Below, one piece after another: positions 1 through 64,000 of a stretch of 64,000 bases of DNA. Each line of letters opens with the position of its first letter. Positions within the stretch are counted from its first letter, which is position 1. The notes under the pieces were generated by a model, which had not been told where the DNA came from, did not search any database, and worked only from the letters and a program-made list of their open reading frames with translations. The position numbers and the translations under genes were made by a program. This stretch comes from Gaetbulibacter sp. S0825 (GTDB taxonomy: Bacteria; Bacteroidota; Bacteroidia; Flavobacteriales; Flavobacteriaceae): positions 1 through 64,000 of the forward strand of contig NZ_JAATJT010000001.1 of assembly GCF_011777505.1 (NCBI RefSeq). The letters are read 5' to 3'.

Positions 1-1952
1 AAATCCCATACCAATCCAAATCGAATACTCAAATCCCGATGAATACTATTGGGGGAAGTGTAATAATTGTAACCTGTAAATGGAGCATTGAAATGCTCTA
101 ACTTAAAAAAGATACGTGTTTGCTTAACTTTAGCATTTATAAAGAAGCCTAATCTAGGGAAACCACCTAGTTGCTTTTCGTTTTGAACGTAGAATTCTGC
201 TAAAACTGGATCGTACGCATTCATATTATATTTGGAGAAGTAATTAAAAGTTATTCCTGTTTGAAGAAATAAGGCTTTATCAAAAAAATGACTAGTGTAA
301 TAAAAGGTATTCCTTGTAATAAAATCTGGAACATTTAAAACGTCAGCTCCATCTATAACTGTTTGGTAAAGCAATGTATTATTAAGAGCGAATTTCCCAA
401 ACTTCAACTCTTTTTCTAATCTTGCTCTAAAATAATTGACCGTACCATTATATTGATTCGCTTTCAAAAGCGGTTCGACTCCAGATTTATCGAAATAAGT
501 ATAGTTATTAATTGTAGTATAGTCCAAATCAACATTAATCAACCTTTTTGATTTGAATTTAAAACCTAGTTGCTTTGTTTGGACATTATCAAACGAGTTT
601 TGCCAATTGTAATTTATATAGTCACTCTGATATAATAGATAGTTATAATTGGGTGCTTTGGAACTTATATTAACTGTGGCACCAACTTTAGAATCCTCAT
701 TAATGCTATACTTTGCTTTTCCATTTAAAAAATTTCCATCAAAATCTCCTGAAATATTCAATCCAAAATCTCCTTGAATTAGAAATTTACCAATGGTGTT
801 TTTATATCCTCCCCCAACAGAAACCACATTCCCTTTTAAACGGTTAGTAATATCATTACCATTTATAGATACTAAGGTGTTATAACCATAATTATATTGA
901 TTATAAGCGACATTAAACTTTAACTCTCCAAGAGTATTACTTCTATATCTTGTGTTGGCTTCAACATACACATTCTCTAAAGTAGTTTTATCATTTAAAT
1001 TGGAGCTTGAAAAAGCATCACCAAAGTAATCGGTATAAGGCGAAGTTTGTTCGTATTGATAATACTTGCTTTCGTAAGACACTATATTTCCAAGGCTTAA
1101 TGTGTTTTGGCTTGATGAGTCTTTTTGCTGGATAAGATTATAATAATGGTCAAAATGGAATCTTTTTCCTTTTAAAACATTTTCGGCATCTTCAAAAGCT
1201 GGATCAAAAACCGAACGATCCAAAAATCTAGGATTTCCTGATTCAAATTCATCAAGATCCTTATCTAAAATACCTCCATTTTCTTCATTCATTAGGTCTT
1301 GAATTACAGAATGTGCCCTAACATTATACTTGCCATTTTTGGTTTTATAATTAGTTGTAAATCTAAAATTTCCAGTACTTGTTAATATATGCTGATACTT
1401 ACCTAACGACCTAAGTCCTTTATAAGCTATTGAAAAGTTAAATTGCGGCGTCGTATTTACAGTAAAAAAAGCATCCAATAACTGACCTTGCTCAAAAGCT
1501 GTTTTAAACATTAGCTCGGTAAAAGGTGTAGGCACATAATAATAATTAACATCCTCTATCTCCATAAAATTGAAATGTCTTGCACGAGCTCCAAAAACTG
1601 GCATTAATGAATTGTTTTCAAAATTATAACTTAAAGTGTTATAGGTTTGTCCAATATTTGAAAATGGTAAGACATTAAAATTATCTCTTCTTAAATAGTT
1701 GAATTTATAGTCTTTGTATATAGTAAGAGTTGTATCTACAAAAATTGTATCATGCTCTTTAGAAATAATTTTATAAAGGTCAATAGTTGCGTTTTCGTTT
1801 TTACGAATTCTCTTGGAATCATCTAAACTCAATGAATCTTTTTGTAGCGTGAAATTCCCACCTCCTTCTGCACGTTTTAAAGGTGGTTTAGTTTGAGCGC
1901 TCATAGCAGCTATACTAAAAAAAGAAAACAACAATAAAACTATACGATTCAT
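1..1952 (-). CDS. Putative outer-membrane porin (Porin_10-like), 3' end cut off
   Basis: The frame opens with ATG at 1952 and stays open to the window edge (about 650 codons). A signal peptide (MNRIVLLLFSF...AMSAQ) is followed by a short lysine/asparagine-rich stretch and then a long region of alternating polar and aromatic residues typical of outer-membrane beta-strands. The last visible residues (FGLVWDF) look like a final barrel strand, so few codons are probably missing. Length and composition fit the 'putative porin' family common in Flavobacteriia. It should sit in the outer membrane; its substrate cannot be told. It is divergent from rnhB. A minus-strand TATTTTTG box (2011-2004) is a possible -7 element. 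The family assignment is by eye. Confidence 0.75.
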   Translation of the reverse strand, partial: MNRIVLLLFSFFSIAAMSAQTKPPLKRAEGGGNFTLQKDSLSLDDSKRIRKNENATIDLYKIISKEHDTIFVDTTLTIYKDYKFNYLRRDNFNVLPFSNIGQTYNTLSYNFENNSLMPVFGARARHFNFMEIEDVNYYYVPTPFTELMFKTAFEQGQLLDAFFTVNTTPQFNFSIAYKGLRSLGKYQHILTSTGNFRFTTNYKTKNGKYNVRAHSVIQDLMNEENGGILDKDLDEFESGNPRFLDRSVFDPAFEDAENVLKGKRFHFDHYYNLIQQKDSSSQNTLSLGNIVSYESKYYQYEQTSPYTDYFGDAFSSSNLNDKTTLENVYVEANTRYRSNTLGELKFNVAYNQYNYGYNTLVSINGNDITNRLKGNVVSVGGGYKNTIGKFLIQGDFGLNISGDFDGNFLNGKAKYSINEDSKVGATVNISSKAPNYNYLLYQSDYINYNWQNSFDNVQTKQLGFKFKSKRLINVDLDYTTINNYTYFDKSGVEPLLKANQYNGTVNYFRARLEKELKFGKFALNNTLLYQTVIDGADVLNVPDFITRNTFYYTSHFFDKALFLQTGITFNYFSKYNMNAYDPVLAEFYVQNEKQLGGFPRLGFFINAKVKQTRIFFKLEHFNAPFTGYNYYTSPNSIHRDLSIRFGLVWD

Positions 1953-2094
1953 AAATATTTTATAATCTTGTAAATACAAGTTTTGTGACGTAAAAACTTC
2001 GTGCAAAAATAGTAATTATCAAATGTAATCACTTTTTTTATACGAGAAAGAAAATTACTAAATACCATAACGGTTTTAACAATGATTTATTAAA

Positions 2095-2694
2095 ATGCTT
2101 GGACTAAAATATTCGGAATTTGAATTTGAATGCGGCACAGATGAAGCTGGTCGAGGATGTCTTGCTGGTCCAGTTACTGCTGCTGCTGTCATTTTACCAA
2201 TAGATTTTGAGAATGATATATTGAACGATTCCAAGCAACTATCACATAAAAAAAGAGACGTTTTAAAACCTATTATTGAAAGCGCAGCAGTAAGTTTTGG
2301 AGTAACACATATTTTTGAAAAAGAAATTGACAACATCAACATATTGAATGCTTCTATTTTGGCGATGCATCAATCAATTGAAAAACTATCAACTATAACA
2401 GAATTTATTGCTGTGGATGGTAACAAATTTAAGCCTTTTAAAGACATACCTCATAAAACTATTATTAAAGGTGATGGTAAATATTTAAATATTGCTGCTG
2501 CTTCAGTTTTAGCAAAAACGTATCGTGATACTTATATGCTAAAAATTCACGAAGAATTCCCTATGTATAATTGGAAACAAAACAAAGGTTATCCTACTGC
2601 GGAGCATCGCGAAGCTATAAAAAAACATGGCATAACTAAATATCATCGAAAATCCTTCAAGCTCTTGCCAGAGCAATTAACTTTTGAATTTTAA
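2095..2694 (+). CDS. rnhB: Ribonuclease HII
   Basis: This 199-residue protein cleaves RNA in RNA-DNA hybrids and removes misincorporated ribonucleotides in the cytoplasm. The signature DEAGRG lies at residues 16-21, giving the catalytic Asp16-Glu17 pair. Further acidic positions are Asp108 (AVDGNK) and Asp145 in the conserved [10 protein letters not shown] segment. The C-terminal GYPTAEH and HRKSF motifs are also standard for RNase HII. Length matches the usual 190-220 residues. The start ATG at 2095 leaves a short N-terminus before the motif, as usual. It is followed after 37 bases by a lipoprotein gene, with which it may be co-transcribed. Confidence 0.96.
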
Positions 2695-2731
2695 GTTATA
2701 CCTTTGCATGAAATTGCATTAATTAGTCCTA

Positions 2732-5095
2732 ATGAAAAAGTTTTTTGTTTCCCTTATTATTCTATCAATATGCTTTAGTTGTAATAATTCTAGAGGAAAC
2801 AAAACCAGTATTACTCAGCTTATTCCAGATTCAACTTCGGTTATTCTAAAAATAAATACGCTCGAAACATTTAAAAGCGACATTAAAAACAGTGCCTTCA
2901 TAAAAGGACTATCATCAACAGATTTTTACGAAAACTTCAACTCTTCTTTAGAAAGCTTAGAAAGTTTTAACACAAATAATGAAATACTAGTTTGCTATAA
3001 TAATTCAGGCGATTCTTTAAACTATACTTTCATCACTAAATATCATGATAGTTTATTACAAAAAAACGATTCGCTTAAACTATATAACACAATATTAGAT
3101 AGTGTTTTTGTAGCCTCAAACTCAAATAGTATTATTACTAATTTAAGTGTTCAAAAAAGCAATAGCTTTAATACTTTCAGTAAAGCTCTAAGTACCGATA
3201 AGTCCTTCTCATTGTTACTTAATAACAAGAGCGTTAACAACTTTGGGAAAGGTGCTTTTGGCCTTCCAAATAATAATTTCGCAAACACTATTGCTTTTGA
3301 TGCTGAAATTACTCCAGACCAACTTATACTTAATGGCGTAAGTATTAATAATGATTCTGTTAGAAAATTTATTGACGTTTTTAAAAACACCATACCTCAA
3401 GAAAACACCATCCAAAACATCACCCCTTTAACAAGTGATGGCTTTTTAAGTTTTACTTATAACGATTTTCAAACACTGCATCAAAACTTAGCGACTTACA
3501 AGAAACAAATAGTTGACAGCACACAACATTTTGAACTTTTAGAAACGCTAACCGAAGTTGGGTTGATTTATTTAGACGATAAAAAAGTCTTAGCACTTAA
3601 ATCTATAGATGCTTTTAGTACAAACGCCATTTTAAATAGCGAAGAAAACAAAACAGGAAGTTTTAGAAATACAGACATCTTCTCTTTTAATAGTCCAAGC
3701 TACTTCAAAAACATATTTGCTCCTATTGTTTCATTTAAAGATGCTTTAAAATACATTAACATCGATGACTTTTTTGTATTTGCCAATGACGAAGAGCTAC
3801 TTAAGACTATTATAACCAATATCCAAAACGGAAGCACTTACAACACCGATACTAATTACTCGAACTTACAAAAATCATTAAGTGACGAAGCATCATTATT
3901 AGTAATTGCAAATTCCAAACAATTAGAATCCATTTTAGAAAGCACTTTTAATGAAACGGCAATAAGCCTAAATCTAAGCAATCATAAATTTTCTGGATTT
4001 CAAATAGTGCAAGATGATGGTTTTGTGCATATTAATACTGCTATAAAAAAGAACAAATCTAGGAGACAACAAAATACCATAAGCGAAGAGTTTAATGTGT
4101 CTTTAGAATCTGATATTTTAACCAATCCGCAATTTGTAATTAACCATCGTACTAAACAAAAAGACATTGTTGTACAAGATATAAACAACAACTTATATTT
4201 AATTTCTAATAAAGGAAAAGTCCTTTGGAAAAAGCAACTACAAGGCACAATTCTCGGTAGCATTGCGCAAGTAGACCTTTATAAAAATGGCCGCTTGCAA
4301 CTTGCCTTTGCAACACCAAATCGTGTTTATATTTTAGATAGAAATGGAAAAGATGTGAGTCCTTTCCCATTAAAATTCAATAACGAAATTACCCAACCAT
4401 TGAGCGTTTTCGATTATGACAACAACAAAAATTATCGCTTTATTGTAGCGCAAAACAATGTGCTTATTATGTACAATAAAAATGGTAAACGGGTTAATGG
4501 TTTTAAATATCAAAATACTTCAAACGATATTCTAACCCAACCAAAACATTTTAGAATAAACAATAGAGATTATATTGTATTTGCTGCTGGAAAAACATTA
4601 AAAGTTTTAAACCGTCGTGGACAATCTAGAATAAACGTTAACGAGAACATCGATTTTTCAGGCAACGATATTTACAAGTATAATGACGTATTTACAACCA
4701 CTACCAAAAGTGGCGAGTTAGTACAAATAAACCTTAGTGGTGCTGTTAGCAAACAAGCGTTAAACCTAAGTAGCAACCATTATATTACAACTACAAGCAA
4801 AACTTTAGCTTCTGTCGATGAAAATAAATTAACTATTAAGCAACGTACTCAAGAATTGGATTTTGGTAATTACACAGCACCAAAAATATTTTACATAAAC
4901 GATAAAATTTATATCACGCTTACCGATTTACAAGCTCAAAAAATCTATATGTTCGACAGTCAATCTAAACCCATTAATAATTTTCCAGTCTATGGTACTT
5001 CTATAATTGACTTTGCAAATATTGATGGAGACAGCAACTTAGAGTTTGTAACAAAGGGCGAATCAAACTCAATAATAATTTATCAAAAAAATTAA
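2732..5095 (+). CDS. Large lipoprotein with C-terminal beta-propeller-like region, function unknown
   Basis: The 787-residue protein begins with a lipoprotein signal (MKKFFVSLI...CFSC, lipid-modified Cys17), so it is expected to be anchored in the outer membrane facing the periplasm or surface. The N-terminal half (about 20-430) is asparagine- and serine-rich, without a motif I recognise. From about residue 455 there are repeated segments such as LYLISNKGKVLWKKQL and VYILDRNGKDV that resemble PQQ/WD-type propeller blades. The C-terminus (FANIDGDSNLEFV) resembles an FG-GAP/VCBS-type strand with an acidic loop. It lies 37 bases after rnhB. I cannot assign a function; a scaffold or binding role is only a guess. 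Confidence 0.85.
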   Translation: MKKFFVSLIILSICFSCNNSRGNKTSITQLIPDSTSVILKINTLETFKSDIKNSAFIKGLSSTDFYENFNSSLESLESFNTNNEILVCYNNSGDSLNYTFITKYHDSLLQKNDSLKLYNTILDSVFVASNSNSIITNLSVQKSNSFNTFSKALSTDKSFSLLLNNKSVNNFGKGAFGLPNNNFANTIAFDAEITPDQLILNGVSINNDSVRKFIDVFKNTIPQENTIQNITPLTSDGFLSFTYNDFQTLHQNLATYKKQIVDSTQHFELLETLTEVGLIYLDDKKVLALKSIDAFSTNAILNSEENKTGSFRNTDIFSFNSPSYFKNIFAPIVSFKDALKYINIDDFFVFANDEELLKTIITNIQNGSTYNTDTNYSNLQKSLSDEASLLVIANSKQLESILESTFNETAISLNLSNHKFSGFQIVQDDGFVHINTAIKKNKSRRQQNTISEEFNVSLESDILTNPQFVINHRTKQKDIVVQDINNNLYLISNKGKVLWKKQLQGTILGSIAQVDLYKNGRLQLAFATPNRVYILDRNGKDVSPFPLKFNNEITQPLSVFDYDNNKNYRFIVAQNNVLIMYNKNGKRVNGFKYQNTSNDILTQPKHFRINNRDYIVFAAGKTLKVLNRRGQSRINVNENIDFSGNDIYKYNDVFTTTTKSGELVQINLSGAVSKQALNLSSNHYITTTSKTLASVDENKLTIKQRTQELDFGNYTAPKIFYINDKIYITLTDLQAQKIYMFDSQSKPINNFPVYGTSIIDFANIDGDSNLEFVTKGESNSIIIYQKN

Positions 5096-5120
5096 GCTAA
5101 TTATTTAATTTATAACGGTT

Positions 5121-5128
5121 TAATTTTG
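5121..5128 (+). promoter_or_regulatory. Putative -7 promoter box (TAATTTTG)
   Basis: TAATTTTG matches the Bacteroidota housekeeping consensus TAnnTTTG exactly. No clear -33 TTTG is seen at the right distance. It stands 26 bases after the stop of the lipoprotein gene and about 140 bases before a strong terminator, so it could start a short independent RNA. Confidence 0.4.
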
Positions 5129-5132
5129 TAGA

Positions 5133-5298
5133 TTTGACCTATTCCCAAGAGAATATTTATTATTAGCACTTTTAGCCATTAGTTTTTGGTTTTTGCCCCA
5201 CATTTTTAATTTATAAAATTTACAACTAGCAACGATAACCAAATCGAAAGCCGAATCTATTATGAGGTGCCAAGGTAGAAATACCTTGGCATTTTTTA
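5133..5298 (+). ncRNA. Candidate small RNA or leader RNA of about 165 nt
   Basis: The interval lies between a consensus -7 box (5121-5128) and a strong intrinsic terminator (5268-5298), and I see no reading frame in it. Possible internal pairings include TTTGGTT near 5186 with AACCAAA near 5237, and the terminator stem itself. Its size is in the range of 6S RNA or other regulatory RNAs, but I do not recognise a family. It could equally be an attenuated leader for the nucleoid-protein gene that starts 49 bases downstream. Evidence is the promoter-terminator pairing only. Confidence 0.35.
5268..5298 (+). terminator. Intrinsic terminator
   Basis: A perfect nine-pair stem, GCCAAGGTA (5269-5277) with TACCTTGGC (5282-5290), closes a GAAA tetraloop and is followed by six T residues. 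It is one of the strongest hairpins in the window and ends the candidate small RNA upstream of the nucleoid-protein gene. Confidence 0.85.
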
Positions 5299-5346
5299 TT
5301 GAATTCTATTTGTAATTTACTAGTATTGCACTTCTAAATTTTACAC

Positions 5347-6396
5347 ATGATTAAACGTACAAAAGCCTCGATTTCAAAATGTATTTTGCATAAAGTTGGC
5401 AACAAATTTAACGACACCAAAAACGCTTTTTCGGAGCAACCTATAGATTTTGATGAAGCTAGTTACGATTTAATACTACCATATTTGTTACGTGCTTTTG
5501 GTAGCGTTGCAGAGAGCTACAGGTTTAACCATCACGCAAACATAGATCTTAATGAAATTAATAGTTATGCTAGTCAATTATTAAACGACGATACCAATTT
5601 TGTTGATGTTTCAAAGCACATAGTGATGCATTTATTTGAGCAATCAAATTCTGCACAAATAAAAACTGGTGATGTTATTGTGTGTATGTTTCATGATATT
5701 CAATACGAAGATTACCTTACCGATGCCATTGGCATTTTTAAAATTGAAAACAAGTCGCATTTTTTTCAAACGCATTTAGAAAATAATAGCTACGATTTGT
5801 ATGTACAAAAAGGAGTTCAGACCAAAAAAGTAGATAAAGGCTGTTTAATTTTAAATGCTGCCGATGGTGAAGGCAAGATTGTATTGAGTGTCGATAATAA
5901 TAATTACGATGCGCAATATTGGATTAAAAGCTTCTTAAATATAAAGTATCCTGACGACTCCAACCAACACACCAAAAACTATATTGAGATGTGTAGAGAG
6001 TTTTCTAAAGAAGTGATGCAACCACAATTTGGCATGCAAGAGCAAAGTAGTTTTTTAGCAAAAACAGTAGATTTTTTCAAGGAAAATGAGGTGGTAAATA
6101 TTGAAACCTTTAAAGACGATGTTTTTGAAGAGGAAGACCAAATACAACTATTTGAGGACTACAAAAAAACGTTTGAAAGCGATAACAACGTCCTCATCAG
6201 AAATCAGTTTGATGTTTCGGAAGTTGTGCTAAAAAAGCAAAAACAGAAAATAAAAACAGAAATAAAACTCGATACCAACATTCAAATAAAATTAGATGTC
6301 GATGCACCTGATGCCTCCGCCGAATATCTAGAACGTGGTTACGACGAGGATAAAAAAATGCACTACTACAAAGTGTATTTTAATGCGGAAGGGTAA
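5347..6396 (+). CDS. Nucleoid-associated protein, NdpA/YejK family
   Basis: This 349-residue protein matches the 37-kDa nucleoid-associated protein family: an N-terminal IKRTKASISKCILHKVGN segment, a central DAIGIFKIENK block, and the conserved stretch near residues 165-200 (GCLILNAADGEGK, VLSVD, DAQYWIKSFLNI). Members bind the nucleoid; their exact role is poorly known. Length is usual for the family. A weak -7-like box (TAGTATTG, 5321-5328) lies 18 bases before the ATG, after the upstream terminator, which suggests its own promoter. It is followed in the same frame by what looks like decayed coding sequence (6397-6636). Confidence 0.88.
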   Translation: MIKRTKASISKCILHKVGNKFNDTKNAFSEQPIDFDEASYDLILPYLLRAFGSVAESYRFNHHANIDLNEINSYASQLLNDDTNFVDVSKHIVMHLFEQSNSAQIKTGDVIVCMFHDIQYEDYLTDAIGIFKIENKSHFFQTHLENNSYDLYVQKGVQTKKVDKGCLILNAADGEGKIVLSVDNNNYDAQYWIKSFLNIKYPDDSNQHTKNYIEMCREFSKEVMQPQFGMQEQSSFLAKTVDFFKENEVVNIETFKDDVFEEEDQIQLFEDYKKTFESDNNVLIRNQFDVSEVVLKKQKQKIKTEIKLDTNIQIKLDVDAPDASAEYLERGYDEDKKMHYYKVYFNAEG

Positions 6397-6636
6397 ACTT
6401 CTAAAACTCAGCTTCAAAAAGTTGAGAGAAATGCTTCAAGAGCCAACAATTTAATGCAAGGAGGAACTAGATTGCTCGATAATGCATATAACTCTGATCA
6501 AAATGCTACTTAAATAAGTTTCGTAATCAATTCTCTTTCATCAACAAATATTGATTTAGAATACACTTTTACAAGAGAGGGTGGTGTAATAATTAATGGA
6601 AATTATTCTGAAGAATATATTAATGTTAGTGAATAA
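6397..6636 (+). pseudogene. Probable decayed reading frame after the NdpA-type gene
   Basis: Directly after the TAA of the nucleoid-protein gene, the same frame reads a protein-like 38-codon segment (...LQKVERNASRANNLMQGG...SDQNAT), one stop at 6511-6513, then a second protein-like segment of 40 codons (...INSLSSTNIDLEYTFTREGG...YINVSE) ending in a double stop at 6634. Composition resembles coding DNA here (Asn/Glu/Ile rich, with codon use like the neighbours), yet there is no convincing start for the whole. The simplest reading is a remnant of a small gene with a stop mutation. An alternative is two unrelated open stretches. No homologue is recognised. Confidence 0.4.
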
Positions 6637-6710
6637 TAACTACTTTTTTTTACATTGTTTTAACAACGTTCTGGAGCAGTCTAATAATGCCTTATTAATA
6701 GGAATAAGTA

Positions 6711-6739
6711 TTGATTAATTGTAATAACTACTATCTTTG
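6711..6739 (+). promoter_or_regulatory. Putative promoter of the L-domain lipoprotein gene
   Basis: TTG at 6711-6713 and TATCTTTG at 6732-6739 are separated by 18 bases, matching the Bacteroidota -33/-7 arrangement (TTG and TAnnTTTG). The ATG at 6763 follows 23 bases after the -7 box. Confidence 0.6.
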
Positions 6740-6762
6740 TTTTGTCACAAACTACTTAAAGA

Positions 6763-7878
6763 ATGAAAAAAATAATACTTATACTATTAATTATCACTCA
6801 AGTTTCATGTAATACAGATGACAGCAATAATGATGATTCATGCGTTTTTGAAGGAGATGTTACTTTAACCACGCAAGAAGAAATCAACACTTTTATTCTA
6901 AATGATTATTGCGAAATAAATGGTGATTTAATAATTGGCGATCTATTTCTTAATGACGAAATAAATGATTTAACAGGTTTTATTGGGCTTACAAAAATAA
7001 ATGGGAGATTAAGAATAGTTGGTAATTCTGTTTTAACTAACCTTAATGGGCTACAAAACATTAAAGAAATTGAAAAGTCTCTTCTAATAGATCGCAACAA
7101 TTCACTACAAAACATAGATGCACTTTCAGAACTAAAAACCATTGGACAAGACCTTGCTATAGCGTATAATAATTCTTTAAACAATATAAACGTTTTTCAT
7201 AACATCACCTCTTTAGGAAATGTTAGCATTGTAAACAATCCTTCTATATCTAATTTGTTAGGTTTAAACAATTTAATTTCAGTAAATAGTATTGAAATTA
7301 AAGTTAATGAATCTTTAGTTACTCTTGAAGGACTTAATAGCTTAGTTAGTACTGAAAGATATATAGTTATAAGAGACAATATTTCATTAACTACAATACA
7401 AGCTTTTGAAAACCTAAGTGTTATTGGGGGAGATTTAGGTATATTGAATAATCCTTTATTAACCTCTTTACATGGACTGGAAGGTGTTAGCTCATTAGTT
7501 GGTTTTGAATTATTTAATAATAATTCACTTGAATCATTATCTGGCTTAGAGAATGTGCAATTCATGAGGAAGCTAATAATTAGAAATAACAACTCCCTAT
7601 TGTCTTTATCAAATTTAGCCAACTTATCATCTATTGGTGACAATATTAGTGGTCGAATTGAGATCCTTTCTAATAATTCGCTGAATTCCTTAGTTGGATT
7701 ACAAAACGTTGAATCGTTTATAGGAAATATTTGGGTTACAGACAACGATAGTCTAGTGAATCTTTGTAATCTGCAAAATATCTTGGCAAATGGAGTTTAT
7801 GATTCTGTGAATATCCATTCTAACAATTATAATCCATCAGTAGAAGATATTATTAATGGAACTAATTGTAGTATTTGA
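6763..7878 (+). CDS. Lipoprotein with receptor-L-domain-type leucine-rich repeats
   Basis: The 371-residue protein has a lipoprotein signal ending at Cys16 (ITQVSC) and an acidic Asp/Asn linker. From about residue 60 to 340 it consists of repeats of roughly 22-25 residues with the pattern L.I.NN..L.SL.GL.NL..I, which is the receptor L-domain/leucine-rich type of solenoid frequent in surface lipoproteins of Flavobacteriia. The C-terminal cap contains Cys residues and a NPSVEDIINGTNC motif. No type IX secretion C-terminal domain is visible, so anchoring is by lipid. A ligand-binding or adhesion role is inferred from the fold only. A good -33/-7 promoter precedes it, and it converges on lipB. 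Confidence 0.85.
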   Translation: MKKIILILLIITQVSCNTDDSNNDDSCVFEGDVTLTTQEEINTFILNDYCEINGDLIIGDLFLNDEINDLTGFIGLTKINGRLRIVGNSVLTNLNGLQNIKEIEKSLLIDRNNSLQNIDALSELKTIGQDLAIAYNNSLNNINVFHNITSLGNVSIVNNPSISNLLGLNNLISVNSIEIKVNESLVTLEGLNSLVSTERYIVIRDNISLTTIQAFENLSVIGGDLGILNNPLLTSLHGLEGVSSLVGFELFNNNSLESLSGLENVQFMRKLIIRNNNSLLSLSNLANLSSIGDNISGRIEILSNNSLNSLVGLQNVESFIGNIWVTDNDSLVNLCNLQNILANGVYDSVNIHSNNYNPSVEDIINGTNCSI

Positions 7879-7936
7879 TTTCATATTTTACAAAACGTCA
7901 TGAAAGTAATTACTAAACTTGTTTACTTACATAATT

Positions 7937-8632
7937 TCAAATATCAGCCTCAAAAAGCACTCTAAAGTGTTTAAGAAGTTTTTCTTTCACTTCAGCTTCA
8001 TCTACCTCTTTTTTACCAAGTTCCACATTAAGAGACGTAACTGCTTTACCTCTAATGCCACAAGGAATCATCAAATCGAAATAACCCAAATTGGCATTCA
8101 CATTTAATGCAAAACCATGCATCGTTACCCAGCGACTTGCACGAACTCCCATAGCACATATTTTACGTGCAAAAGGGGTTCCTACATCCAACCAGACACC
8201 TGTTTCGCCTTTACTACGTTCAGCTTTTAAACCATATTCGGCAAGGGTTAAAATAATCATTTCTTCTAGTAAGCGTAAGTACTTATGAATATCTGTAAAG
8301 AAATTATCTAAGTCTAAAATAGGATAACCAACAATTTGCCCAGGACCATGATAAGTGATGTCACCTCCACGATTTACTTTATAAAACGACGCACCTTTTT
8401 CTGCAAGTTGCACTTCATCAACCAGTAAGTTACTCATATCGCCACTTTTACCTAAAGTATAAACGTGCGGATGTTCTACGAATAAAAAATAATTGTTTGT
8501 GTCTAGATTAGCATCTTCCCTTCTATTCTTAATTTTAGTATCGACAATACTTTTAAACAAGACTTCTTGGTAATCCCAAGTGTCTTTGTAATCTTTAAGT
8601 CCTAAATCTTGAAGTTCTATTTTCTTATTCAT
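7937..8632 (-). CDS. lipB: Octanoyltransferase LipB
   Basis: LipB transfers octanoyl groups from acyl carrier protein to lipoyl domains, the first step of lipoate synthesis in the cytoplasm. The 231-residue protein carries the signature [12 protein letters not shown] (88-99), the catalytic Lys157 in RKICAMG and the acyl-accepting Cys191 in IPCGI. The start is taken as ATG at 8632; an upstream TTG at 8641 would add only three residues and lies outside the conserved N-terminus. It converges on the L-domain lipoprotein gene, and no strong terminator is seen in the 58-base gap. No lipA is present in the window. Confidence 0.96.
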
Positions 8633-8707
8633 AGAGCGCAAAATTACGACTTATTTGGAATATACTTCAACTTTGACTAACTGGAAACTTAATACTACGA
8701 CTGCAAA

Positions 8708-8866
8708 CTATCTTTCAGGATTATTTAAAATAACTAAGGCAGCAATAACACCAGGAACCCAGCCACAAAGCCACAATAAAAAGACGATAAAAATTGAACC
8801 ACATCCTTTATCTAAGACTGCTAGAGGTGGGCAAAAAATAGAAAGTAAGACTCTCCAAATACTCAT
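8708..8866 (-). CDS. Pmp3/YqaE family small membrane protein
   Basis: This 52-residue reading frame starts with ATG at 8866 and ends with TAG at 8708. It shows the full signature of the Pmp3/YqaE (UPF0057) family: an N-terminal hydrophobic helix with CPPLAV, a polar DKGCGS turn, and a second helix with LCGWVPGVIAAL. The family consists of two-helix inner-membrane proteins, often induced by salt, cold or membrane stress, which affect membrane potential in yeast. An ECF-type promoter (GTAAC-N16-CGTC) stands 34 bases upstream of its start codon, the same arrangement as at two other genes in this window, which fits stress control. The frame is short and easily missed by gene callers. Confidence 0.92.
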   Translation of the reverse strand: MSIWRVLLSIFCPPLAVLDKGCGSIFIVFLLWLCGWVPGVIAALVILNNPER

Positions 8867-8900
8867 AAGATTGATTTTTTTAATTGATGATTACCTATTT

Positions 8901-8925
8901 GACGCATTTCAAACAGTTTTGTTAC
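8901..8925 (-). promoter_or_regulatory. ECF-type promoter of the Pmp3 gene
   Basis: On the minus strand GTAAC (8925-8921) and CGTC (8904-8901) are 16 bases apart, followed six bases later by GTA. The CGTC ends 34 bases before the ATG. The same motif pair with the same spacing occurs before the genes starting at 12404 and 17882. Confidence 0.65.
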
Positions 8926-8968
8926 ATCAACATAAACCATAATTGAAGAGCTTTATTGTTTACTCAAC

Positions 8969-9856
8969 CTATTTACAAACAGCCTTTAAAGCATCTTTAA
9001 TATCTCCAGGTGTGCTCATTATTTTCATAAATGTTCCCATGGTTAAATCTGGCCAATGCAGTGCTATTCTATACCTACCATGTAACATTGTTGCTTCATT
9101 ACCTTGTAAAATTATTTCGTACGGCAACGCTGCAGCATGAGATTCTCCAATTTTATGTAAAAAATTAGCTTCTCCTTTTTCTGCACTTTGCAAGCCTACT
9201 CCAAAAACAGCTACCTTTTTATTTGGATATACCAATTTGTAGACTTCTATAGAATTTCCTTTTTTAGCTTTTAAATTAGCCTCTATAGTTTTAAGCCCTT
9301 CTTCAAAAGAGGCATATTCGTTTAACTCAACTGGATCGGTAAAATATGGCATTGCTATTTTGTAGTGATACTTTTTTAATTTATCTGCTTTAACCGTTCC
9401 CCCAAATGGCGCAAATTCTTTTCCAATTGATGAAAAAGTTGTTTTAACATCTGCACTAAACTTTTCAAAAGTAGATTGAAAAGTCACATAATTATCTCTT
9501 AAATATGCTCTGAATATATAATCTGGATTCGTATATGAAACCACTACTTTCCCGTCTAATTTAACCAAGCCAACTTTAAAAGCAGCAGCTAAAGCACCTC
9601 TATCGGCAATTTGAACTACTTTGTTTTTAATATCGCTTCTAGTAAATACAACTACTTTTAGAGATGATTTATTTGAAGGGTTATAAGTTCCTAAAATTGT
9701 AAAATTATCGCCTTCTAAAGTAGAAATCACCTTATCATAAGCACTTTGTATAGATTCTGTTAATTCGCCAACTTTTATATAAGGCGATAGTTCTTGTGAA
9801 AATGAATAATACCCAATTACTAGGGTTGCTACTAAACTTAAAATTACTTTTTTCAT
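8969..9856 (-). CDS. Secreted DUF302-domain protein
   Basis: The 295-residue protein has a cleavable signal peptide (MKKVILSLVATL...YSFSQ), so it is periplasmic or exported. The N-terminal part (about 25-165) matches the DUF302 pattern: tandem amphipathic helices, TLEGDNFTILGTYNP, VVVFTRSD and a YTNPDYIFRAY segment. A second region (about 170-290) continues with a related fold containing ALPYEIILQG and MLHGRYRIALHWPDL. DUF302 proteins are small alpha/beta proteins of unknown function. The gene is divergent from lysS, with a perfect 16-base palindrome between them at 9968-9983 that may be an operator. Confidence 0.75.
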   Translation of the reverse strand: MKKVILSLVATLVIGYYSFSQELSPYIKVGELTESIQSAYDKVISTLEGDNFTILGTYNPSNKSSLKVVVFTRSDIKNKVVQIADRGALAAAFKVGLVKLDGKVVVSYTNPDYIFRAYLRDNYVTFQSTFEKFSADVKTTFSSIGKEFAPFGGTVKADKLKKYHYKIAMPYFTDPVELNEYASFEEGLKTIEANLKAKKGNSIEVYKLVYPNKKVAVFGVGLQSAEKGEANFLHKIGESHAAALPYEIILQGNEATMLHGRYRIALHWPDLTMGTFMKIMSTPGDIKDALKAVCK

Positions 9857-9967
9857 TTCTTTATAATTTATTTATATGCTATCTCATGTTTATTTCTCAA
9901 TAATGCACCTAAATGAGGTTTAAATTTGAATAATTAAGCAAAATAACAACCGAAATGGTTTTTAATC

Positions 9968-9983
9968 TATGACTATAGTCATA
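9968..9983. promoter_or_regulatory. Perfect 16-base palindrome, candidate operator
   Basis: TATGACTATAGTCATA reads identically on both strands. It lies between the divergent DUF302 gene (start 9856) and lysS (start 10052), at a distance suitable for control of either. No regulator gene is adjacent. It lacks a T-tract, so it is not a terminator. Confidence 0.4.
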
Positions 9984-10021
9984 ATTATTAAAAAGATGCT
10001 TTCCCTTTTTTCTAAATAGTT

Positions 10022-10029
10022 TAATTTTG
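10022..10029 (+). promoter_or_regulatory. Putative -7 box of lysS
   Basis: TAATTTTG matches TAnnTTTG and lies 22 bases before the lysS ATG at 10052. No clear -33 TTTG is present. Confidence 0.5.
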
Positions 10030-10051
10030 GCGTTTTAAAACCTTAATTATC

Positions 10052-11743
10052 ATGCAGCTTTCTGAACAAGAAATAGTACGACGCGAAAAGCTTAAAAATT
10101 TAAGAGCTTTAGGTATCGACCCTTATCCAGCAAATTTATATCCAGTAGACCATACATCTAAACAGATAAAACAGGATTTCACTGAAGGGAAACAGGTTGT
10201 TATTGCTGGTAGATTAATGTCTAGACGTATTCAAGGAAAGGCGTCGTTTGCTGAGCTACAGGATAGCGAAGGTCGTATACAAGTCTATTTTAATCGCGAC
10301 GAAATTTGCACTGGAGAAGACAAAACATTATACAATGATGTCTACAAAAAACTACTAGATATTGGTGATTTTATTGGTATTGAAGGTGAATTGTTCACAA
10401 CACAAGTAGGTGAAAAAACAGTGATGGTTAAAAACTTTATCGTGTTAAGTAAATCGCTAAAACCATTGCCATTACCAAAAACAGATGCCGAAGGAAACAC
10501 GCATGATGAGTTCAACGACCCTGAAATGCGTTACAGACAACGCTATGCCGATTTAGTAGTGAACCCAAAAGTAAAAGACACGTTTGTAAAACGTACGCAA
10601 ATAACCAATACCATTCGTGAGTTTTATAACGACATGGGCTTTTTGGAAGTAGAAACACCTATTTTACAACCCATTCCTGGTGGCGCAGCTGCAAGACCTT
10701 TTATGACGCATCACAATGCATTAAATATTCCTTTATACTTACGAATTGCTAACGAACTATATTTAAAACGATTGATTGTTGGTGGTTTTGATGGTGTATA
10801 TGAGTTTGCCAAAGATTTCAGAAATGAAGGCATGGACAGAACGCATAACCCAGAATTTACGGTTATGGAAATGTATGCTGCTTACAAAGATTATAACTGG
10901 ATGATGGACACCACAGAAGAGCTTCTAGAAAAGATTGCTATGAAATTACATGGCACTACTGAAGTGGAGTTCAATGGTAAAATGATTGACTATAAAGCAC
11001 CTTATAAGCGTATTGGAATTCTGGACGCCATAAAAGAGCATACAGGTTTTGATTTATATCAAAAATCGGAAGATGAGATACGCAACGCTTGTAAAGCATT
11101 AGACATTGAAGTAGATGAAACATTTGGTATTGGTAAAATGATTGATGAAATTTTTGGAGAAAAATGTGAACCACATTACATTCAACCAACATTTATTATT
11201 GATTACCCAACCGAAATGAGTCCGCTGACTAAAAAGCATCGCTCTAAAGAAGGTTTAACCGAGCGCTTTGAGCTAATGGTAAATGGAAAAGAATTAGCGA
11301 ATGCTTATTCTGAGTTAAATGACCCAATTGAGCAGCGCGAACGTTTTGAAGACCAATTAAAACTCTCTGAAAAAGGTGATGATGAAGCTATGTTTATAGA
11401 CCACGACTTTTTACGTGCTTTAGAATACGGAATGCCTCCAACATCTGGTATTGGTATTGGTATTGACAGACTAACAATGTTTATGACAAATAACCCATCA
11501 ATACAAGAAGTGTTGTTTTTTCCTCAAATGAAACCTGAGAAAAAAGCTATTGAGATGAGCGATAACGAAAAAGCTATTTTCGAGATTTTAAAAACTCAAA
11601 AAAGCATGAACCTCAACGATCTTAAAACACAATCTGGTTTAAGTAATAAAGGTTGGGATAAAGGCATAAAAGGGTTGGCAAAACATGGACTTACTAAAGT
11701 CACTAAAACGGATGATGCTTTAATTGTGGAGTTACAAGATTAA
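10052..11743 (+). CDS. lysS: Lysyl-tRNA synthetase, class II
   Basis: The 563-residue enzyme charges tRNA-Lys. An N-terminal OB-fold anticodon-binding domain (about 50-145, AGRLMSRRIQGKASFAEL) is followed by the class II catalytic core: motif 1 near residue 200 (FLEVETPILQPIPGGAAARPF), motif 2 (FRNEGMDRTHNPEFT), and motif 3 near 470 (GIGIGIDRLTMF). About 65 further residues at the C-terminus (EMSDNEKAIFEIL...) look like a winged-helix extension, a feature often seen in Bacteroidota LysRS. The total length is therefore above the usual 490-510. It ends in a strong bidirectional terminator at 11782-11820. Confidence 0.97.
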   Translation: MQLSEQEIVRREKLKNLRALGIDPYPANLYPVDHTSKQIKQDFTEGKQVVIAGRLMSRRIQGKASFAELQDSEGRIQVYFNRDEICTGEDKTLYNDVYKKLLDIGDFIGIEGELFTTQVGEKTVMVKNFIVLSKSLKPLPLPKTDAEGNTHDEFNDPEMRYRQRYADLVVNPKVKDTFVKRTQITNTIREFYNDMGFLEVETPILQPIPGGAAARPFMTHHNALNIPLYLRIANELYLKRLIVGGFDGVYEFAKDFRNEGMDRTHNPEFTVMEMYAAYKDYNWMMDTTEELLEKIAMKLHGTTEVEFNGKMIDYKAPYKRIGILDAIKEHTGFDLYQKSEDEIRNACKALDIEVDETFGIGKMIDEIFGEKCEPHYIQPTFIIDYPTEMSPLTKKHRSKEGLTERFELMVNGKELANAYSELNDPIEQRERFEDQLKLSEKGDDEAMFIDHDFLRALEYGMPPTSGIGIGIDRLTMFMTNNPSIQEVLFFPQMKPEKKAIEMSDNEKAIFEILKTQKSMNLNDLKTQSGLSNKGWDKGIKGLAKHGLTKVTKTDDALIVELQD

Positions 11744-11781
11744 GTGCTTATTATAGCATTCGTTGCATTATCTCATTATAT

Positions 11782-11820
11782 AAAAAAAAGGAATCACACA
11801 TTGGTGATTCCTTTTTTTTT
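11782..11820. terminator. Bidirectional intrinsic terminator
   Basis: GGAATCAC (11790-11797) pairs with GTGATTCC (11804-11811), with an A-tract on the left and nine T residues on the right. It lies between lysS and the convergent repeat-protein gene and can serve both. Confidence 0.9.
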
Positions 11821-11837
11821 CTCTCTTAAATTGATGT

Positions 11838-12404
11838 TTAGTGGTTTACAACAACTTCAATAGTTTCCTTTGACATGCCTTTATAAGGATCAAATCCTTC
11901 AGGTAAATAAGCCTTAACATCAAAATTAATTTCTATGTCTTCTTCTATCTCAATTAACTCAATAGTATTCCAGTCCAAATCGTTTTTCCCTTTTAAGGCA
12001 TTAAAGTTTTTTGGAAGGTACTTTGAAGTATCAAAACCTATCTCCACTTCTTCTTCAATTTCTATTAATTCAATAGTACTCCAATCTAAATCGTTTTTCC
12101 CTTCTAAGGCGTTAAAGTTATCTGGCAGATACATTGTAGTATCAAAATCTAATTGTACTTCCTCCTCTACTTCAACAACTTCAATCTCATTAACTTCTAG
12201 ATTTTCAGTATTTGTATATTCCTCATTAGTGAAAATTCGTTTTTCTAATTTGTGCATTTCAGTACTCAAATTATCATTTATTGTGTCACCTGTTATATTA
12301 ATCTTAGCAGATATATTTACTGTAAATAATACACTAAGTAAAAGAGTTAATAGGTTTTTATTAAAACTTTTTATGCGGTTTGTTTTTGGTTCAATTGTTT
12401 TCAT
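11838..12404 (-). CDS. Secreted 37-residue-repeat protein, paralogue 1
   Basis: The 188-residue protein starts at ATG 12404 (upstream codons in the same frame are not needed). Residues 1-33 form a signal peptide, preceded by a polar N-region and ending near NISA. Residues 78-176 are three copies of a strongly acidic repeat: E-I-E-E-E-V-x-I-x-F-D-T-x-x-Y-L-P-x-N-F, then NALEGKNDLDW[ST]TIEL[IV]. The first two copies are exactly 37 residues and the third stops at PYKGM. A clear paralogue lies at 17376-17882. I do not recognise the family; export to periplasm or surface is inferred from the signal. An ECF-type promoter precedes it. Confidence 0.85.
   Translation of the reverse strand: MKTIEPKTNRIKSFNKNLLTLLLSVLFTVNISAKINITGDTINDNLSTEMHKLEKRIFTNEEYTNTENLEVNEIEVVEVEEEVQLDFDTTMYLPDNFNALEGKNDLDWSTIELIEIEEEVEIGFDTSKYLPKNFNALKGKNDLDWNTIELIEIEEDIEINFDVKAYLPEGFDPYKGMSKETIEVVVNH
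11877..12173 (-). repeat. Tandem 111-base coding repeats, copy set 1
   Basis: Three imperfect direct repeats of 111 bases (the last shortened to about 75) encode residues 78-114, 115-151 and 152-176 of the secreted protein. The reading frame and the motifs FDT, YLP and NF are preserved, while silent and conservative changes have accumulated, so the repeats are old and kept under selection. Confidence 0.9.
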
Positions 12405-12439
12405 TTTTTTGGTGTTTTTGATTTGATTGATACTTAATA

Positions 12440-12464
12440 GACGACTCAAAATCAAATCTGTTAC
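12440..12464 (-). promoter_or_regulatory. ECF-type promoter of repeat protein paralogue 1
   Basis: On the minus strand GTAAC (12464-12460) and CGTC (12443-12440) are 16 bases apart and GTA follows six bases after CGTC. The start codon lies 35 bases downstream. The sequence aligns well beyond the core with the promoter at 17922-17946. Confidence 0.65.
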
Positions 12465-12617
12465 AGTACTATGTATTACACAATAGTAAATTAACAAATT
12501 TTAACTATTTAAAAGCATATACTAAGGCCAAAACAACAAATAATTAAATCACATTAAGATTATAGAATTACATAATTATCATCCTAAACTTGTTTCAATA
12601 CCACATCGCATATAAAA

Positions 12618-12647
12618 AAGGAAGCGCCATGTTGCTTCCTTTTTTTG
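12618..12647 (+). terminator. Hairpin with T-tract upstream of the hydrolase operon
   Basis: GGAAGC (12620-12625) pairs with GCTTCC (12634-12639), flanked by an A-tract and a T-tract. It stands between divergent genes, 34 bases before the ATG at 12681, so it does not end any visible gene. It may be a leader attenuator or end a short unseen RNA. Confidence 0.7.
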
Positions 12648-12680
12648 TATTTTTAAGCATCTATCACTAAAACAATCATT

Positions 12681-14138
12681 ATGCGTAAAATTTCTCTATT
12701 ATTAATCTTATTTGTTATACTCTTTACTTGTAAAGAAGAACCACAAGAAAATAATGATAAGGACATAACTATTATAGAAAATGGTCTATTAAAAGGCATA
12801 CAGGTAAAAGGAGCAACTCCTGAAACTTTCAATATAGAAGAACGCATGAAAGCTCATAATGTTCCTGGAGTAAGTATTGCAGTTATAGAAAATGGTAAGT
12901 TAAAATGGGCAAAAGGTTATGGTTATGCAAATACAAACACCAATCAAAAAGTGGATGTGCATACTTTGTTTCAAGCAGGTTCTATTAGTAAGCCAGTTGC
13001 TGCATTAGCTGCTTTAAAACTTGTTGACGAAGGTATATTGGATTTAGATGCAGATGTAAGCACTTATCTTAAAAGCTGGAAATTACCAGATTCAAAATTT
13101 ACAGAAATTGAAAAAGTGACTCTTAGACGTTTACTTACGCATACTGCTGGCATGACCGTACATGGGTTTCCTGGTTACACTCAAAAAGATTCATTTCCAA
13201 GTATTAATGCCGTTTTAAATGGAAAAGGGAATACTCCTGTTATTTATGTTGATACCATACCAGGTAGTATATGGAGATATTCTGGAGGTGGTTATACCGT
13301 TATGGAAAAAATAGTAGAAGATGTGAGTGGATTACCTTTAGAAGACTTCATGGCTAAAAATATTTTACCACAAATGAATATGACCAATAGTACATATAGC
13401 CAACCAATAAAAGAAAGCATGCAAAATAATATAAGTGCTGCTTATTATGGTGACGGAAAAATTATTGAAGGGCTTTGGCATAATTATCCTGAGCAAGCGG
13501 CGGCTGGATTATGGACCACACCTTCCGATTTATCAAAATATCTTATTGAAATACATAATATATATGAAAATGGAACTAAAGGAATTCTTTCAAAACACAT
13601 GGTTACTCAAATGCTAACAAAGGACAAAAATAATTGGGGACTTGGACCCTCTTTACGCGAAAATGATAATGCCTTAATTTTTGGACATGGAGGTAAAAAC
13701 GCAGGCTTTACAAACGATATGATGGCTTTTGCCAAAAGTGGCGATGGCGTTATAGTAATGACAAGCGCTGACAATGGCGGAAGGCTTATTGGTGAAATTC
13801 TCCGTTCGGTTTCTAGATATTATGATTGGGGAACACACAACCCAAGAGAAGTTAACATCGTAAAAATACCTAACGATGAACTTGAAAAATATACAGGAAA
13901 ATATCTTTTAGACTTTCAAGTACCAAACATTGGAGATTATATTATTGATGTAACAATAGTAGATGGTAAAATTCGTGCTATAGACCCAGATAATGAAGTG
14001 AATTTATTTACACCAACTGAAAAAACAAAATTTATAGATTTAGATAAAGGTGATCGCATTGAGGCAAAAACCGACGACTCAGGAAACATTAGTTTTCTAT
14101 TAAATGGTCAATATAATTTTAATAAAATAAATGAGTAA
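12681..14138 (+). CDS. Beta-lactamase-class-C-like serine hydrolase, lipoprotein
   Basis: The 485-residue protein has a lipoprotein signal with Cys17 (LFTC) and a serine-hydrolase domain of the class C beta-lactamase/esterase type (PF00144-like). The nucleophile motif is Ser101-Ile-Ser-Lys104, the second motif is YSGGGY near residue 205, and an HGG triad near 350 (FGHGGKNAGF) takes the third position. A C-terminal beta domain with YTGKYL follows (about 395-485). Members act as esterases, D-aminopeptidases or peptidases; resistance to beta-lactams should not be assumed. It is the first gene of a four-gene operon and overlaps the next gene by eight bases. Confidence 0.9.
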   Translation: MRKISLLLILFVILFTCKEEPQENNDKDITIIENGLLKGIQVKGATPETFNIEERMKAHNVPGVSIAVIENGKLKWAKGYGYANTNTNQKVDVHTLFQAGSISKPVAALAALKLVDEGILDLDADVSTYLKSWKLPDSKFTEIEKVTLRRLLTHTAGMTVHGFPGYTQKDSFPSINAVLNGKGNTPVIYVDTIPGSIWRYSGGGYTVMEKIVEDVSGLPLEDFMAKNILPQMNMTNSTYSQPIKESMQNNISAAYYGDGKIIEGLWHNYPEQAAAGLWTTPSDLSKYLIEIHNIYENGTKGILSKHMVTQMLTKDKNNWGLGPSLRENDNALIFGHGGKNAGFTNDMMAFAKSGDGVIVMTSADNGGRLIGEILRSVSRYYDWGTHNPREVNIVKIPNDELEKYTGKYLLDFQVPNIGDYIIDVTIVDGKIRAIDPDNEVNLFTPTEKTKFIDLDKGDRIEAKTDDSGNISFLLNGQYNFNKINE

Positions 14139-14652
14139 AAAACTAATAGTTGTTATTTCTATTTTATCCTCAATATATGGGTGTGCTCAGCAAAATAAAA
14201 TAGCTAAAAACAATGACTCAAAATTAATTAGTGCTGCAAAAGAAATAATGCAGAGCGCTAAAACTTGTGCGCTGGTTACAATAGATGATAAAGGAAGTCC
14301 AAGGGTAAGAACTATGGATCCATTTACTCCTGAAGACGGTTTAATCGTTTGGTTTGGGACCAACAGCAGTTCAAGAAAAGTAAAGCAAATACAAGAAAAT
14401 CCTAATGTGACTTTATACTACGAAGACGTCGATAAAAAAGGTTATGTAATGATACATGGCATTGCAAACATAGTAAATGATAATACCGAAAAAGAAAAAC
14501 ATTGGAAACCAAAATGGAAAGATTTTTATCCTAATTATCCAGATGATTACTTATTAATTAAAGTATCGCCTAATTGGATGGAAATTGTTAGTGAAACACG
14601 AGGCATTTTAGGAAACCCTAAAACTTGGGAACCACAAAGAGTTACATTTTAA
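14131..14652 (+). CDS. Pyridoxamine-phosphate-oxidase-fold lipoprotein
   Basis: The 173-residue protein combines a lipoprotein signal (Cys18 in SIYGC) with a split-barrel flavin-binding domain of the PNPOx type. The core reads CALVTIDDKGSPRVRTM (about 47-63), then GLIVWFGTNSSSRKVKQI and VTLYYEDVDKKGYVMIHG, the strands that usually form the FMN pocket. Members of this fold bind FMN, F420 or haem and often act as reductases. A lipid-anchored, exported version is unusual because most are cytoplasmic. The ATG overlaps the end of the hydrolase gene by eight bases, so translation is probably coupled. Confidence 0.85.
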   Translation: MSKKLIVVISILSSIYGCAQQNKIAKNNDSKLISAAKEIMQSAKTCALVTIDDKGSPRVRTMDPFTPEDGLIVWFGTNSSSRKVKQIQENPNVTLYYEDVDKKGYVMIHGIANIVNDNTEKEKHWKPKWKDFYPNYPDDYLLIKVSPNWMEIVSETRGILGNPKTWEPQRVTF

Positions 14653-14675
14653 TCCTCAAAGGCAATTCAATAAAC

Positions 14676-16268
14676 ATGATACAATCGTACAAACAAAATC
14701 CAACTCTTGAAGAAAAGTATGACACAATAATCATAGGTTCAGGGATGGGAAGTTTAACTTGTGGTGCCATTCTAGCAAAAGAAGGTCAAAAAGTATTAGT
14801 CCTAGAGCAGCATTATACGGCTGGTGGTTTTACTCATGTTTTTAAGCGTAAAGGATACGAATGGGATGTTGGTATTCATTATATTGGCGAAGTAGGTCGC
14901 CCAAAAAGTGCTGTGAAAAAATTATTTGACTATATCACGAATGCAGAATTGAAATGGGCTGATATGGGAGATGTATATGATCGAATTATAATTGGTGATA
15001 AATCTTATGATTTTGTAAAAGGTACTGCCAATTTTAAAGCTAAACTTATCTCCTATTTCCCAGAAGAAGAAAATGCTATTACTGAATACATTAAACTCGC
15101 ATTTGAAGCAAATAAAGCAAGTAGAAAGTTTTTTATGGAAAAAGCAGCTCCTAAATGGATAAGTAATCTTTTTGGTGGCTTCATGCGTAAATCATATCTA
15201 AAATATGCTAACCAAACCACGCATCAAGTTTTAAGTTCCTTAACCACCAATCAAGAACTAATAAAAGTGCTTTCAGGGCAATATGGCGATTATGGCTTAC
15301 CTCCTAAACAAAGTAGTTTTGTGATGCATGCAAGCGTAGTAAGACATTATTTAAGTGGTGGTAATTTCCCTGTTGGAGGCTCTTCTCGAATTGTTGCAAC
15401 TATAGATCCAGTAATTGAATCTGCTGGCGGAATCATATTAGTTAAAGCTGAGGTTGATGAAATTATCATAAAAAACAATACTGCTATTGGTGTGAAAATG
15501 ACTGATGGAAAAGTTATAAATGCCAATAATATAATTAGTGGTGCAGGAATAATAACTACCTATAATAAACTCTTGCCCAAACAAGAATTATTAAAACATA
15601 ATCTTAAAAATAAACTACAAAAAGTAACCCCTTCAGTAGCTCATATATGTTTATACATTGGATTAAATGGCACGCCAGAAGAACTAAATTTATCAAAAAC
15701 TAATTTATGGATTTACCCTGATGATGGTGATCATGATTTATGTGTTGAGCGCTATTTAAATGACAATGATGCTCCTTTTCCGTTAGTTTATATTTCATTT
15801 CCTGCTGCTAAAGATCCAGATTGGAACAATCGCTATCCAGGGAAAAGCACCATTGATGTGCTTACACTAATGCCTTATGAGTTAGTTGAAAAATGGGAAA
15901 ATAGTAAATGGATGAAACGTGGTAATGAATATGATATTTTTAAAGAAAAATTATCACAGCGGCTTTTAAAGATTCTTTTTGAGCATGAACCTCAACTGGT
16001 TGATAAAATTGATCATTACGAACTTTCCACGCCATTAACCACAAAACATTTTGTGAATTACGACAAAGGAGAAATTTATGGTTTAGATCATACACCAAAA
16101 CGTTATCATCAACGGTTTCTTCAGCCAAGAACACCTATTAAAAATTTATACCTTACTGGACAAGATATTGTAACCGCTGGAGTTGCAGCTGCATTATTTT
16201 CGGGTGTTTTAACTACGTCTGCGATGATAGGAAAAAATTTAATAAAAAAGATTATGGCTAAAAATTAA
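14676..16268 (+). CDS. FAD-dependent oxidoreductase, retinol-saturase/carotenoid-isomerase-like
   Basis: Start is taken as ATG 14676 (530 residues), giving the usual short lead before the dinucleotide-binding motif IIIGSGMGSLTCG and the following VLVLEQHYTAGGFTHVF. The order of blocks, including YEWDVGIHYIGEV, GQYGDYGLPP, GGNFPVGGSS and the C-terminal LYLTGQDIVTAGVAAAL, is that of retinol saturase and prolycopene isomerase relatives of phytoene desaturase. These enzymes saturate or isomerise polyene chains using FAD. No signal peptide is present. It lies 23 bases after the PNPOx gene and 9 bases before the paraoxonase-like gene. Its substrate is unknown; no carotenoid synthesis genes are in the window. 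Confidence 0.9.
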   Translation: MIQSYKQNPTLEEKYDTIIIGSGMGSLTCGAILAKEGQKVLVLEQHYTAGGFTHVFKRKGYEWDVGIHYIGEVGRPKSAVKKLFDYITNAELKWADMGDVYDRIIIGDKSYDFVKGTANFKAKLISYFPEEENAITEYIKLAFEANKASRKFFMEKAAPKWISNLFGGFMRKSYLKYANQTTHQVLSSLTTNQELIKVLSGQYGDYGLPPKQSSFVMHASVVRHYLSGGNFPVGGSSRIVATIDPVIESAGGIILVKAEVDEIIIKNNTAIGVKMTDGKVINANNIISGAGIITTYNKLLPKQELLKHNLKNKLQKVTPSVAHICLYIGLNGTPEELNLSKTNLWIYPDDGDHDLCVERYLNDNDAPFPLVYISFPAAKDPDWNNRYPGKSTIDVLTLMPYELVEKWENSKWMKRGNEYDIFKEKLSQRLLKILFEHEPQLVDKIDHYELSTPLTTKHFVNYDKGEIYGLDHTPKRYHQRFLQPRTPIKNLYLTGQDIVTAGVAAALFSGVLTTSAMIGKNLIKKIMAKN

Positions 16269-16277
16269 TCTCTGATT

Positions 16278-17321
16278 ATGAAAAAATCTGTAAAAATTTT
16301 AATCATCTTCGTTCTTCTCATTGTTATTTTTGTTGCTTATACTTTTATTTCAACAGGTTATTTTAGAACTATTGAAAACACTTTTAATGGTAGCATTGTT
16401 AAACAAATTAACCTTCCAGGAGCTGAAGACATAACTATTAGCCACCAAGATAGTTTTGCAATCATATCATCAACAAAAAGAGGCATGTATCCTCCCAAAG
16501 AAAACGAAATTGGTGGCTTATATTTTATGGATTTAAAGAATCAAGAATTCAACGTTATTCCATTAACATCTTCTTTTAATAAACCGTTTGCACCTCATGG
16601 TATTTCATTAAAAAAACTTAATAGCTCCTATAAAATTATGGCAATTAACCATACGTTGTCTGGGCATTCTATTGAGGTGTTCAATCTTAAAAACAAAACT
16701 TTAACACATGAAGAAACTTTGAAAGATGAGTCAATGATAAGTCCAAATGATGTTGTTATGATTAACGATAATACGTTTTATTTTACCAACGACCACAAGT
16801 ACGCTGAAGGTTTTGGGAGGCTTACCGAAGATTATATAGGACGCTCTTTATCCAACGTTATCTATTTCGATGGAACATCTTATAGAGAAGTTGCTAATGG
16901 AATTGCATATGCCAATGGTATTAATTATGATGCAAAACGCAATTTGCTTTTTGTTGCTTCACCTAGAAAATTTCTAATCAAAGTTTACAATGTGTTAACT
17001 GATGGTTCATTAGAGTTTATTGAAGATATTGATTGTGGAACTGGAGTCGATAATATTGAATTCGATAAAGAAGGACAATTGTGGGTTGGAGCTCATCCTA
17101 ACTTGTTGAGATTTACGTCTTATGCTAAAGGAAAAAAGGAGTATTCTCCTTCAGAAATTATTAAAATTGATTATAGAGGAACAAATGATTATTCAGTAGA
17201 AATCATTTACCTTGAAGATGGTAAAACCATGTCTGGCTCAACTGTGGCTGCTCCGTTTGACAAATATATACTTACGGGAAATGTAATGGATGATACTTTC
17301 TTACTGCTTAAACAAAAATAA
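16278..17321 (+). CDS. Paraoxonase/arylesterase-like six-bladed propeller protein, membrane-anchored
   Basis: The 347-residue protein has an N-terminal membrane helix (about 5-25) and a beta-propeller that follows animal paraoxonases block by block: PHGISL, SPNDVVMI, FYFTNDHKY, IAYANGINYD, GVDNIEF, LWVGAHPN and a late GSTVAAPFDKYILTG. These contain the Asn and Asp residues that bind the two calcium ions in PON1. Paraoxonases hydrolyse lactones and aryl esters; some quench acyl-homoserine lactones. It is the last gene of the operon. The hairpin just downstream has its T-tract on the other strand, so it mainly serves the convergent gene. Confidence 0.85.
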   Translation: MKKSVKILIIFVLLIVIFVAYTFISTGYFRTIENTFNGSIVKQINLPGAEDITISHQDSFAIISSTKRGMYPPKENEIGGLYFMDLKNQEFNVIPLTSSFNKPFAPHGISLKKLNSSYKIMAINHTLSGHSIEVFNLKNKTLTHEETLKDESMISPNDVVMINDNTFYFTNDHKYAEGFGRLTEDYIGRSLSNVIYFDGTSYREVANGIAYANGINYDAKRNLLFVASPRKFLIKVYNVLTDGSLEFIEDIDCGTGVDNIEFDKEGQLWVGAHPNLLRFTSYAKGKKEYSPSEIIKIDYRGTNDYSVEIIYLEDGKTMSGSTVAAPFDKYILTGNVMDDTFLLLKQK

Positions 17322-17345
17322 AAAAGCCAGCACAATGTGCTGGCC
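17321..17345 (-). terminator. Terminator of repeat protein paralogue 2
   Basis: GCCAGCAC (17326-17333) pairs perfectly with GTGCTGGC (17337-17344) around a three-base loop. The T-tract lies on the minus strand only, 31 bases beyond the stop of the minus-strand gene at 17376, so it terminates that gene. Bases just right of it on the plus strand are not T-rich. Confidence 0.8.
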
Positions 17346-17375
17346 TGGGATCTTTATTAATAATCTTTGGCAAAA

Positions 17376-17882
17376 TTAATAAAGACTCACTACTATATTT
17401 TCTTTTTCACATTTCATTCCTCTATAAGGATTAAATCCTCTTGGTAAATATTTACTTGTGTCAAATCCAAGTTCAATCTCCTCTTCAATTTCTACTATTT
17501 CAATTTTTGACCAATCAATATCATTTTTTCCTTCTAATGCATTAAAATTTTCAGGTAGATATTGCGCTGTATCAAAATCTATTTCAATAGTTTCTTCAAT
17601 CTCAACTAATTCAATTGTAGACCAATCGATATCGTTTTTCCCTTCTAAAGGATTAAAATCTTCTGGCAAATACTTTTTTGTATCAAAATCGATATATACT
17701 TCTTCTTCAATTTCATAAACCTCAAAAAGACTTTCGTCTGTGTCACTTTCAAAAAGTGTAGCTTCAAGGTTTATTTGTACTAACGTTTTATAATTTTTTT
17801 TAGTATTATCGGGACTCATTCCAGATAATGCACTAGCATTGGTTGCTATAAATACTGCTAATAATAAGATTAATCGGTTCAT
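17376..17882 (-). CDS. Secreted 37-residue-repeat protein, paralogue 2
   Basis: The 168-residue protein has a signal peptide cleaved near NASA (residue 18) and three copies of the same acidic repeat as paralogue 1: residues 57-93, 94-130 and 131-155. Units read E-I-E-E-x-[VI]-x-[IL]-x-F-D-T-x-x-Y-L-P-x-x-F, then N-[PA]-L-E-G-K-N-D-I-D-W, with the last unit ending PYRGM. The C-terminal tail differs (KCEKENIVVSLY against SKETIEVVVNH). The conserved Trp, FDT and YLP motifs suggest a small repeated fold. The promoter region is also homologous to that of paralogue 1. Function is unknown. Confidence 0.85.
   Translation of the reverse strand: MNRLILLLAVFIATNASALSGMSPDNTKKNYKTLVQINLEATLFESDTDESLFEVYEIEEEVYIDFDTKKYLPEDFNPLEGKNDIDWSTIELVEIEETIEIDFDTAQYLPENFNALEGKNDIDWSKIEIVEIEEEIELGFDTSKYLPRGFNPYRGMKCEKENIVVSLY
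17418..17714 (-). repeat. Tandem 111-base coding repeats, copy set 2
   Basis: Three direct repeats of 111 bases (last one shortened) encode the acidic units of the second secreted repeat protein. Short stretches are still identical at DNA level with set 1 at 11877-12173, for example the ATCGTTTTTCCCTTCTAA run, showing common descent. Confidence 0.9.
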
Positions 17883-17921
17883 AATATTTTTGGTTTTTTT
17901 GTTTTGTTTTTATACTCTATT

Positions 17922-17946
17922 GACGTTTAAAAAACCAAAACGTTAC
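17922..17946 (-). promoter_or_regulatory. ECF-type promoter of repeat protein paralogue 2
   Basis: On the minus strand GTAAC (17946-17942) and CGTC (17925-17922) are 16 bases apart with GTA six bases after CGTC. The start codon lies 39 bases downstream. This is the third instance of the motif in the window. Confidence 0.65.
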
Positions 17947-18032
17947 TGGTATTTAGAAATGTTTAACACATTTAAATCCTTTTTAATTCTTTTTTAAGAA
18001 TAGTAGTTTGAAATGTTAATTTTTTAAGACAA

Positions 18033-18857
18033 TTATTGTAGAATCTCTTTGATAAGTTTATGATACTCATCAAACTCATTTAGGTTATTGTGACCTCCGT
18101 TTTCTATAACTGTAAAGGTCGTTTTGTCTTTTGGTGATTCTTTGTGCAATTTTTCTCCACTGCTAAAAGGCACAACAAAATCATTTGTACCATGAATTAT
18201 TGAAATGGGACATTTAGCATGTTTAATATGTTGGTTGTTTTGCAACCTGTATTTAAGCAGATTCTTAATAGGAAATATTGGAAACCGTTTTTTGGCAACA
18301 TCTTCAATATTATAAAAGGGAGATTCTAAAATTAGTTTTTTTGGATTTTTTATTGATGCCATTTTCGTCGCCATTGCAGACCCTAATGAACGTCCATAAA
18401 CAATAATATGTTCTTCGTTCCAAAATTGTTCTAAATGCTCATAGCATACTTTTGCATCATTATATAATGCTTCTTCACTCAAAACACCCTTGCTTTTCCC
18501 ATAAGTTCTATAGTCCATAACATAAACATCATAATCCATGGCCACTAAGTACTCAACAATCTTACTCCATCGTTGTAAACTTCCAGCGTTTCCATGAAAA
18601 TATAATATTGCTCCTTTCGGATTGTTTGCCTTTATGTGCAAAGTATTTATAACACCATTATTTGGTGTGTCTAGAAAATACTCGTCATACTCATAAGCTA
18701 ATTCATACGTATAATCTAGAGGCAACGTTTCTGGTAAAAACAAAAATTTCTCTTGTAATACATAAAGGGCAGTTCCAACCATAATATAAAGCCCTAAAAG
18801 AATTAGAGCGAATTTTTTAAGCTTTTGCTTTAGATTTTTTGGACGAGTGTATGACAT
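18033..18857 (-). CDS. Alpha/beta hydrolase, membrane-anchored (tandem copy 2)
   Basis: The 274-residue protein has an N-terminal membrane helix (about 15-35) and an alpha/beta-hydrolase domain like ABHD13/Bem46 proteins. The oxyanion motif is FHGNAG (88-93), the nucleophile Ser157 sits in GRSLGS, the acid is Asp226 in HGTND, and His256 lies in GGHNNL. Substrates of this group are usually unknown esters or thioesters. Its start overlaps the end of the upstream paralogue by 41 bases, a large but plausible overlap because the N-terminal residues lead directly into the membrane helix. The two genes are a tandem duplication. Confidence 0.88.
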   Translation of the reverse strand: MSYTRPKNLKQKLKKFALILLGLYIMVGTALYVLQEKFLFLPETLPLDYTYELAYEYDEYFLDTPNNGVINTLHIKANNPKGAILYFHGNAGSLQRWSKIVEYLVAMDYDVYVMDYRTYGKSKGVLSEEALYNDAKVCYEHLEQFWNEEHIIVYGRSLGSAMATKMASIKNPKKLILESPFYNIEDVAKKRFPIFPIKNLLKYRLQNNQHIKHAKCPISIIHGTNDFVVPFSSGEKLHKESPKDKTTFTVIENGGHNNLNEFDEYHKLIKEILQ

Positions 18858-19695
18858 TTATACTTGTTGTTGAAAAATCGATATCTACTGGTTTCGAATT
18901 AATGATTTCTTCAATCATTTTATGGTAAGACTCAAAATTATTCAAATTTTTATGCCCTCCACCAATTACTGTGTGTAATTTAGTTTGTTTGGGATTAACT
19001 TGAGATAGCTTAACACTAGATTTATAAGGAATTAACTTATCATGAGTACCGTGAATAATATGAATTGGACACTGTACGTATTTTAACCATTTGTAAGTTG
19101 GTAAAGGATATTTCATTAACAATGACAAAGGCATAAAAGGCATATAACGCCCAGTAACTTTAGTTAAACTGTAATATGGCGCATCCAATATTAAAAGTCT
19201 GGGATTATTAATGGACGCTAACTTAGCTGCGAAGCCTGAACCTAACGAACGACCATACAAAATAATATGCTCCTCTGGAGTTCGCTCTTTTAACTTATTA
19301 TAAACTTCTTGCAAATCTCTTTTAATCGCTTTTTGCGAACGTCTTCCTGTGCTTTTACCAAATCCTCGATAGTCAACCATAAACACACTGTAATCATGTC
19401 GTGTAAAATCTACAGCAAATTTCCCCCAACCTTTAATACTTTTAGAATTTCCTTTTAAATACAGTACAATACCTTTTGGCTGATTTTTACTTTTAAATAG
19501 CAGCCCATTTATTTTGGCGCCATCACGTGTTTCTAGAAAGTATTCTTTAGTGTCTTGGTTTTCGTAAGCGAATTGAAAATCCTTATCTAGCTTTTCTGGT
19601 TTAAACAACAAATAATCTTGTAAATAATACAAGGCTATACTTATCACGATATACGCAACAAGAATAATCAAAACAATTTGCAACCAATAAGGCAT
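18817..19695 (-). CDS. Alpha/beta hydrolase, membrane-anchored (tandem copy 1)
   Basis: The 292-residue paralogue of the next gene has a membrane helix at residues 4-24 and the triad Ser150 (GRSLGS), Asp219 (HGTHD) and His248 (GGHKNL). The expected oxyanion sequence HGN is changed to KGN (residues 81-83), whereas the downstream copy keeps HGN. The C-terminus has a lysine-rich tail after a Thr/Ser-rich stretch, and this tail overlaps the start of the downstream gene. The altered oxyanion region suggests changed activity, though the full triad argues against complete loss. It is transcribed away from the diheme cytochrome gene. Confidence 0.87.
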   Translation of the reverse strand: MPYWLQIVLIILVAYIVISIALYYLQDYLLFKPEKLDKDFQFAYENQDTKEYFLETRDGAKINGLLFKSKNQPKGIVLYLKGNSKSIKGWGKFAVDFTRHDYSVFMVDYRGFGKSTGRRSQKAIKRDLQEVYNKLKERTPEEHIILYGRSLGSGFAAKLASINNPRLLILDAPYYSLTKVTGRYMPFMPLSLLMKYPLPTYKWLKYVQCPIHIIHGTHDKLIPYKSSVKLSQVNPKQTKLHTVIGGGHKNLNNFESYHKMIEEIINSKPVDIDFSTTSINVIHSSKKSKAKA

Positions 19696-19884
19696 TTTTA
19701 ATAATTTCTATACAATATATGAAATTTCAATCTATGATATGATTAATACACCACTACTCATTAAACATAAGGTTTGAGTCAAAACAAAGTAGATTTACAG
19801 TAAATATTGACAGCATATCGGTTTTTTTAGGGCTTTTTATGGCATTTTTATTATTTTCCGCATCTATTATTAAAACCCAAATTA

Positions 19885-20874
19885 ATGAAACGCCTTATTA
19901 TTGCCTTAGTGGTAACTTCACTTTTTACGTCATGTTTAAATGATTCGGATGATTATGTAGTATTACAAGATGATCCAATTATTGCTGAGTTTTTACCAAA
20001 CCTTTCTCAATTAAACCTGTTTATAGGAGATTTAAACACATTAACCGTAAACTCCAATATGTTTAAATATGAGTTAAATACTGAGTTATTTACGGATTAC
20101 GCACATAAATTAAGAATTATTGGACTTCCAGATGGTACTGCATTGCAGTATGAAGATGATGGGTTTCCAATATTTCCAACAGGAACACTTATTGCAAAAA
20201 CGTTTTATTATAATTTAGATGAAACCAACCCAGGCTCTGAACAACAAATTATTGAAACACGTGTACTTATTAAAGAAGAAACTGAGTGGACTATTGGAAA
20301 CTATGTATGGAACGAAGAGCAAACCGATGCTGTTTTAGATACAAATGAGCATCAAGTGAAAGTGGATTTTGTAAATAGTGAAGGTGAAGATGTTGAAGTA
20401 AACTATATTGTTCCTAGTGCAAACGATTGTATAAAATGCCATAGCAACAATAATAATGTAACCCCAATTGGCCCAAAATTGCGCACTATGAATTTTAACA
20501 TAAATAGCATTAACCAATTACAGCAGTTTATAGACAATGGCCAACTAATAAATGCTCCTAACCCTGCAGAAATTGTTGCGTTACCAAACTGGAAAGATGA
20601 CGTGAATTATAGCTTAGAAGAACGTTCACGTGCTTATTTTGATATTAATTGTGCGCACTGCCATACAGCTGGAGGTTTTTGTGAATTTCAATCTACTTTA
20701 GATTTAGCTTTTGAAACCGATTTTAATGACACGAATATCTTTCAAAGACGCTTTAGTATTTCTAATAGAATGAGCAATTATACTCCAGGAACTAGCATGC
20801 CTCTTATTGGCACAACCATGGTACATAGTCAAGGCTACAATTTAATTCAAGAGTATTTAGATTCTTTAGATTAA
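19885..20874 (+). CDS. Diheme c-type cytochrome lipoprotein (SO2930-like)
   Basis: The 329-residue protein has a lipoprotein signal (Cys17 in FTSC) and two haem c attachment sites: CIKCH at 182-186 and CAHCH at 256-260. The layout, with a long N-terminal region containing LRIIGLPDGTALQYEDDGFPIFPTGTLIAKTFYY-type strands before the first haem, resembles the SO2930 family of diheme cytochromes. The haem-bearing part would face the periplasm and carry electrons, or act in a peroxidase-like or oxidase role. No cytochrome maturation genes are nearby. It precedes the zinc protease gene by 118 bases, possibly as a separate unit. Confidence 0.85.
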   Translation: MKRLIIALVVTSLFTSCLNDSDDYVVLQDDPIIAEFLPNLSQLNLFIGDLNTLTVNSNMFKYELNTELFTDYAHKLRIIGLPDGTALQYEDDGFPIFPTGTLIAKTFYYNLDETNPGSEQQIIETRVLIKEETEWTIGNYVWNEEQTDAVLDTNEHQVKVDFVNSEGEDVEVNYIVPSANDCIKCHSNNNNVTPIGPKLRTMNFNINSINQLQQFIDNGQLINAPNPAEIVALPNWKDDVNYSLEERSRAYFDINCAHCHTAGGFCEFQSTLDLAFETDFNDTNIFQRRFSISNRMSNYTPGTSMPLIGTTMVHSQGYNLIQEYLDSLD

Positions 20875-20992
20875 TTCCCTTAAGGTAATACATCAATTTT
20901 TTAGTTAAATAAATACTAATATTTGTTAACAAAAAACAAGGATTTGTTTAGTATTTGCTATTTTCACCTACTAAACCAAAAATCTAGATAAA

Positions 20993-23464
20993 TTGAAACA
21001 TTCTATTAAAGTGTTACTATTAGCTTTAACGCTAATTGTATCTTCATGTAACACATCAAAAAAAGCAGCTGAAGCTGAAGCTGCAAAAAAGGCAGCAGCA
21101 GCGAAAAAAGCAGCTTCAACACCAAAACCTAAAAAAGGCGATATTCAGCCTTATAGTAAAGTAGTTACCAAAGACGCTAAAACAGACGATGGTCTTTTTA
21201 AAGTCCATAAAATTGATGGAAAATATCTATATGAAATTCCAGACTCTCTCTTAGGAAGAGAAATGTTGGTTGTTTCTAGAATTGCTAAGAACACATCTAA
21301 TAATAGAAATTTTGGCGGGCAAAAAGCAAATACGCAAGTATTGCGTTGGCAAAAAAAGGATAAGCAAATTGTTGTTCGTATAGTATCGCACAGTATTGTT
21401 GCAGATGAAGACAAACCTGTTCACGAAGCTGTTGTAAACTCCAATTTCGAGCCTGTTTTGTATACCTTCCCAATTAAAGCTTTTAACGACGATAAAACAG
21501 CTACAGTTATTGATGTAACAGAATTATATAGTACTGATGTTAAGGCTTTAGGATTACCACAGTACCTTAGAACTAGCTACAAAATAAGTAGATTAGACTC
21601 CAAAAAATCTTTCATTGAAAGTGTGAAAAGTTATCCTATTAACATTGAAGCTAGACATGTAAAAACATATGTAGCTAATGCCGCACCTTCAAATAGTTCT
21701 ACAGGAACAGTATCTGTAGAAATGAATACTTCTATGCTATTATTACCAAAAGAGCAAATGAAAAGACGCCACTTTGATGAGCGTGTTGGATGGTTTGCTA
21801 GATCTCAAGTCGATTATGGTCTTGAAGATCAAAAAAGCAAAAGAGTGACCTATTTGAATCGTTGGAGACTAGAAGTAAAAGATGAAGATATTGAAAAATT
21901 TAAGCGTGGCGAACTAGTTGAGCCTAAAAAACAAATTGTTTATTATATAGACAGAGCGACACCAAAAAAGTGGCGTAAATACATCAAGCAAGGTATTGAC
22001 GACTGGCAAGTAGCTTTTGAAGCCGCTGGATTTAAAAATGCCATTATTGGAAAATATCCTCCAACCGTTGAGGAAGATCCTGAGTGGACACCTGAAGATG
22101 CTCGTTATTCAGTAGTGCGATATTTGGCATCTCCAATTCCTAATGCCAATGGACCTCACGTTGCAGATCCTCGTTCGGGCGAAATATTAGAGTCAGATAT
22201 TAACTGGTATCATAATGTTATGAGTTTATTACAAGGTTGGTTCTTTGTTCAAACGGCGGCTATAAATCCAGAGGCACAAATGGTTGGATTTAAAGACGAA
22301 GTAATGGGTGAGCTTATCAAGTTTGTATCTTCACATGAAGTTGGACATACTTTAGGATTGCCTCATAACATGGGAAGTAGTAGTGCTTACAAAGTAGACG
22401 ATTTACGTGATCCAGCCTTTACACAAAAATATGGTACAGCGCCATCTATAATGGATTATGCACGTTTTAATTACGTAGCACAACCAGGAGACGAAGGCGT
22501 TGCATTAATGCCAAATATTGGTGTTTATGACAAACATGCAATTCGATGGGGATATCGTCCAATTTTAGATGCAAAAACACCTTACGATGAAAAAGCAACT
22601 TTAGATAAGTGGATTTTAGACCATGCTGATGACCCAATGTATCGTTTTGGTCAATTAAATGGTATTGATCCATCCGCTCAAACAGAAGATTTAGGGGACG
22701 ACGCTATTAAAGCGAGTAATTATGGTATTGCTAACTTAAAACGTATTGTTCCTAAATTAATAGAATGGACTTCTAAAGATGGTGAAACTTTTGGAGATTT
22801 ATCTGAAATGTATGGTCATGTTGTATCTCAATACAATCGTTACATGGGACATGTAACTACAAATATTGGTGGTGTTTATAAACATACAAAGACTGCTGAT
22901 CAAGCTGGAGATGTATTTACACAAGTAGATAAGGGATATCAAAAGGATGCATTGGCATTTTTAAATAACGAGTTGTTTAAGACACCAACTTGGTTAATTG
23001 ATGAAGCTATTATCAAGAAAACTGAATTTAATGGTGTTACAGAACGTATTAGAGGTATTCAAGCAAGAACATTAAACAACGTACTAAACCTGACTAGAAT
23101 GATGCGTATGATTGATAATGAAACGCTAAATGGTTCTGATGCTTACACGTTAACATCATTGATGACAGATTTACGTAATGGTATTTGGTCAGAAGTACGT
23201 TCAGGAAGAAATATAGACACTTACAGAAGAAATCTACAACGTGCTCATGTTGAAAGATTGGCAACATTAATGAATTCTAATGACATAAGAGGTTTTAGAG
23301 GAACCGTTACTGTAAAGCAATCTGATATTCTTCCAGTAGTTCGTGGTGAACTAAATAGAATTAAGCGTCTAGCTCAAAGTGGGGTTAATAGAGGAAGTAC
23401 CTTAACTAGATATCATTTACAGGATATCGTTGAGCGTATTGATGCAATTTTAGATCCTAAATAG
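20993..23464 (+). CDS. Zinc-dependent metalloprotease lipoprotein (DUF5117/DUF5118 type)
   Basis: The 823-residue protein starts with TTG at 20993; this start is required because the signal peptide begins immediately (KHSIKVLLLALTLI, lipid Cys19). An Ala/Lys-rich linker (about 22-45) follows, then the DUF5118 and DUF5117 regions, and a metzincin-like zinc site HEVGHTLGLPH at 448-458 with the SIMDYARFNY segment downstream. The C-terminal region is helical. These large secreted proteases are common in Bacteroidota and their substrates are mostly unknown. It ends in a strong terminator at 23491-23516. Confidence 0.93.
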   Translation: MKHSIKVLLLALTLIVSSCNTSKKAAEAEAAKKAAAAKKAASTPKPKKGDIQPYSKVVTKDAKTDDGLFKVHKIDGKYLYEIPDSLLGREMLVVSRIAKNTSNNRNFGGQKANTQVLRWQKKDKQIVVRIVSHSIVADEDKPVHEAVVNSNFEPVLYTFPIKAFNDDKTATVIDVTELYSTDVKALGLPQYLRTSYKISRLDSKKSFIESVKSYPINIEARHVKTYVANAAPSNSSTGTVSVEMNTSMLLLPKEQMKRRHFDERVGWFARSQVDYGLEDQKSKRVTYLNRWRLEVKDEDIEKFKRGELVEPKKQIVYYIDRATPKKWRKYIKQGIDDWQVAFEAAGFKNAIIGKYPPTVEEDPEWTPEDARYSVVRYLASPIPNANGPHVADPRSGEILESDINWYHNVMSLLQGWFFVQTAAINPEAQMVGFKDEVMGELIKFVSSHEVGHTLGLPHNMGSSSAYKVDDLRDPAFTQKYGTAPSIMDYARFNYVAQPGDEGVALMPNIGVYDKHAIRWGYRPILDAKTPYDEKATLDKWILDHADDPMYRFGQLNGIDPSAQTEDLGDDAIKASNYGIANLKRIVPKLIEWTSKDGETFGDLSEMYGHVVSQYNRYMGHVTTNIGGVYKHTKTADQAGDVFTQVDKGYQKDALAFLNNELFKTPTWLIDEAIIKKTEFNGVTERIRGIQARTLNNVLNLTRMMRMIDNETLNGSDAYTLTSLMTDLRNGIWSEVRSGRNIDTYRRNLQRAHVERLATLMNSNDIRGFRGTVTVKQSDILPVVRGELNRIKRLAQSGVNRGSTLTRYHLQDIVERIDAILDPK

Positions 23465-23490
23465 TTTTTATATAATACATAATCATAAAA

Positions 23491-23516
23491 AGGCTTCCAT
23501 ATTGGAAGCCTTTTTT
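23491..23516 (+). terminator. Intrinsic terminator
   Basis: GGCTTCC (23492-23498) pairs with GGAAGCC (23504-23510) around a five-base loop, followed by six T residues, 27 bases after the metalloprotease stop. Confidence 0.9.
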
Positions 23517-23607
23517 ATTTCTGTTAATACATAGTTAAAAATAAATGTTCTATTAAACCATTTAGAATCATCTAGGTCTTAACAGTATAACATCAATAAT
23601 TAAAAAA

Positions 23608-24084
23608 ATGAAAAAGATAATTTTAATTGCAATTGCACTTGTAAGTTTACAAGGCATAGCACAAGAAAGACAAAGAGAGCAAAGAAAGGATTTTAAAAAG
23701 CAACGTTCACAAGCTCTAAAAGACTTAACGCCTGAACAAGCAGCAACACTTCAAACCAAAAAAATGACGCTGCATTTAGATTTGTCCGAAGCACAACAAA
23801 AAGATATTTACAAGTTAAATTTTGCGAATGCTAAAGAACGTCAGGCTAAAATGAAAGCTGCAGAGAAGATGAGGGAAAGTGGTGAAAAGCCATCAAAAGA
23901 AGCTCGTTATGGTTTAATGAATGAGCGATTGGATAAGCAAATAGCTCAGAAAAAACAGATAAAATCTATACTTACTAAAGAGCAATTTGAAAAGTTTGAA
24001 AAAGGTTCTAAACAGAAGAAAATGAAACAACGCAAACAGCAAAAACAGCGTGGAAAGTCTAAACAAAGATTCAAAAAATCTTAG
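23608..24084 (+). CDS. Exported basic protein, DUF4890-like
   Basis: The 158-residue protein has a signal peptide (MKKIILIAIALVSLQGIAQ) and a mature chain very rich in Lys, Gln and Arg. A helical hairpin core reads LTPEQAATLQTKKMTLHLDLSEAQQKDI and a second LTKEQFEKFE, the pattern of DUF4890 and of LTXXQ/Spy-like periplasmic proteins. Its C-terminus is a lysine/glutamine/arginine tail. Relatives are thought to be envelope-stress or chaperone-like, but nothing here proves that. It lies alone between two terminators. Confidence 0.8.
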   Translation: MKKIILIAIALVSLQGIAQERQREQRKDFKKQRSQALKDLTPEQAATLQTKKMTLHLDLSEAQQKDIYKLNFANAKERQAKMKAAEKMRESGEKPSKEARYGLMNERLDKQIAQKKQIKSILTKEQFEKFEKGSKQKKMKQRKQQKQRGKSKQRFKKS

Positions 24085-24106
24085 TTTATTTGATTGGTTA
24101 GTTAGA

Positions 24107-24136
24107 AAAGCACTGCTTTAGGCAGTGCTTTTTTTT
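24107..24136. terminator. Bidirectional intrinsic terminator
   Basis: GCACTGC (24110-24116) pairs with GCAGTGC (24122-24128) with a T-tract to the right and a short A-tract to the left. It separates the convergent DUF4890-like and glucosaminidase genes. Confidence 0.88.
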
Positions 24137-24146
24137 ATGTTTTATT

Positions 24147-24953
24147 TCAATTGCCTTCTTTAGATAGAACATTTAGCACTTGACCAACATTCAATTCTGT
24201 TCCATTTAAATTATTAAGTGATTGAAGTTCTTTAACACTTATGTTGTGCTTTTTTGAAATGGAATACAACGTGTCTCCTTTTACCACTGTGTATGTAGCT
24301 ATTATATATTCTTTCTTAGCTTTTCTATGTCGCTTTGAAGCTTTATCATCAAATTTATAAAGCTGGTAACGTTCTATAAGGCTTATGAGTTTTTCTGGAT
24401 ACTTTCTATCTGTTGCATAACCTGCTTTTCTTAATTCTTTTGCCCAACCTTTATAATCGTCTTTGTCTAATTCGAATAATTTAGCATAACGTTTTCGATT
24501 TGCTAAAAACTCTGAATGGTCTCTAAATGAGGTATTAGCATCTCTATATTTTCTGAAGCATTCTTGAGCTCTATCGTCGTCATGAAAAATTTTAGCACCT
24601 TCCCAGTCATGACATTTTATTCCAAAATGATTATTTGCCTTTACTGCCAAACGACCTCTCCCAGATCCAGACTCCAAAATACCTTGAGCCAATGTAATAC
24701 TTGCTGGAATGCCATATTGCTTCATTTCGGCAATAGCAATATCTTTGTAAAAAGCAATGTAATCATCGGTAGATTTAATAACTGGAGCTTTAGTAATTGT
24801 TTTAGGTTCAGTGACAATTTCTTTTTCCTTTTTTGGTATTGATCTAATATCGGTCTTTTTAATTCTAGTATCTACATTCCTAGCCGATTTTTTCCTCGAA
24901 CCACAGCTTACTATAAAAATACTTAGAGCGAGTATTAATATTATTCTATTCAT
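24147..24953 (-). CDS. Glucosaminidase (GH73) lipoprotein with LysM domain
   Basis: The 268-residue protein has lipid Cys17 (FIVSC), a basic linker, and a mannosyl-glycoprotein endo-beta-N-acetylglucosaminidase domain (about 62-205) with SITLAQGILESGSG (Glu94 as likely catalytic acid), NNHFGIKCH and a YATD segment. A single LysM domain (about 217-264, YTVVKGDTLYSISKKHNIS) binds peptidoglycan. It should cut cell-wall glycan strands at the outer-membrane/periplasm interface. Its start overlaps the end of the upstream PLP-enzyme gene by eight bases, so the two are in one operon together with the small HExxH gene. Confidence 0.95.
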   Translation of the reverse strand: MNRIILILALSIFIVSCGSRKKSARNVDTRIKKTDIRSIPKKEKEIVTEPKTITKAPVIKSTDDYIAFYKDIAIAEMKQYGIPASITLAQGILESGSGRGRLAVKANNHFGIKCHDWEGAKIFHDDDRAQECFRKYRDANTSFRDHSEFLANRKRYAKLFELDKDDYKGWAKELRKAGYATDRKYPEKLISLIERYQLYKFDDKASKRHRKAKKEYIIATYTVVKGDTLYSISKKHNISVKELQSLNNLNGTELNVGQVLNVLSKEGN

Positions 24954-25860
24954 TAATCAATGGTAATTCTTTGTCTATTAATCTTTTATTCATTCCAGAA
25001 ATGCCTTGTAAACCTCCTGTGTGAATTACTAATATCTTAGAGTTTTTCTTAAAATAATTAGCTTCAATCATTTTAATAACGCCAAACATTAGCTTTCCAG
25101 TATAAACAGGATCTAAAGGAATGTTATACTCTTGGTTAAATTGATTTATAAAATCAATTAACTCCTTATTAACTTTGGCATAACCTCCAAAATGATAATC
25201 GGTAATTAATTCCCAATTATTCTTGGTTACAAATTTACTAATATTGGTTGATAAAAAATCACCTTTTAAGGCTGGAAATCCTAAAATTTTCTGGTGAGAT
25301 TTAGATACATTTATAAGCCCTGAAATAGTACCTCCAGTACCAACTGCACAGCATATATAATCAAATGCCAAATCCTCTTCGTTTAATATTTCTTCGCAAC
25401 CTTTAACGGCTAATAGGTTTGTACCTCCTTCAGGAACCAAGTAAAAATCATTAAATTCTTCTTTTAAAACTTCTAAAAACCTTTCATTTTCTTTGTCTCT
25501 ATAAGAACTCCTAGAGACAAACTTGAACTGCATACCTTGAGCTTTAGCAAAACGCAACGTTGGATTTTCGTTTATTTTATCTGCCAATTCTTCACCTCTT
25601 ATTATGCCTATGGTTTTAAAACCAAATTCATTTCCAGCGGTAGCAACAGCTGCTATATGGTTTGAATATGCGCCTCCAAAAGTGAGTAACGTATCATATT
25701 CTAACTTTCGAGCTTCTTCTAGATTGTATTTTAGCTTTCGGTACTTATTTCCAGAAATAAATGGATGAATTTTGTCTTCCCTTTTTATGAATAACTCAAC
25801 ATCATATTCATTAGGGAATTCATTTTTTTGATTGACACTGAGCTCTAAATCAAAACTCAT
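24946..25860 (-). CDS. PLP-dependent enzyme, ACC deaminase/D-cysteine desulfhydrase family
   Basis: The 304-residue fold type II PLP enzyme has the family-defining block SGNKYRKLKYNL (about 37-48), whose first Lys should bind PLP, then LTFGGAYSNHIAAVA and the phosphate-binding VGTGGTISGL. Members deaminate 1-aminocyclopropane-1-carboxylate or desulfhydrate D-cysteine; sequence reading does not separate these. The overlap of 11 bases with the upstream HExxH gene and 8 with the downstream glucosaminidase gene points to translational coupling. It is slightly shorter at the N-terminus than many members, starting directly at the first strand. Confidence 0.9.
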   Translation of the reverse strand: MSFDLELSVNQKNEFPNEYDVELFIKREDKIHPFISGNKYRKLKYNLEEARKLEYDTLLTFGGAYSNHIAAVATAGNEFGFKTIGIIRGEELADKINENPTLRFAKAQGMQFKFVSRSSYRDKENERFLEVLKEEFNDFYLVPEGGTNLLAVKGCEEILNEEDLAFDYICCAVGTGGTISGLINVSKSHQKILGFPALKGDFLSTNISKFVTKNNWELITDYHFGGYAKVNKELIDFINQFNQEYNIPLDPVYTGKLMFGVIKMIEANYFKKNSKILVIHTGGLQGISGMNKRLIDKELPLINE

Positions 25861-26188
25861 TGGTTCTAAAATAGGTTATAAAAGCCCAGAGCTTTCTAGT
25901 TTTTAGATAGTCTAAATTGGTTTCGTTAAGATAGCATTCGCGCTCAAAAGAAATGTTTCTATAAGCAGTTTTCCAATCTCTATATTGTAATAATCTCATT
26001 AAAAACTCAATAACATAAATAATATAAAAAGGAATTACCAATAACTCAAGTTGCTGTCGTAAATGGATACGTTCATGATTAATTAACGTCATATCTGTTT
26101 TCAATCTTCGGTATTTTAAAAACACAAAAGGATAAATAGTAAGTCCTGTATATCCTTTTGGAACTAAGTATTTCGAGATTAAAATCAT
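25850..26188 (-). CDS. Small membrane protein with HExxH motif
   Basis: The 112-residue protein carries H-E-R-I-H at residues 38-42 just before a hydrophobic helix (about 46-64), and two glutamates about 40 residues later (FERE, 81-84) that could serve as the third zinc ligand. The layout recalls the core of M56 (BlaR1-like) and M48 membrane peptidases in minimal form. No signal peptide is evident; the N-terminal part is basic and moderately hydrophobic. It heads the operon with the PLP enzyme and the glucosaminidase. Protease activity is inferred from the motif alone. Confidence 0.75.
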   Translation of the reverse strand: MILISKYLVPKGYTGLTIYPFVFLKYRRLKTDMTLINHERIHLRQQLELLVIPFYIIYVIEFLMRLLQYRDWKTAYRNISFERECYLNETNLDYLKTRKLWAFITYFRTNEF

Positions 26189-26222
26189 AGATATTGCACT
26201 AAAAAATCAATCAAATTTACGT

Positions 26223-26230
26223 TATCTTTG
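26223..26230 (+). promoter_or_regulatory. -7 box immediately before the DUF5522 gene
   Basis: TATCTTTG matches TAnnTTTG exactly and ends six bases before the ATG at 26237. Transcription would therefore start at or next to the start codon, giving a leaderless or nearly leaderless message. Confidence 0.55.
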
Positions 26231-26236
26231 TGACTT

Positions 26237-26404
26237 ATGAAGGAGTTTGTCCCAATTGAAGAAGGAGATTACTATTTAACACCAGAAGGCTACCGTTGTT
26301 TTACTGAACAATACCACCTTAAAAGAGGATATTGTTGCGAAAGTGGATGCCGACATTGTCCTTATGGTTTTAACAAAAAAACAGGAACAATAAAAAAAAA
26401 GTAA
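26237..26404 (+). CDS. DUF5522-type small cysteine-rich protein
   Basis: The 55-residue reading frame (ATG 26237, TAA 26402) encodes a typical DUF5522 protein: DYYLTPEGYRCFTEQYHLKRGYCCESGCRHCPYGF followed by a lysine-rich tail is summarised by its key residues Cys33, Cys34, Cys38, His40 and Cys41, which could bind a metal. The family is widespread and of unknown function. It precedes urocanate hydratase by 14 bases and is probably co-transcribed with it. A -7 box almost touches its start codon. Confidence 0.9.
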   Translation: MKEFVPIEEGDYYLTPEGYRCFTEQYHLKRGYCCESGCRHCPYGFNKKTGTIKKK

Positions 26405-26418
26405 AGTCAGAAACATCT

Positions 26419-28404
26419 ATGACATTTAGCGACCAAATATTAGAAGGAATTCCTAAGGTTTTACCTCAGCCAAAACCGTATGACAGCTCAATAAATCATG
26501 CGCCTAAACGAAAAGATATTCTTTTGGTAGATGAAAAAAAATTAGCCATTAGAAATGCACTTCGTTATTTCGAAAAAAAACATCATGCTACACTTATTCC
26601 TGAATTTAAAAACGAACTAGAGACCTATGGTCGTATTTATATGTATCGTTTGCGTCCAGATTATAAGATGTATGCAAGGCCAATTGATGAGTATCCTGCT
26701 AAATCTAAACAAGCTGCGGCCATTATGTTAATGATTCAGAATAATCTAGATTATGCGGTGGCACAACATCCACACGAACTTATTACGTATGGTGGTAATG
26801 GTGCTGTATTCCAGAATTGGGCACAATACAGATTGACTATGAAGTATTTGGCTGAAATGAATGATGAGCAAACATTAGTCATGTATTCGGGTCACCCAAT
26901 GGGGTTATTCCCTTCACATAAAGATGCACCAAGAGTAGTGGTTACTAATGGTATGATGATTCCTAACTATTCAAAACAAGATGATTGGGAAAAATTCAAT
27001 GCGTTAGGTGTGACACAATATGGGCAAATGACAGCAGGAAGCTATATGTATATTGGCCCACAAGGGATTGTTCATGGTACAACGATTACTGTGTTAAATG
27101 GCTTTAGAAAAATTAAAAAAGAACCTAAAGGCAATCTGTTTGTGACTTCTGGACTAGGTGGAATGTCTGGAGCACAACCAAAAGCAGGAAATATTGCAGG
27201 ATGCATAACCGTTTGCGCTGAAGTTAATCCAAAAATTACGCAAGTACGATTAGACCAAGGTTGGATTGATGAAAAAATAACAGATTTAGATGAGCTGGTT
27301 GCTCGCGTAAATAAGGCTAAGGAGAATAAAGAAACCATTTCGTTGGCTTATTTAGGAAACGTTGTTGATGTCTGGGAGAAATTTGATGAAACCAATATTT
27401 ACATCGATTTAGGAAGCGATCAAACTTCACTACACAATCCTTGGGCTGGTGGTTATTATCCAGTTAGTTTATCATTTGAGGAGGCCAATGAAATGATGGC
27501 AAATAATCCTGAATTGTTTAAAGAAAAAGTTCAAGAATCTTTACGTCGTCATGCAGTTGCTATTAATAAGCATACAGTAAAAGGCACTTATTTCTTTGAT
27601 TATGGAAATGCCTTCTTATTGGAAGCTTCTCGTGCTGGAGCAGATATTATGGCCGAAAACGGTATAGATTTTAAATACCCTAGCTACGTTCAGGACATTA
27701 TGGGGCCAATGTGCTTTGACTATGGCTTTGGACCATTCCGATGGGTTTGTGCCTCAGGAAAACCTGAAGATTTAGAAAAAACAGATGCGATTGCCTGTGA
27801 GGTTTTAGAAGAAATTAAAAAGGATTCTCCTAATGAAATTCAACAGCAAATGGCTGATAATATCCAATGGATTAAAGGTGCTCAAGAAAACAAACTAGTA
27901 GTAGGTTCACAAGCAAGAATATTGTATGCTGATGCTGAAGGACGCATGAAAATAGCAACTGCTTTTAATAATGCTATTGCAAAAGGTGAGATAGGTTACG
28001 TGGTTTTAGGTCGTGATCACCATGATGTATCAGGAACAGATTCGCCATACAGAGAAACATCCAACATTTATGATGGCTCACAGTTTACAGCAGATATGGC
28101 TATACACAATGTAATAGGTGATAGCTTTAGAGGTGCTACTTGGGTAAGTATACACAATGGAGGTGGTGTAGGTTGGGGAGAAGTAATAAATGGAGGATTT
28201 GGTATGGTTCTTGATGGTACTAAAGATGCCGAAAGGCGTTTAAAATCAATGTTATTCTGGGATGTAAACAACGGTATTTCCAGACGAAGTTGGGCAAGAA
28301 ATGAGGAAGCTGTGTTTGCGATAAAACGAGCTATGGAAATGGAGCCTAATTTAAAAGTCACACTTCCAAATAATGTTGATGATAATTTGTTGAATACATT
28401 TTAA
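26419..28404 (+). CDS. hutU: Urocanate hydratase
   Basis: HutU converts urocanate to imidazolonepropionate, the second step of histidine degradation, using tightly bound NAD+. The 661-residue protein contains YGGNGAVFQNWAQY, the dinucleotide-binding SGLGGMSGAQPKAGNIAGC, and the C-terminal GRDHHDVSGTDSPYRET and GGGVGWGEVINGGFGMV segments of the family. It is about 100 residues longer than the Bacillus/Pseudomonas form, matching the long subtype seen in Bacteroidota. No hutH, hutI or hutG lies next to it, so the pathway must be dispersed in this genome. Confidence 0.95.
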   Translation: MTFSDQILEGIPKVLPQPKPYDSSINHAPKRKDILLVDEKKLAIRNALRYFEKKHHATLIPEFKNELETYGRIYMYRLRPDYKMYARPIDEYPAKSKQAAAIMLMIQNNLDYAVAQHPHELITYGGNGAVFQNWAQYRLTMKYLAEMNDEQTLVMYSGHPMGLFPSHKDAPRVVVTNGMMIPNYSKQDDWEKFNALGVTQYGQMTAGSYMYIGPQGIVHGTTITVLNGFRKIKKEPKGNLFVTSGLGGMSGAQPKAGNIAGCITVCAEVNPKITQVRLDQGWIDEKITDLDELVARVNKAKENKETISLAYLGNVVDVWEKFDETNIYIDLGSDQTSLHNPWAGGYYPVSLSFEEANEMMANNPELFKEKVQESLRRHAVAINKHTVKGTYFFDYGNAFLLEASRAGADIMAENGIDFKYPSYVQDIMGPMCFDYGFGPFRWVCASGKPEDLEKTDAIACEVLEEIKKDSPNEIQQQMADNIQWIKGAQENKLVVGSQARILYADAEGRMKIATAFNNAIAKGEIGYVVLGRDHHDVSGTDSPYRETSNIYDGSQFTADMAIHNVIGDSFRGATWVSIHNGGGVGWGEVINGGFGMVLDGTKDAERRLKSMLFWDVNNGISRRSWARNEEAVFAIKRAMEMEPNLKVTLPNNVDDNLLNTF

Positions 28405-28509
28405 CCATTAAGCCCAAGTGGGCATTTAAAATATTTGCTATGGTATTTTTTACGCTCACAATAGTTATTATTAATGGTTATTGATATATAAACTAAAAAA
28501 ATTGAACAA

Positions 28510-29055
28510 ATGAAAAAGTTAATCAAAGTATTACCAGTATTGATGATTGCTTTTCTGATGACATCTTGTACATCAGTAAGAGTAGCATCTGACTATGACC
28601 GAAATGCAAATTTCAATACGTATAAGACATTTGCGTTTTTTAAGGATGGTATTGACAAAGCCGAAATTAGCGATCTCGATAAGCGAAGAATCCTAAGAGC
28701 TGTAGAAGCTGAGTTATTAGCCAAAGGGTTTACAAAATCTGAAAATCCAGATTTATTAGTCAGTATTTTTACTAAATCGAGAGATAAAGTAAATGTTTAT
28801 AACAATGGTTGGGGTCATTATGGTTATGGCTGGAACTGGAGTCCTTGGTATTGGAATAGCTATAGAGGCACTACAGTTTCAAGATCCACAGAGGGCACTT
28901 TGTTTGTGGATTTAATAGATGCTAATAAGAAAGAGCTCGTTTGGCAAGGTATGGGAACTGGAAATATTTCGCAAAACATGAAGCATAAAGAAGAGCGTAT
29001 TAAAGAATTTGTTGCTAAAATCATGGAGAAGTACCCTCCTGAAATGGAACAATAA
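28510..29055 (+). CDS. DUF4136 lipoprotein
   Basis: The 181-residue protein has a lipoprotein signal (Cys20 in LMTSC) followed by the DUF4136 core: VASDYDRNANFNTYKTFAFF, a helix RRILRAVEAELLAKGF, LLVSIFTKSRDK, then a Trp/Tyr/Gly-rich strip (about 100-120) and GTLFVDLIDANKKELVWQGMGTG. Members are outer-membrane-anchored proteins of unknown function that are very common in this phylum. It stands 105 bases after hutU and ends in a terminator shared with the convergent permease gene. Confidence 0.93.
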   Translation: MKKLIKVLPVLMIAFLMTSCTSVRVASDYDRNANFNTYKTFAFFKDGIDKAEISDLDKRRILRAVEAELLAKGFTKSENPDLLVSIFTKSRDKVNVYNNGWGHYGYGWNWSPWYWNSYRGTTVSRSTEGTLFVDLIDANKKELVWQGMGTGNISQNMKHKEERIKEFVAKIMEKYPPEMEQ

Positions 29056-29063
29056 ATATTATA

Positions 29064-29090
29064 AAAAAGCACCCTTTTTGGGTGTTTTTT
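29064..29090. terminator. Bidirectional intrinsic terminator
   Basis: CACCC (29070-29074) pairs with GGGTG (29080-29084), extended by A/T pairing of a left A-tract and right T-tract. It serves the convergent DUF4136 and permease genes. Confidence 0.8.
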
Positions 29091-29093
29091 ATT

Positions 29094-30188
29094 TTAACTT
29101 TTCACATCCAAAGCATCACGTAATGTATTACCAATAAGCATAAACGCCATAACCAAACTCATAATACATAATCCTGGGATTAGAGCTAAATAGGGTTTAC
29201 CAAGAATAATATAATTATAGTGGTCTTTAATCATAGCTCCCCAACTTGCCATAGGCGGTTGTGCACCAATACCTAAAAAACTCAAACCACTTTCAATTAA
29301 AATAGCAGCGGCGAAATTAGCTGCCGAAATCACAATAACTGGCGCCATAATATTAGGCAGAATATGTTTGGTAATAATCCTAAAATCATTATACCCTAAA
29401 GCTCTTGCTGCCGTAACATATTGCATTTCCTTAACACCAATTATTTGCCCTCTTACGACTCTTGCTACTTCTACCCACATGGTGAGTCCAACAGCAATAA
29501 ATACTTGCCAAAACCCTTTGCCAAGTACTAAAGTAATGGCTATCACCAAAAGCAGTGTTGGTATAGACCATGTTACATTGATAAGCCACATAATAATAGC
29601 ATCAACTTTTCCACCAAAGTAGCCTGCAAGACTCCCTAGTAAAATCCCTATGACTAACGATATAAACACAGCTACAAAACCTATAAAGAAAGAAATTCTA
29701 GCACCAACTAGAATACGACTAAAATAATCACGCCCATATTTATCTGTTCCAAAAACAAATGTTTTCTCCTTAATATAATCTTCAACATTACCTTTTGGGA
29801 ATATGTTTAGTGGTAAGGTTTTTATTTGACCTACTAAACCATCAGATGCATATTTGGTATAATTTAAAACGTTGTTTTCAATGTTAAAATTAGATATTGG
29901 AATTTCTTCAATTTGATTTATTTCACCAAAGAATAGTTTATCCAAGAAAGATTGTTTCGATATGTTTTCTAAAGTCAAGGATAACATAGTCACTTTAAAA
30001 CCAGGCTTTTTTGAGTGAATGGATAAATGCATTTGGTTGGCATTTTGAGAACTATCGGGCGCAATTACATAGGCGAACACTGAAATTAAACCCACCAAAA
30101 CTATAAACCAAAAACTTAAAACGCCCCAAAAGTTTTTTTTAAACTTTTGGAGCGCTAAACTGGTTAATGAGTTACTGGTTTTACCCAT
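29094..30188 (-). CDS. Peptide/nickel-type ABC transporter permease (OppC-like)
   Basis: The 364-residue inner-membrane protein has an N-terminal OppC-type segment, one membrane helix (about 22-44), a periplasmic insertion (about 45-130), and five helices in the transport domain with the EAA-loop motif AARALGYNDFRIITKHILPN. It ends ALDVKS, typical of OppC/DppC. The partner permease, ATPases and binding protein are absent from the window, so substrate cannot be deduced. It follows the tail-specific protease gene by four bases, suggesting one transcript. Confidence 0.9.
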   Translation of the reverse strand: MGKTSNSLTSLALQKFKKNFWGVLSFWFIVLVGLISVFAYVIAPDSSQNANQMHLSIHSKKPGFKVTMLSLTLENISKQSFLDKLFFGEINQIEEIPISNFNIENNVLNYTKYASDGLVGQIKTLPLNIFPKGNVEDYIKEKTFVFGTDKYGRDYFSRILVGARISFFIGFVAVFISLVIGILLGSLAGYFGGKVDAIIMWLINVTWSIPTLLLVIAITLVLGKGFWQVFIAVGLTMWVEVARVVRGQIIGVKEMQYVTAARALGYNDFRIITKHILPNIMAPVIVISAANFAAAILIESGLSFLGIGAQPPMASWGAMIKDHYNYIILGKPYLALIPGLCIMSLVMAFMLIGNTLRDALDVKS

Positions 30189-30192
30189 TAAA

Positions 30193-32415
30193 TTAATTTT
30201 TTATAGTCGTAGCTAATTTAGTTTTTACTTCGTAAGACATTTTTAAATCATTAAGTACATTAAGTGCTTCTTCGATATAAACGTCGCTACTTAAACTTTG
30301 ATGCCAACGATCTCGCTTCATTTTAAGTGTAGAATCTTGTGCCATTAAGGCTAATTCGTAAGGCAATGAATTAAAGGTTAGGTTAGTTTTATAATCAGCT
30401 AACTTATTAAAACGTTTTGCCTCATTCTCATTGGTGTCTAGTTGAGCCTTATAGTCTTGGTAATTTAATGGATAATAGTCATTGTCTCTTATTTTCTTGA
30501 TCCATTTGGCATTTTCGTCAATTAACTTGAGTTGTTCACTTTGTGCCATACGTTCTTTACTTCTTTTAATGGTGTCATCATAATCAAAGTAATTACCCCA
30601 AGTATCGTAAGTAGCTGCTTGAATTTTATCCCAAGGTAATGGGTTGTCTTGATCCTTTTCACCTATGTCAATATAACTATAACGATCTGGTACTACCACA
30701 TCGCTTTCAACACCCTTTAATTGTACCGAACCACCATTAATACGATAGTATTTTTGAATGGTAAGCTTGATAGCTCCCATATCGCCATTGGTATTGTTTC
30801 TAACAAACCTATTTAAATCAACAACTCTCTGTACAGATCCTTTACCAAAAGTATGTTTGCTACCAATAACTATGGCACGCTTATAATCTTGTAATGCAGC
30901 GGCCATAATCTCTGATGCAGATGCTGAATTCTCATTTACCAAAATTACTAATGGCCCATCCCAAGCTATAGATCGATCACGGTCACTTAAAACCTCAGCA
31001 GGCTCACCAGTAGTACGTACTTGCACAACAGGACCTTCTTTAATAAAAAGTCCAACCATATCTATTACAGCTCTTAAAGATCCTCCTCCGTTATTTCTTA
31101 AATCGATTACAAGGCCTTGCATACCCTCAGCTTTCAAACGTTCTACTTCTTTCTTAATATCACTTGCTGAATTTCTCGCATTCTTGTCATTAAAATTATC
31201 ATAAAATCCAGGTAAATTAATGACTCCAAAGGTTTTGTTATTCTTTTTTACAGTAGAAGATTTTGCATAAGTTTCTTCTAGCTCTATAACATCTCTTGGA
31301 ATTGATAAATCTTCAATCGTACCATCAACTTTTTTCAATGTTAAAATAACGTTAGTTCCTTTTGGGCCTTTTATATACTTTACAGCATCTCCAGACCTCA
31401 TTCCTACAACGTTTACACCTTCTTCCTCATCTTCTTGTCTAACTTTTAAAATGGCATCACCAACTTCTAGTTTGTTTTGCCTCCAGGCCGAGCCTCCTGA
31501 TATAAGCTCGGTAATCGTGATGTAATCACCTTTTTGTATTAATCTTGCTCCAATACCTTCGTATTTCCCCGTCATTCTTACATCAAAATCTTCTCTCTCT
31601 TCAGGTGCTAAATAATAAGTATGTGGGTCAAACTCTCTTGCTATAGTATTAATATAAACTGTGAAATAATCATTACGCTCTCTTTCACCAATAAAAACAT
31701 AAAGTTCATCAAGTAAACGTAAAGTTGTTTCACGTGCTTCTTGCTCTAATTCAGTATCAGATTTGACAACAAATTTTTTATCACTGTCTTCATTAAAAAA
31801 CTTTTCTAACTCAACATCAGTTAAAGTTTTAATTTCTTCTTCACTTAAATCGCTTATTTCTTTTTTTCTTTTGATACCAGCTTCTTGTTCTAAAACAAGG
31901 TCATGGTAATTAGCAATGGTCGAAAACTTTAATTGATGTCTCCATCGCTCTTTCATTTCTTTTTTAGAGGATACATAGCTCAAATCTTCGTAATCGGCTT
32001 TAAAAACTTTATCTTCATTGAAATCAAAAGGGTTTTTTAAAACTTCTTGGTAAAGTTCTTGTGATTCAGCCATACGTTTTAATAAACGCTCGTGAGTTAA
32101 ATTGAAAAACGAAACATCGTAAGCCATGATTTGATCGTCAAGTTGTGTTTTGAATTTTTCAAACTCCTTTATGTCAGACTCATAAAAATAACGCTTAAAG
32201 GGATCTATTTGATTTATGTATTCATCAAAAATTGCTTCCGAAAAATTATCATTTATATCTTTGGGTTGAAAATGACCTTGCTCTAATACCATGGTAATTA
32301 ATTCCATAAGAGCTTTGTCCTTATCGGTATCATCATCTATAGTTTTTGTAGTAAAACTGCATGACGCAAAAGCCAATAGTAACGTAAGTAGTAAAATATT
32401 ATAATTCCTTTTCAT
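30193..32415 (-). CDS. prc: Tail-specific carboxy-terminal processing protease (Prc-like)
   Basis: The 740-residue protein has a lipoprotein signal (Cys19 in FASC), an N-terminal helical domain, a PDZ domain (about 245-330, KYEGIGARL...GDAILKV) and the S41 protease domain. Its Ser-Lys dyad is Ser499 within SASASEI and Lys525 in TFGKGSVQ, followed by a C-terminal helical extension as in E. coli Prc. It trims or degrades periplasmic proteins from their C-termini and is known to affect wall hydrolases and lipoproteins. It is divergent from surE and co-oriented with the OppC-like permease. Confidence 0.93.
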   Translation of the reverse strand: MKRNYNILLLTLLLAFASCSFTTKTIDDDTDKDKALMELITMVLEQGHFQPKDINDNFSEAIFDEYINQIDPFKRYFYESDIKEFEKFKTQLDDQIMAYDVSFFNLTHERLLKRMAESQELYQEVLKNPFDFNEDKVFKADYEDLSYVSSKKEMKERWRHQLKFSTIANYHDLVLEQEAGIKRKKEISDLSEEEIKTLTDVELEKFFNEDSDKKFVVKSDTELEQEARETTLRLLDELYVFIGERERNDYFTVYINTIAREFDPHTYYLAPEEREDFDVRMTGKYEGIGARLIQKGDYITITELISGGSAWRQNKLEVGDAILKVRQEDEEEGVNVVGMRSGDAVKYIKGPKGTNVILTLKKVDGTIEDLSIPRDVIELEETYAKSSTVKKNNKTFGVINLPGFYDNFNDKNARNSASDIKKEVERLKAEGMQGLVIDLRNNGGGSLRAVIDMVGLFIKEGPVVQVRTTGEPAEVLSDRDRSIAWDGPLVILVNENSASASEIMAAALQDYKRAIVIGSKHTFGKGSVQRVVDLNRFVRNNTNGDMGAIKLTIQKYYRINGGSVQLKGVESDVVVPDRYSYIDIGEKDQDNPLPWDKIQAATYDTWGNYFDYDDTIKRSKERMAQSEQLKLIDENAKWIKKIRDNDYYPLNYQDYKAQLDTNENEAKRFNKLADYKTNLTFNSLPYELALMAQDSTLKMKRDRWHQSLSSDVYIEEALNVLNDLKMSYEVKTKLATTIKN

Positions 32416-32535
32416 TTTTCTTTCTTTTTGGGTGAAATTTTTATCTAAATTAAAGAAAAAATTATGCCAATATTGTGTTCTGGTACTAATTTTTTGTTAA
32501 ACAGTATAAAATAAGATATTTCGAGCGAATTTATT

Positions 32536-32543
32536 TACTTTTG
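32536..32543 (+). promoter_or_regulatory. Putative -7 box of the surE transcript
   Basis: TACTTTTG fits TAnnTTTG and lies 26 bases before the surE ATG at 32570. It would drive the long downstream gene run. No -33 element is obvious. Confidence 0.5.
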
Positions 32544-32569
32544 TAAATCAAAATTACGCAGCTAAAAAT

Positions 32570-33349
32570 ATGCAAAAAAAACCACTTATTCTTGTTACAA
32601 ACGATGATGGTATTACGGCTCCAGGTATTAGAACTTTAATTAAAGTTATGAATACTATTGGCGACGTTGTTGTTGTGGCGCCAGATAGTCCGCAAAGTGG
32701 AATGGGTCATGCCATAACTGTTGATGCTACTTTACATTGCAGAAAAGAACATATTGATGATGGTCCACAAATAGAATATAGCACTTCTGGAACGCCAGCT
32801 GATTGCATAAAACTAGCAAGACACGAAATTTTAGATAGAGTGCCTGATATTTGTGTTTCAGGGATTAATCATGGCTCAAACTCTTCAATAAATGTAATTT
32901 ACTCAGGAACTATGAGTGCTGCAATAGAAGCTGGAATAGAAGGCATTCCTGCTATTGGCTTTTCGTTGTTAGATTATAATTATGATGCAAGTTTTGCGCC
33001 TAGCGAAGATTTTATTAAAACAATTACGCTTAATGTATTGAACAATGGTTTGCCAAAAGGTGTGGTTTTAAATGTAAATATTCCCAATTTATCTAAAAAG
33101 GCAATTAAAGGAATTAAAATTTGCAGACAAGCTAAAGCGAATTGGGTAGAAAAGTTTGATAAACGCCAAAACCCTCAAGGTAAAGATTATTATTGGTTAA
33201 CTGGAGAATTTGTAAATTTAGACAAAGGTGAAGATACTGATGAGTGGGCTTTAAAAGAAGGCTATATTTCGGTAGTTCCTGTACAATTTGACATGACAGC
33301 TCACCATTTCATACAACAATTAAACTCATGGTCTTTTAATGAAGAATAA
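32570..33349 (+). CDS. surE: 5'/3'-nucleotidase SurE
   Basis: The 259-residue enzyme removes phosphate from nucleoside monophosphates, using a divalent metal. It begins with the family signature LVTNDDGITAPG, with metal ligands Asp12 and Asp13, followed by SPQSGMGHAITV, the GTPADCIKLA block and GINHGSNSS (Asn ligand). Length is usual. It is the first gene in a run that leads through a small membrane protein to lpxB; the next ATG lies within its last codons (11-base overlap), indicating coupling. Confidence 0.96.
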   Translation: MQKKPLILVTNDDGITAPGIRTLIKVMNTIGDVVVVAPDSPQSGMGHAITVDATLHCRKEHIDDGPQIEYSTSGTPADCIKLARHEILDRVPDICVSGINHGSNSSINVIYSGTMSAAIEAGIEGIPAIGFSLLDYNYDASFAPSEDFIKTITLNVLNNGLPKGVVLNVNIPNLSKKAIKGIKICRQAKANWVEKFDKRQNPQGKDYYWLTGEFVNLDKGEDTDEWALKEGYISVVPVQFDMTAHHFIQQLNSWSFNEE

Positions 33350-33620
33350 AGATATTATTATTGGCATACTAGTTGGACTAGCTGCTAACGCTATTGGCTT
33401 ATATTTTGCAGCAATGTTTTTAGGAAAAGGAGACGATCCTTTTACAGTTATTAAAGCTGCAAATACTGAAGGGTTTTTAGGCAAATTAGTGAGTCTTGGT
33501 GCTATTGTAAACCTTGGAGCTTTTTTTGTTTTTATAAAAAAGAAACAAGACCATCGTGCTAAAGGTGTGCTTTTAGCCACTGTTTTAATTGCTGTTTTTA
33601 CGTTTGTGATTAAATTGTAA
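33339..33620 (+). CDS. Small integral membrane protein, unknown function
   Basis: The 93-residue protein has three hydrophobic segments (about 7-27, 48-65 and 76-92) joined by short polar loops, with a GKGDDPFTVIKAA loop and a KKKQDHRAKG cytoplasmic turn. It overlaps surE by 11 bases and lpxB starts four bases after its stop, so it belongs to the same transcript. I believe this position next to surE/lpxB is conserved in Flavobacteriaceae, which would suggest a link with the envelope, but no function is known to me. Confidence 0.88.
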   Translation: MKNKDIIIGILVGLAANAIGLYFAAMFLGKGDDPFTVIKAANTEGFLGKLVSLGAIVNLGAFFVFIKKKQDHRAKGVLLATVLIAVFTFVIKL

Positions 33621-33624
33621 ATAC

Positions 33625-34740
33625 ATGAAGTACTACATTATTGCAGGAGAAGCTTCGGGAGACTTACATGGAGCTAATCTAATGAAAGCAATCCAACACC
33701 AAGATGTGAACGCTGAGTTCAGGTTTTGGGGAGGAGATTTAATGCAAAATGTTGGAGGTACTTTAATTAAGCATTACAAAGAATTGGCTTTTATGGGTTT
33801 TATCGAGGTTATTATGAACCTTAGAACCATCACTAAAAATCTTAGATTCTGTAAGCAAGATGTTGAAAGCTATAATCCTGATGTGATTATATTTATTGAT
33901 TATCCTGGATTTAATTTGCGTATAGCTAAATGGGCAAAAGCCAAAGGTTTTAAAACACATTATTATATTTCGCCACAAATTTGGGCATGGAAAGAGAATA
34001 GGATACATCCCATAAAAAGAGATATTGATAAAATGTATGTGATTCTTCCGTTTGAAAAATCATTTTATGAAGACAAACACAACTTTCCTGTAGAATTTGT
34101 TGGTCATCCATTAATTGATGCAATTTCGGATAGAGCTCAAGTTGATTTATATGATTTTAGAGCAGAGCATGGATTAAGCAACAAACCAATTATCGCTTTA
34201 TTACCAGGAAGTAGAAAACAAGAAATTACAAAAATGCTTTCTATAATGCTGAGTGTGGTTGAAAATTTTAAAGATTACCAATTTGTTATCGCTGGTGCAC
34301 CTAGTCAAGATTATAGTTTCTACCAACAATTTATTAAAAAAGCTAATGTCCATTTTATAAGTAATAAAACGTATGATTTACTTAGTGTGTCCAAGGCTGC
34401 TTTGGTAACTTCTGGGACAGCAACCCTAGAAACGGCTTTGTTTAAAGTTCCTCAAGTAGTGTGTTATAAAGGCTCATGGCTGTCTTATCAAATAGGAAAA
34501 CGTTTAGTGAAGCATATTAAATATATTTCACTGGTGAATTTAATTATGGACAAGGAAGTTGTTACTGAGCTTATCCAAAATGAATGTAATACAAATCGCT
34601 TAAATAAGGAGCTACAAAAAATCCTAGATGATTATGAACGCTCTAAGTTTTTTATAAGCTATTACGAACTTGAAAAAAAGCTTGGAGGAAAAGGTGCGAG
34701 CGAGAAGGTTGCACAATTAATTTTTAATTCTTTAAATTAA
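33625..34740 (+). CDS. lpxB: Lipid-A-disaccharide synthase
   Basis: LpxB joins UDP-2,3-diacylglucosamine and lipid X into the lipid A disaccharide at the inner face of the inner membrane. The 371-residue GT19 enzyme has the N-terminal YYIIAGEASGDLHGANL motif, FIDYPGFNLRIA, YISPQIWAWKENR, the FVGHPL turn, LLPGSRKQEI and the GTATLETAL nucleotide-binding block. Length is typical. It lies in the surE run; three glycan genes follow ten bases later. The preserved EASGDLHG and PGSR motifs leave little doubt. Confidence 0.97.
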   Translation: MKYYIIAGEASGDLHGANLMKAIQHQDVNAEFRFWGGDLMQNVGGTLIKHYKELAFMGFIEVIMNLRTITKNLRFCKQDVESYNPDVIIFIDYPGFNLRIAKWAKAKGFKTHYYISPQIWAWKENRIHPIKRDIDKMYVILPFEKSFYEDKHNFPVEFVGHPLIDAISDRAQVDLYDFRAEHGLSNKPIIALLPGSRKQEITKMLSIMLSVVENFKDYQFVIAGAPSQDYSFYQQFIKKANVHFISNKTYDLLSVSKAALVTSGTATLETALFKVPQVVCYKGSWLSYQIGKRLVKHIKYISLVNLIMDKEVVTELIQNECNTNRLNKELQKILDDYERSKFFISYYELEKKLGGKGASEKVAQLIFNSLN

Positions 34741-34750
34741 CTTACTATTA

Positions 34751-36181
34751 TTGAAAGCATATAATTTTAAACAAAAAAAAATCATCTCAGCACTAATTAT
34801 TTGTTTTGCTGCTTTTTTGAGTTTAATTAGCATTCATAAAGGACATAACTGGGGAGGTGATTTTTCTTTATATATTTCGCAAGCAATTTCTTTAACAAAT
34901 GGAGAAACAACTAGTCTTTATTTTGAAAATAAGGCGTCTATGGATGCTTCTGAGGCCATTTTAGGACCTTATCTTTATCCTCAGGGCTTTCCAATTTTAT
35001 TAAGTTTTGTGTATTTAATTTTTGGATTAAATTTTGTTGCTTTCAAGTTACTATGCGCCTCATTTTTTATAGCTTCTTTAATCATTATAATTAAAATTTT
35101 CAAAGCTTCTAAAACACCTTTTATATACTTGTTTATTTTAATTGCTATAGGTTTTAATTACAAATACTTAACCTTTTCAGATAATGTCTTATCTGATTTT
35201 CCATTTATGTTCTTTTCTTTATTAAGTATATATCTAATAGACAAAAAAAGCACTTCAATTCGTTATCAATTAATTCTGGGAAGTACAATTCTTTTTGCTT
35301 ACATGATTCGTGATATAGGTATATTATTACTGTTTACTCTATTTTTTCACCAATTATCTAAAGGCATATTTAATAAAAGAACAAAATGGATTACGTTGTT
35401 TCCATATTTTATTTTCATTACCGGATTTGTTTTATTAAAACTAAACTCGCCCAACATTTCAGACAATCTTTTAAGCTATTTGATTGAAGGGATGTCTTTA
35501 AAATCTTTACAAATCAACAGTATTTATTATGCCGAATTATTAGGGCATTTTATCTTTCCGTTAAAGATAAGCTTCCATCTATATATTGGCATGGTTTTTA
35601 TTATACTTACTGCAATAGGAATGTATATATATAGAAAAAAATACGTGCATTTTATTGTTTATAGTCTAATAACTATAGGAATTTATATTATTTGGCCATC
35701 TCAACAAGGACTTAGATTTTTATTTCCAGTTTTGCCTTTTTTGTTGTTTTTCTTTTTTGAATGTTTAGTTGAGATATTTAAAAAATTACGTCTTTTAAAA
35801 TACCTAACTCCAATATGCTTAATATATCTAGTTATACTTTCAATTGGGAATATTAATAAAACTTTAGAGCTATCTAAACCTCATCCAAAAAATTATGCAT
35901 TAAATGCAGCAAGTAGCGAAATGATGGATTTTTACAATTACATTAAGCAAAACACCGATAAGCAAGACTTAATTGTTTTTTTTAGACCGAGGGTTTTACG
36001 TTTATTTACAGGCAGGAATGCTATATTTACCACATCATATCATGGTGTATTAGCCTCTAATGCCAATTATGTTATAGAAAATAAAAATGATCCAATTAGT
36101 AATAAACCAAAGAATAACAACAAACTCGAATTAGTTTGTGACACACAATTTCTCAACTTTTATTTAGTAAATAAAAATTAA
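34751..36181 (+). CDS. Membrane glycosyltransferase of the GT-C type (GT39/ArnT-like)
   Basis: The 476-residue protein has about ten to twelve hydrophobic segments and an early HNWGGDFSLYI motif (around residue 33) whose Asp is in the place of the catalytic Asp in GT-C enzymes. A short soluble C-terminal part (about 400-476) follows. Such proteins move a sugar from a polyprenyl-phosphate donor to a lipid, glycan or protein outside the membrane. Start is TTG at 34751, ten bases after lpxB; no in-frame ATG is near. The gene looks more AT-rich than its neighbours. The next gene could make its lipid-linked donor. Confidence 0.8.
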   Translation: MKAYNFKQKKIISALIICFAAFLSLISIHKGHNWGGDFSLYISQAISLTNGETTSLYFENKASMDASEAILGPYLYPQGFPILLSFVYLIFGLNFVAFKLLCASFFIASLIIIIKIFKASKTPFIYLFILIAIGFNYKYLTFSDNVLSDFPFMFFSLLSIYLIDKKSTSIRYQLILGSTILFAYMIRDIGILLLFTLFFHQLSKGIFNKRTKWITLFPYFIFITGFVLLKLNSPNISDNLLSYLIEGMSLKSLQINSIYYAELLGHFIFPLKISFHLYIGMVFIILTAIGMYIYRKKYVHFIVYSLITIGIYIIWPSQQGLRFLFPVLPFLLFFFFECLVEIFKKLRLLKYLTPICLIYLVILSIGNINKTLELSKPHPKNYALNAASSEMMDFYNYIKQNTDKQDLIVFFRPRVLRLFTGRNAIFTTSYHGVLASNANYVIENKNDPISNKPKNNNKLELVCDTQFLNFYLVNKN

Positions 36182-36184
36182 ATT

Positions 36185-36895
36185 TTGAACAAAACACTTT
36201 CAATAATAATACCAGCATATAACGAAGAACATACCATTTCTGAAATTATATCGAGATTAAATGATGTTGAACTCATTGGAGGTATCAAAAAAGAAGTAGT
36301 TATTATAGATGACTGTTCTACTGACAGAACCCAGTATTTTATTTTAGAAAACATTAAAAAACATCCTCATTTACGAATACAATTTTATAAAAAAGATAAA
36401 AATCAAGGAAAAGGATCTGCGTTACATTTAGGGTTTGAAAAGGCGTCTGGAGATTTTATAGTAGTTCAAGATGCTGATCTAGAATATGATCCAAACGAAT
36501 ACAATTTATTATTAAAACCGCTTCTAGATAACTTAGCCGATGTTGTATATGGCTCGAGATTTATTGGAGGAAATCCTCATAGAATTCTTTTTTTCTGGCA
36601 CTCAATAGGCAACAAATTCTTAACAACAATATCAAACATGTTTAACAATTTAAACTTAACCGATATGGAAACGTGTTATAAAATGTTCCGCTCAGATATT
36701 ATTAAGAATTTAACTCTTAAAGAAGAACGCTTTGGTTTTGAACCCGAAGTTACAGCAAAAATAAGTAAGATTAAAGGGATAAGAATTTATGAGATTGGAA
36801 TATCTTATTATGGTAGAACCTACGAAGAAGGAAAAAAAATAGGTTGGAAAGATGGTTTTAGAACATTGTATTGTATCTTAAAATACAGCTTTTAA
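36185..36895 (+). CDS. Family 2 glycosyltransferase, polyprenyl-phosphate-sugar synthase-like
   Basis: The 236-residue cytoplasmic enzyme resembles dolichol-phosphate mannose synthase. It shows SIIIPAYNEEHTI, VVIIDDCSTDRT, the QDADLEYDP metal-binding DxD region (about 98-106), and DMETCYKMFRSD with FGFEPEVTAKI near the C-terminus. It lacks membrane helices. It likely transfers a sugar from a nucleotide to polyprenyl phosphate. The start is TTG at 36185, three bases after the stop of the GT-C gene, which argues for tight coupling and for a shared pathway. Confidence 0.9.
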   Translation: MNKTLSIIIPAYNEEHTISEIISRLNDVELIGGIKKEVVIIDDCSTDRTQYFILENIKKHPHLRIQFYKKDKNQGKGSALHLGFEKASGDFIVVQDADLEYDPNEYNLLLKPLLDNLADVVYGSRFIGGNPHRILFFWHSIGNKFLTTISNMFNNLNLTDMETCYKMFRSDIIKNLTLKEERFGFEPEVTAKISKIKGIRIYEIGISYYGRTYEEGKKIGWKDGFRTLYCILKYSF

Positions 36896-36907
36896 CTTTC
36901 AAAAATT

Positions 36908-37402
36908 ATGATAGATAACTCAATGTTCTTTGAAAGGTTTTTACAGAACTATCGATTTAAAAAAGTTAAAAAATATCTTATAGGTGATGTTTTGGATTTT
37001 GGCGGTAATGAAGGGGAGCTTAAAAAATTTGTGAAAGGAAAATATCTTGCTATAAATTATGACCATTCAAAAATGGAAGCTACAAAATGGGACACTATTA
37101 CTAGCTTAGCTGTTATAGAGCATATAGAATATGAAGAAGTGTTTGAGATTCATCAAAAATTTAAAACATTATTGAAACCTAAAGGAAGAATTTTTCTTAC
37201 AACTCCAACAAAAATAGCCAAACCAGTTTTAGAGTTATTAGCATTTTTAAATGTCATTGATAAAACAAACATTGGCGAACACAAACATTACTGGAATAAA
37301 AAAGAAATATATTATCTCGCTGAAAAAACAGGATTTACGGTTTCTAAATATAGAAAATTCCAGTTTGGCTTTAACCAATTTGCTATTCTAACACACAAAT
37401 AG
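36908..37402 (+). CDS. Short SAM-dependent methyltransferase-like protein
   Basis: The 164-residue protein has a class I methyltransferase outline: VLDFGGNEGELKKF as motif I, an acidic NYDHSK at motif II, SLAVIEHIEYEEV as the post-II block and GRIFLTTPT as motif III. It is shorter than most members (usually 200-250), with little upstream of motif I and a compressed region between motifs I and II. It ends near a HYWNKKEIYYLAEKTGF block common in sugar-linked methyltransferases. It is 12 bases after the GT2 gene and may methylate the sugar transferred by this module. Confidence 0.75.
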   Translation: MIDNSMFFERFLQNYRFKKVKKYLIGDVLDFGGNEGELKKFVKGKYLAINYDHSKMEATKWDTITSLAVIEHIEYEEVFEIHQKFKTLLKPKGRIFLTTPTKIAKPVLELLAFLNVIDKTNIGEHKHYWNKKEIYYLAEKTGFTVSKYRKFQFGFNQFAILTHK

Positions 37403-37470
37403 TTATTCTATAGAAAACGGTTTTAGTTAATTATAATTCTTTAAATTAGCATCGATTACATATAGTGTTT

Positions 37471-38004
37471 ATGCGATTTTTGCCCCTAATTTTAATACTT
37501 CTTATAGGTTTTACATCTTGTAAATCTTCAAAACTTGCGACTAAAAACAAGAGCGAGTCCATTGCAAAAACGCATCAGCCAAAAAAAAGTAAGAGAGCTA
37601 CTAACACAAGTTTAGAAAGCGTAAAAGCAGAAAACATTGTTGATTATGCTCAGCAATTTGAAGGTGTTAGGTATAAGTACGGAGGCACTACAAAAAGAGG
37701 AATGGATTGTTCTGGGCTTATTCAAACTTCATATAAAAGCGAATCTATATTACTACCAAGAACAACTAATGATTTAGCTAAAACTGGTGATTGGATAGAT
37801 TTAAAAGAAGTAAAAAAAGGTGATTTACTCTTTTTTGCAACCAAGAAAAACAGCAGAAAAGTGAATCATGTTGGTATAGTAACCTATGTGAATAAGGATG
37901 ATATAGAATTTATTCATGCCTCTACTAGTAAAGGCGTTATTAACTCAAAATTAAAAGAACATTATTGGTATTTTGCCTTTGTGCAGGCAAGACGTGTTTT
38001 GTAA
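37471..38004 (+). CDS. NlpC/P60 (C40) peptidase lipoprotein
   Basis: The start is ATG 37471 (a GTG two codons earlier is less likely). The 177-residue protein has lipid Cys17 (GFTSC), a basic linker and an NlpC/P60 domain with Cys80 (MDCSG), His133 (VNHVGIV) and His149 (IEFIHAS) as catalytic residues. Such enzymes cut peptide stems of peptidoglycan, usually the gamma-D-Glu-diaminopimelate bond. The preceding YKYGGTTKRGMDC block is typical. It precedes comEC by 21 bases and probably forms a transcript with it. Confidence 0.94.
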   Translation: MRFLPLILILLIGFTSCKSSKLATKNKSESIAKTHQPKKSKRATNTSLESVKAENIVDYAQQFEGVRYKYGGTTKRGMDCSGLIQTSYKSESILLPRTTNDLAKTGDWIDLKEVKKGDLLFFATKKNSRKVNHVGIVTYVNKDDIEFIHASTSKGVINSKLKEHYWYFAFVQARRVL

Positions 38005-38025
38005 GATTTTTATTATCTTGCATAG

Positions 38026-40065
38026 ATGCAATTGCTTAATTTCAAGGTAATTAAACTGACTATCTGTTTAATCATAGGTATTCTTCTTGGATATTTCTTT
38101 GATGTAAACATAGTTTATCTTATAAGTTTAAGTGTAACTTTTTTGTTATTGCTAGTTGCTGATTTATTTGTCTCTAAATACACTCGTAAAAAGCACTATT
38201 GGGTAGCTATTGTTATTTATTTAGCTACTATTTGTATTGGTTTTTTAAGCATATCAACTCATAATGAGTCTAATTTTAAAAACCACTACACCAAGCTTAA
38301 CTTAAAACACAAAGACTCAACACAACTCATCAATTTTAGAGTTAGAGAGGTTTTAAAACCAGGAAATTTTTATAATAAATATGTTATAGACATTTTGAGT
38401 GTTGACAGTATAAACACTTCTGGTAGTTCGCTACTTAATGTTGCTAAAGATTCAATTATCGAGCCTCTAAAGGTTGATAATGTTTTATTAACCGAAACCC
38501 AGTTTAAGGAATTGATTCCACCTTTAAATCCGCATCAGTTTGATTATAAAACCTATTTAAAAAAACAACATATTTATCACCAGCTATTTGTTTCTAATTC
38601 GGAGCTACATATTATTAGTAATGACAAGCATACGCTTTTTGGCTATGCAAGCTTATTAAGGGAGACTATAAATAATAAACTTGAAACTTATAATTTCAAA
38701 CCTGAAGAGCTTGCTATAATAAATGCATTACTGTTAGGACAAAGGCAAGATATATCTAAAGATATCTATGATAGTTATACACAAGCTGGAGCCATACATA
38801 TACTGGCGGTTTCTGGTTTGCATGTTGGGATTATTCTTATTCTTTTGAACATCTTGTTTAAACCAATGGAATATTTTAAACATGGTTTATTTTTTAAAAC
38901 TCTACTGCTAATTGTTGTTTTATGGAGCTTCGCAGTAATAGCTGGCTTATCTGCATCGGTTGTTAGAGCCGTAAGTATGTTTACAGTAGTTGCAATTGCT
39001 TTAAATTTAAAGCGACCAACCAATGTTTACAACACCTTAACCATATCCATATTTATACTTTTGCTGTGGAAACCAACCTTTTTATTTGATGTAGGTTTTC
39101 AACTAAGTTATCTGGCTGTTTTCGCTATTGTAGCCATACAACCTATGTTAGATAAGCTATGGCGACCTAAACATAAATTAGTGAGAATTTTTTGGAATAT
39201 TTTTACGGTTACGCTTGCTGCACAGTTTGGTGTTATACCAATAAGTCTTTACTATTTTCATCAGTTTCCTGGATTGTTTTTTATTTCTAATTTGGCTATA
39301 ATTCCTTTTTTAGGTGTGATTTTAGGTTTGGGCATAGTCGTTATTGCACTGTCGCTAATAAATTTACTTCCTTCGTTTCTTGCAAGTGCATACGGTACTA
39401 TTATTTCAAAAATGAATGAGCTTGTTGGTTGGGTTGCAGCTCAAGAATCTTTTTTATTCAGAAATATTTCTTTTGATATTATACATGTGCTCATTAGTTA
39501 TGCAATTATTATTAGTATTCTAATTTATTTAAAAACTAAAACCTTTAAAAGTGTTGTTTCTTTACTGTTCATCATTATTATTAGCCAAAGTGCTTTAATA
39601 TTTGACAAAAGGGAAAAGGCTAAAAACTCCTTTGTTGTATTTCACAAATCAAGGCACAGTATTATTGGGCATAAATTAAACCAAAAGCTACATCTTTATT
39701 CAAATAGTAATGATAGTATTTTAAATAATGATAAAACTATTACCAACTACAAAGTTGGTATTAACACAAAGACCACAATTATTGATTCTATAAAAAACAT
39801 TTATACTTTTAATAATTATAAATTATTGGTAATAGATAGTTTAGGTGTTTATAAAACCAAAAACTTCAAACCTACAATAGTGTTATTGCAACACTCTCCA
39901 AAAATTAACTTGGAACGATTAATAGAACAGCTACAACCAGAATTAATAATAAGTGATGGAAGCAATTATAAAAGCTACCAAGAACGATGGAGAGCAACTT
40001 GCGAAGCAAAAAAAATACCTTTTCATCAAACGAGTAAAAAGGGAGCGTTTATTTATAATTATTAG
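38026..40065 (+). CDS. comEC: ComEC/Rec2-type DNA-uptake channel protein
   Basis: The 679-residue inner-membrane protein starts with two to three helices and a DUF4131-like extracytoplasmic domain (about 90-200), then the competence domain with LLGQRQDISKDIYDSYTQAGAIHILAVSGLHVGII and later FQLSYLAVFAIV. This region carries about eight helices. The C-terminal 140 residues are short and lack the HxHxDH metal site of the metallo-beta-lactamase domain of Bacillus ComEC, which seems common in this phylum. It is expected to bring single-stranded DNA into the cytoplasm. It converges on a lipoprotein gene with only four bases between stops. Confidence 0.9.
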   Translation: MQLLNFKVIKLTICLIIGILLGYFFDVNIVYLISLSVTFLLLLVADLFVSKYTRKKHYWVAIVIYLATICIGFLSISTHNESNFKNHYTKLNLKHKDSTQLINFRVREVLKPGNFYNKYVIDILSVDSINTSGSSLLNVAKDSIIEPLKVDNVLLTETQFKELIPPLNPHQFDYKTYLKKQHIYHQLFVSNSELHIISNDKHTLFGYASLLRETINNKLETYNFKPEELAIINALLLGQRQDISKDIYDSYTQAGAIHILAVSGLHVGIILILLNILFKPMEYFKHGLFFKTLLLIVVLWSFAVIAGLSASVVRAVSMFTVVAIALNLKRPTNVYNTLTISIFILLLWKPTFLFDVGFQLSYLAVFAIVAIQPMLDKLWRPKHKLVRIFWNIFTVTLAAQFGVIPISLYYFHQFPGLFFISNLAIIPFLGVILGLGIVVIALSLINLLPSFLASAYGTIISKMNELVGWVAAQESFLFRNISFDIIHVLISYAIIISILIYLKTKTFKSVVSLLFIIIISQSALIFDKREKAKNSFVVFHKSRHSIIGHKLNQKLHLYSNSNDSILNNDKTITNYKVGINTKTTIIDSIKNIYTFNNYKLLVIDSLGVYKTKNFKPTIVLLQHSPKINLERLIEQLQPELIISDGSNYKSYQERWRATCEAKKIPFHQTSKKGAFIYNY

Positions 40066-40069
40066 AGAG

Positions 40070-40549
40070 TTAATCTTTTACTCTAACATAATTCTCAGAA
40101 AAAATACGATTACCTTCAGGACCAAGGTCTATTTGAGTAAATGTGTCTTTTCCAACTATTAACTCAAAATTAAAAATATGCATCGTATCTATTACTTTAA
40201 GCATGGCGATCGAACCATATTCTAAATACTCAGTTAATGTCGAATCTGTTGTTTCATAAGAACCATATCCAAAATAATCAATCTTATCGGCTGGTGCTCT
40301 GCGCGACCACATGACTTTACCATCTTTAAATATTTTAACCTGCCTATTATTTACATTATTTAATATCGTATCTTTTATGTTATTGCCTTCGTAATTATAA
40401 AAGCTAATAAGTTCCCAAACACCATCAAGAGATGGGTTTTTAACATCTTCAATAATGTCTTCTACAATCATTTCCTCTTTAGTTGCATTTTGTTGCTTGC
40501 AAGAAAACAGGAAAAGAAACAAGCCTAAAAATAAGATTAGATTTTTCAT
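40070..40549 (-). CDS. Lipocalin-like lipoprotein, unknown function
   Basis: Start is set at ATG 40549, giving lipid Cys17 (FLFSC) after a strongly hydrophobic signal; upstream in-frame codons are not compatible with it. The remaining 159-residue chain has an acidic linker and a single domain beginning LDGVWELISFYNYEG, followed by KIFKDGKVMWSR and GYGSYETTDSTLTEYLEYGS. This strand pattern resembles the small lipocalin-like domains of Bacteroidota lipoproteins. It is separated from the upstream thioredoxin gene by 214 bases holding a terminator. Confidence 0.75.
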   Translation of the reverse strand: MKNLILFLGLFLFLFSCKQQNATKEEMIVEDIIEDVKNPSLDGVWELISFYNYEGNNIKDTILNNVNNRQVKIFKDGKVMWSRRAPADKIDYFGYGSYETTDSTLTEYLEYGSIAMLKVIDTMHIFNFELIVGKDTFTQIDLGPEGNRIFSENYVRVKD

Positions 40550-40706
40550 AATTCCAGTATTTAATAATCGTAAGTTAATTAATTCAAAGAGCGAAATTGA
40601 CGGCAGTGGCAAATAGCACACCATACAATTTACGATTTTTTTATGAATTTTTTAACATTTACACTTTTGTAAACAACATAAAGAAGAATGAAAATTCATT
40701 TTAGAC

Positions 40707-40747
40707 GAAAAAAACCTTTTCACTAATTTCGTAAAAAGGTTTTTTTA
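40707..40747. terminator. Terminator of the thioredoxin gene
   Basis: AACCTTTT (40713-40720) pairs with AAAAGGTT (40734-40741), with A residues on the left and T residues on the right, 20 bases past the stop of the minus-strand thioredoxin gene. The weak A/T stem has a long loop. Confidence 0.6.
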
Positions 40748-40763
40748 ATATGTGTAATATAAA

Positions 40764-41312
40764 TTATTTCTCTGTAAACTCAGGCTTAAACGCTTTATAA
40801 TACTCGGTAAAAGCATCTTGAGATTTAATGTTTTTATGGTCGTTATTCTTAAACATTTTTAAATATAACTCCAATTCTTGAGGTTTCTTAACACCTCTTA
40901 AAGGTACTAACATTTTTAAATCTTCATCAATAAAAACAACTGTTGGATAAGCTTGAACACCAAAGTACCTTGTTAGTTGGTGTGGAGAGTTTCTAGTTTT
41001 TGCCCTTCCAGAATTGTAATTGGGATTAATGAATGGTTTACCATTAAAAACCACCTCATCATTCCCTTCTGCATTGAATTTCACAGCATAATAATGTTTG
41101 TTAACATAATCAACTACATTTTTGTTTTGGAAGGTAATTCTATCCATCAATTTACATGGTCCACACCAAACGGTGTACATGTCAATCATGATTTTTTTTG
41201 GTGTTTTCTTTTGAAGTTCTTGTGCTTCTTCAAGCGATACCCAATTAATGTCTTGTGCCGATATTAGGTTTACGGCAAAGACTAGTACGAAGGTTATTAC
41301 TATCTTTTTCAT
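40764..41312 (-). CDS. Exported thioredoxin-fold protein
   Basis: Start is ATG 41312, so the 182-residue protein begins with a signal peptide ending near LISAQ. The active site WCGPC has cysteines at 50 and 53, and the cis-Pro loop appears as VQAYPTVVFID. A long insertion between (about 75-110) holds NPNYNSGRAKTRNSPHQLTRYF. It should act on disulfides in the periplasm, as reductant or in cytochrome or lipoprotein maturation. It is a single gene between two terminators. Confidence 0.9.
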   Translation of the reverse strand: MKKIVITFVLVFAVNLISAQDINWVSLEEAQELQKKTPKKIMIDMYTVWCGPCKLMDRITFQNKNVVDYVNKHYYAVKFNAEGNDEVVFNGKPFINPNYNSGRAKTRNSPHQLTRYFGVQAYPTVVFIDEDLKMLVPLRGVKKPQELELYLKMFKNNDHKNIKSQDAFTEYYKAFKPEFTEK

Positions 41313-41349
41313 AATTCGATTTGTTGCAAAATATGTGCCTAACTTACAA

Positions 41350-41375
41350 AAAATGCTCCTAAAAAGGAGCATTTT
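41350..41375 (-). terminator. Terminator of the POT transporter gene
   Basis: ATGCTCCT (41353-41360) pairs with AGGAGCAT (41365-41372) around an AAAA loop. The longer T-tract is on the minus strand, 26 bases after the transporter stop codon. Confidence 0.85.
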
Positions 41376-41400
41376 ACGTTTATTTTAACGGTTTTTACGA

Positions 41401-42933
41401 TTAATGGACGTTACCCATTAGCTTTTTCATTAGTGGTCCAAATACCAATACAATTAAACCTGCTCCAATGGAATACTGTGCAATTAAGCTAAATCCATCA
41501 GTATAAACACTCAGCGTATCAAAACCTCCAATATTGGCATCTGTACTTTCAATAGCCAATTTTTTCCCGATAAATCCAACTATTTGAAATGCAAAAGCGG
41601 AAGACAAAAACCATATACCCATCATAAAGGCTACAATTCGTTTTGGTGATAAATCAGTAATTTTTGATAACCCAACAGGTGACATAAATAACTCACCAAC
41701 AGATATAATAAAATACATTGCTAATAGATACCACATTGGTACCATACCATTTTCATTAGCACTTCCTCCACTTAACGCTAACACATAAAAACTGATACCA
41801 GCTAGCACTAATCCCAAACCAAACTTATAGGGCGTTCTTGGGTTTAATCCTCTTTTAGATAAGTAACCCCATAATAGTGAAATTGGAATAGCTAATATGA
41901 TTATGAACATTGAGTTAAGTGCATTTGTTTGACCAGCATTTATTAATGACAAATCAACATTTCTAGATGCAAATAAGGTAATTACACTACCTGACAGCTC
42001 ATGGAAGCCCCAAAAAAGCGTCATAAAAAATGTAATTAAAACTGCCATAAATAATTTTTTTCGCTCATCTAAAGTCGCTTTAATCATGATATTCGCCATA
42101 AAAGCAACAACAGCAACCAAAATAATTTTGAATAATAATCCCACCACAGTTTCATCTCCTAAAAAAGATTCTCCATTTGCTATGGATTTATAAGAAGATA
42201 ATAAATATGCTATTACTGGTGCACTTAGGAAAGCAACAATCGGAACAAACGTTTTTTGAGGTATTCCAAATATTTTCTTTTCATAAACTTCTGGGTTTGG
42301 CGGCATTCCCTTATCTCCAAAAACATTCTTTTTAATTCCACTCCAAAAGAAAAGCAGTCCTGTTAACATCCCTATGCCTGCCAATCCAAATCCATAATGA
42401 TATCCGTATTTCACTGCTAACCATGCACATAATAAAGGTGCTACAAAGCCTCCAATATTAATTCCCATATAAAAAATGGTAAATCCTGAATCCTTTCTAG
42501 TATCACCATCTGGATATAATGCACCAACAAAAGTGGATATATTAGGCTTGAAAAATCCATTCCCAACAATAATAAAAGATAAGGCTAAAAAGAAAGCTAC
42601 ATTATTTTCTATTGCAAGGACAAAATGACCTAAAGCCATCAAAATACCTCCTAAAAATATTGAGCTTCGCATCCCTAATATTTTATCAGAAATTCTTCCA
42701 CCAATTACTGTTGAAGCATACACCAAAGATCCGTACGATGAATATACAACTGCTGTAGCAAAATCACGTTCCACTAAGGCTTCAAATATTACTTCAACCA
42801 TATAAAGCGTTAACAACGCTCTCATCCCATAGAAACTGAAACGCTCCCATAATTCTGCGAAGAATAAATAAAATAAACCTCTTGGATGCCCAAATAAATC
42901 AGGTTGATTATTGTTTTCTACTGTATCTGCCAT
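41401..42933 (-). CDS. POT/PTR2 family proton-coupled peptide transporter
   Basis: The 510-residue inner-membrane protein has about 12-14 helices and the POT signature ELWERFSFYGMRALLTLYM near the N-terminus, followed by GGRISDKILGMR and the second family motif FTIFYMGINIGGFVAPLL. It imports di- and tripeptides with protons (DtpA/YdgR type). Family length is usual. A short periplasmic loop lies near residue 470. It is a single gene with its own terminator, divergent from the HMG-CoA reductase operon. Confidence 0.95.
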   Translation of the reverse strand: MADTVENNNQPDLFGHPRGLFYLFFAELWERFSFYGMRALLTLYMVEVIFEALVERDFATAVVYSSYGSLVYASTVIGGRISDKILGMRSSIFLGGILMALGHFVLAIENNVAFFLALSFIIVGNGFFKPNISTFVGALYPDGDTRKDSGFTIFYMGINIGGFVAPLLCAWLAVKYGYHYGFGLAGIGMLTGLLFFWSGIKKNVFGDKGMPPNPEVYEKKIFGIPQKTFVPIVAFLSAPVIAYLLSSYKSIANGESFLGDETVVGLLFKIILVAVVAFMANIMIKATLDERKKLFMAVLITFFMTLFWGFHELSGSVITLFASRNVDLSLINAGQTNALNSMFIIILAIPISLLWGYLSKRGLNPRTPYKFGLGLVLAGISFYVLALSGGSANENGMVPMWYLLAMYFIISVGELFMSPVGLSKITDLSPKRIVAFMMGIWFLSSAFAFQIVGFIGKKLAIESTDANIGGFDTLSVYTDGFSLIAQYSIGAGLIVLVFGPLMKKLMGNVH

Positions 42934-43061
42934 AATTAAATAATTAGTATAGTTAGTTTATTAGTATGCCAAGTTTAATAAAAAATAAGCAAAAACACCT
43001 AATATTAGCAGTTAAATAAATGAATGCTTCGCTGAAGCAACCATATTTTAGGTAAGAATAG

Positions 43062-43069
43062 TATCTTTG
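43062..43069 (+). promoter_or_regulatory. Putative -7 box of the HMG-CoA reductase operon
   Basis: TATCTTTG matches TAnnTTTG and lies 20 bases before the ATG at 43090. A small inverted repeat (TGCTTC/GAAGCA, 43025-43039) stands just upstream. Confidence 0.55.
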
Positions 43070-43089
43070 CGAATATAATTTTTGATTAA

Positions 43090-44400
43090 ATGAGTAAGTC
43101 TATTTCTGGTTTTTCTAAACTATCTAAATCTAAAAAAATTGATTGGGTTGTCGATACTTATTTTTCTAATAAAGAAGAAGCTAAAACCATAATAAAACAG
43201 TATTGGAATGCCAACGACAAGTTGCAACAATTACATGACGAATTTATTGAAAACACTATTACTAATTACTACTTGCCATTAGGTATTGCGCCAAATTTCC
43301 TTGTAAACAATAATTTATATACCATCCCTATGGCTATCGAAGAAAGCTCGGTAGTTGCTGCTGCTAGTAAAGCTGCAAAATTTTGGTTAAATCGTGGAGG
43401 TTTTAAAACTGAGGTAATTTCAACTACTAAGATAGGGCAAGTTCATTTTACTTTCAACGGAGATTATAATATCCTAAAAAAATATTTCCAGCATATAAAA
43501 CCTCAATTAATTGCCAATGCTAAACCTATTACCAAAAACATGGAAAAGCGTGGTGGTGGTATTTTGGATATAAAATTAATTGATAAAACAAATTCGATTG
43601 CTAATTATTACCAATTGCATGCAACTTTCGAGACCTTGGATGCCATGGGAGCTAATTTCATTAATTCGTGCTTAGAAAGTTTTGCGAATACTTTTAAGAC
43701 TGAAGCAATATATTTTGATGGTATAAAAGATTCAGACATTGATATAGTAATGAGTATTCTTTCCAATTATGTTCCTGAATGTTTAGTTAGAGCTGAAGTA
43801 AGTTGTAAAGTAGAAGAGTTAAATGAAGATCCAAATGTTTCACCAGAAGACTTTGCTCATAAATTTATTCAAGCAGTGCAAATAGCTGAAGTAGAACCAT
43901 ACAGAGCAGTTACTCACAATAAAGGCATCATGAATGGTATTGATGCTGTTGTATTAGCCACAGGAAACGATTTTAGAGCTGTTGAAGCTGGTGTACACGC
44001 TTATGCATCAAGAAACGGCAGTTATTCCAGTTTAACCCACGCTAAAGTAGATAATGGTATTTTTAAGTTTTGGATTGAAATCCCTTTAGCTTTAGGAACG
44101 GTTGGTGGATTAACTGGTTTGCATCCTTTAGTAAAGTTATCTTTAGAAATGCTTAACAAACCTTCTGCCAAAGAACTTATGATGATTGTGGCAGTAGCTG
44201 GATTAGCACAAAACTTTGCTGCTCTTAGGTCGTTAACAACAACTGGAATACAACAAGGTCATATGAAAATGCATTTAATGAATATATTAAATCAGTTTAA
44301 TGCAAATGATAATGAGAAAACAACACTTATTGAACATTTTAAAACTAATGTAGTAACCCATAGTGCTGTTGTGGAGGCTATTGAAAACCTAAGACGTTAA
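43090..44400 (+). CDS. Hydroxymethylglutaryl-CoA reductase, class II type
   Basis: The 436-residue enzyme converts HMG-CoA to mevalonate. It shows LPLGIAPNFLVNN and the substrate-binding EESSVVAAASKAA near the N-terminus, TGNDFRAVEAG with the catalytic Asp, GTVGGLTGLHP, and GIQQGHMKMH with the late catalytic His. Length and motifs fit the class II enzyme, often labelled degradative but biosynthetic in bacteria that use mevalonate. The downstream kinase gene overlaps by one base (TAATG), so the pair supports mevalonate-based isoprenoid synthesis. Confidence 0.93.
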   Translation: MSKSISGFSKLSKSKKIDWVVDTYFSNKEEAKTIIKQYWNANDKLQQLHDEFIENTITNYYLPLGIAPNFLVNNNLYTIPMAIEESSVVAAASKAAKFWLNRGGFKTEVISTTKIGQVHFTFNGDYNILKKYFQHIKPQLIANAKPITKNMEKRGGGILDIKLIDKTNSIANYYQLHATFETLDAMGANFINSCLESFANTFKTEAIYFDGIKDSDIDIVMSILSNYVPECLVRAEVSCKVEELNEDPNVSPEDFAHKFIQAVQIAEVEPYRAVTHNKGIMNGIDAVVLATGNDFRAVEAGVHAYASRNGSYSSLTHAKVDNGIFKFWIEIPLALGTVGGLTGLHPLVKLSLEMLNKPSAKELMMIVAVAGLAQNFAALRSLTTTGIQQGHMKMHLMNILNQFNANDNEKTTLIEHFKTNVVTHSAVVEAIENLRR

Positions 44401-45311
44401 TGAGTCATTATTATAGCAACGGAAAATTATTAATTACTGGTGAATATACTGTTCTAGATGGAGCATTAGCTTTGGCAGTTCCAACTAAGTATGGACAATC
44501 TTTAACAGTTGCCCAAATTCCTGAAAATAATATTATATGGAAAAGTATTGATAGCGAAAACAACGTTTGGTTTGAAGATAGTTTCCCAATTGAGAAAATC
44601 GCTTCAGATTCCCTAAACCCTCTCAATGACGTTTCGAAAAGAATCGTTCAAATATTAAATGCAGCAAAACAACTAAATCCTAGTTTTTTGAATATAAAAA
44701 CTGGTTTCAGTGTTACTACTAAGCTCGATTTTCCAAAAAACTGGGGACTTGGTAGTTCTTCTACACTTATAAACAATATAGCCAATTGGGCAAAAGTTGA
44801 TGCTTACAGGTTATTAGAAATGACATTTGGAGGTAGTGGTTACGATATTGCTTGTGCTCAACACAGTAATTCCATTACGTATCAATTAAAAGATTCTCAC
44901 AGAGACGTTAATGATGTAGTGTTTAATCCAGAGTTTAAAGGTAATCTGTATTTTGTCCATTTAAATAAAAAACAAAATAGTCGTGAAGGAATTATTCAAT
45001 ATCATAAAAGCAAAGACGCAATCTCTTCTAAAATCAGTGATATAAATGATATCACAAATAAAATTATTGATTGTACATCATTAGGGGATTTTAATAAACT
45101 TATAGATTTGCATGAAACGATTGTAAGTTCCATTGTAAACCAACCAACAGTTAAAGATTTTCTTTTTAAAGACTTTAAAGGCTCTATTAAAAGTCTAGGT
45201 GCTTGGGGAGGTGATTTTATTTTAGTGAGTGCTTTAGATAATCCAAGTGCTTATTTTAAAGAAAAAGGTTATCCTACAATTATTCATTATAAAGATATGG
45301 TATTAAACTAA
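44400..45311 (+). CDS. GHMP kinase of the GYDIA type
   Basis: The 303-residue protein is a GHMP-superfamily kinase with YSNGKLLITGEYTVLDGA at the N-terminus, the phosphate-binding NWGLGSSSTLINN and the label motif GGSGYDIACAQ. It probably phosphorylates mevalonate or phosphomevalonate, judging from the fold and from coupling to HMG-CoA reductase; the exact step is not shown by the sequence. The start ATG shares one base with the upstream stop. A strong terminator begins at its stop codon. Confidence 0.92.
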   Translation: MSHYYSNGKLLITGEYTVLDGALALAVPTKYGQSLTVAQIPENNIIWKSIDSENNVWFEDSFPIEKIASDSLNPLNDVSKRIVQILNAAKQLNPSFLNIKTGFSVTTKLDFPKNWGLGSSSTLINNIANWAKVDAYRLLEMTFGGSGYDIACAQHSNSITYQLKDSHRDVNDVVFNPEFKGNLYFVHLNKKQNSREGIIQYHKSKDAISSKISDINDITNKIIDCTSLGDFNKLIDLHETIVSSIVNQPTVKDFLFKDFKGSIKSLGAWGGDFILVSALDNPSAYFKEKGYPTIIHYKDMVLN

Positions 45312-45341
45312 AAAGAGCTTCACATTGTGAAGCTCTTTTTT
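45311..45341. terminator. Bidirectional intrinsic terminator
   Basis: GAGCTTCAC (45315-45323) pairs with GTGAAGCTC (45327-45335) around a three-base loop, with A and T tracts on either side. It serves the kinase gene and the convergent ppiD-like gene. Confidence 0.93.
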
Positions 45342-45362
45342 ATTAATTATTGCAGCTATTTC

Positions 45363-47510
45363 TTAATAGAAAGTAGCTCTGTTATCCTCAATTTTAGCAG
45401 CCTTTTTTAATGCTTCTAATAATGCTGTATCTACAGTTGTAGCCTTAGCGGTTCCAATTCTATTTGCAGCAGCTTGATAATTTGGCAACTCAGGAGCTGG
45501 TGTTAATTTTGTTACTTGAACAATAAATACACCTGTGTTTCCTTGAATTGGTTTAGATACTGTTCCTTCACCTAATCCAAAAGCAGTTCCAACGACCATA
45601 GGTTCATTTCCAGCTCCAGATACTGTTGGGCTTTTCATAGTAACTGCTAATGCAGTTTGAACTGTTTGACTTTCACTAGCAGCTATGTCTTCTAAAGTAG
45701 CTCCAGAAATACGTGCTTTTATAAGTTCTGCTTTCTTTTGTTTTCTAATTTCTGGTAAAGCAGTAATAGATGCCTTTTCAGTACTCATTAACCCTTCTTC
45801 ATTAATTCCTGCTAATTGTACAATTGCATAACCTCCAGGTATATTAAATCTTTTAATGTCTCCAACTTTAATACCATCTTCATAAGCCCATCTTACAATA
45901 GCTCTTTGGCTACCCAAACCTGGAATAGCTTCGTCTAGTTCTTTAACAGCGCTTACTGGTTTTACAGTATAATCGCTTTCGCTTGCTACTTCTGCAAAAT
46001 TTCTATCTGCAACTGCTATTTCAAATTTTGATGTCTCGTTAAATACTCTATCAACCGTTGCATCAGAAGGTTCGATTTCTTTTGCTAAGTTACCAACCTT
46101 AATCGCTTTTTGTTTTTCTCCTTGACTTAATATTTCGATAACGTGATATCCAAAATCAGTTTTAACTACGTCTAAGGCTCTTACATTATTGTCGAATGCA
46201 AATGCTTTAAACTCTGGAGCCATTCCTGCAGTATATGCAAATTCAATTTCTCCATCATTTTGATTACTAACTAAATCTGACGATAATGTAAGTAAATCTT
46301 GAAATTTAGAACGATTGGATTTTACAACTCCTAAAATACTATCAGCAGTTGCTTTTGCTTCATCTTCTGTTTTTACAACATCTGGAGCAGCTTGTACAGC
46401 ACCTGCAAACGGAATTAAGATATGTCTTACTTTAACCGAGTCTGCTATTTGTTTAACATCTACAATCTTACTAATCATAAACATATTGTTATTCTTATAA
46501 GGACCGTAAGTTTCACCTTTGTTTAAGTTCCAAATGCTATCGGCGTGTTCAACTGGTAAATCTGATTTAAAGATAAAATCATTGTATAATTTAACTGCTG
46601 AATTTGCTGCTAAGAAACCTTCGTCATCAGTAGCGTTTTTAAATCCTATGACAGTTTCATCAACTTCTGGTGTTGTTGGGTTGTCTTCTTTTCCGTTTAA
46701 AACCTCAATCAATTCATTCTGAATTGCTGTTTCATCCTCTAAAGAAGGTTCTTCCATAAATTGCACAAAACGAATATCTCTAGATTCATCTACTTCGTAT
46801 TGGCTTTTGTTTTTACTTATATAGCTAGAAATATCAGACTTAGTAACTGTTATTGTACTATCTGCAATAGATGTGTAAGGGATTCTAACATATTTAAAAT
46901 CTACTTTGTCGTTTTCTAGTTTGTAATCTAATTCTCCTTCGGCTAGTGTTCCAGAAATACCAGCTTTAACCATGTTAAAGTATGTTTGTTGTTTTCCAGA
47001 AACTGCCATATTATTTTCATAATTGGTCCAAGCTTCATAGTTTATTGGAGAACCTCCTAATATAGCTGTTTGAGGAGAAATAGCTTTTAAGTTGGCAATA
47101 AATTCGTTTAATTTATTTTCATCATAAATACCATCTTCATTTTTAAACTCTTCAAAATTAGTTAAACCTAATTTTAACAAGTCTCTCATTTGGTCACGCT
47201 CTACAGTTAGCCCTAAAGCATCGTATTGCGCATTCATTACTGCATCGTTCACTTCTTGATCCCAAACTCTATTCATTGCTTGAGTAGCTGTTAGCGATCC
47301 TCCAAATTGACGTTGAGCATTTTCAACTTTAAGTTGAAAATCGGCACGGTCAATATCTTTACCATTAACGGTAGCGATTACGTTTTGTGACTTACTATTA
47401 AAGCCATCGGTATTTTTAAATAAATCGGCTAGGACAAAAGAGAAAAGTGCCATAGCGATTACTAAGATTAAAAATAACGATCGTTGTCTAATTTTATTTA
47501 AAATTGCCAT
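45363..47510 (-). CDS. Periplasmic peptidyl-prolyl isomerase, PpiD/SurA-like
   Basis: Start is ATG 47510 (MAILNKIRQRSLFLI), giving 715 residues; an in-frame start 54 bases earlier only adds a non-conserved leader. An N-terminal membrane helix (about 11-30) anchors the protein, followed by a SurA-type N-terminal helical region and a parvulin domain (about 345-450, VRHILIPF ... NDGEIEF ... FGYHVIEIL). A second, weaker region follows. It helps fold outer-membrane proteins in the periplasm. It is the last gene of a long minus-strand envelope block, after a 176-base gap with two inverted repeats. Confidence 0.92.
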   Translation of the reverse strand: MAILNKIRQRSLFLILVIAMALFSFVLADLFKNTDGFNSKSQNVIATVNGKDIDRADFQLKVENAQRQFGGSLTATQAMNRVWDQEVNDAVMNAQYDALGLTVERDQMRDLLKLGLTNFEEFKNEDGIYDENKLNEFIANLKAISPQTAILGGSPINYEAWTNYENNMAVSGKQQTYFNMVKAGISGTLAEGELDYKLENDKVDFKYVRIPYTSIADSTITVTKSDISSYISKNKSQYEVDESRDIRFVQFMEEPSLEDETAIQNELIEVLNGKEDNPTTPEVDETVIGFKNATDDEGFLAANSAVKLYNDFIFKSDLPVEHADSIWNLNKGETYGPYKNNNMFMISKIVDVKQIADSVKVRHILIPFAGAVQAAPDVVKTEDEAKATADSILGVVKSNRSKFQDLLTLSSDLVSNQNDGEIEFAYTAGMAPEFKAFAFDNNVRALDVVKTDFGYHVIEILSQGEKQKAIKVGNLAKEIEPSDATVDRVFNETSKFEIAVADRNFAEVASESDYTVKPVSAVKELDEAIPGLGSQRAIVRWAYEDGIKVGDIKRFNIPGGYAIVQLAGINEEGLMSTEKASITALPEIRKQKKAELIKARISGATLEDIAASESQTVQTALAVTMKSPTVSGAGNEPMVVGTAFGLGEGTVSKPIQGNTGVFIVQVTKLTPAPELPNYQAAANRIGTAKATTVDTALLEALKKAAKIEDNRATFY

Positions 47511-47602
47511 AAATACTATAAATTTTAAGTAACCTTTTTTGGGGTTTAACATATAGATCAACACATACGAAAAATAGGTAAGTGATGATCTTTAATTAAC
47601 TT

Positions 47603-47656
47603 CGATAAAATATCGTGCGCGAAAATACCATTTTCTGCTTAATAATAAAAGCAGAA
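47603..47656. repeat. Two inverted repeats upstream of the ppiD-like gene
   Basis: CGATA-AAA-TATCG (47603-47615) and TTCTGCTT-N8-AAGCAGAA (47633-47656) lie between the CNNM-type gene and the ppiD-like gene. Neither has a T-tract on either side, so they are not clear terminators. They could be an operator and a leader hairpin. Confidence 0.4.
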
Positions 47657-47686
47657 CAACGTATTAATTGCGCTGTTGTAAGATTT

Positions 47687-48973
47687 TTAATCGTCTTTGA
47701 TAATGCGAAGGGAGACAATTTCTATTTTAGTATTGGAGACCTCTAAAATTGTAAACAAATAGTTGTCTATGGCTACTTTTTCGTTTTGCTGCGGAATTTC
47801 CTCTGTGCTATTAACAATTAAGCCTCCAAGGGTTTCATAATTTTCGTTTTCCGGCAAATCAAGTTTATAGGTCTCGTTAATGTAGTCTACATCCAATCTT
47901 GCAGAAAAATTAAATTCTGTATCGCTAATTTTTTCTTCTAGTAGTTCAATCGTATCATGTTCGTCTTCTATTTCGCCAAATAGTTCTTCAACAATGTCTT
48001 CAATGGTCATGATTCCTGAAGTCCCTCCATATTCATCTAGCACCACCGAAACACTCTTGCGTTTTTTAGTAAGTACATTTAAAACATCCTTAATTAACAT
48101 GGTTTCTGGAACAAATTCTACTGGTATAATAATAGATTTTATAGTTTTAGGATTTTTAAAAAGATCGAAAGAATGTACATACCCCAAAATATCATCAATG
48201 GTATCTTTGTATACTAGAATTTTGGAATGTCCTGTGGATGTAAAAAGCTCGTTTAGGGTCTGTATTTTATCATGAATCTCTACTGCAACTAACTCAGTAC
48301 GTGGGATCATTACCTCTCGAGATTTTACTTCGGAAAACTCCAAAGCATTTTGGAAAATTTGAATTTCACTATCTACATCGTCATCATCTTCAACCGATTC
48401 CATCTGTTCACTAATGTAATGTCCTAATTCTACTTTTGTAAATGCTAATTGTACTTGATCACCATCTGTTTTAAAAAAGGTTTTTAATACCATATCCGAA
48501 ATCCAAATAACAAAATCAGAAATTAATGAAAACAGTAAGAAAAACACATATGCTGGAATAGAAAACAGCTTTAATAGCAAGTTAGAATATATTTGAAAGA
48601 AGACTTTTGGTAAAAACTCAGCGGTAATTAGTATTATTAAAGTGGAGATTATGGTTTGCGTAAATAGACTAAAATCTGTAATTAATGCACTAAGAAAAGC
48701 ATTGCTAAGTGTCATGTCTTGAAACCACGCCATTAACATATCTCCCATATAAAAGCCATAAATAACCAATGCAATATTGTTTCCAATAAGCATGGTGGCA
48801 ATAAATTTTGAAGGTTTTGCTGTAAGTCTTGTAAGTATTTTGGCTAGAAAACCACTTTGTTTTTTTTCTATTTCAATATGAATCTTGTTTGAAGATACAT
48901 AGGCTATTTCCATTCCTGAAAAAAATGCTGAAAACAGCAGAGAGATAATAATAATTAGGATTTCGGAACTCAT
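47687..48973 (-). CDS. CNNM/CorC-type transporter with CBS domains (hemolysin family)
   Basis: The 428-residue protein has an N-terminal DUF21 domain with four helices (about 1-160, FFSGMEIAYVSSNKI), an acidic segment, two CBS domains (about 200-330; REVMIPRTELVAVE and VSVVLDEYGGTSGIMTIEDIVEELFGEI) and a CorC/HlyC C-terminal domain. Members are linked to magnesium or cobalt export; the name hemolysin is historical. It is four bases from the small membrane protein gene upstream and is part of the coaX to ppiD block. Confidence 0.94.
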   Translation of the reverse strand: MSSEILIIIISLLFSAFFSGMEIAYVSSNKIHIEIEKKQSGFLAKILTRLTAKPSKFIATMLIGNNIALVIYGFYMGDMLMAWFQDMTLSNAFLSALITDFSLFTQTIISTLIILITAEFLPKVFFQIYSNLLLKLFSIPAYVFFLLFSLISDFVIWISDMVLKTFFKTDGDQVQLAFTKVELGHYISEQMESVEDDDDVDSEIQIFQNALEFSEVKSREVMIPRTELVAVEIHDKIQTLNELFTSTGHSKILVYKDTIDDILGYVHSFDLFKNPKTIKSIIIPVEFVPETMLIKDVLNVLTKKRKSVSVVLDEYGGTSGIMTIEDIVEELFGEIEDEHDTIELLEEKISDTEFNFSARLDVDYINETYKLDLPENENYETLGGLIVNSTEEIPQQNEKVAIDNYLFTILEVSNTKIEIVSLRIIKDD

Positions 48974-48976
48974 TTT

Positions 48977-49168
48977 TTAAAGCTTTCCTCTATCCTCGAA
49001 ACGCTTTCTGAATTTCTTTCTAAAAAAGAACATAAAAATTGCTAAAGTTGCAAGAGCCAATGATAAATATGGGCTTTTTTCTTCTACATTCCAGTTGCTT
49101 ATAGCATCGTATATAAACAATACTGCGAAAATTAAATATGCATATTGGAAAAGCTGTAATACTTTCAT
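48977..49168 (-). CDS. Small two-helix membrane protein
   Basis: The 63-residue protein has two hydrophobic helices (about 5-22 and 33-50) and a basic C-terminal tail (FRKKFRKRFEDRGKL), which should face the cytoplasm. It stands between lptC and the CNNM-type gene, three bases from the latter, and is probably co-transcribed with them. I know of no function. Confidence 0.8.
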   Translation of the reverse strand: MKVLQLFQYAYLIFAVLFIYDAISNWNVEEKSPYLSLALATLAIFMFFFRKKFRKRFEDRGKL

Positions 49169-49221
49169 TACTAATAATGAGTTAGTGATTGTTGTAAATT
49201 ATAACAACACAAAGATAACAA

Positions 49222-49776
49222 TTATTCGTCTAAATAAATGGTGCCAGAATACTCTAAAACGTTGGCAATTGTAAAATCTTTATTTGCATCGAAACCTGTT
49301 CCCAAATCAATAGCGTCTTTTCTACGAAACCTTACAGGCTTGTTTGTAAACATCCATTCACGTTTTTGATCATAAAACAATTGCTCGGTAAATAAGGTGT
49401 CATTACTCTGAGTTGCTACCACAACATTTCCTTGAAGATCTATTAAATCGGTGTCATTATATATCATAGCAAAATCTGCTACCACATTATTTTTATTGCC
49501 TTTTTCATCGTAAATAGTGAAGTTGATACCTTGTGGGAATTCGACAAAAGAAAACGCTCTGTTTGAGAAATCTAACATTTTAGGACTTATTAAATGTGAT
49601 TTAAGTCTTCCTGAATCAGTATATTTTGTATTGATGTTTTCTGCTTCGGTTATTGGTTTATCACTTAAAAGCCCAATTTTTTGTACCTCTTTAAAGTTGT
49701 CTTTACATGAAAAAAACATGGTCACAGTTAAAACTGTGACCATGCAAATAATACTATTTTTTACTATTGAATCCAT
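49222..49776 (-). CDS. lptC: LPS export protein LptC
   Basis: The 184-residue protein has a lipoprotein-like signal (Cys24 in FFSC), not a classical uncleaved anchor, and a beta-jellyroll domain: KYTDSGRLKSHLISPKM, FVEFPQGINFTIYDEKG, NVVADFAMIYNDTDLIDLQGNVVV, then LFTEQLFYDQKREWMFTNKPVRF. LptC passes lipopolysaccharide from the LptBFG complex to LptA across the periplasm. Its ATG shares one base with the stop of the TPR gene upstream. In Bacteroidota it is often found in this coaX block. Confidence 0.92.
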   Translation of the reverse strand: MDSIVKNSIICMVTVLTVTMFFSCKDNFKEVQKIGLLSDKPITEAENINTKYTDSGRLKSHLISPKMLDFSNRAFSFVEFPQGINFTIYDEKGNKNNVVADFAMIYNDTDLIDLQGNVVVATQSNDTLFTEQLFYDQKREWMFTNKPVRFRRKDAIDLGTGFDANKDFTIANVLEYSGTIYLDE

Positions 49777-51170
49777 TAAAGGTTTGGCACTTTTACACTT
49801 CTACCAATCCAACATCCAATTTTAATTGTTTCTCCAGCATTACCTTTAGTGAATATTTCACTCTTAGTAGGTGCTTTAGCAATGTAATTTGCAACATTTT
49901 GAGACGCCGCTTTCTTTAAGTTAGGATCTACTCTACCAGCTTTTCTTGCTTCTTGAGCAGCTAACCAATACACAGCTCTTTTACTAAAGTTGTCTGTACC
50001 ACAACTATTAGCACTTGCAGCGTACATTTGTGCTATAGCTAAATGTGCTCTACCCATTGATGGGTTTGCAGCAAGTACTTTTTGGTAATACGTTCTTGCT
50101 TGACCATAGCTTCCTTTTTTCTTGAATCCAGCAGCAATTCTGTATAAAATCTTTGCTTTTTCAAAGTTATCTGCTTCTAAATCTACCGCTTGATTGTAAA
50201 ATGTTAAAGCGGCAGCACTATCACCTTCTTTATCTTTTAAGATCCCTAAATAATATGCAGTAGAAGCATTAGGCTCTAAGTTGTTTTTTTGCTCTACAAT
50301 TTTAACAAATAATGGATCGTCTGTACACTCCTTAGTATACAACCTGTTCATAGCTCTTTGTAACCATAAACCATCATTTTTATTCTCTTCATAGTTTCTA
50401 TTATAAAGAGGAATTAAGTTCTCGCAGTTAGCACGGTCACCTAAATCTCTATCCATTCCAGAAGCAATTTGATCGTAAGCTCTTAAAAAGCTGGTATATG
50501 ACCTAACCTTTTTAGCATCACTTGAGCTTAATTTTGGAGGATCTGCATCTGTATCATCATCAGCAGGTACATACTTATTTAATAGATTAGTATAGTGTTT
50601 AATCTCTGCTTCAATTTTCTCAGAAACTTCATCGTACTTAGTAAATAATACTTCTGCAGGTTTTTTACCATCATCATATAAATTTACCATTAACTTAAAA
50701 TACGTGTATAAAGACTTTGGGTTTTTAAATGTTTCGGCATCTGTTTTGAAAGCATTGTCAAAGCAATCGTACAATTGACTATCAGTCATTTGCAATTCAT
50801 CTTTGTAATCATATTGTAATTGGCAAGCTTTTGCTAAAAACTCTCCTTCAGGCGTTTTGTTGGCAAAGTGCTCACGTCTTTCATCCCACATTTTAACTAG
50901 GTCTTTAATAAAGCCTACTTTTTCTGCTCCAGAAGATTTTTCAATTTTATAATCTAGGATACGTTCACCATAGGTGAAAATTGCTCTGTTAAACTTTGGG
51001 TTTCTTTGTCTTAATTCCATCCATGGACCATAAGCAGCATCATAATTTTTAGCTTTTGCATATTCACTAAAAATTGACAATGTGTTCATGTCTTCCTCTT
51101 GACTTTGCGCATTAATTGCGTTAAACCCAAGAAAAAGCATTGCTATTAACAGTGTAATTTTCGTCTTCAT
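49776..51170 (-). CDS. Exported TPR protein
   Basis: The 464-residue protein has a signal peptide (MKTKITLLIAMLFLGFNAINAQ) and is largely helical. Tetratricopeptide units are visible in the second half (ASTAYYLGILKDKEGDSAAALTFYNQAVDLEAD and AKILYRIAAGFKKKGSYGQARTYYQKVLAANP). TPRs mediate protein contacts; in this block, between an outer-membrane beta-barrel protein and LptC, it may act in envelope assembly. The extreme C-terminus (TKGNAGETIKIGCWIGRSVKVPN) is a conserved-looking tail. The function is unproven. Confidence 0.85.
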   Translation of the reverse strand: MKTKITLLIAMLFLGFNAINAQSQEEDMNTLSIFSEYAKAKNYDAAYGPWMELRQRNPKFNRAIFTYGERILDYKIEKSSGAEKVGFIKDLVKMWDERREHFANKTPEGEFLAKACQLQYDYKDELQMTDSQLYDCFDNAFKTDAETFKNPKSLYTYFKLMVNLYDDGKKPAEVLFTKYDEVSEKIEAEIKHYTNLLNKYVPADDDTDADPPKLSSSDAKKVRSYTSFLRAYDQIASGMDRDLGDRANCENLIPLYNRNYEENKNDGLWLQRAMNRLYTKECTDDPLFVKIVEQKNNLEPNASTAYYLGILKDKEGDSAAALTFYNQAVDLEADNFEKAKILYRIAAGFKKKGSYGQARTYYQKVLAANPSMGRAHLAIAQMYAASANSCGTDNFSKRAVYWLAAQEARKAGRVDPNLKKAASQNVANYIAKAPTKSEIFTKGNAGETIKIGCWIGRSVKVPNL

Positions 51171-51185
51171 AATTCTAGTTATTAA

Positions 51186-52484
51186 TTAGTTATACTTTCT
51201 TTTTTCAAACCACCTATCGTTTAATGATAGGCTAAGCTGGAAATTTACAAAATTTTCTTTTACTAAATTTTGGTTTATTGTTCCTCTTTGTCCAACTTCA
51301 ATTCCGATGTTTACATTAGAGAATACATTTCCAACTGGTAATCCTACTCCAAAAGACATGCCAAACTCATCTATTGATTCATTCTCTATTTTTAATCCAG
51401 TGTTTTCAAATCTAAATCCAGCTCTGTAAACGACTCTTTTCCAGTAAGTAAAAGAGTTGAACTGTGGTATTAAAAAGCCACCAACAGATATTGTAGAGGC
51501 GTCTTGATAAGTAGCATTATCAAAAGTAAATATCTCGCTTGAGAATTCACTGGTTTTCAACATTGTGTATTCTGCACCTAAAAACCATTTTCTTGGCTGT
51601 CCTATACCAACTCCTAAAGCAGTTTTGGTTGGCAATGATAGTACTGTTTTGTCTAACCCTAGTGCTCCAAGGTCTGTTTCAATTTCATTTACGGGAAATT
51701 CTTGTCCAGTAGAACTCACTAAAACACTTGCAAACGTTCTTTGATTTGTAGAAGTTAAATCTGCTTTTGGAGAAAAAGTAATAGACGATGTTAATTGCAA
51801 TTTCTCTGAGACCATTGGTGTGTATGTAAGTCCGAAATTAAAATTCAATCCGCTTAAATCTGATCTGTTTACCTCTCTACTGTGATATTGCAATGGGTTT
51901 CCTTCATCATCATATCTAAAATTAACAACGCTATTTTGAAGGTTCCCAAAATTATAGCTAGCATCAACACCAACGCTTAAATCTTTTGTAAGTAAATAAC
52001 CAACTCCTAGAAACGCTTTGTTTACACCTCCTTCGCCTCTATATTTATATTCTAAAAAATCCTCATCATTTATAGATTCCAGCTTATACCCAACGGATGT
52101 GTAAGGCATTAACCCAATACCAATACCTAATCTTCCCATCGGAATTGATAATGCTAAATAATCGAAAGTTGCGGCGTTAGCTTTATCGGATGCTGTATTG
52201 GTTTTTAAAGTCGTGTTTGAGCTGCTCCCTCCAACAGCAAATTTCACAATGTGACCTTCGCCTGTTGACTTTATAAACCTTCCAGCATAGGACGCTGGAT
52301 TACGTAAATTAACATGAATGCTATCAGTAAAAATACTTAAACCTCCCATACTCACATTTTCGACAGTACCTTTAAATTTTAAACTTCCTAATCCATAAAA
52401 TGAATATGGAGAGGTTGTTCCTTCTTGAGCATGACTATTTATTGCTAAAAATGCAATACATACTAAACAGATTTTTTTAATCAT
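51186..52484 (-). CDS. Outer-membrane beta-barrel protein
   Basis: The 432-residue protein has a signal peptide (MIKKICLVCIAFLAINSHAQ), then GTTSPYSFYGLGSLKF and regularly alternating amphipathic strands ending in VNFQLSLSLNDRWFEKRKYN. The composition (Gly, Ser, Tyr, Phe) and the mid-chain GVGYLLTKDLSVGVDASYNFG fit an OmpP1/FadL-like or PorV-like outer-membrane barrel. The gene overlaps coaX by four bases (ATGA), a coupling I believe recurs in this phylum. Its role may be in transport or assembly, but the sequence does not tell. Confidence 0.8.
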   Translation of the reverse strand: MIKKICLVCIAFLAINSHAQEGTTSPYSFYGLGSLKFKGTVENVSMGGLSIFTDSIHVNLRNPASYAGRFIKSTGEGHIVKFAVGGSSSNTTLKTNTASDKANAATFDYLALSIPMGRLGIGIGLMPYTSVGYKLESINDEDFLEYKYRGEGGVNKAFLGVGYLLTKDLSVGVDASYNFGNLQNSVVNFRYDDEGNPLQYHSREVNRSDLSGLNFNFGLTYTPMVSEKLQLTSSITFSPKADLTSTNQRTFASVLVSSTGQEFPVNEIETDLGALGLDKTVLSLPTKTALGVGIGQPRKWFLGAEYTMLKTSEFSSEIFTFDNATYQDASTISVGGFLIPQFNSFTYWKRVVYRAGFRFENTGLKIENESIDEFGMSFGVGLPVGNVFSNVNIGIEVGQRGTINQNLVKENFVNFQLSLSLNDRWFEKRKYN

Positions 52485-53212
52485 TCGTTTAAGTTAAATT
52501 CTAATATGAAATTCAAACCTTCTAAAAGAAAATTAGAGTTCGCAAATATGCTACTTTTTAATCGCTTTGACAAGAAATCTGAGTCTCCTCCTGTTAAAAT
52601 AACTGTTAAATCTTTATATTTTTTTCGGTATTTATTAACAATTCCATCAATTTCCATTGAAATCCCATTAATAACTCCCGAATGAATTGATTCTTTTGAA
52701 GAATTGCCAATTAATTTTTTTGGTGCTTTTCTTTTCAATAACGGCAAGTTAGCCGTTAAATTATTTAAAGATTTGTATCGTGTTGAAATCCCAGGAGAAA
52801 TAGCGCCTCCTAAATACTCGTTTTTCACATTGATAAAGTCGTAGGTTATGCAAGTTCCAGCATCTATAACTAGTACATTTTTTTTAGGGTAATTTAATAC
52901 TGAAGCACTCACCAGAGCAATTCTATCAACACCCAATGTGTGTGGTGTTTTGTACTTGTTTTTAAAAGGAACTTTAACATCATGATCTAAAACGATGGTT
53001 TCAAGGTGTTTGGCAATATTTGCAAGCTGTTTTTGGCTTAAATTACCAACCGAAGACAATATTGTTTTACTTAAAAGTGGATGTTTTTTTATGAGTTCTT
53101 GAATTTTAATTTCAATCACATCTAAGTCAATAGTCTCTTTATGGACTATTGCACTATCTTGAAAAACAGCAAGTTTCACACTGGTATTACCTACATCAAC
53201 AATTAAATTCAT
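52481..53212 (-). CDS. coaX: Type III pantothenate kinase
   Basis: CoaX phosphorylates pantothenate, the first step of coenzyme A synthesis. Start is ATG 53212 (MNLIVDVGNTSVKLAVF), 243 residues. The ASKHA-type phosphate-binding motif DVGNTSVK is at residues 6-13, TPHTLGVDRIALVSA and VLVIDAGTCITYDFIN hold the PAN and phosphate motifs, and LGGAISPGISTR and VILTGGDSDFL follow. It opens the envelope gene block on the minus strand. It stands divergent from tRNA-Phe. Confidence 0.96.
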   Translation of the reverse strand: MNLIVDVGNTSVKLAVFQDSAIVHKETIDLDVIEIKIQELIKKHPLLSKTILSSVGNLSQKQLANIAKHLETIVLDHDVKVPFKNKYKTPHTLGVDRIALVSASVLNYPKKNVLVIDAGTCITYDFINVKNEYLGGAISPGISTRYKSLNNLTANLPLLKRKAPKKLIGNSSKESIHSGVINGISMEIDGIVNKYRKKYKDLTVILTGGDSDFLSKRLKSSIFANSNFLLEGLNFILEFNLNE

Positions 53213-53261
53213 AAGCAAAATAAAAGATGTAAATTTACAAAACCATTTTTTATCTTTTTAT

Positions 53262-53293
53262 TTTGCGGAATAATAAAATAGGATATATATTTG
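53262..53293 (+). promoter_or_regulatory. Promoter of tRNA-Phe
   Basis: TTTG (53262-53265) and TATATTTG (53286-53293) are 20 bases apart, matching the Bacteroidota -33/-7 consensus closely. The tRNA begins 16 bases after the -7 box. Confidence 0.75.
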
Positions 53294-53308
53294 CATCCGC
53301 TTTAGCGA

Positions 53309-53381
<73 letters not shown>

Positions 53382-53384
53382 CTT

Positions 53385-53417
53385 AAAAACCCTGAAACAT
53401 TTGTCTTCAGGGTTTTT
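53385..53417 (+). terminator. Terminator of tRNA-Phe
   Basis: CCCTGAA (53390-53396) pairs with TTCAGGG (53406-53412), followed by five T residues, immediately after the tRNA. The remaining 140 bases up to 53557 hold no feature I can name. Confidence 0.88.
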
Positions 53418-53557
53418 ATTTTTGTTATCCTTTTGAAACACCTAAATTGAGACTCTCTTTGTATTTTCTTTAAAGGTACTAACCAAAATATCCTTAAATT
53501 GCTATAACTTAAATAGTAATAAATTCCATTCTTTGACCAATCAAAATAGTATCTATC

Positions 53558-55018
53558 ATGCAATCTTTACAAACTAAATTTATAGTATTCGCCTTTTTAA
53601 TTTTAGGTCAAACCATTTTAATCGCTCAAGAAAAACATTATTTCCAGACAGATTTCTCAATTGAAGAATTTGAAACTCGGAGAACCAGAATATTTAATGA
53701 AATTGGCAACAATGCCATTGCACTAATACAAAGTGCACCTAGTGTTGCTGGTTTTAAAGTTTTTAGACAGTCTAACACCTTTTACTATTTGTGTGGTCTT
53801 GAAGAAGGACATGCCTATTTACTCCTAAATGGAAAAAACAGAAGTACCTCTCTTTATTTACCTCATAGAGAAGAAGGCAGAGAAAAAAGTCAAGGAAAAA
53901 TATTATCCGCCGAAGATGCCGACTTAATTATGAAATTAACTGGTGTAAATCGAGTTCGCCCAGTAGAATTTCTTGGAAATGATTTGGTTGGAACTGGGCT
54001 CATTAAAGGAAACACGCCAACGTTATACACACCTTTTAGTCCTGCAGAAACTGGAAATGATAGCAGAGACGAAATACTACATGGTCATGCGCGTGCAGCT
54101 GCTGACCCTTGGGATTCACAAACAACAAGAGAAGCAAGATTTATTAAGCTAATAAATGAACGATTTCCTGAATTTGAAGTTAAAGATTTGTCACCGCTTT
54201 TAGATTCGATGAGATTAATAAAAAGTGAAAAAGAAATTGAAATTATTAGAAAAGCTACCGAAATAGCTGGTCTTGCTATTATGGAAGCAATGAGGTCGAC
54301 TCAACCTGGTGTTTACGAATATCAATTAGATGCAGCTGCAAAGTATGTATTTTATCAGCATGGTTCACAAGGTGATGGTTATCCTGCAATAATAGGAGGT
54401 GGTACTAATGCCTTTATGGGACATTATTTTAGAAAAACCGATGTCTTAAATGATGGTGATTTAGTACTTATGGATTATGCTCCAGATTATCATAATTATA
54501 CAAGCGATGTGACTCGTATTTGGCCAGTAAATGGGAAATTCAATAAGGAGCAAACAGCATTATACGAGTATATTCTTGCATACAGTGATGCCTTATTTAA
54601 ATATATAAAACCAGGGACAACAGCTAATGAAGTCATGGATAAGGCAGCGGCAGATATGAAACAATATCTTGTTGGAAAAACATTTATAAAGCCTGCTCAT
54701 TTAAAAGCTGTGGAAAAGGGTATTACATTTAGAGGTCATTTTCAGCATCCTGTTGGTATGGCTGTTCATGATGTTGGACAAGTAAGGGGAAATGTCAAAC
54801 TTCAACCTGGAATGGTATTTACCATCGACCCGATGATATGGATTCCTGAGGAACGTTTATACATTCGTATTGAAGATGTAGCAGTGGTGACTGAAACTGG
54901 AGTTGAAAATTTAAGCGCTTTTGTACCATCGCTAATAAGCGATGTTGAAAAAACTATAAAAGAAAAGGGGTTGACCGAGTTTAGACCAGCCGAATCATTA
55001 CCACTAAAGAAAAACTAA
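53558..55018 (+). CDS. Exported Xaa-Pro aminopeptidase (M24B)
   Basis: The 486-residue protein has a signal peptide (ending near LIAQ), an aminopeptidase P N-terminal domain (about 30-180) and an M24 catalytic domain. Metal ligands are Asp306 and Asp317 (MDYAPDYHNYTSDVTR), His397 (HFQHPVGMAVHD), and the two Glu residues in TIDPMIWIPEERLYIRIEDVAVV. It removes the first residue from peptides with proline in second place, here outside the cytoplasm, perhaps for peptide feeding. Its stop overlaps that of the convergent threonine-dehydrogenase-like gene by a few bases, with no terminator between. Confidence 0.93.
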   Translation: MQSLQTKFIVFAFLILGQTILIAQEKHYFQTDFSIEEFETRRTRIFNEIGNNAIALIQSAPSVAGFKVFRQSNTFYYLCGLEEGHAYLLLNGKNRSTSLYLPHREEGREKSQGKILSAEDADLIMKLTGVNRVRPVEFLGNDLVGTGLIKGNTPTLYTPFSPAETGNDSRDEILHGHARAAADPWDSQTTREARFIKLINERFPEFEVKDLSPLLDSMRLIKSEKEIEIIRKATEIAGLAIMEAMRSTQPGVYEYQLDAAAKYVFYQHGSQGDGYPAIIGGGTNAFMGHYFRKTDVLNDGDLVLMDYAPDYHNYTSDVTRIWPVNGKFNKEQTALYEYILAYSDALFKYIKPGTTANEVMDKAAADMKQYLVGKTFIKPAHLKAVEKGITFRGHFQHPVGMAVHDVGQVRGNVKLQPGMVFTIDPMIWIPEERLYIRIEDVAVVTETGVENLSAFVPSLISDVEKTIKEKGLTEFRPAESLPLKKN

Positions 55019-55968
55019 GATATTGCTTTCTCTTTTAATTGTAACAACATTTCATTTGTAATAGCTTCCAAGTCATAGGAATGATTCCAATTCCAGTCTT
55101 GTCTTGCTGAGCTATCATCAATGGAATTTGGCCAAGAATCTGCTATTTTTTGTCTGAAATCAGGTGTATAACTAATGGTAAATTCTGGTATTTGTTTGGC
55201 GATTTCATCTGCTAATTCTTGAGGTGTAAAACTTATAGCCGATAAATTATAAGAAGATCTAATTTTTACATCATTAGTATTGGCTTTCATAATGTCCAAT
55301 GTTGCTTTAACTGCGTCTTCCATAAACATCATTGGCAGAGCTGTGCTCTTAGTTAAAAAACAATCATAATGTCCATCACTTATAGCTTTATGAAAAATAT
55401 CAATAGCATAATCAGTTGTGCCACCTCCAGGTAAGGTTTTCCAGCTAATAATTCCAGGATATCTAATACTTCGCACATCAACACCATAGTTGTTAAAATA
55501 ATATTCACACCAACGCTCACCAACTTGTTTGGTAATCCCATATACAGTTGTCGGCTCCATAACGGTTTGTTGAGGTGTGTTAATTTTAGGTGTAGATGGA
55601 CCAAAAACGGCAATACTTGAAGGCCAAAATACTTTTTTTACAGTATTTTCTTTAGCTAAATTAAGTACATTAAATAAAGATGACATGTTTAAATCCCATG
55701 CTTTTTCTGGATATTTTTCACCAGTAGCACTCAACATTGCTGCCATGAGATATATAGTATCTACATTATACTTAAGGACATTTTTCTTAATATCTTCAAA
55801 ATCTTTAGCATCAATAATTTCAAACGGTCCAGAAGCAACAAGAGCTTCATTACTTTCTCTAATATCACTTGCTATTACATTATCAACTCCTAATTGGATT
55901 CTTAATGTATTAGTTAACTCTGAACCTATTTGTCCACAGGCTCCAATAATTAAAACTCTTGATACCAT
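55015..55968 (-). CDS. L-threonine 3-dehydrogenase-like short-chain dehydrogenase
   Basis: The 317-residue extended SDR has the N-terminal Rossmann motif VLIIGACGQIGSEL, the catalytic YGITKQVGE (Tyr-x-x-x-Lys around 143-147) and RYPGIISWKTLPGGGTTDYAIDIF. This block order matches the SDR-type threonine 3-dehydrogenase of Bacteroidota such as Cytophaga, which oxidises L-threonine to 2-amino-3-ketobutyrate with NAD+. No 2-amino-3-ketobutyrate CoA-ligase gene is in the window. Confidence 0.9.
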   Translation of the reverse strand: MVSRVLIIGACGQIGSELTNTLRIQLGVDNVIASDIRESNEALVASGPFEIIDAKDFEDIKKNVLKYNVDTIYLMAAMLSATGEKYPEKAWDLNMSSLFNVLNLAKENTVKKVFWPSSIAVFGPSTPKINTPQQTVMEPTTVYGITKQVGERWCEYYFNNYGVDVRSIRYPGIISWKTLPGGGTTDYAIDIFHKAISDGHYDCFLTKSTALPMMFMEDAVKATLDIMKANTNDVKIRSSYNLSAISFTPQELADEIAKQIPEFTISYTPDFRQKIADSWPNSIDDSSARQDWNWNHSYDLEAITNEMLLQLKEKAIS

Positions 55969-56057
55969 TATTTAGTTTTATTCGTTTTCAAAAATAATAA
56001 GATTTTGAGCATTGCATGAAAATAACACAAAAACTTTTTACAATGCTGCATTAACAA

Positions 56058-56065
56058 TATATTTG
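56058..56065 (+). promoter_or_regulatory. Putative -7 box of the 180-residue lipoprotein gene
   Basis: TATATTTG matches TAnnTTTG and lies 21 bases before ATG 56087. It falls inside the longer open frame, so it supports the shorter gene start. Confidence 0.55.
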
Positions 56066-56086
56066 TGTGATTTAAGTTTTGCTTTT

Positions 56087-56629
56087 ATGTCTAAATTACA
56101 TTTAGTTATTTTTCGTTTTTTTTTGGTAGCAATACTGCTTTCAAATATTCATTGCAGAAATACTGAAGACGAAACATTGGCTACAAAACAAGAAACACAA
56201 ACCGAGCTCACAAGAATTACACCTCAAGATATAACAGATATCAAGTATACGGAATATGTTTTAAGTGATTTAGCACAAAAAGAAGTTGATACTTGGACAA
56301 AATTTAAAGAACTAAGTGTAGAAGTTGAAAATCTTAAAAATGGAAATCTCTCATTTTTTAAAGATGACAAGACTATTCTTCAAGCGCTTATTGCCGATAT
56401 TAAAAATGAAATACCAGAAAGTATAAATAGTTCGTCAATCATTGTACGTCTTTCAGTACTTGAAACAGCAATGTATAAATTTGATGAAACCATAAATCTT
56501 CAAAGTTCTTCAAAAGAGGCTATTATTAAAGATATAGAAAACCTTTTATTAGCTTACAACAACTGTGTTTATCAAATTAATAAGGTTATAGAAAGAAAAT
56601 CTCAAAAAGACTATAGAAACCTAAATTAA
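56087..56629 (+). CDS. Coiled lipoprotein, unknown function
   Basis: The start is ATG 56087 because the signal (MSKLHLVIFRFFLVAILL, lipid Cys23 in NIHC) and the -7 box at 56058 both require it; an open frame extends upstream to 56012 without such signs. The 180-residue protein then has a polar region and mostly helical sequence with heptad-like spacing (for example EVDTWTKFKELSVEVENLKNG and the KEAIIKDIENLLLAYNN stretch). No domain is recognised. It stands alone between the threonine-dehydrogenase-like and M13 genes. Confidence 0.8.
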   Translation: MSKLHLVIFRFFLVAILLSNIHCRNTEDETLATKQETQTELTRITPQDITDIKYTEYVLSDLAQKEVDTWTKFKELSVEVENLKNGNLSFFKDDKTILQALIADIKNEIPESINSSSIIVRLSVLETAMYKFDETINLQSSSKEAIIKDIENLLLAYNNCVYQINKVIERKSQKDYRNLN

Positions 56630-56739
56630 TTAATTTTTTAGGTGAAAATTTAAAATTAAATTCTTGCTTGGTGTAACAAAAAAAGTTTTTAGGCTTCTAA
56701 ATAATAAGTAAATTGTACACTAAATAAATACTATACAAA

Positions 56740-58803
56740 ATGAAAATCAATTCAAAAAGCCTATCGTTATTAAGTCTTTTTGCCTTTTTGGCAATTTTGG
56801 CTTGTAAAGAAGATACTAGCAAAGACACTGCTGAAGTGGAAAAAATTCCAGGAATTATCCTTGAAAACATGGATCCTGATGTAAGCCCTAAAGATGATTT
56901 TTACAATTACGTAAACGGTAATTGGATGAAAACAAATGTAATTCCAGACGATAGAACTCGTTGGGGTGGGTTTGGAGTATTAAGTAAATCAACCGATGAA
57001 GATGTACTTGAGATTATCAAAACATCTAAAGAACTTGGTAAATATGCTGAAGGAACAGACCAAAAGAAAGCGTTATTAATCTTTGAAACAAAACTCGATA
57101 CAGTTGCAAGAGATGAAGCAGGGATTAAACCACTCCAGCCGCTACTTGATGCAATTAATGGCATCAATAATCTTAGTGATATGCAAACTGTATTTGCTAC
57201 AACACTTGGTGTTGATGCACCATTTACAGGAATGGGTGCAGGTCCAGATATGAATAATAGCACCATGAATATGGCATGGGTAGTTTCTGGAGGACTTGGT
57301 TTACAAAGAGACTATTATTTAGAGAACGACGATAATTCTAAGAAAATAAGAACTCAATATGTTGATTTTGTATCAAAAATGCTTCAGTTTATAAATTATG
57401 ACGAAGCAACTTCAAAAGCTGCTGCTGAAAAAATTCTAGCATTAGAAACAAAATTAGCAGAGCCAAGATTAGATAAAGTAGCTAGAAGAGATGCTCGTAA
57501 TATCACTAATCCTATGTCTGTTGAAGAACTACAAGAACTAACACCAGTAATAGATTGGAATAAGTTTATTACAGATATGGGAATAACCAAAACCATATCA
57601 AGAGTAAACGTTCAGGAGCCAAAATACATGAAATATCTTAATGAATTCTTAACTTCTACATCTATTGAAGACATAAAAACGTTAATGACATGGAGCACAC
57701 TTAGATCTAATTCTGGGTATTTAACGACAGATATGGAAAAGGAAAATTGGAACTTTTATGCAAAAACCTTAAGTGGTGCTAAGGCCATGCGACCAGCTGA
57801 AGAAAGAGCCCTACAAACGGTAACTGGAACTGTTGGAGAAGCTATCGGACAATTATATGTTGAAGCTAAGTTTCCGCCAGAAGCAAAAGAAAAGGCTGAA
57901 AAAATGATTGCTGATGTGATAAAAGCTTTTCAAAACAGAATCCAAAAGCTAGATTGGATGAGTGATAGCACCAAAACTAAAGCTATTGAAAAGTTAGATA
58001 AGTTTACAGTTAAAATAGCTTATCCTGATGAATGGGAAGATTATTCGGAATTAATGGTAAAAGAGGGCAACACTTTTGCAGAAAATATGATGGCAGTAGG
58101 AAAATGGGGAATGGATAAAAATTTATCTGAAATAGATGAGCCTATCGATAAAAGTGAATGGGGAATGCCACCACAAATGGTAAACGCTTATTTCAACCCA
58201 ATTAACAACGAAATAGTTTTTCCAGCAGCTATTTTACAACCTCCTTTCTATAACTACACAGCAGATGATGCTGTTAATTATGGTGGTATTGGTGCAGTAA
58301 TTGGGCACGAAATATCTCATGCTTTTGATGATTCAGGATCTAGATTTGACGGTGACGGAAACTTAAAAAACTGGTGGACACCTAAGGATTTAGAAGAATT
58401 TACAAAAAGAGGAGATGCTTTAGCGGAACAATATAGTTCTATTGAAGTTTTAGATAGTGTTTACATTAATGGTAAATTTACCTTAGGTGAAAATATTGGA
58501 GATTTGGGTGGTTTACTTGGAGCTTATGATGGTTTACAACTTAGTTTTGAAAGAAATGGTCGACCAAACGATATTGACGGATTTACTGCAGAACAGCGTT
58601 TCTTTATGTCTTGGGCTACAGTTTGGAGAACTTTAATTAGAGAAGATGCTTTAAGAACACAAATTAAAACAGATCCTCATTCTCCTGGAGTAAATAGAGC
58701 AATACAACCTTTAAAAAACATTGATGCATTCTATGATGCGTTTGATATTAAAGAAGGTGACAAAATGTGGTTAGCTCCAGAAAAACGTGTAAGGATTTGG
58801 TAA
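56740..58803 (+). CDS. M13 family metallopeptidase (neprilysin/PepO-like) lipoprotein
   Basis: The 687-residue protein has a lipoprotein signal (Cys22 in LAILAC) and two M13 domains. The zinc site is HEISH at residues 523-527 with the third ligand in ENIGD (Glu584, Asp588); NAYF and VNYGGIGAVIGHE are further family hallmarks. The C-terminus is RVRIW, with the terminal Trp of the family. It degrades peptides, probably at the outer membrane. A near-match to the ECF-type promoter (GTAAC-N16-CTTC) lies at 56673-56697. Confidence 0.96.
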   Translation: MKINSKSLSLLSLFAFLAILACKEDTSKDTAEVEKIPGIILENMDPDVSPKDDFYNYVNGNWMKTNVIPDDRTRWGGFGVLSKSTDEDVLEIIKTSKELGKYAEGTDQKKALLIFETKLDTVARDEAGIKPLQPLLDAINGINNLSDMQTVFATTLGVDAPFTGMGAGPDMNNSTMNMAWVVSGGLGLQRDYYLENDDNSKKIRTQYVDFVSKMLQFINYDEATSKAAAEKILALETKLAEPRLDKVARRDARNITNPMSVEELQELTPVIDWNKFITDMGITKTISRVNVQEPKYMKYLNEFLTSTSIEDIKTLMTWSTLRSNSGYLTTDMEKENWNFYAKTLSGAKAMRPAEERALQTVTGTVGEAIGQLYVEAKFPPEAKEKAEKMIADVIKAFQNRIQKLDWMSDSTKTKAIEKLDKFTVKIAYPDEWEDYSELMVKEGNTFAENMMAVGKWGMDKNLSEIDEPIDKSEWGMPPQMVNAYFNPINNEIVFPAAILQPPFYNYTADDAVNYGGIGAVIGHEISHAFDDSGSRFDGDGNLKNWWTPKDLEEFTKRGDALAEQYSSIEVLDSVYINGKFTLGENIGDLGGLLGAYDGLQLSFERNGRPNDIDGFTAEQRFFMSWATVWRTLIREDALRTQIKTDPHSPGVNRAIQPLKNIDAFYDAFDIKEGDKMWLAPEKRVRIW

Positions 58804-58820
58804 AATCCGAAAGTAGTATA

Positions 58821-58850
58821 AAAAAAGCAGCTCATTGAGCTGCTTTTTTT
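58821..58850. terminator. Bidirectional intrinsic terminator
   Basis: AGCAGCTC (58826-58833) pairs with GAGCTGCT (58837-58844) around a three-base loop with A and T tracts either side. It separates the convergent M13 and TPR genes. Confidence 0.93.
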
Positions 58851-58864
58851 ATACTAATTATATT

Positions 58865-59572
58865 TTAATTTTCCTTTTTAACTGGTGGTGGAGGTGGATT
58901 TTTTCTAGCAACTAAAGCATTTTTACTTAGCAAAGCTAAATTAAAATTAGGTGCTAAAGCAATTGCTTCATCTAATATTGCAATAGCTCCATCTAAATCA
59001 CTCTGGTTTAATTTATACTTTGATAATCCTCTTAAATAAATAAAAGCAGCTTTTGCAGGCACTTGATAAGGCGTTTGTGAGTCATAATAAGTACGCACCT
59101 CATCATCTTTAGAATTTGCAATACCATATTCAATATTTGCAGTTGCACCTGCAATATCATTTACTTGAATTTTAAGATCTGCCATTTCATAAGCAATCAT
59201 AATATTTGGTGTTCTTTTAAACAATTCTTCAAAATGCACCAATGCTTTCTGCGGTTCATTTAAGGCCTGCAAACTAACTGCTTTAACTTCAACTGCCATG
59301 TTAGAATCGCTTGCGTTTGAATCAATACCTATAGTGTTTAAAGCTTGCATATGCTTACCTCCATTCATATACAAAACTGCTAAAGTATCTTGCCTTGCTT
59401 GATTAGGCGATAGTAAATTTAAATGAGTTAAGGCATTAATAACGCCCTGCATATCTCCTTGCTTTTTCATTTGTGCATAATAGGCTTCATAATGTTTTAA
59501 TAGCTCAGTATTAGTTTGTGCACTGGCTTGAAATGCAACTGCTAAAAATAAAATTCCTATAACTTTTTTCAT
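58865..59572 (-). CDS. Exported TPR protein with proline-rich tail
   Basis: The 235-residue protein has a signal peptide (MKKVIGILFLAVAFQASAQ) and about four to five tetratricopeptide-like helical pairs, with the canonical-looking DLDGAIAILDEAIALAPNFNLAL near the C-terminus. The chain ends in a run of five prolines before VKKEN. It is probably a periplasmic or surface scaffold. It is followed by the terminator shared with the M13 gene. No partner can be named. Confidence 0.85.
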   Translation of the reverse strand: MKKVIGILFLAVAFQASAQTNTELLKHYEAYYAQMKKQGDMQGVINALTHLNLLSPNQARQDTLAVLYMNGGKHMQALNTIGIDSNASDSNMAVEVKAVSLQALNEPQKALVHFEELFKRTPNIMIAYEMADLKIQVNDIAGATANIEYGIANSKDDEVRTYYDSQTPYQVPAKAAFIYLRGLSKYKLNQSDLDGAIAILDEAIALAPNFNLALLSKNALVARKNPPPPPVKKEN

Positions 59573-59639
59573 GTTTATTTATTTAAGGGTTCAAAACTAA
59601 ACAATTAAGTGAAACAATAGTAGTGCCAAAGACTAAATT

Positions 59640-61961
59640 TTAGTTAATATCAATGGTTTTTGTAACTATAACTGCATCATTAAGTATAAATGGTTTTGGT
59701 ATCATTTCTTTAGTTCTTTCTGGAACTGTAAATAATTCATTTGATAATAAATCGAAAGACGCCTCGTAAATTTTAAATTGTGTTTTCTGATCTTTAGGAA
59801 CTGTGAAATTTAAATTTAAAGAATCATTATCAGACACAAAATAACTGAACAGCCTTGTACTTCTTCTATTTTCAAAAGCAAATCCTTCTGGGTTTCCTTT
59901 AGGCACTTCAATTCCATTAGCTTCAAAATCTTTAAACTTAACATCTTTATTTGCATACAAATCAAATCTATTTATCCTTCTTTGCTGCACAACAGATAGT
60001 CTAATATGTCTTAAATCATCAATAATGGTGTCTTTATAGATGGTGATTTTTGATTGCGGAATTTGTTTAGCTTCGGCTTTTTTTGTGTAGGTAAATCCAG
60101 AATTATACTTACTGCTAAAAGTGTTACCTTCATTACTAGAATTAGCTTCATCATCTATAAAATTCTTTGTCCATGCGTCGAGTTTCTTATCATAAGTTGC
60201 CCAATTAGCTGTATTAGTATCTGCATTTAAAACGTACACGAGGCTGTTAGGTTTTGGTCGTTCTTCATTAAAACCAGATTGAAACTGTGCTGAAATTAAA
60301 AAATAAAAGGCTATAAAAAACAGCACATACGACCATCGTTTTTTATGCTTAAAGAAACCAAATACCGATATCATTAGCCCAAAAATTAAAGCAATAAGCA
60401 ACATGGACACCAGTTTAACTGTAATTGAAACAGCTCCAATCTTCATAAAAAATCCTAATGCAACTGGAAAAAGCTTTATAAACGGACTAAAAATAAATAG
60501 CAACGGAAAACACAAAATAGCCATTAATAATAAACTTGGCTTTTGCTGTTTTATAAGAACGAATAAGCTAATTAATGCAAAATACACTGGAATTATAAAA
60601 AAGCTAGCGCCTTCCAAATACTGCCCCACAAGAGCACATATTATTAGCCATATAAAAATTGGCGCTACTAATAAGCTAGCCGTATTGTTTTCTTTATAAT
60701 ATTTGTTATATACACTCGCACAAATACCTATCGCTATTAAACTAAACGCTGCAATGTATGTGTAACCGTTATAGGTAAACTTATGCAACATTTCATAATA
60801 TTGAGGATTCAAAAATTTAATAATCCACCAAAGGATATAGCCAACTATCAAACAACTTATAATAGAAAGAAACAAAGGAATAAAGCCTTTAATCACATCT
60901 TCTTTAATCAATCGAGAAGTCTTAAACCCATAAAAAACAAGAACAATAAATAGTGTTATCGCTAGAATAAACATTGGCCATATTAAAGCATAGTTATAAG
61001 CTATGGTTTTAAATAATGGCACATTGAAATAGATTTTATCTTCGGCACTTTTTAGATTGCTTAAATCTGCATTTGAAAAATGATTTAATAATGGCATTAA
61101 ATAAGAACCCTGATGCTCCAATGTATTTCTGTCTAAACGCTCATAAGTATCATTAGCAGTGTGGTAGTCGTAATGATCGTCAATAAATGCAAAATTGAAA
61201 CTTTCAATATCTCCATCTTCTCTAAATCGTGTGGCATCAGTGTCATTTGGTAATAATTTATAGATACTATAAATTAACGAATAGGCAACTGGATACGACG
61301 GATTTGCTTGCACGAACTCATCTACAAGTTTGGCATTTCCTCCATTAGTTTCTGGCCACATTACAGCTGATCCACCGCTTCCCCTAGCTTCAAAATTTAA
61401 CACTAATCCAACATCTTTTGCCCATCTATGTTTGTTCACAAAAATATCTGCGCCATTAAGCCCTAGCTCTTCAGCATCAGTAATAACAATTATAATATCG
61501 TTTTTTGGTTGTTTTCCACTATTTAAATATGCCCTTAAACTTTCTAGAATTGTAACCACCCCCGAACCTGCATCACTAGCTCCTAGTGATGCTTGTGGTG
61601 CACTATCGTAATGTGATAACAAGAGTAATGCTTTAGTATTATCGCTTCCCTTTATTTTTGCAATAATATTTTTAGGTTTAGACAAATTCCCCCATTCTCT
61701 CATGGAGAAACTTTCCTGAATTTCTACATTTAATCCTAAGTTTTCTAATTCATTAACTATATAATTCCTTACGTTTTCATGTTCGTCACTTCCAACATAA
61801 TGCGGTGCTTTGGTAATTTCTTTAAGATGAATTAAAGCTCGTTCGGTTGAAAATTCGTTCTTATCAGTATTTAAATCAGATATTTTTGAGGGTATGATTG
61901 CTGAAAAACTCCAGTACACAGCAACAATTAATAACACTAATGCTATTGCTTTTTTTATCAT
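59640..61961 (-). CDS. M28 family aminopeptidase with multi-helix membrane domain
   Basis: The 773-residue protein starts with a membrane helix (about 3-23) and an M28 zinc-peptidase domain with His117 and Asp119 (SHYDS), Asp130 (ASDAGSG), the Glu164-Glu165 pair (DAEELG) and a later His in DDHYDYHTANDT. A central block of about eight to nine membrane helices (about 320-560) and a C-terminal beta-rich domain follow, the overall plan of ER-type FXNA/ERMP1 proteins. The peptidase domain should face the periplasm. It is divergent from the CBS-domain gene. Confidence 0.92.
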   Translation of the reverse strand: MIKKAIALVLLIVAVYWSFSAIIPSKISDLNTDKNEFSTERALIHLKEITKAPHYVGSDEHENVRNYIVNELENLGLNVEIQESFSMREWGNLSKPKNIIAKIKGSDNTKALLLLSHYDSAPQASLGASDAGSGVVTILESLRAYLNSGKQPKNDIIIVITDAEELGLNGADIFVNKHRWAKDVGLVLNFEARGSGGSAVMWPETNGGNAKLVDEFVQANPSYPVAYSLIYSIYKLLPNDTDATRFREDGDIESFNFAFIDDHYDYHTANDTYERLDRNTLEHQGSYLMPLLNHFSNADLSNLKSAEDKIYFNVPLFKTIAYNYALIWPMFILAITLFIVLVFYGFKTSRLIKEDVIKGFIPLFLSIISCLIVGYILWWIIKFLNPQYYEMLHKFTYNGYTYIAAFSLIAIGICASVYNKYYKENNTASLLVAPIFIWLIICALVGQYLEGASFFIIPVYFALISLFVLIKQQKPSLLLMAILCFPLLFIFSPFIKLFPVALGFFMKIGAVSITVKLVSMLLIALIFGLMISVFGFFKHKKRWSYVLFFIAFYFLISAQFQSGFNEERPKPNSLVYVLNADTNTANWATYDKKLDAWTKNFIDDEANSSNEGNTFSSKYNSGFTYTKKAEAKQIPQSKITIYKDTIIDDLRHIRLSVVQQRRINRFDLYANKDVKFKDFEANGIEVPKGNPEGFAFENRRSTRLFSYFVSDNDSLNLNFTVPKDQKTQFKIYEASFDLLSNELFTVPERTKEMIPKPFILNDAVIVTKTIDIN

Positions 61962-62061
61962 TTTAGGAAGATTACTTAGTTTTTATAAAAGTAGTAAAAA
62001 TTCAATTTAAAGTAAGTCACAAAAAATTAGTAACTTAAAGGACAACACTAAATTTAATATT

Positions 62062-62526
62062 ATGGGAATAAAAAGTTTTCAAGGTTCTAGGAGAATGCAA
62101 CAAGAGATTGAAACATCTCCTATACAAGTTAAAGATTATATGACCACTAATCTCATCACATTTAAACCAAATCAATCGGTTGAAGAAGTTATTGATTCAC
62201 TTATTAAAAATAGAATTTCTGGTGGTCCAGTAGTTAATGAGAATAATGAATTGATTGGTATTATATCAGAAGGTGATTGTATTAAACAGATTAGCGAAAG
62301 TAGATATTATAATATGCCTTTAAGTAACAGTTCGGTTGAAAAGCATATGGCAATCAATGTTGAAACTATTGATGGAAACATGAATGTTTTTGACGCAGCT
62401 AGTAAATTTTTAGATTCTAAAAGGCGACGTTTTCCAATTGTTGAAAATGGAAAATTAATTGGTCAAATTAGTCAGAAAGATATTTTAAAAGCAGCTTTAA
62501 AGCTTAAAGGTCATAACTGGAAATAA
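62062..62526 (+). CDS. CBS-domain protein
   Basis: The 154-residue protein consists of a short N-terminal tail (MGIKSFQGSRR) and a pair of CBS domains (about 22-80 and 92-150): VKDYMTTNLITFKPNQSVEEVIDSLIKNRISGGPVVNENNELIGIISEGD is the first, and VEKHMAINVETI with RRFPIVENGKLIGQISQKDIL the second. Stand-alone pairs bind adenosyl ligands and act as energy sensors. Its partner is unknown. It converges on the GIDE-like gene with a one-base gap. Confidence 0.92.
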   Translation: MGIKSFQGSRRMQQEIETSPIQVKDYMTTNLITFKPNQSVEEVIDSLIKNRISGGPVVNENNELIGIISEGDCIKQISESRYYNMPLSNSSVEKHMAINVETIDGNMNVFDAASKFLDSKRRRFPIVENGKLIGQISQKDILKAALKLKGHNWK

Positions 62527-62527
62527 T

Positions 62528-63235
62528 TTAAAATCTACTTCTTTTTTCATTCTTCTGTGGAATATCAGTAATTATTAATTTTTCTTTTCCTTCGCTTACA
62601 AGTTCTGCAATTTTGGAATAATGGTAGTCTGGTATTGGTTCGCTTAATGTTTTCCATTTAGCAATACCAGCAACTGTAATTTGCTCGCCAATTTCTATAA
62701 CTCCTTCCTGGTAACGAAGTGATTTATTAAACCCTAAAAAATTAAGAGGGTCAATATTATAGCTTTTTAAGAGCGATTCAAACTCTGGTGTTGGGTCGTT
62801 AAAAGCTCCAGAAGATGTTCTTTTGTCTTTTACCAGATAACTTAAATAATTTTTTGGTGACTGCGAAGGTCTCACTATAACAAAGTCTCCGTTACTATTT
62901 ATAAAGAATTCTTGCGTTTTTTCTTCGTCAATCACAGTTTTCCAATGTGAACTTTTTCCTGTGCTTACACGTTTTTCAATTTTAATAGTATAAAATACAC
63001 ACTTTCTTCCACTTAGTGGCGCTATTAATGGCTCTTTTACATGTAGAGCTTTTCCAGTGACTTTAGTAAGTTCGCTAGTTTTTAAACCTGTGGCTGGTTT
63101 TAAAGGGATTTTAGACAACTTCCTTAAAACAACTTGCTTCTTTGAGAAATAATAAGAAAGAAATATTATAGCGCCAACAACTACAATAATTATTGGAATG
63201 ATTATCATTATTTCATTTGAAGAAAGCAATAGCAT
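62528..63235 (-). CDS. GIDE-like domain membrane protein
   Basis: The 235-residue protein has one N-terminal membrane helix (about 9-28) and a soluble region resembling the GIDE/BAM domain of mitochondrial ubiquitin ligase MUL1: GKALHVKEPLIAPLSGRKCVFYTIKIEKR, W-K-T near 100, then FFINSNGDFVIVRP and late EGVIEIGEQITVAGIAKW. No RING finger follows, so ubiquitin ligase activity cannot be inferred. Bacterial relatives of this type are known but uncharacterised. It lies on its own, convergent with the CBS gene. Confidence 0.7.
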   Translation of the reverse strand: MLLLSSNEIMIIIPIIIVVVGAIIFLSYYFSKKQVVLRKLSKIPLKPATGLKTSELTKVTGKALHVKEPLIAPLSGRKCVFYTIKIEKRVSTGKSSHWKTVIDEEKTQEFFINSNGDFVIVRPSQSPKNYLSYLVKDKRTSSGAFNDPTPEFESLLKSYNIDPLNFLGFNKSLRYQEGVIEIGEQITVAGIAKWKTLSEPIPDYHYSKIAELVSEGKEKLIITDIPQKNEKRSRF

Positions 63236-63293
63236 ATTGATGGATTGTTAGTATAATATATTAGCACAAAAATCTTAAGTTATGTTACAAATT

Positions 63294-63644
63294 CTAGGAA
63301 TCCCGTTTTACCAAAGCATAATAGTCATTCTCCAAAGGTAAATAGCCTTGGTCATACACAAAGTAATAAATAGCTCCTGCTTTGGTTGTGTAAATACTTG
63401 TAAAATAGTTAAAATCGAATCCTTTTTCTATCAGTTTAGCACGTGAAGTTCTCGTTTTTTGGTCAGGATTAAGATCTTCAAGAATTCTGTAATTTTTACG
63501 CAATCTATTATTGATGTTACGTATTAAGTTCTTACTATCCTTATTAACTCTATTGTTATAAGAATTTCTGCAGGCATCGCTACAAAACTTTTTATCTATA
63601 CGACCAACTATTTTGTCTCCACATTCTGGACATTGTTTTTTCAT
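63294..63644 (-). CDS. Zinc-ribbon protein (DUF2116-like)
   Basis: Start is ATG 63644 (MKKQCPECGDKI), so the 116-residue protein begins with a zinc ribbon: Cys5 and Cys8 (CPEC) with Cys20 and Cys24 (FCSDAC). A basic helix (about 25-50, with NNRVNKDSKNLIRNINNRLRKN) and a C-terminal domain ending in KRDS follow. The start is confirmed by the ribbon at the very N-terminus. It lies ten bases after the arginase gene and is probably co-transcribed with it. The function is not known. Confidence 0.85.
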   Translation of the reverse strand: MKKQCPECGDKIVGRIDKKFCSDACRNSYNNRVNKDSKNLIRNINNRLRKNYRILEDLNPDQKTRTSRAKLIEKGFDFNYFTSIYTTKAGAIYYFVYDQGYLPLENDYYALVKRDS

Positions 63645-63654
63645 AATTTTAAAT

Positions 63655-64000
63655 TTATTGAAGCATTTTACTAGCAAGCTCTTTAAACAATTTATAAGCC
63701 ACCATAGCTGTAGCATTATTTATATCTCGTTTTGGATTAAGCTCTACGATGTCTGCTCCAACAATTGGAACTTTTATTTGCTGAATAATATCTATTAATT
63801 GCCTTGTACTCATGCCTCCAGGTTCATGATGAGAAATTCCTGGAGCAAACGCTGGGTCCAACACATCGATATCCAATGAAATATACAAAGGTGATTCGAG
63901 CGAATTGATAAAATCTGTGTTAAAATCCTTCATTTCAACGACATTCACGCCAAAACGTTTTGCTTGTTCTTTTTGATGCGTATTAAAGGTTCTTATACCA
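63655..64000 (-). CDS. Arginase/agmatinase-family ureohydrolase, 5' part cut by the window edge
   Basis: About 115 C-terminal codons are present. They include the manganese-binding block SLDIDVLDPAFAPG, then SHHEPGGMSTRQL, and end with VGADIVELNPKRD, TAMVAYKLFKELA. The SHHEPGG and VVE-NP-RD pattern resembles plant and Bacteroidota arginases more closely than classical agmatinase or formiminoglutamase. It would split arginine to ornithine and urea, though guanidino substrates are not fixed by this fragment. A zinc-ribbon gene follows in the same direction. Confidence 0.85.
   Translation of the reverse strand, partial: GIRTFNTHQKEQAKRFGVNVVEMKDFNTDFINSLESPLYISLDIDVLDPAFAPGISHHEPGGMSTRQLIDIIQQIKVPIVGADIVELNPKRDINNATAMVAYKLFKELASKMLQ

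Follow-up and report, generated by a model that had tools for sequence, protein, structure and literature searches.

The window analysed here is a stretch of 64,000 nucleotides (contig C3:1-64000) of the 3.155 Mb genome of Gaetbulibacter sp. S0825, and carries on its minus strand three genes with a common upstream sequence. The first (8708..8866) encodes a Pmp3 family membrane protein of 52 aa (Pfam PF01679, 42.5 bits at a gathering cut-off of 22.9). The other two encode repeat protein 1 (188 aa, 11838..12404) and repeat protein 2 (168 aa, 17376..17882), which are 56% identical; both have a signal-like N-terminus, as judged by eye, and three acidic repeats around YLPxxFNAL. Neither repeat protein matched any Pfam or NCBIfam model at E up to 0.01, and predicting the structure of repeat protein 2, with an alignment of two sequences as input, gave no confident fold (mean pLDDT 31).

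Upstream of each gene lies an exact copy of the pattern GTAAC-N16-CGTC, at 8901..8925 for Pmp3, at 12440..12464 for repeat protein 1 and at 17922..17946 for repeat protein 2. A scan of the window for exact matches returned these three sites, all on the minus strand, and none besides; positions and strand agree with a preliminary description of this DNA, as do the distances of 34, 35 and 39 nt to the respective ATG and the GTA that was noted six bases past CGTC at all three sites. The triple occurrence is far above chance, as had been estimated there: in 100 dinucleotide shuffles of the window the mean was 0.04 exact matches, with a maximum of 1. Matches with one mismatch number 7, compared with 3.4 expected, so that the motif excess resides in the exact form. 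The GTA extension, proposed as part of the motif, holds for the window and not in general; in six genomes N6-GTA is found at 16 of 51 sites outside ORFs, the three window sites counted, and at 0 of 34 sites inside them. Elements such as AAC and CGTC fit ECF promoters, and the first reading of the three window sites, as ECF-type promoters, is supported by the sequence comparisons that we describe here.

Across the whole genome the N16 motif occurs 16 times, compared with 5 occurrences of the reversed pattern. Fifteen of the 16 sites lie outside other ORFs (of at least 100 aa) and 17-62 nt ahead of an ORF start, which at one site (L014) is a TTG; the 16th (L025) is antisense and within an ORF. 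Another site, L002, was scored as outside ORFs because the frame that encloses it is its own gene lengthened to an upstream TTG. Placement outside ORFs depends on the spacing, as it is seen for 0/9 sites with N15 and 2/8 with N17 (together 2/17; Fisher p = 2e-6 for N16 against both). When N15-17 are pooled, the count falls below the control (33 vs 53 for the reversed pattern) while N16 is above it, indicating a signal that is specific for the N16 spacing and for where the site lies. A genome-wide scan for GTAAC-N15-17-CGTC near starts, as had been suggested, thus finds N16 enriched before starts, and in this genome the motif is far from being equally frequent inside genes. In three other genera having the ECF sigma described below, 13/18 sites in G022 and 15/22 in G024 lie outside genes, but only 8/18 in G019, compared with 0/6 and 0/5 in two genomes lacking it. 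The raw number of N16 sites is higher than that of the reversed pattern in just 19 of the 32 family genomes with this ECF; the regulon is therefore invisible from counts alone. A search of three distant genomes for a drifted variant of the promoter found no excess (45, 35 and 17 sites, the reversed pattern giving 49, 50 and 31).

One of the N16 sites, outside the window, lies 43 nt ahead of an ECF sigma gene (C4:211383-211889). The encoded protein scores 234.7 bits against NCBIfam NF058625, the model of the GFO_1088/PG0214 family (cut-off 130), and is the only one over the cut-off among the 19 matches of this model in the genome (G000); its Pfam domains are Sigma70_r2 and Sigma70_r4, that is, regions 2 and 4 only. 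Among the best 80 of its 533 relatives, the nearest with a species name is from Pontimicrobium aquaticum (95% identical), and the ECF of a MAG with the label Lacinutrix sp. shows 99% identity. The sigma gene is followed by the gene of a 167-aa protein, which has a single predicted TM segment and matches no known family, and then by those of two DUF4252 proteins, one from the GFO_1090 and one from the GFO_1091 family. This order is kept at 77/77 named loci whose downstream sequence reaches far enough, the remaining 3 of the 80 being too short.

We consider the one-TM protein to be a putative anti-sigma. No Pfam or NCBIfam anti-sigma family matched it; 30 of its 32 invariant columns are located ahead of the end of the TM segment, within the N-terminal half, as would be expected if the N-terminal part binds sigma, which we infer it may do. 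Profile searches with this protein against Pfam, and with it and DUF4252 against PDB sequences, returned weak matches only, which we took as chance. For the DUF4252 lipoprotein, the structure model (mean pLDDT 81.5) has no match in the PDB at E <= 0.001 (best 0.029, TM about 0.3), and we therefore leave its fold unclaimed. The ECF sigma/anti-sigma pair that the preliminary description had proposed to look for is available as a candidate, with the same promoter ahead of the sigma gene.

The site ahead of the sigma gene is strongly conserved. An exact N16 site lies at most 200 nt upstream of the ECF in 80/80 named orthologues (the best 80 of the 533 relatives, 80-99% identical), compared with 2 of 4578 same-strand blocks serving as control. 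A second set, made up of the own genome and relatives and overlapping the first in species, has an exact self-promoter in 27 of 30 loci and one mismatch in the other 3, and the upstream motif is exact also at two more divergent ECF genes (48-49% identical). A phylum-wide draw of 148 genomes, our own included, contained 30 with an ECF match at E <= 1e-35; 29 loci were read besides our own, two second copies being left out. Here the self-promoter is exact in 12/14 members of the family and, at class level, in 3/7 with N16 plus one with N17; at order level it is exact in 0/2 and at phylum level in 1/6, the remaining loci having one or two mismatches in the motif.

Given how short the motif is, and that exact sites also occur inside genes in all six genomes read, one might think of chance resemblance in AT-rich intergenic DNA. 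The 0.04 sites expected from shuffles, the N15/N17 spacing control, the 80/80 orthologues and the 0/11 sites outside genes in the two ECF-lacking genomes argue so strongly against this that we regard it as extremely improbable. It is also very unlikely that the pattern, instead of being a promoter, serves as an operator bound by a conventional DNA-binding regulator. Position and conservation, which are the support so far, would suit an operator too; against it stand the asymmetry of the site, with two blocks and a rigid 16-base gap, the fixed orientation 17-62 nt before starts, the occurrence ahead of a sigma gene and the fit of AAC and CGTC to ECF promoters.

For Pmp3, we surveyed the best match per genome, obtained in 38 of 60 genomes. 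The motif is exact in 23/32 genomes with the ECF and in 0/6 without it (p = 0.002, kinship ignored); when our own genus is removed, the numbers are 17/26 and 0/6 (p = 0.006, kinship again ignored). Presence of the ECF was checked with the family model in 13 genomes only; if it is defined by E < 1e-45, exact Pmp3 sites are found in 23/31 genomes with the ECF, 0/6 without and 0/1 with a weak match (p 5e-4). The weak case, G059, is over the NF058625 cut-off though weak by BLAST score, and was counted as ECF-containing; yet it has no Pmp3 motif. At least two mismatches are seen upstream of Pmp3 in 6 of the 31 genomes having the ECF at E < 1e-45. Counted among the six genomes without the ECF is G048, from another family, in which an ECF-like gene reaches 123 bits, below the cut-off of 130, and Pmp3 has a one-mismatch site; the deviation, CGTT, is common to the sites of the ECF-like gene and of Pmp3. 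With values such as 80/80 for the ECF and 23/32 for Pmp3, the motif is conserved upstream of homologues in related genomes.

Other genes follow the same pattern. DUF4870 has an exact motif in 24/28 genomes with the ECF (27 nt ahead of the gene at L296); as for two ECF-lacking genomes, G036 has an exact site and G045 is without one. DUF456, examined in 30 of the 48 genomes that have a match, has an exact site in 16/27 genomes with the ECF and a site with at most one mismatch in 19/27, compared with 0/3 in genomes without it; in G053 and G040 no motif was visible by eye upstream of DUF456. An 85-aa protein of the L031 type has the motif in 13/14 cases, all in genomes with the ECF. In the four ECF genomes that were read, the ECF, Pmp3 and DUF4870 are each downstream of a site in all four, while DUF456 and an outer-membrane barrel protein are so in three. 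Sites in our own genome are also found ahead of a VTT protein, a rhodanese, a methyltransferase, an ABC ATPase, a DoxX-like protein (a match below cut-off), a Pfam Beta-lactamase protein and a lipoprotein-like protein; many of its candidate promoters precede membrane or envelope genes, namely those of Pmp3, DUF4870, DUF456, VTT, the weak DoxX match, an outer-membrane barrel and the repeat proteins.

We suggest that the three window sites are probably promoters of one alternative-sigma regulon, and that the sigma is most likely the single-copy ECF of the GFO_1088/PG0214 family; the assignment of this sigma to the promoters we make with good but not complete confidence. An alternative that we consider less likely is that two or more ECFs with overlapping specificity recognize a common GTAAC -35; the GFO_1088 sigma would then act on its own operon, whereas some or all of the Pmp3, DUF4870 and repeat genes would depend on a second ECF. 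This alternative is not wholly separate from the main reading, which is first of all about the type of promoter. The base before CGTC is T in 26 of 27 self-promoters and A or G in 18 of 20 Pmp3 and 20 of 24 DUF4870 sites; self-promoters are thus nearly always TCGTC and the others mostly ACGTC or GCGTC, which could mean two sigmas. The N6-GTA extension differs by target as well (3/27 ECF self-promoters, 1/16 DUF456 promoters). In G036 no gene scores above the NF058625 cut-off, yet its DUF4870 site is exact and 4 of its 9 sites are outside ORFs; retention of the motif in a genome without the ECF leaves room for a second sigma with overlapping specificity. Related sites are also present upstream of other ECF genes, namely GCAAC-N16-CGTC, and GTAACC-N17 followed by AGTC or CGTC; the latter type may explain the N17 site ahead of DUF6249 (L028). 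Against two sigmas, the Pmp3 sites track the presence of the GFO_1088 ECF (23/32 vs 0/6), the CGTT deviation in G048 affects the ECF-like gene and Pmp3 together, and no exact N16 site lies within 300 nt upstream of the 18 other sigma-like genes of our own genome (two of the 18 have a one-mismatch site upstream).

If a single sigma is responsible, envelope or membrane stress would free it from the membrane anti-sigma, and RNA polymerase with the freed sigma would then bind and transcribe the regulon promoters. Besides its own operon, which carries the same kind of promoter, the GFO_1088 sigma would drive 14 further candidate promoters in the genome, and autoregulation of the sigma operon would amplify the response; the cell would presumably benefit through protection of its membranes. 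A switch common to the window genes, the stress-sigma gene and other membrane-protein genes does look like one old membrane-protection program. More tentatively, we speculate that this could be a Bacteroidota-wide membrane-defence regulon, in which the two DUF4252 proteins, one exported and one a lipoprotein, act as envelope sensors controlling the anti-sigma, and lineage-specific secreted repeat proteins have been recruited as effectors.

To our knowledge, few of the many ECF sigmas of Bacteroidota have an assigned promoter. Our ECF is a member of the GFO_1088/PG0214 family by score, and its operon has the same order as PG_0214-0217 of Porphyromonas gingivalis, which the available excerpt of the source gives as sigma, putative anti-sigma, DUF4252 protein and hypothetical protein (PMC10101095). 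The excerpt of a second paper names PG0214 among the P. gingivalis ECFs and gives no regulon for it (PMC9862357). Among the matches listed from the open-licence literature, we found no report of a target promoter or regulon for this family and, in titles or abstract starts, no description of the regulon; nor did we find a paper in that literature on the motif, on DUF4252 with an ECF or on Pmp3 with an ECF. We thus propose the candidate promoter and regulon of the GFO_1088/PG0214 family as new.

The nearest described case, judged from excerpts of the paper, is the SM6 promoters of Flavobacterium psychrophilum, which have a CGT box at -10 and are ascribed to an ECF sigma, left undecided among seven (PMC9723704). 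SM6 genes include an ECF/anti-sigma pair, a rhodanese and an ABC ATPase, and also type IX secretion components (PMC9723704); the likeness lies in the -10 CGT box, the ECF ascription and the rhodanese, ABC ATPase and ECF/anti-sigma genes, whereas no type IX secretion components were recognised after the 15 sites of our genome.

Sigma-W of Bacillus subtilis has a membrane anti-sigma and is autoregulated. It works in a similar way as regards target types, its regulon comprising envelope-stress and membrane-protein genes in the part of the source available (PMC3498285). Our ECF is nonetheless no SigW member (TIGR02948, 53.9 bits vs a cut-off of 243.1), and its accessory genes differ from those of sigma-W. 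The view of a real, conserved ECF-type promoter, and of a regulon of known kind whose core is described here, is well supported by the sequence data. One conserved ECF family thereby gains a promoter that can be tested and a list of core targets, and a regulatory context is provided for bacterial Pmp3, DUF4870, DUF456 and the DUF4252 pair.

The repeat proteins obtain a first functional clue. Within the genus, the motif is exact at 9 of 10 distinct repeat genes, including the homologues of both window genes, the one exception being the third copy that G002 carries; the repeat genes of six other genera have an exact motif in 0/6 cases and one mismatch in 2/6. The preliminary description had joined Pmp3 and the repeat-protein family in one regulon, and this link is firm within the genus only. 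As the motif is broad at Pmp3 and bound to the genus at the repeat genes, we conclude that the link to Pmp3 is old and that the link to the repeat genes is young or fast-evolving. As a separate observation on gene order, in five of the six other genera the repeat gene and Pmp3 share a strand, the repeat gene being situated approximately 4-11 kb upstream.

Upstream of another class of ECF sigma factors, distinct from the GFO_1088/PG0214 family (loci L377, L381, L382, L383 and L386; several genera examined), we found GCAAC-N16-CGTC, frequently with TTTAA after it; a different ECF class (L376, L384 and L385) is preceded by GTAACC and, following a 17-base spacer, by either AGTC or CGTC. In the Gaetbulibacter genome itself, the ECF gene of this N17 class is divergent from a DUF6249 gene, and the latter has an N17 site of its own (L028, C5:390311). 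ECF regulons may be set apart by the length of the spacer.

Two more protein families lie downstream of the motif in two other genera, one represented by L229 in genome G022 and L276 in G024, the other by L234 and L274 in the same two genomes; neither was seen at the exact sites of the Gaetbulibacter genome. Within the window, the regulon genes are interspersed with genes for a beta-lactamase-like protein and two adjoining putative alpha/beta hydrolases (12681-14138 and 18033-19695; identities read from the open reading frames), none of which has an exact motif of its own.

In the repeat protein 2 homologue of genome G004 (L129), the matched region is interrupted by two in-frame stops, and the open frame stops at 158 amino acids. 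The exact N16 sites of genome G030 show a strong strand bias (29 forward vs. 7 reverse), and the surplus on one strand perhaps reflects a repeat family.
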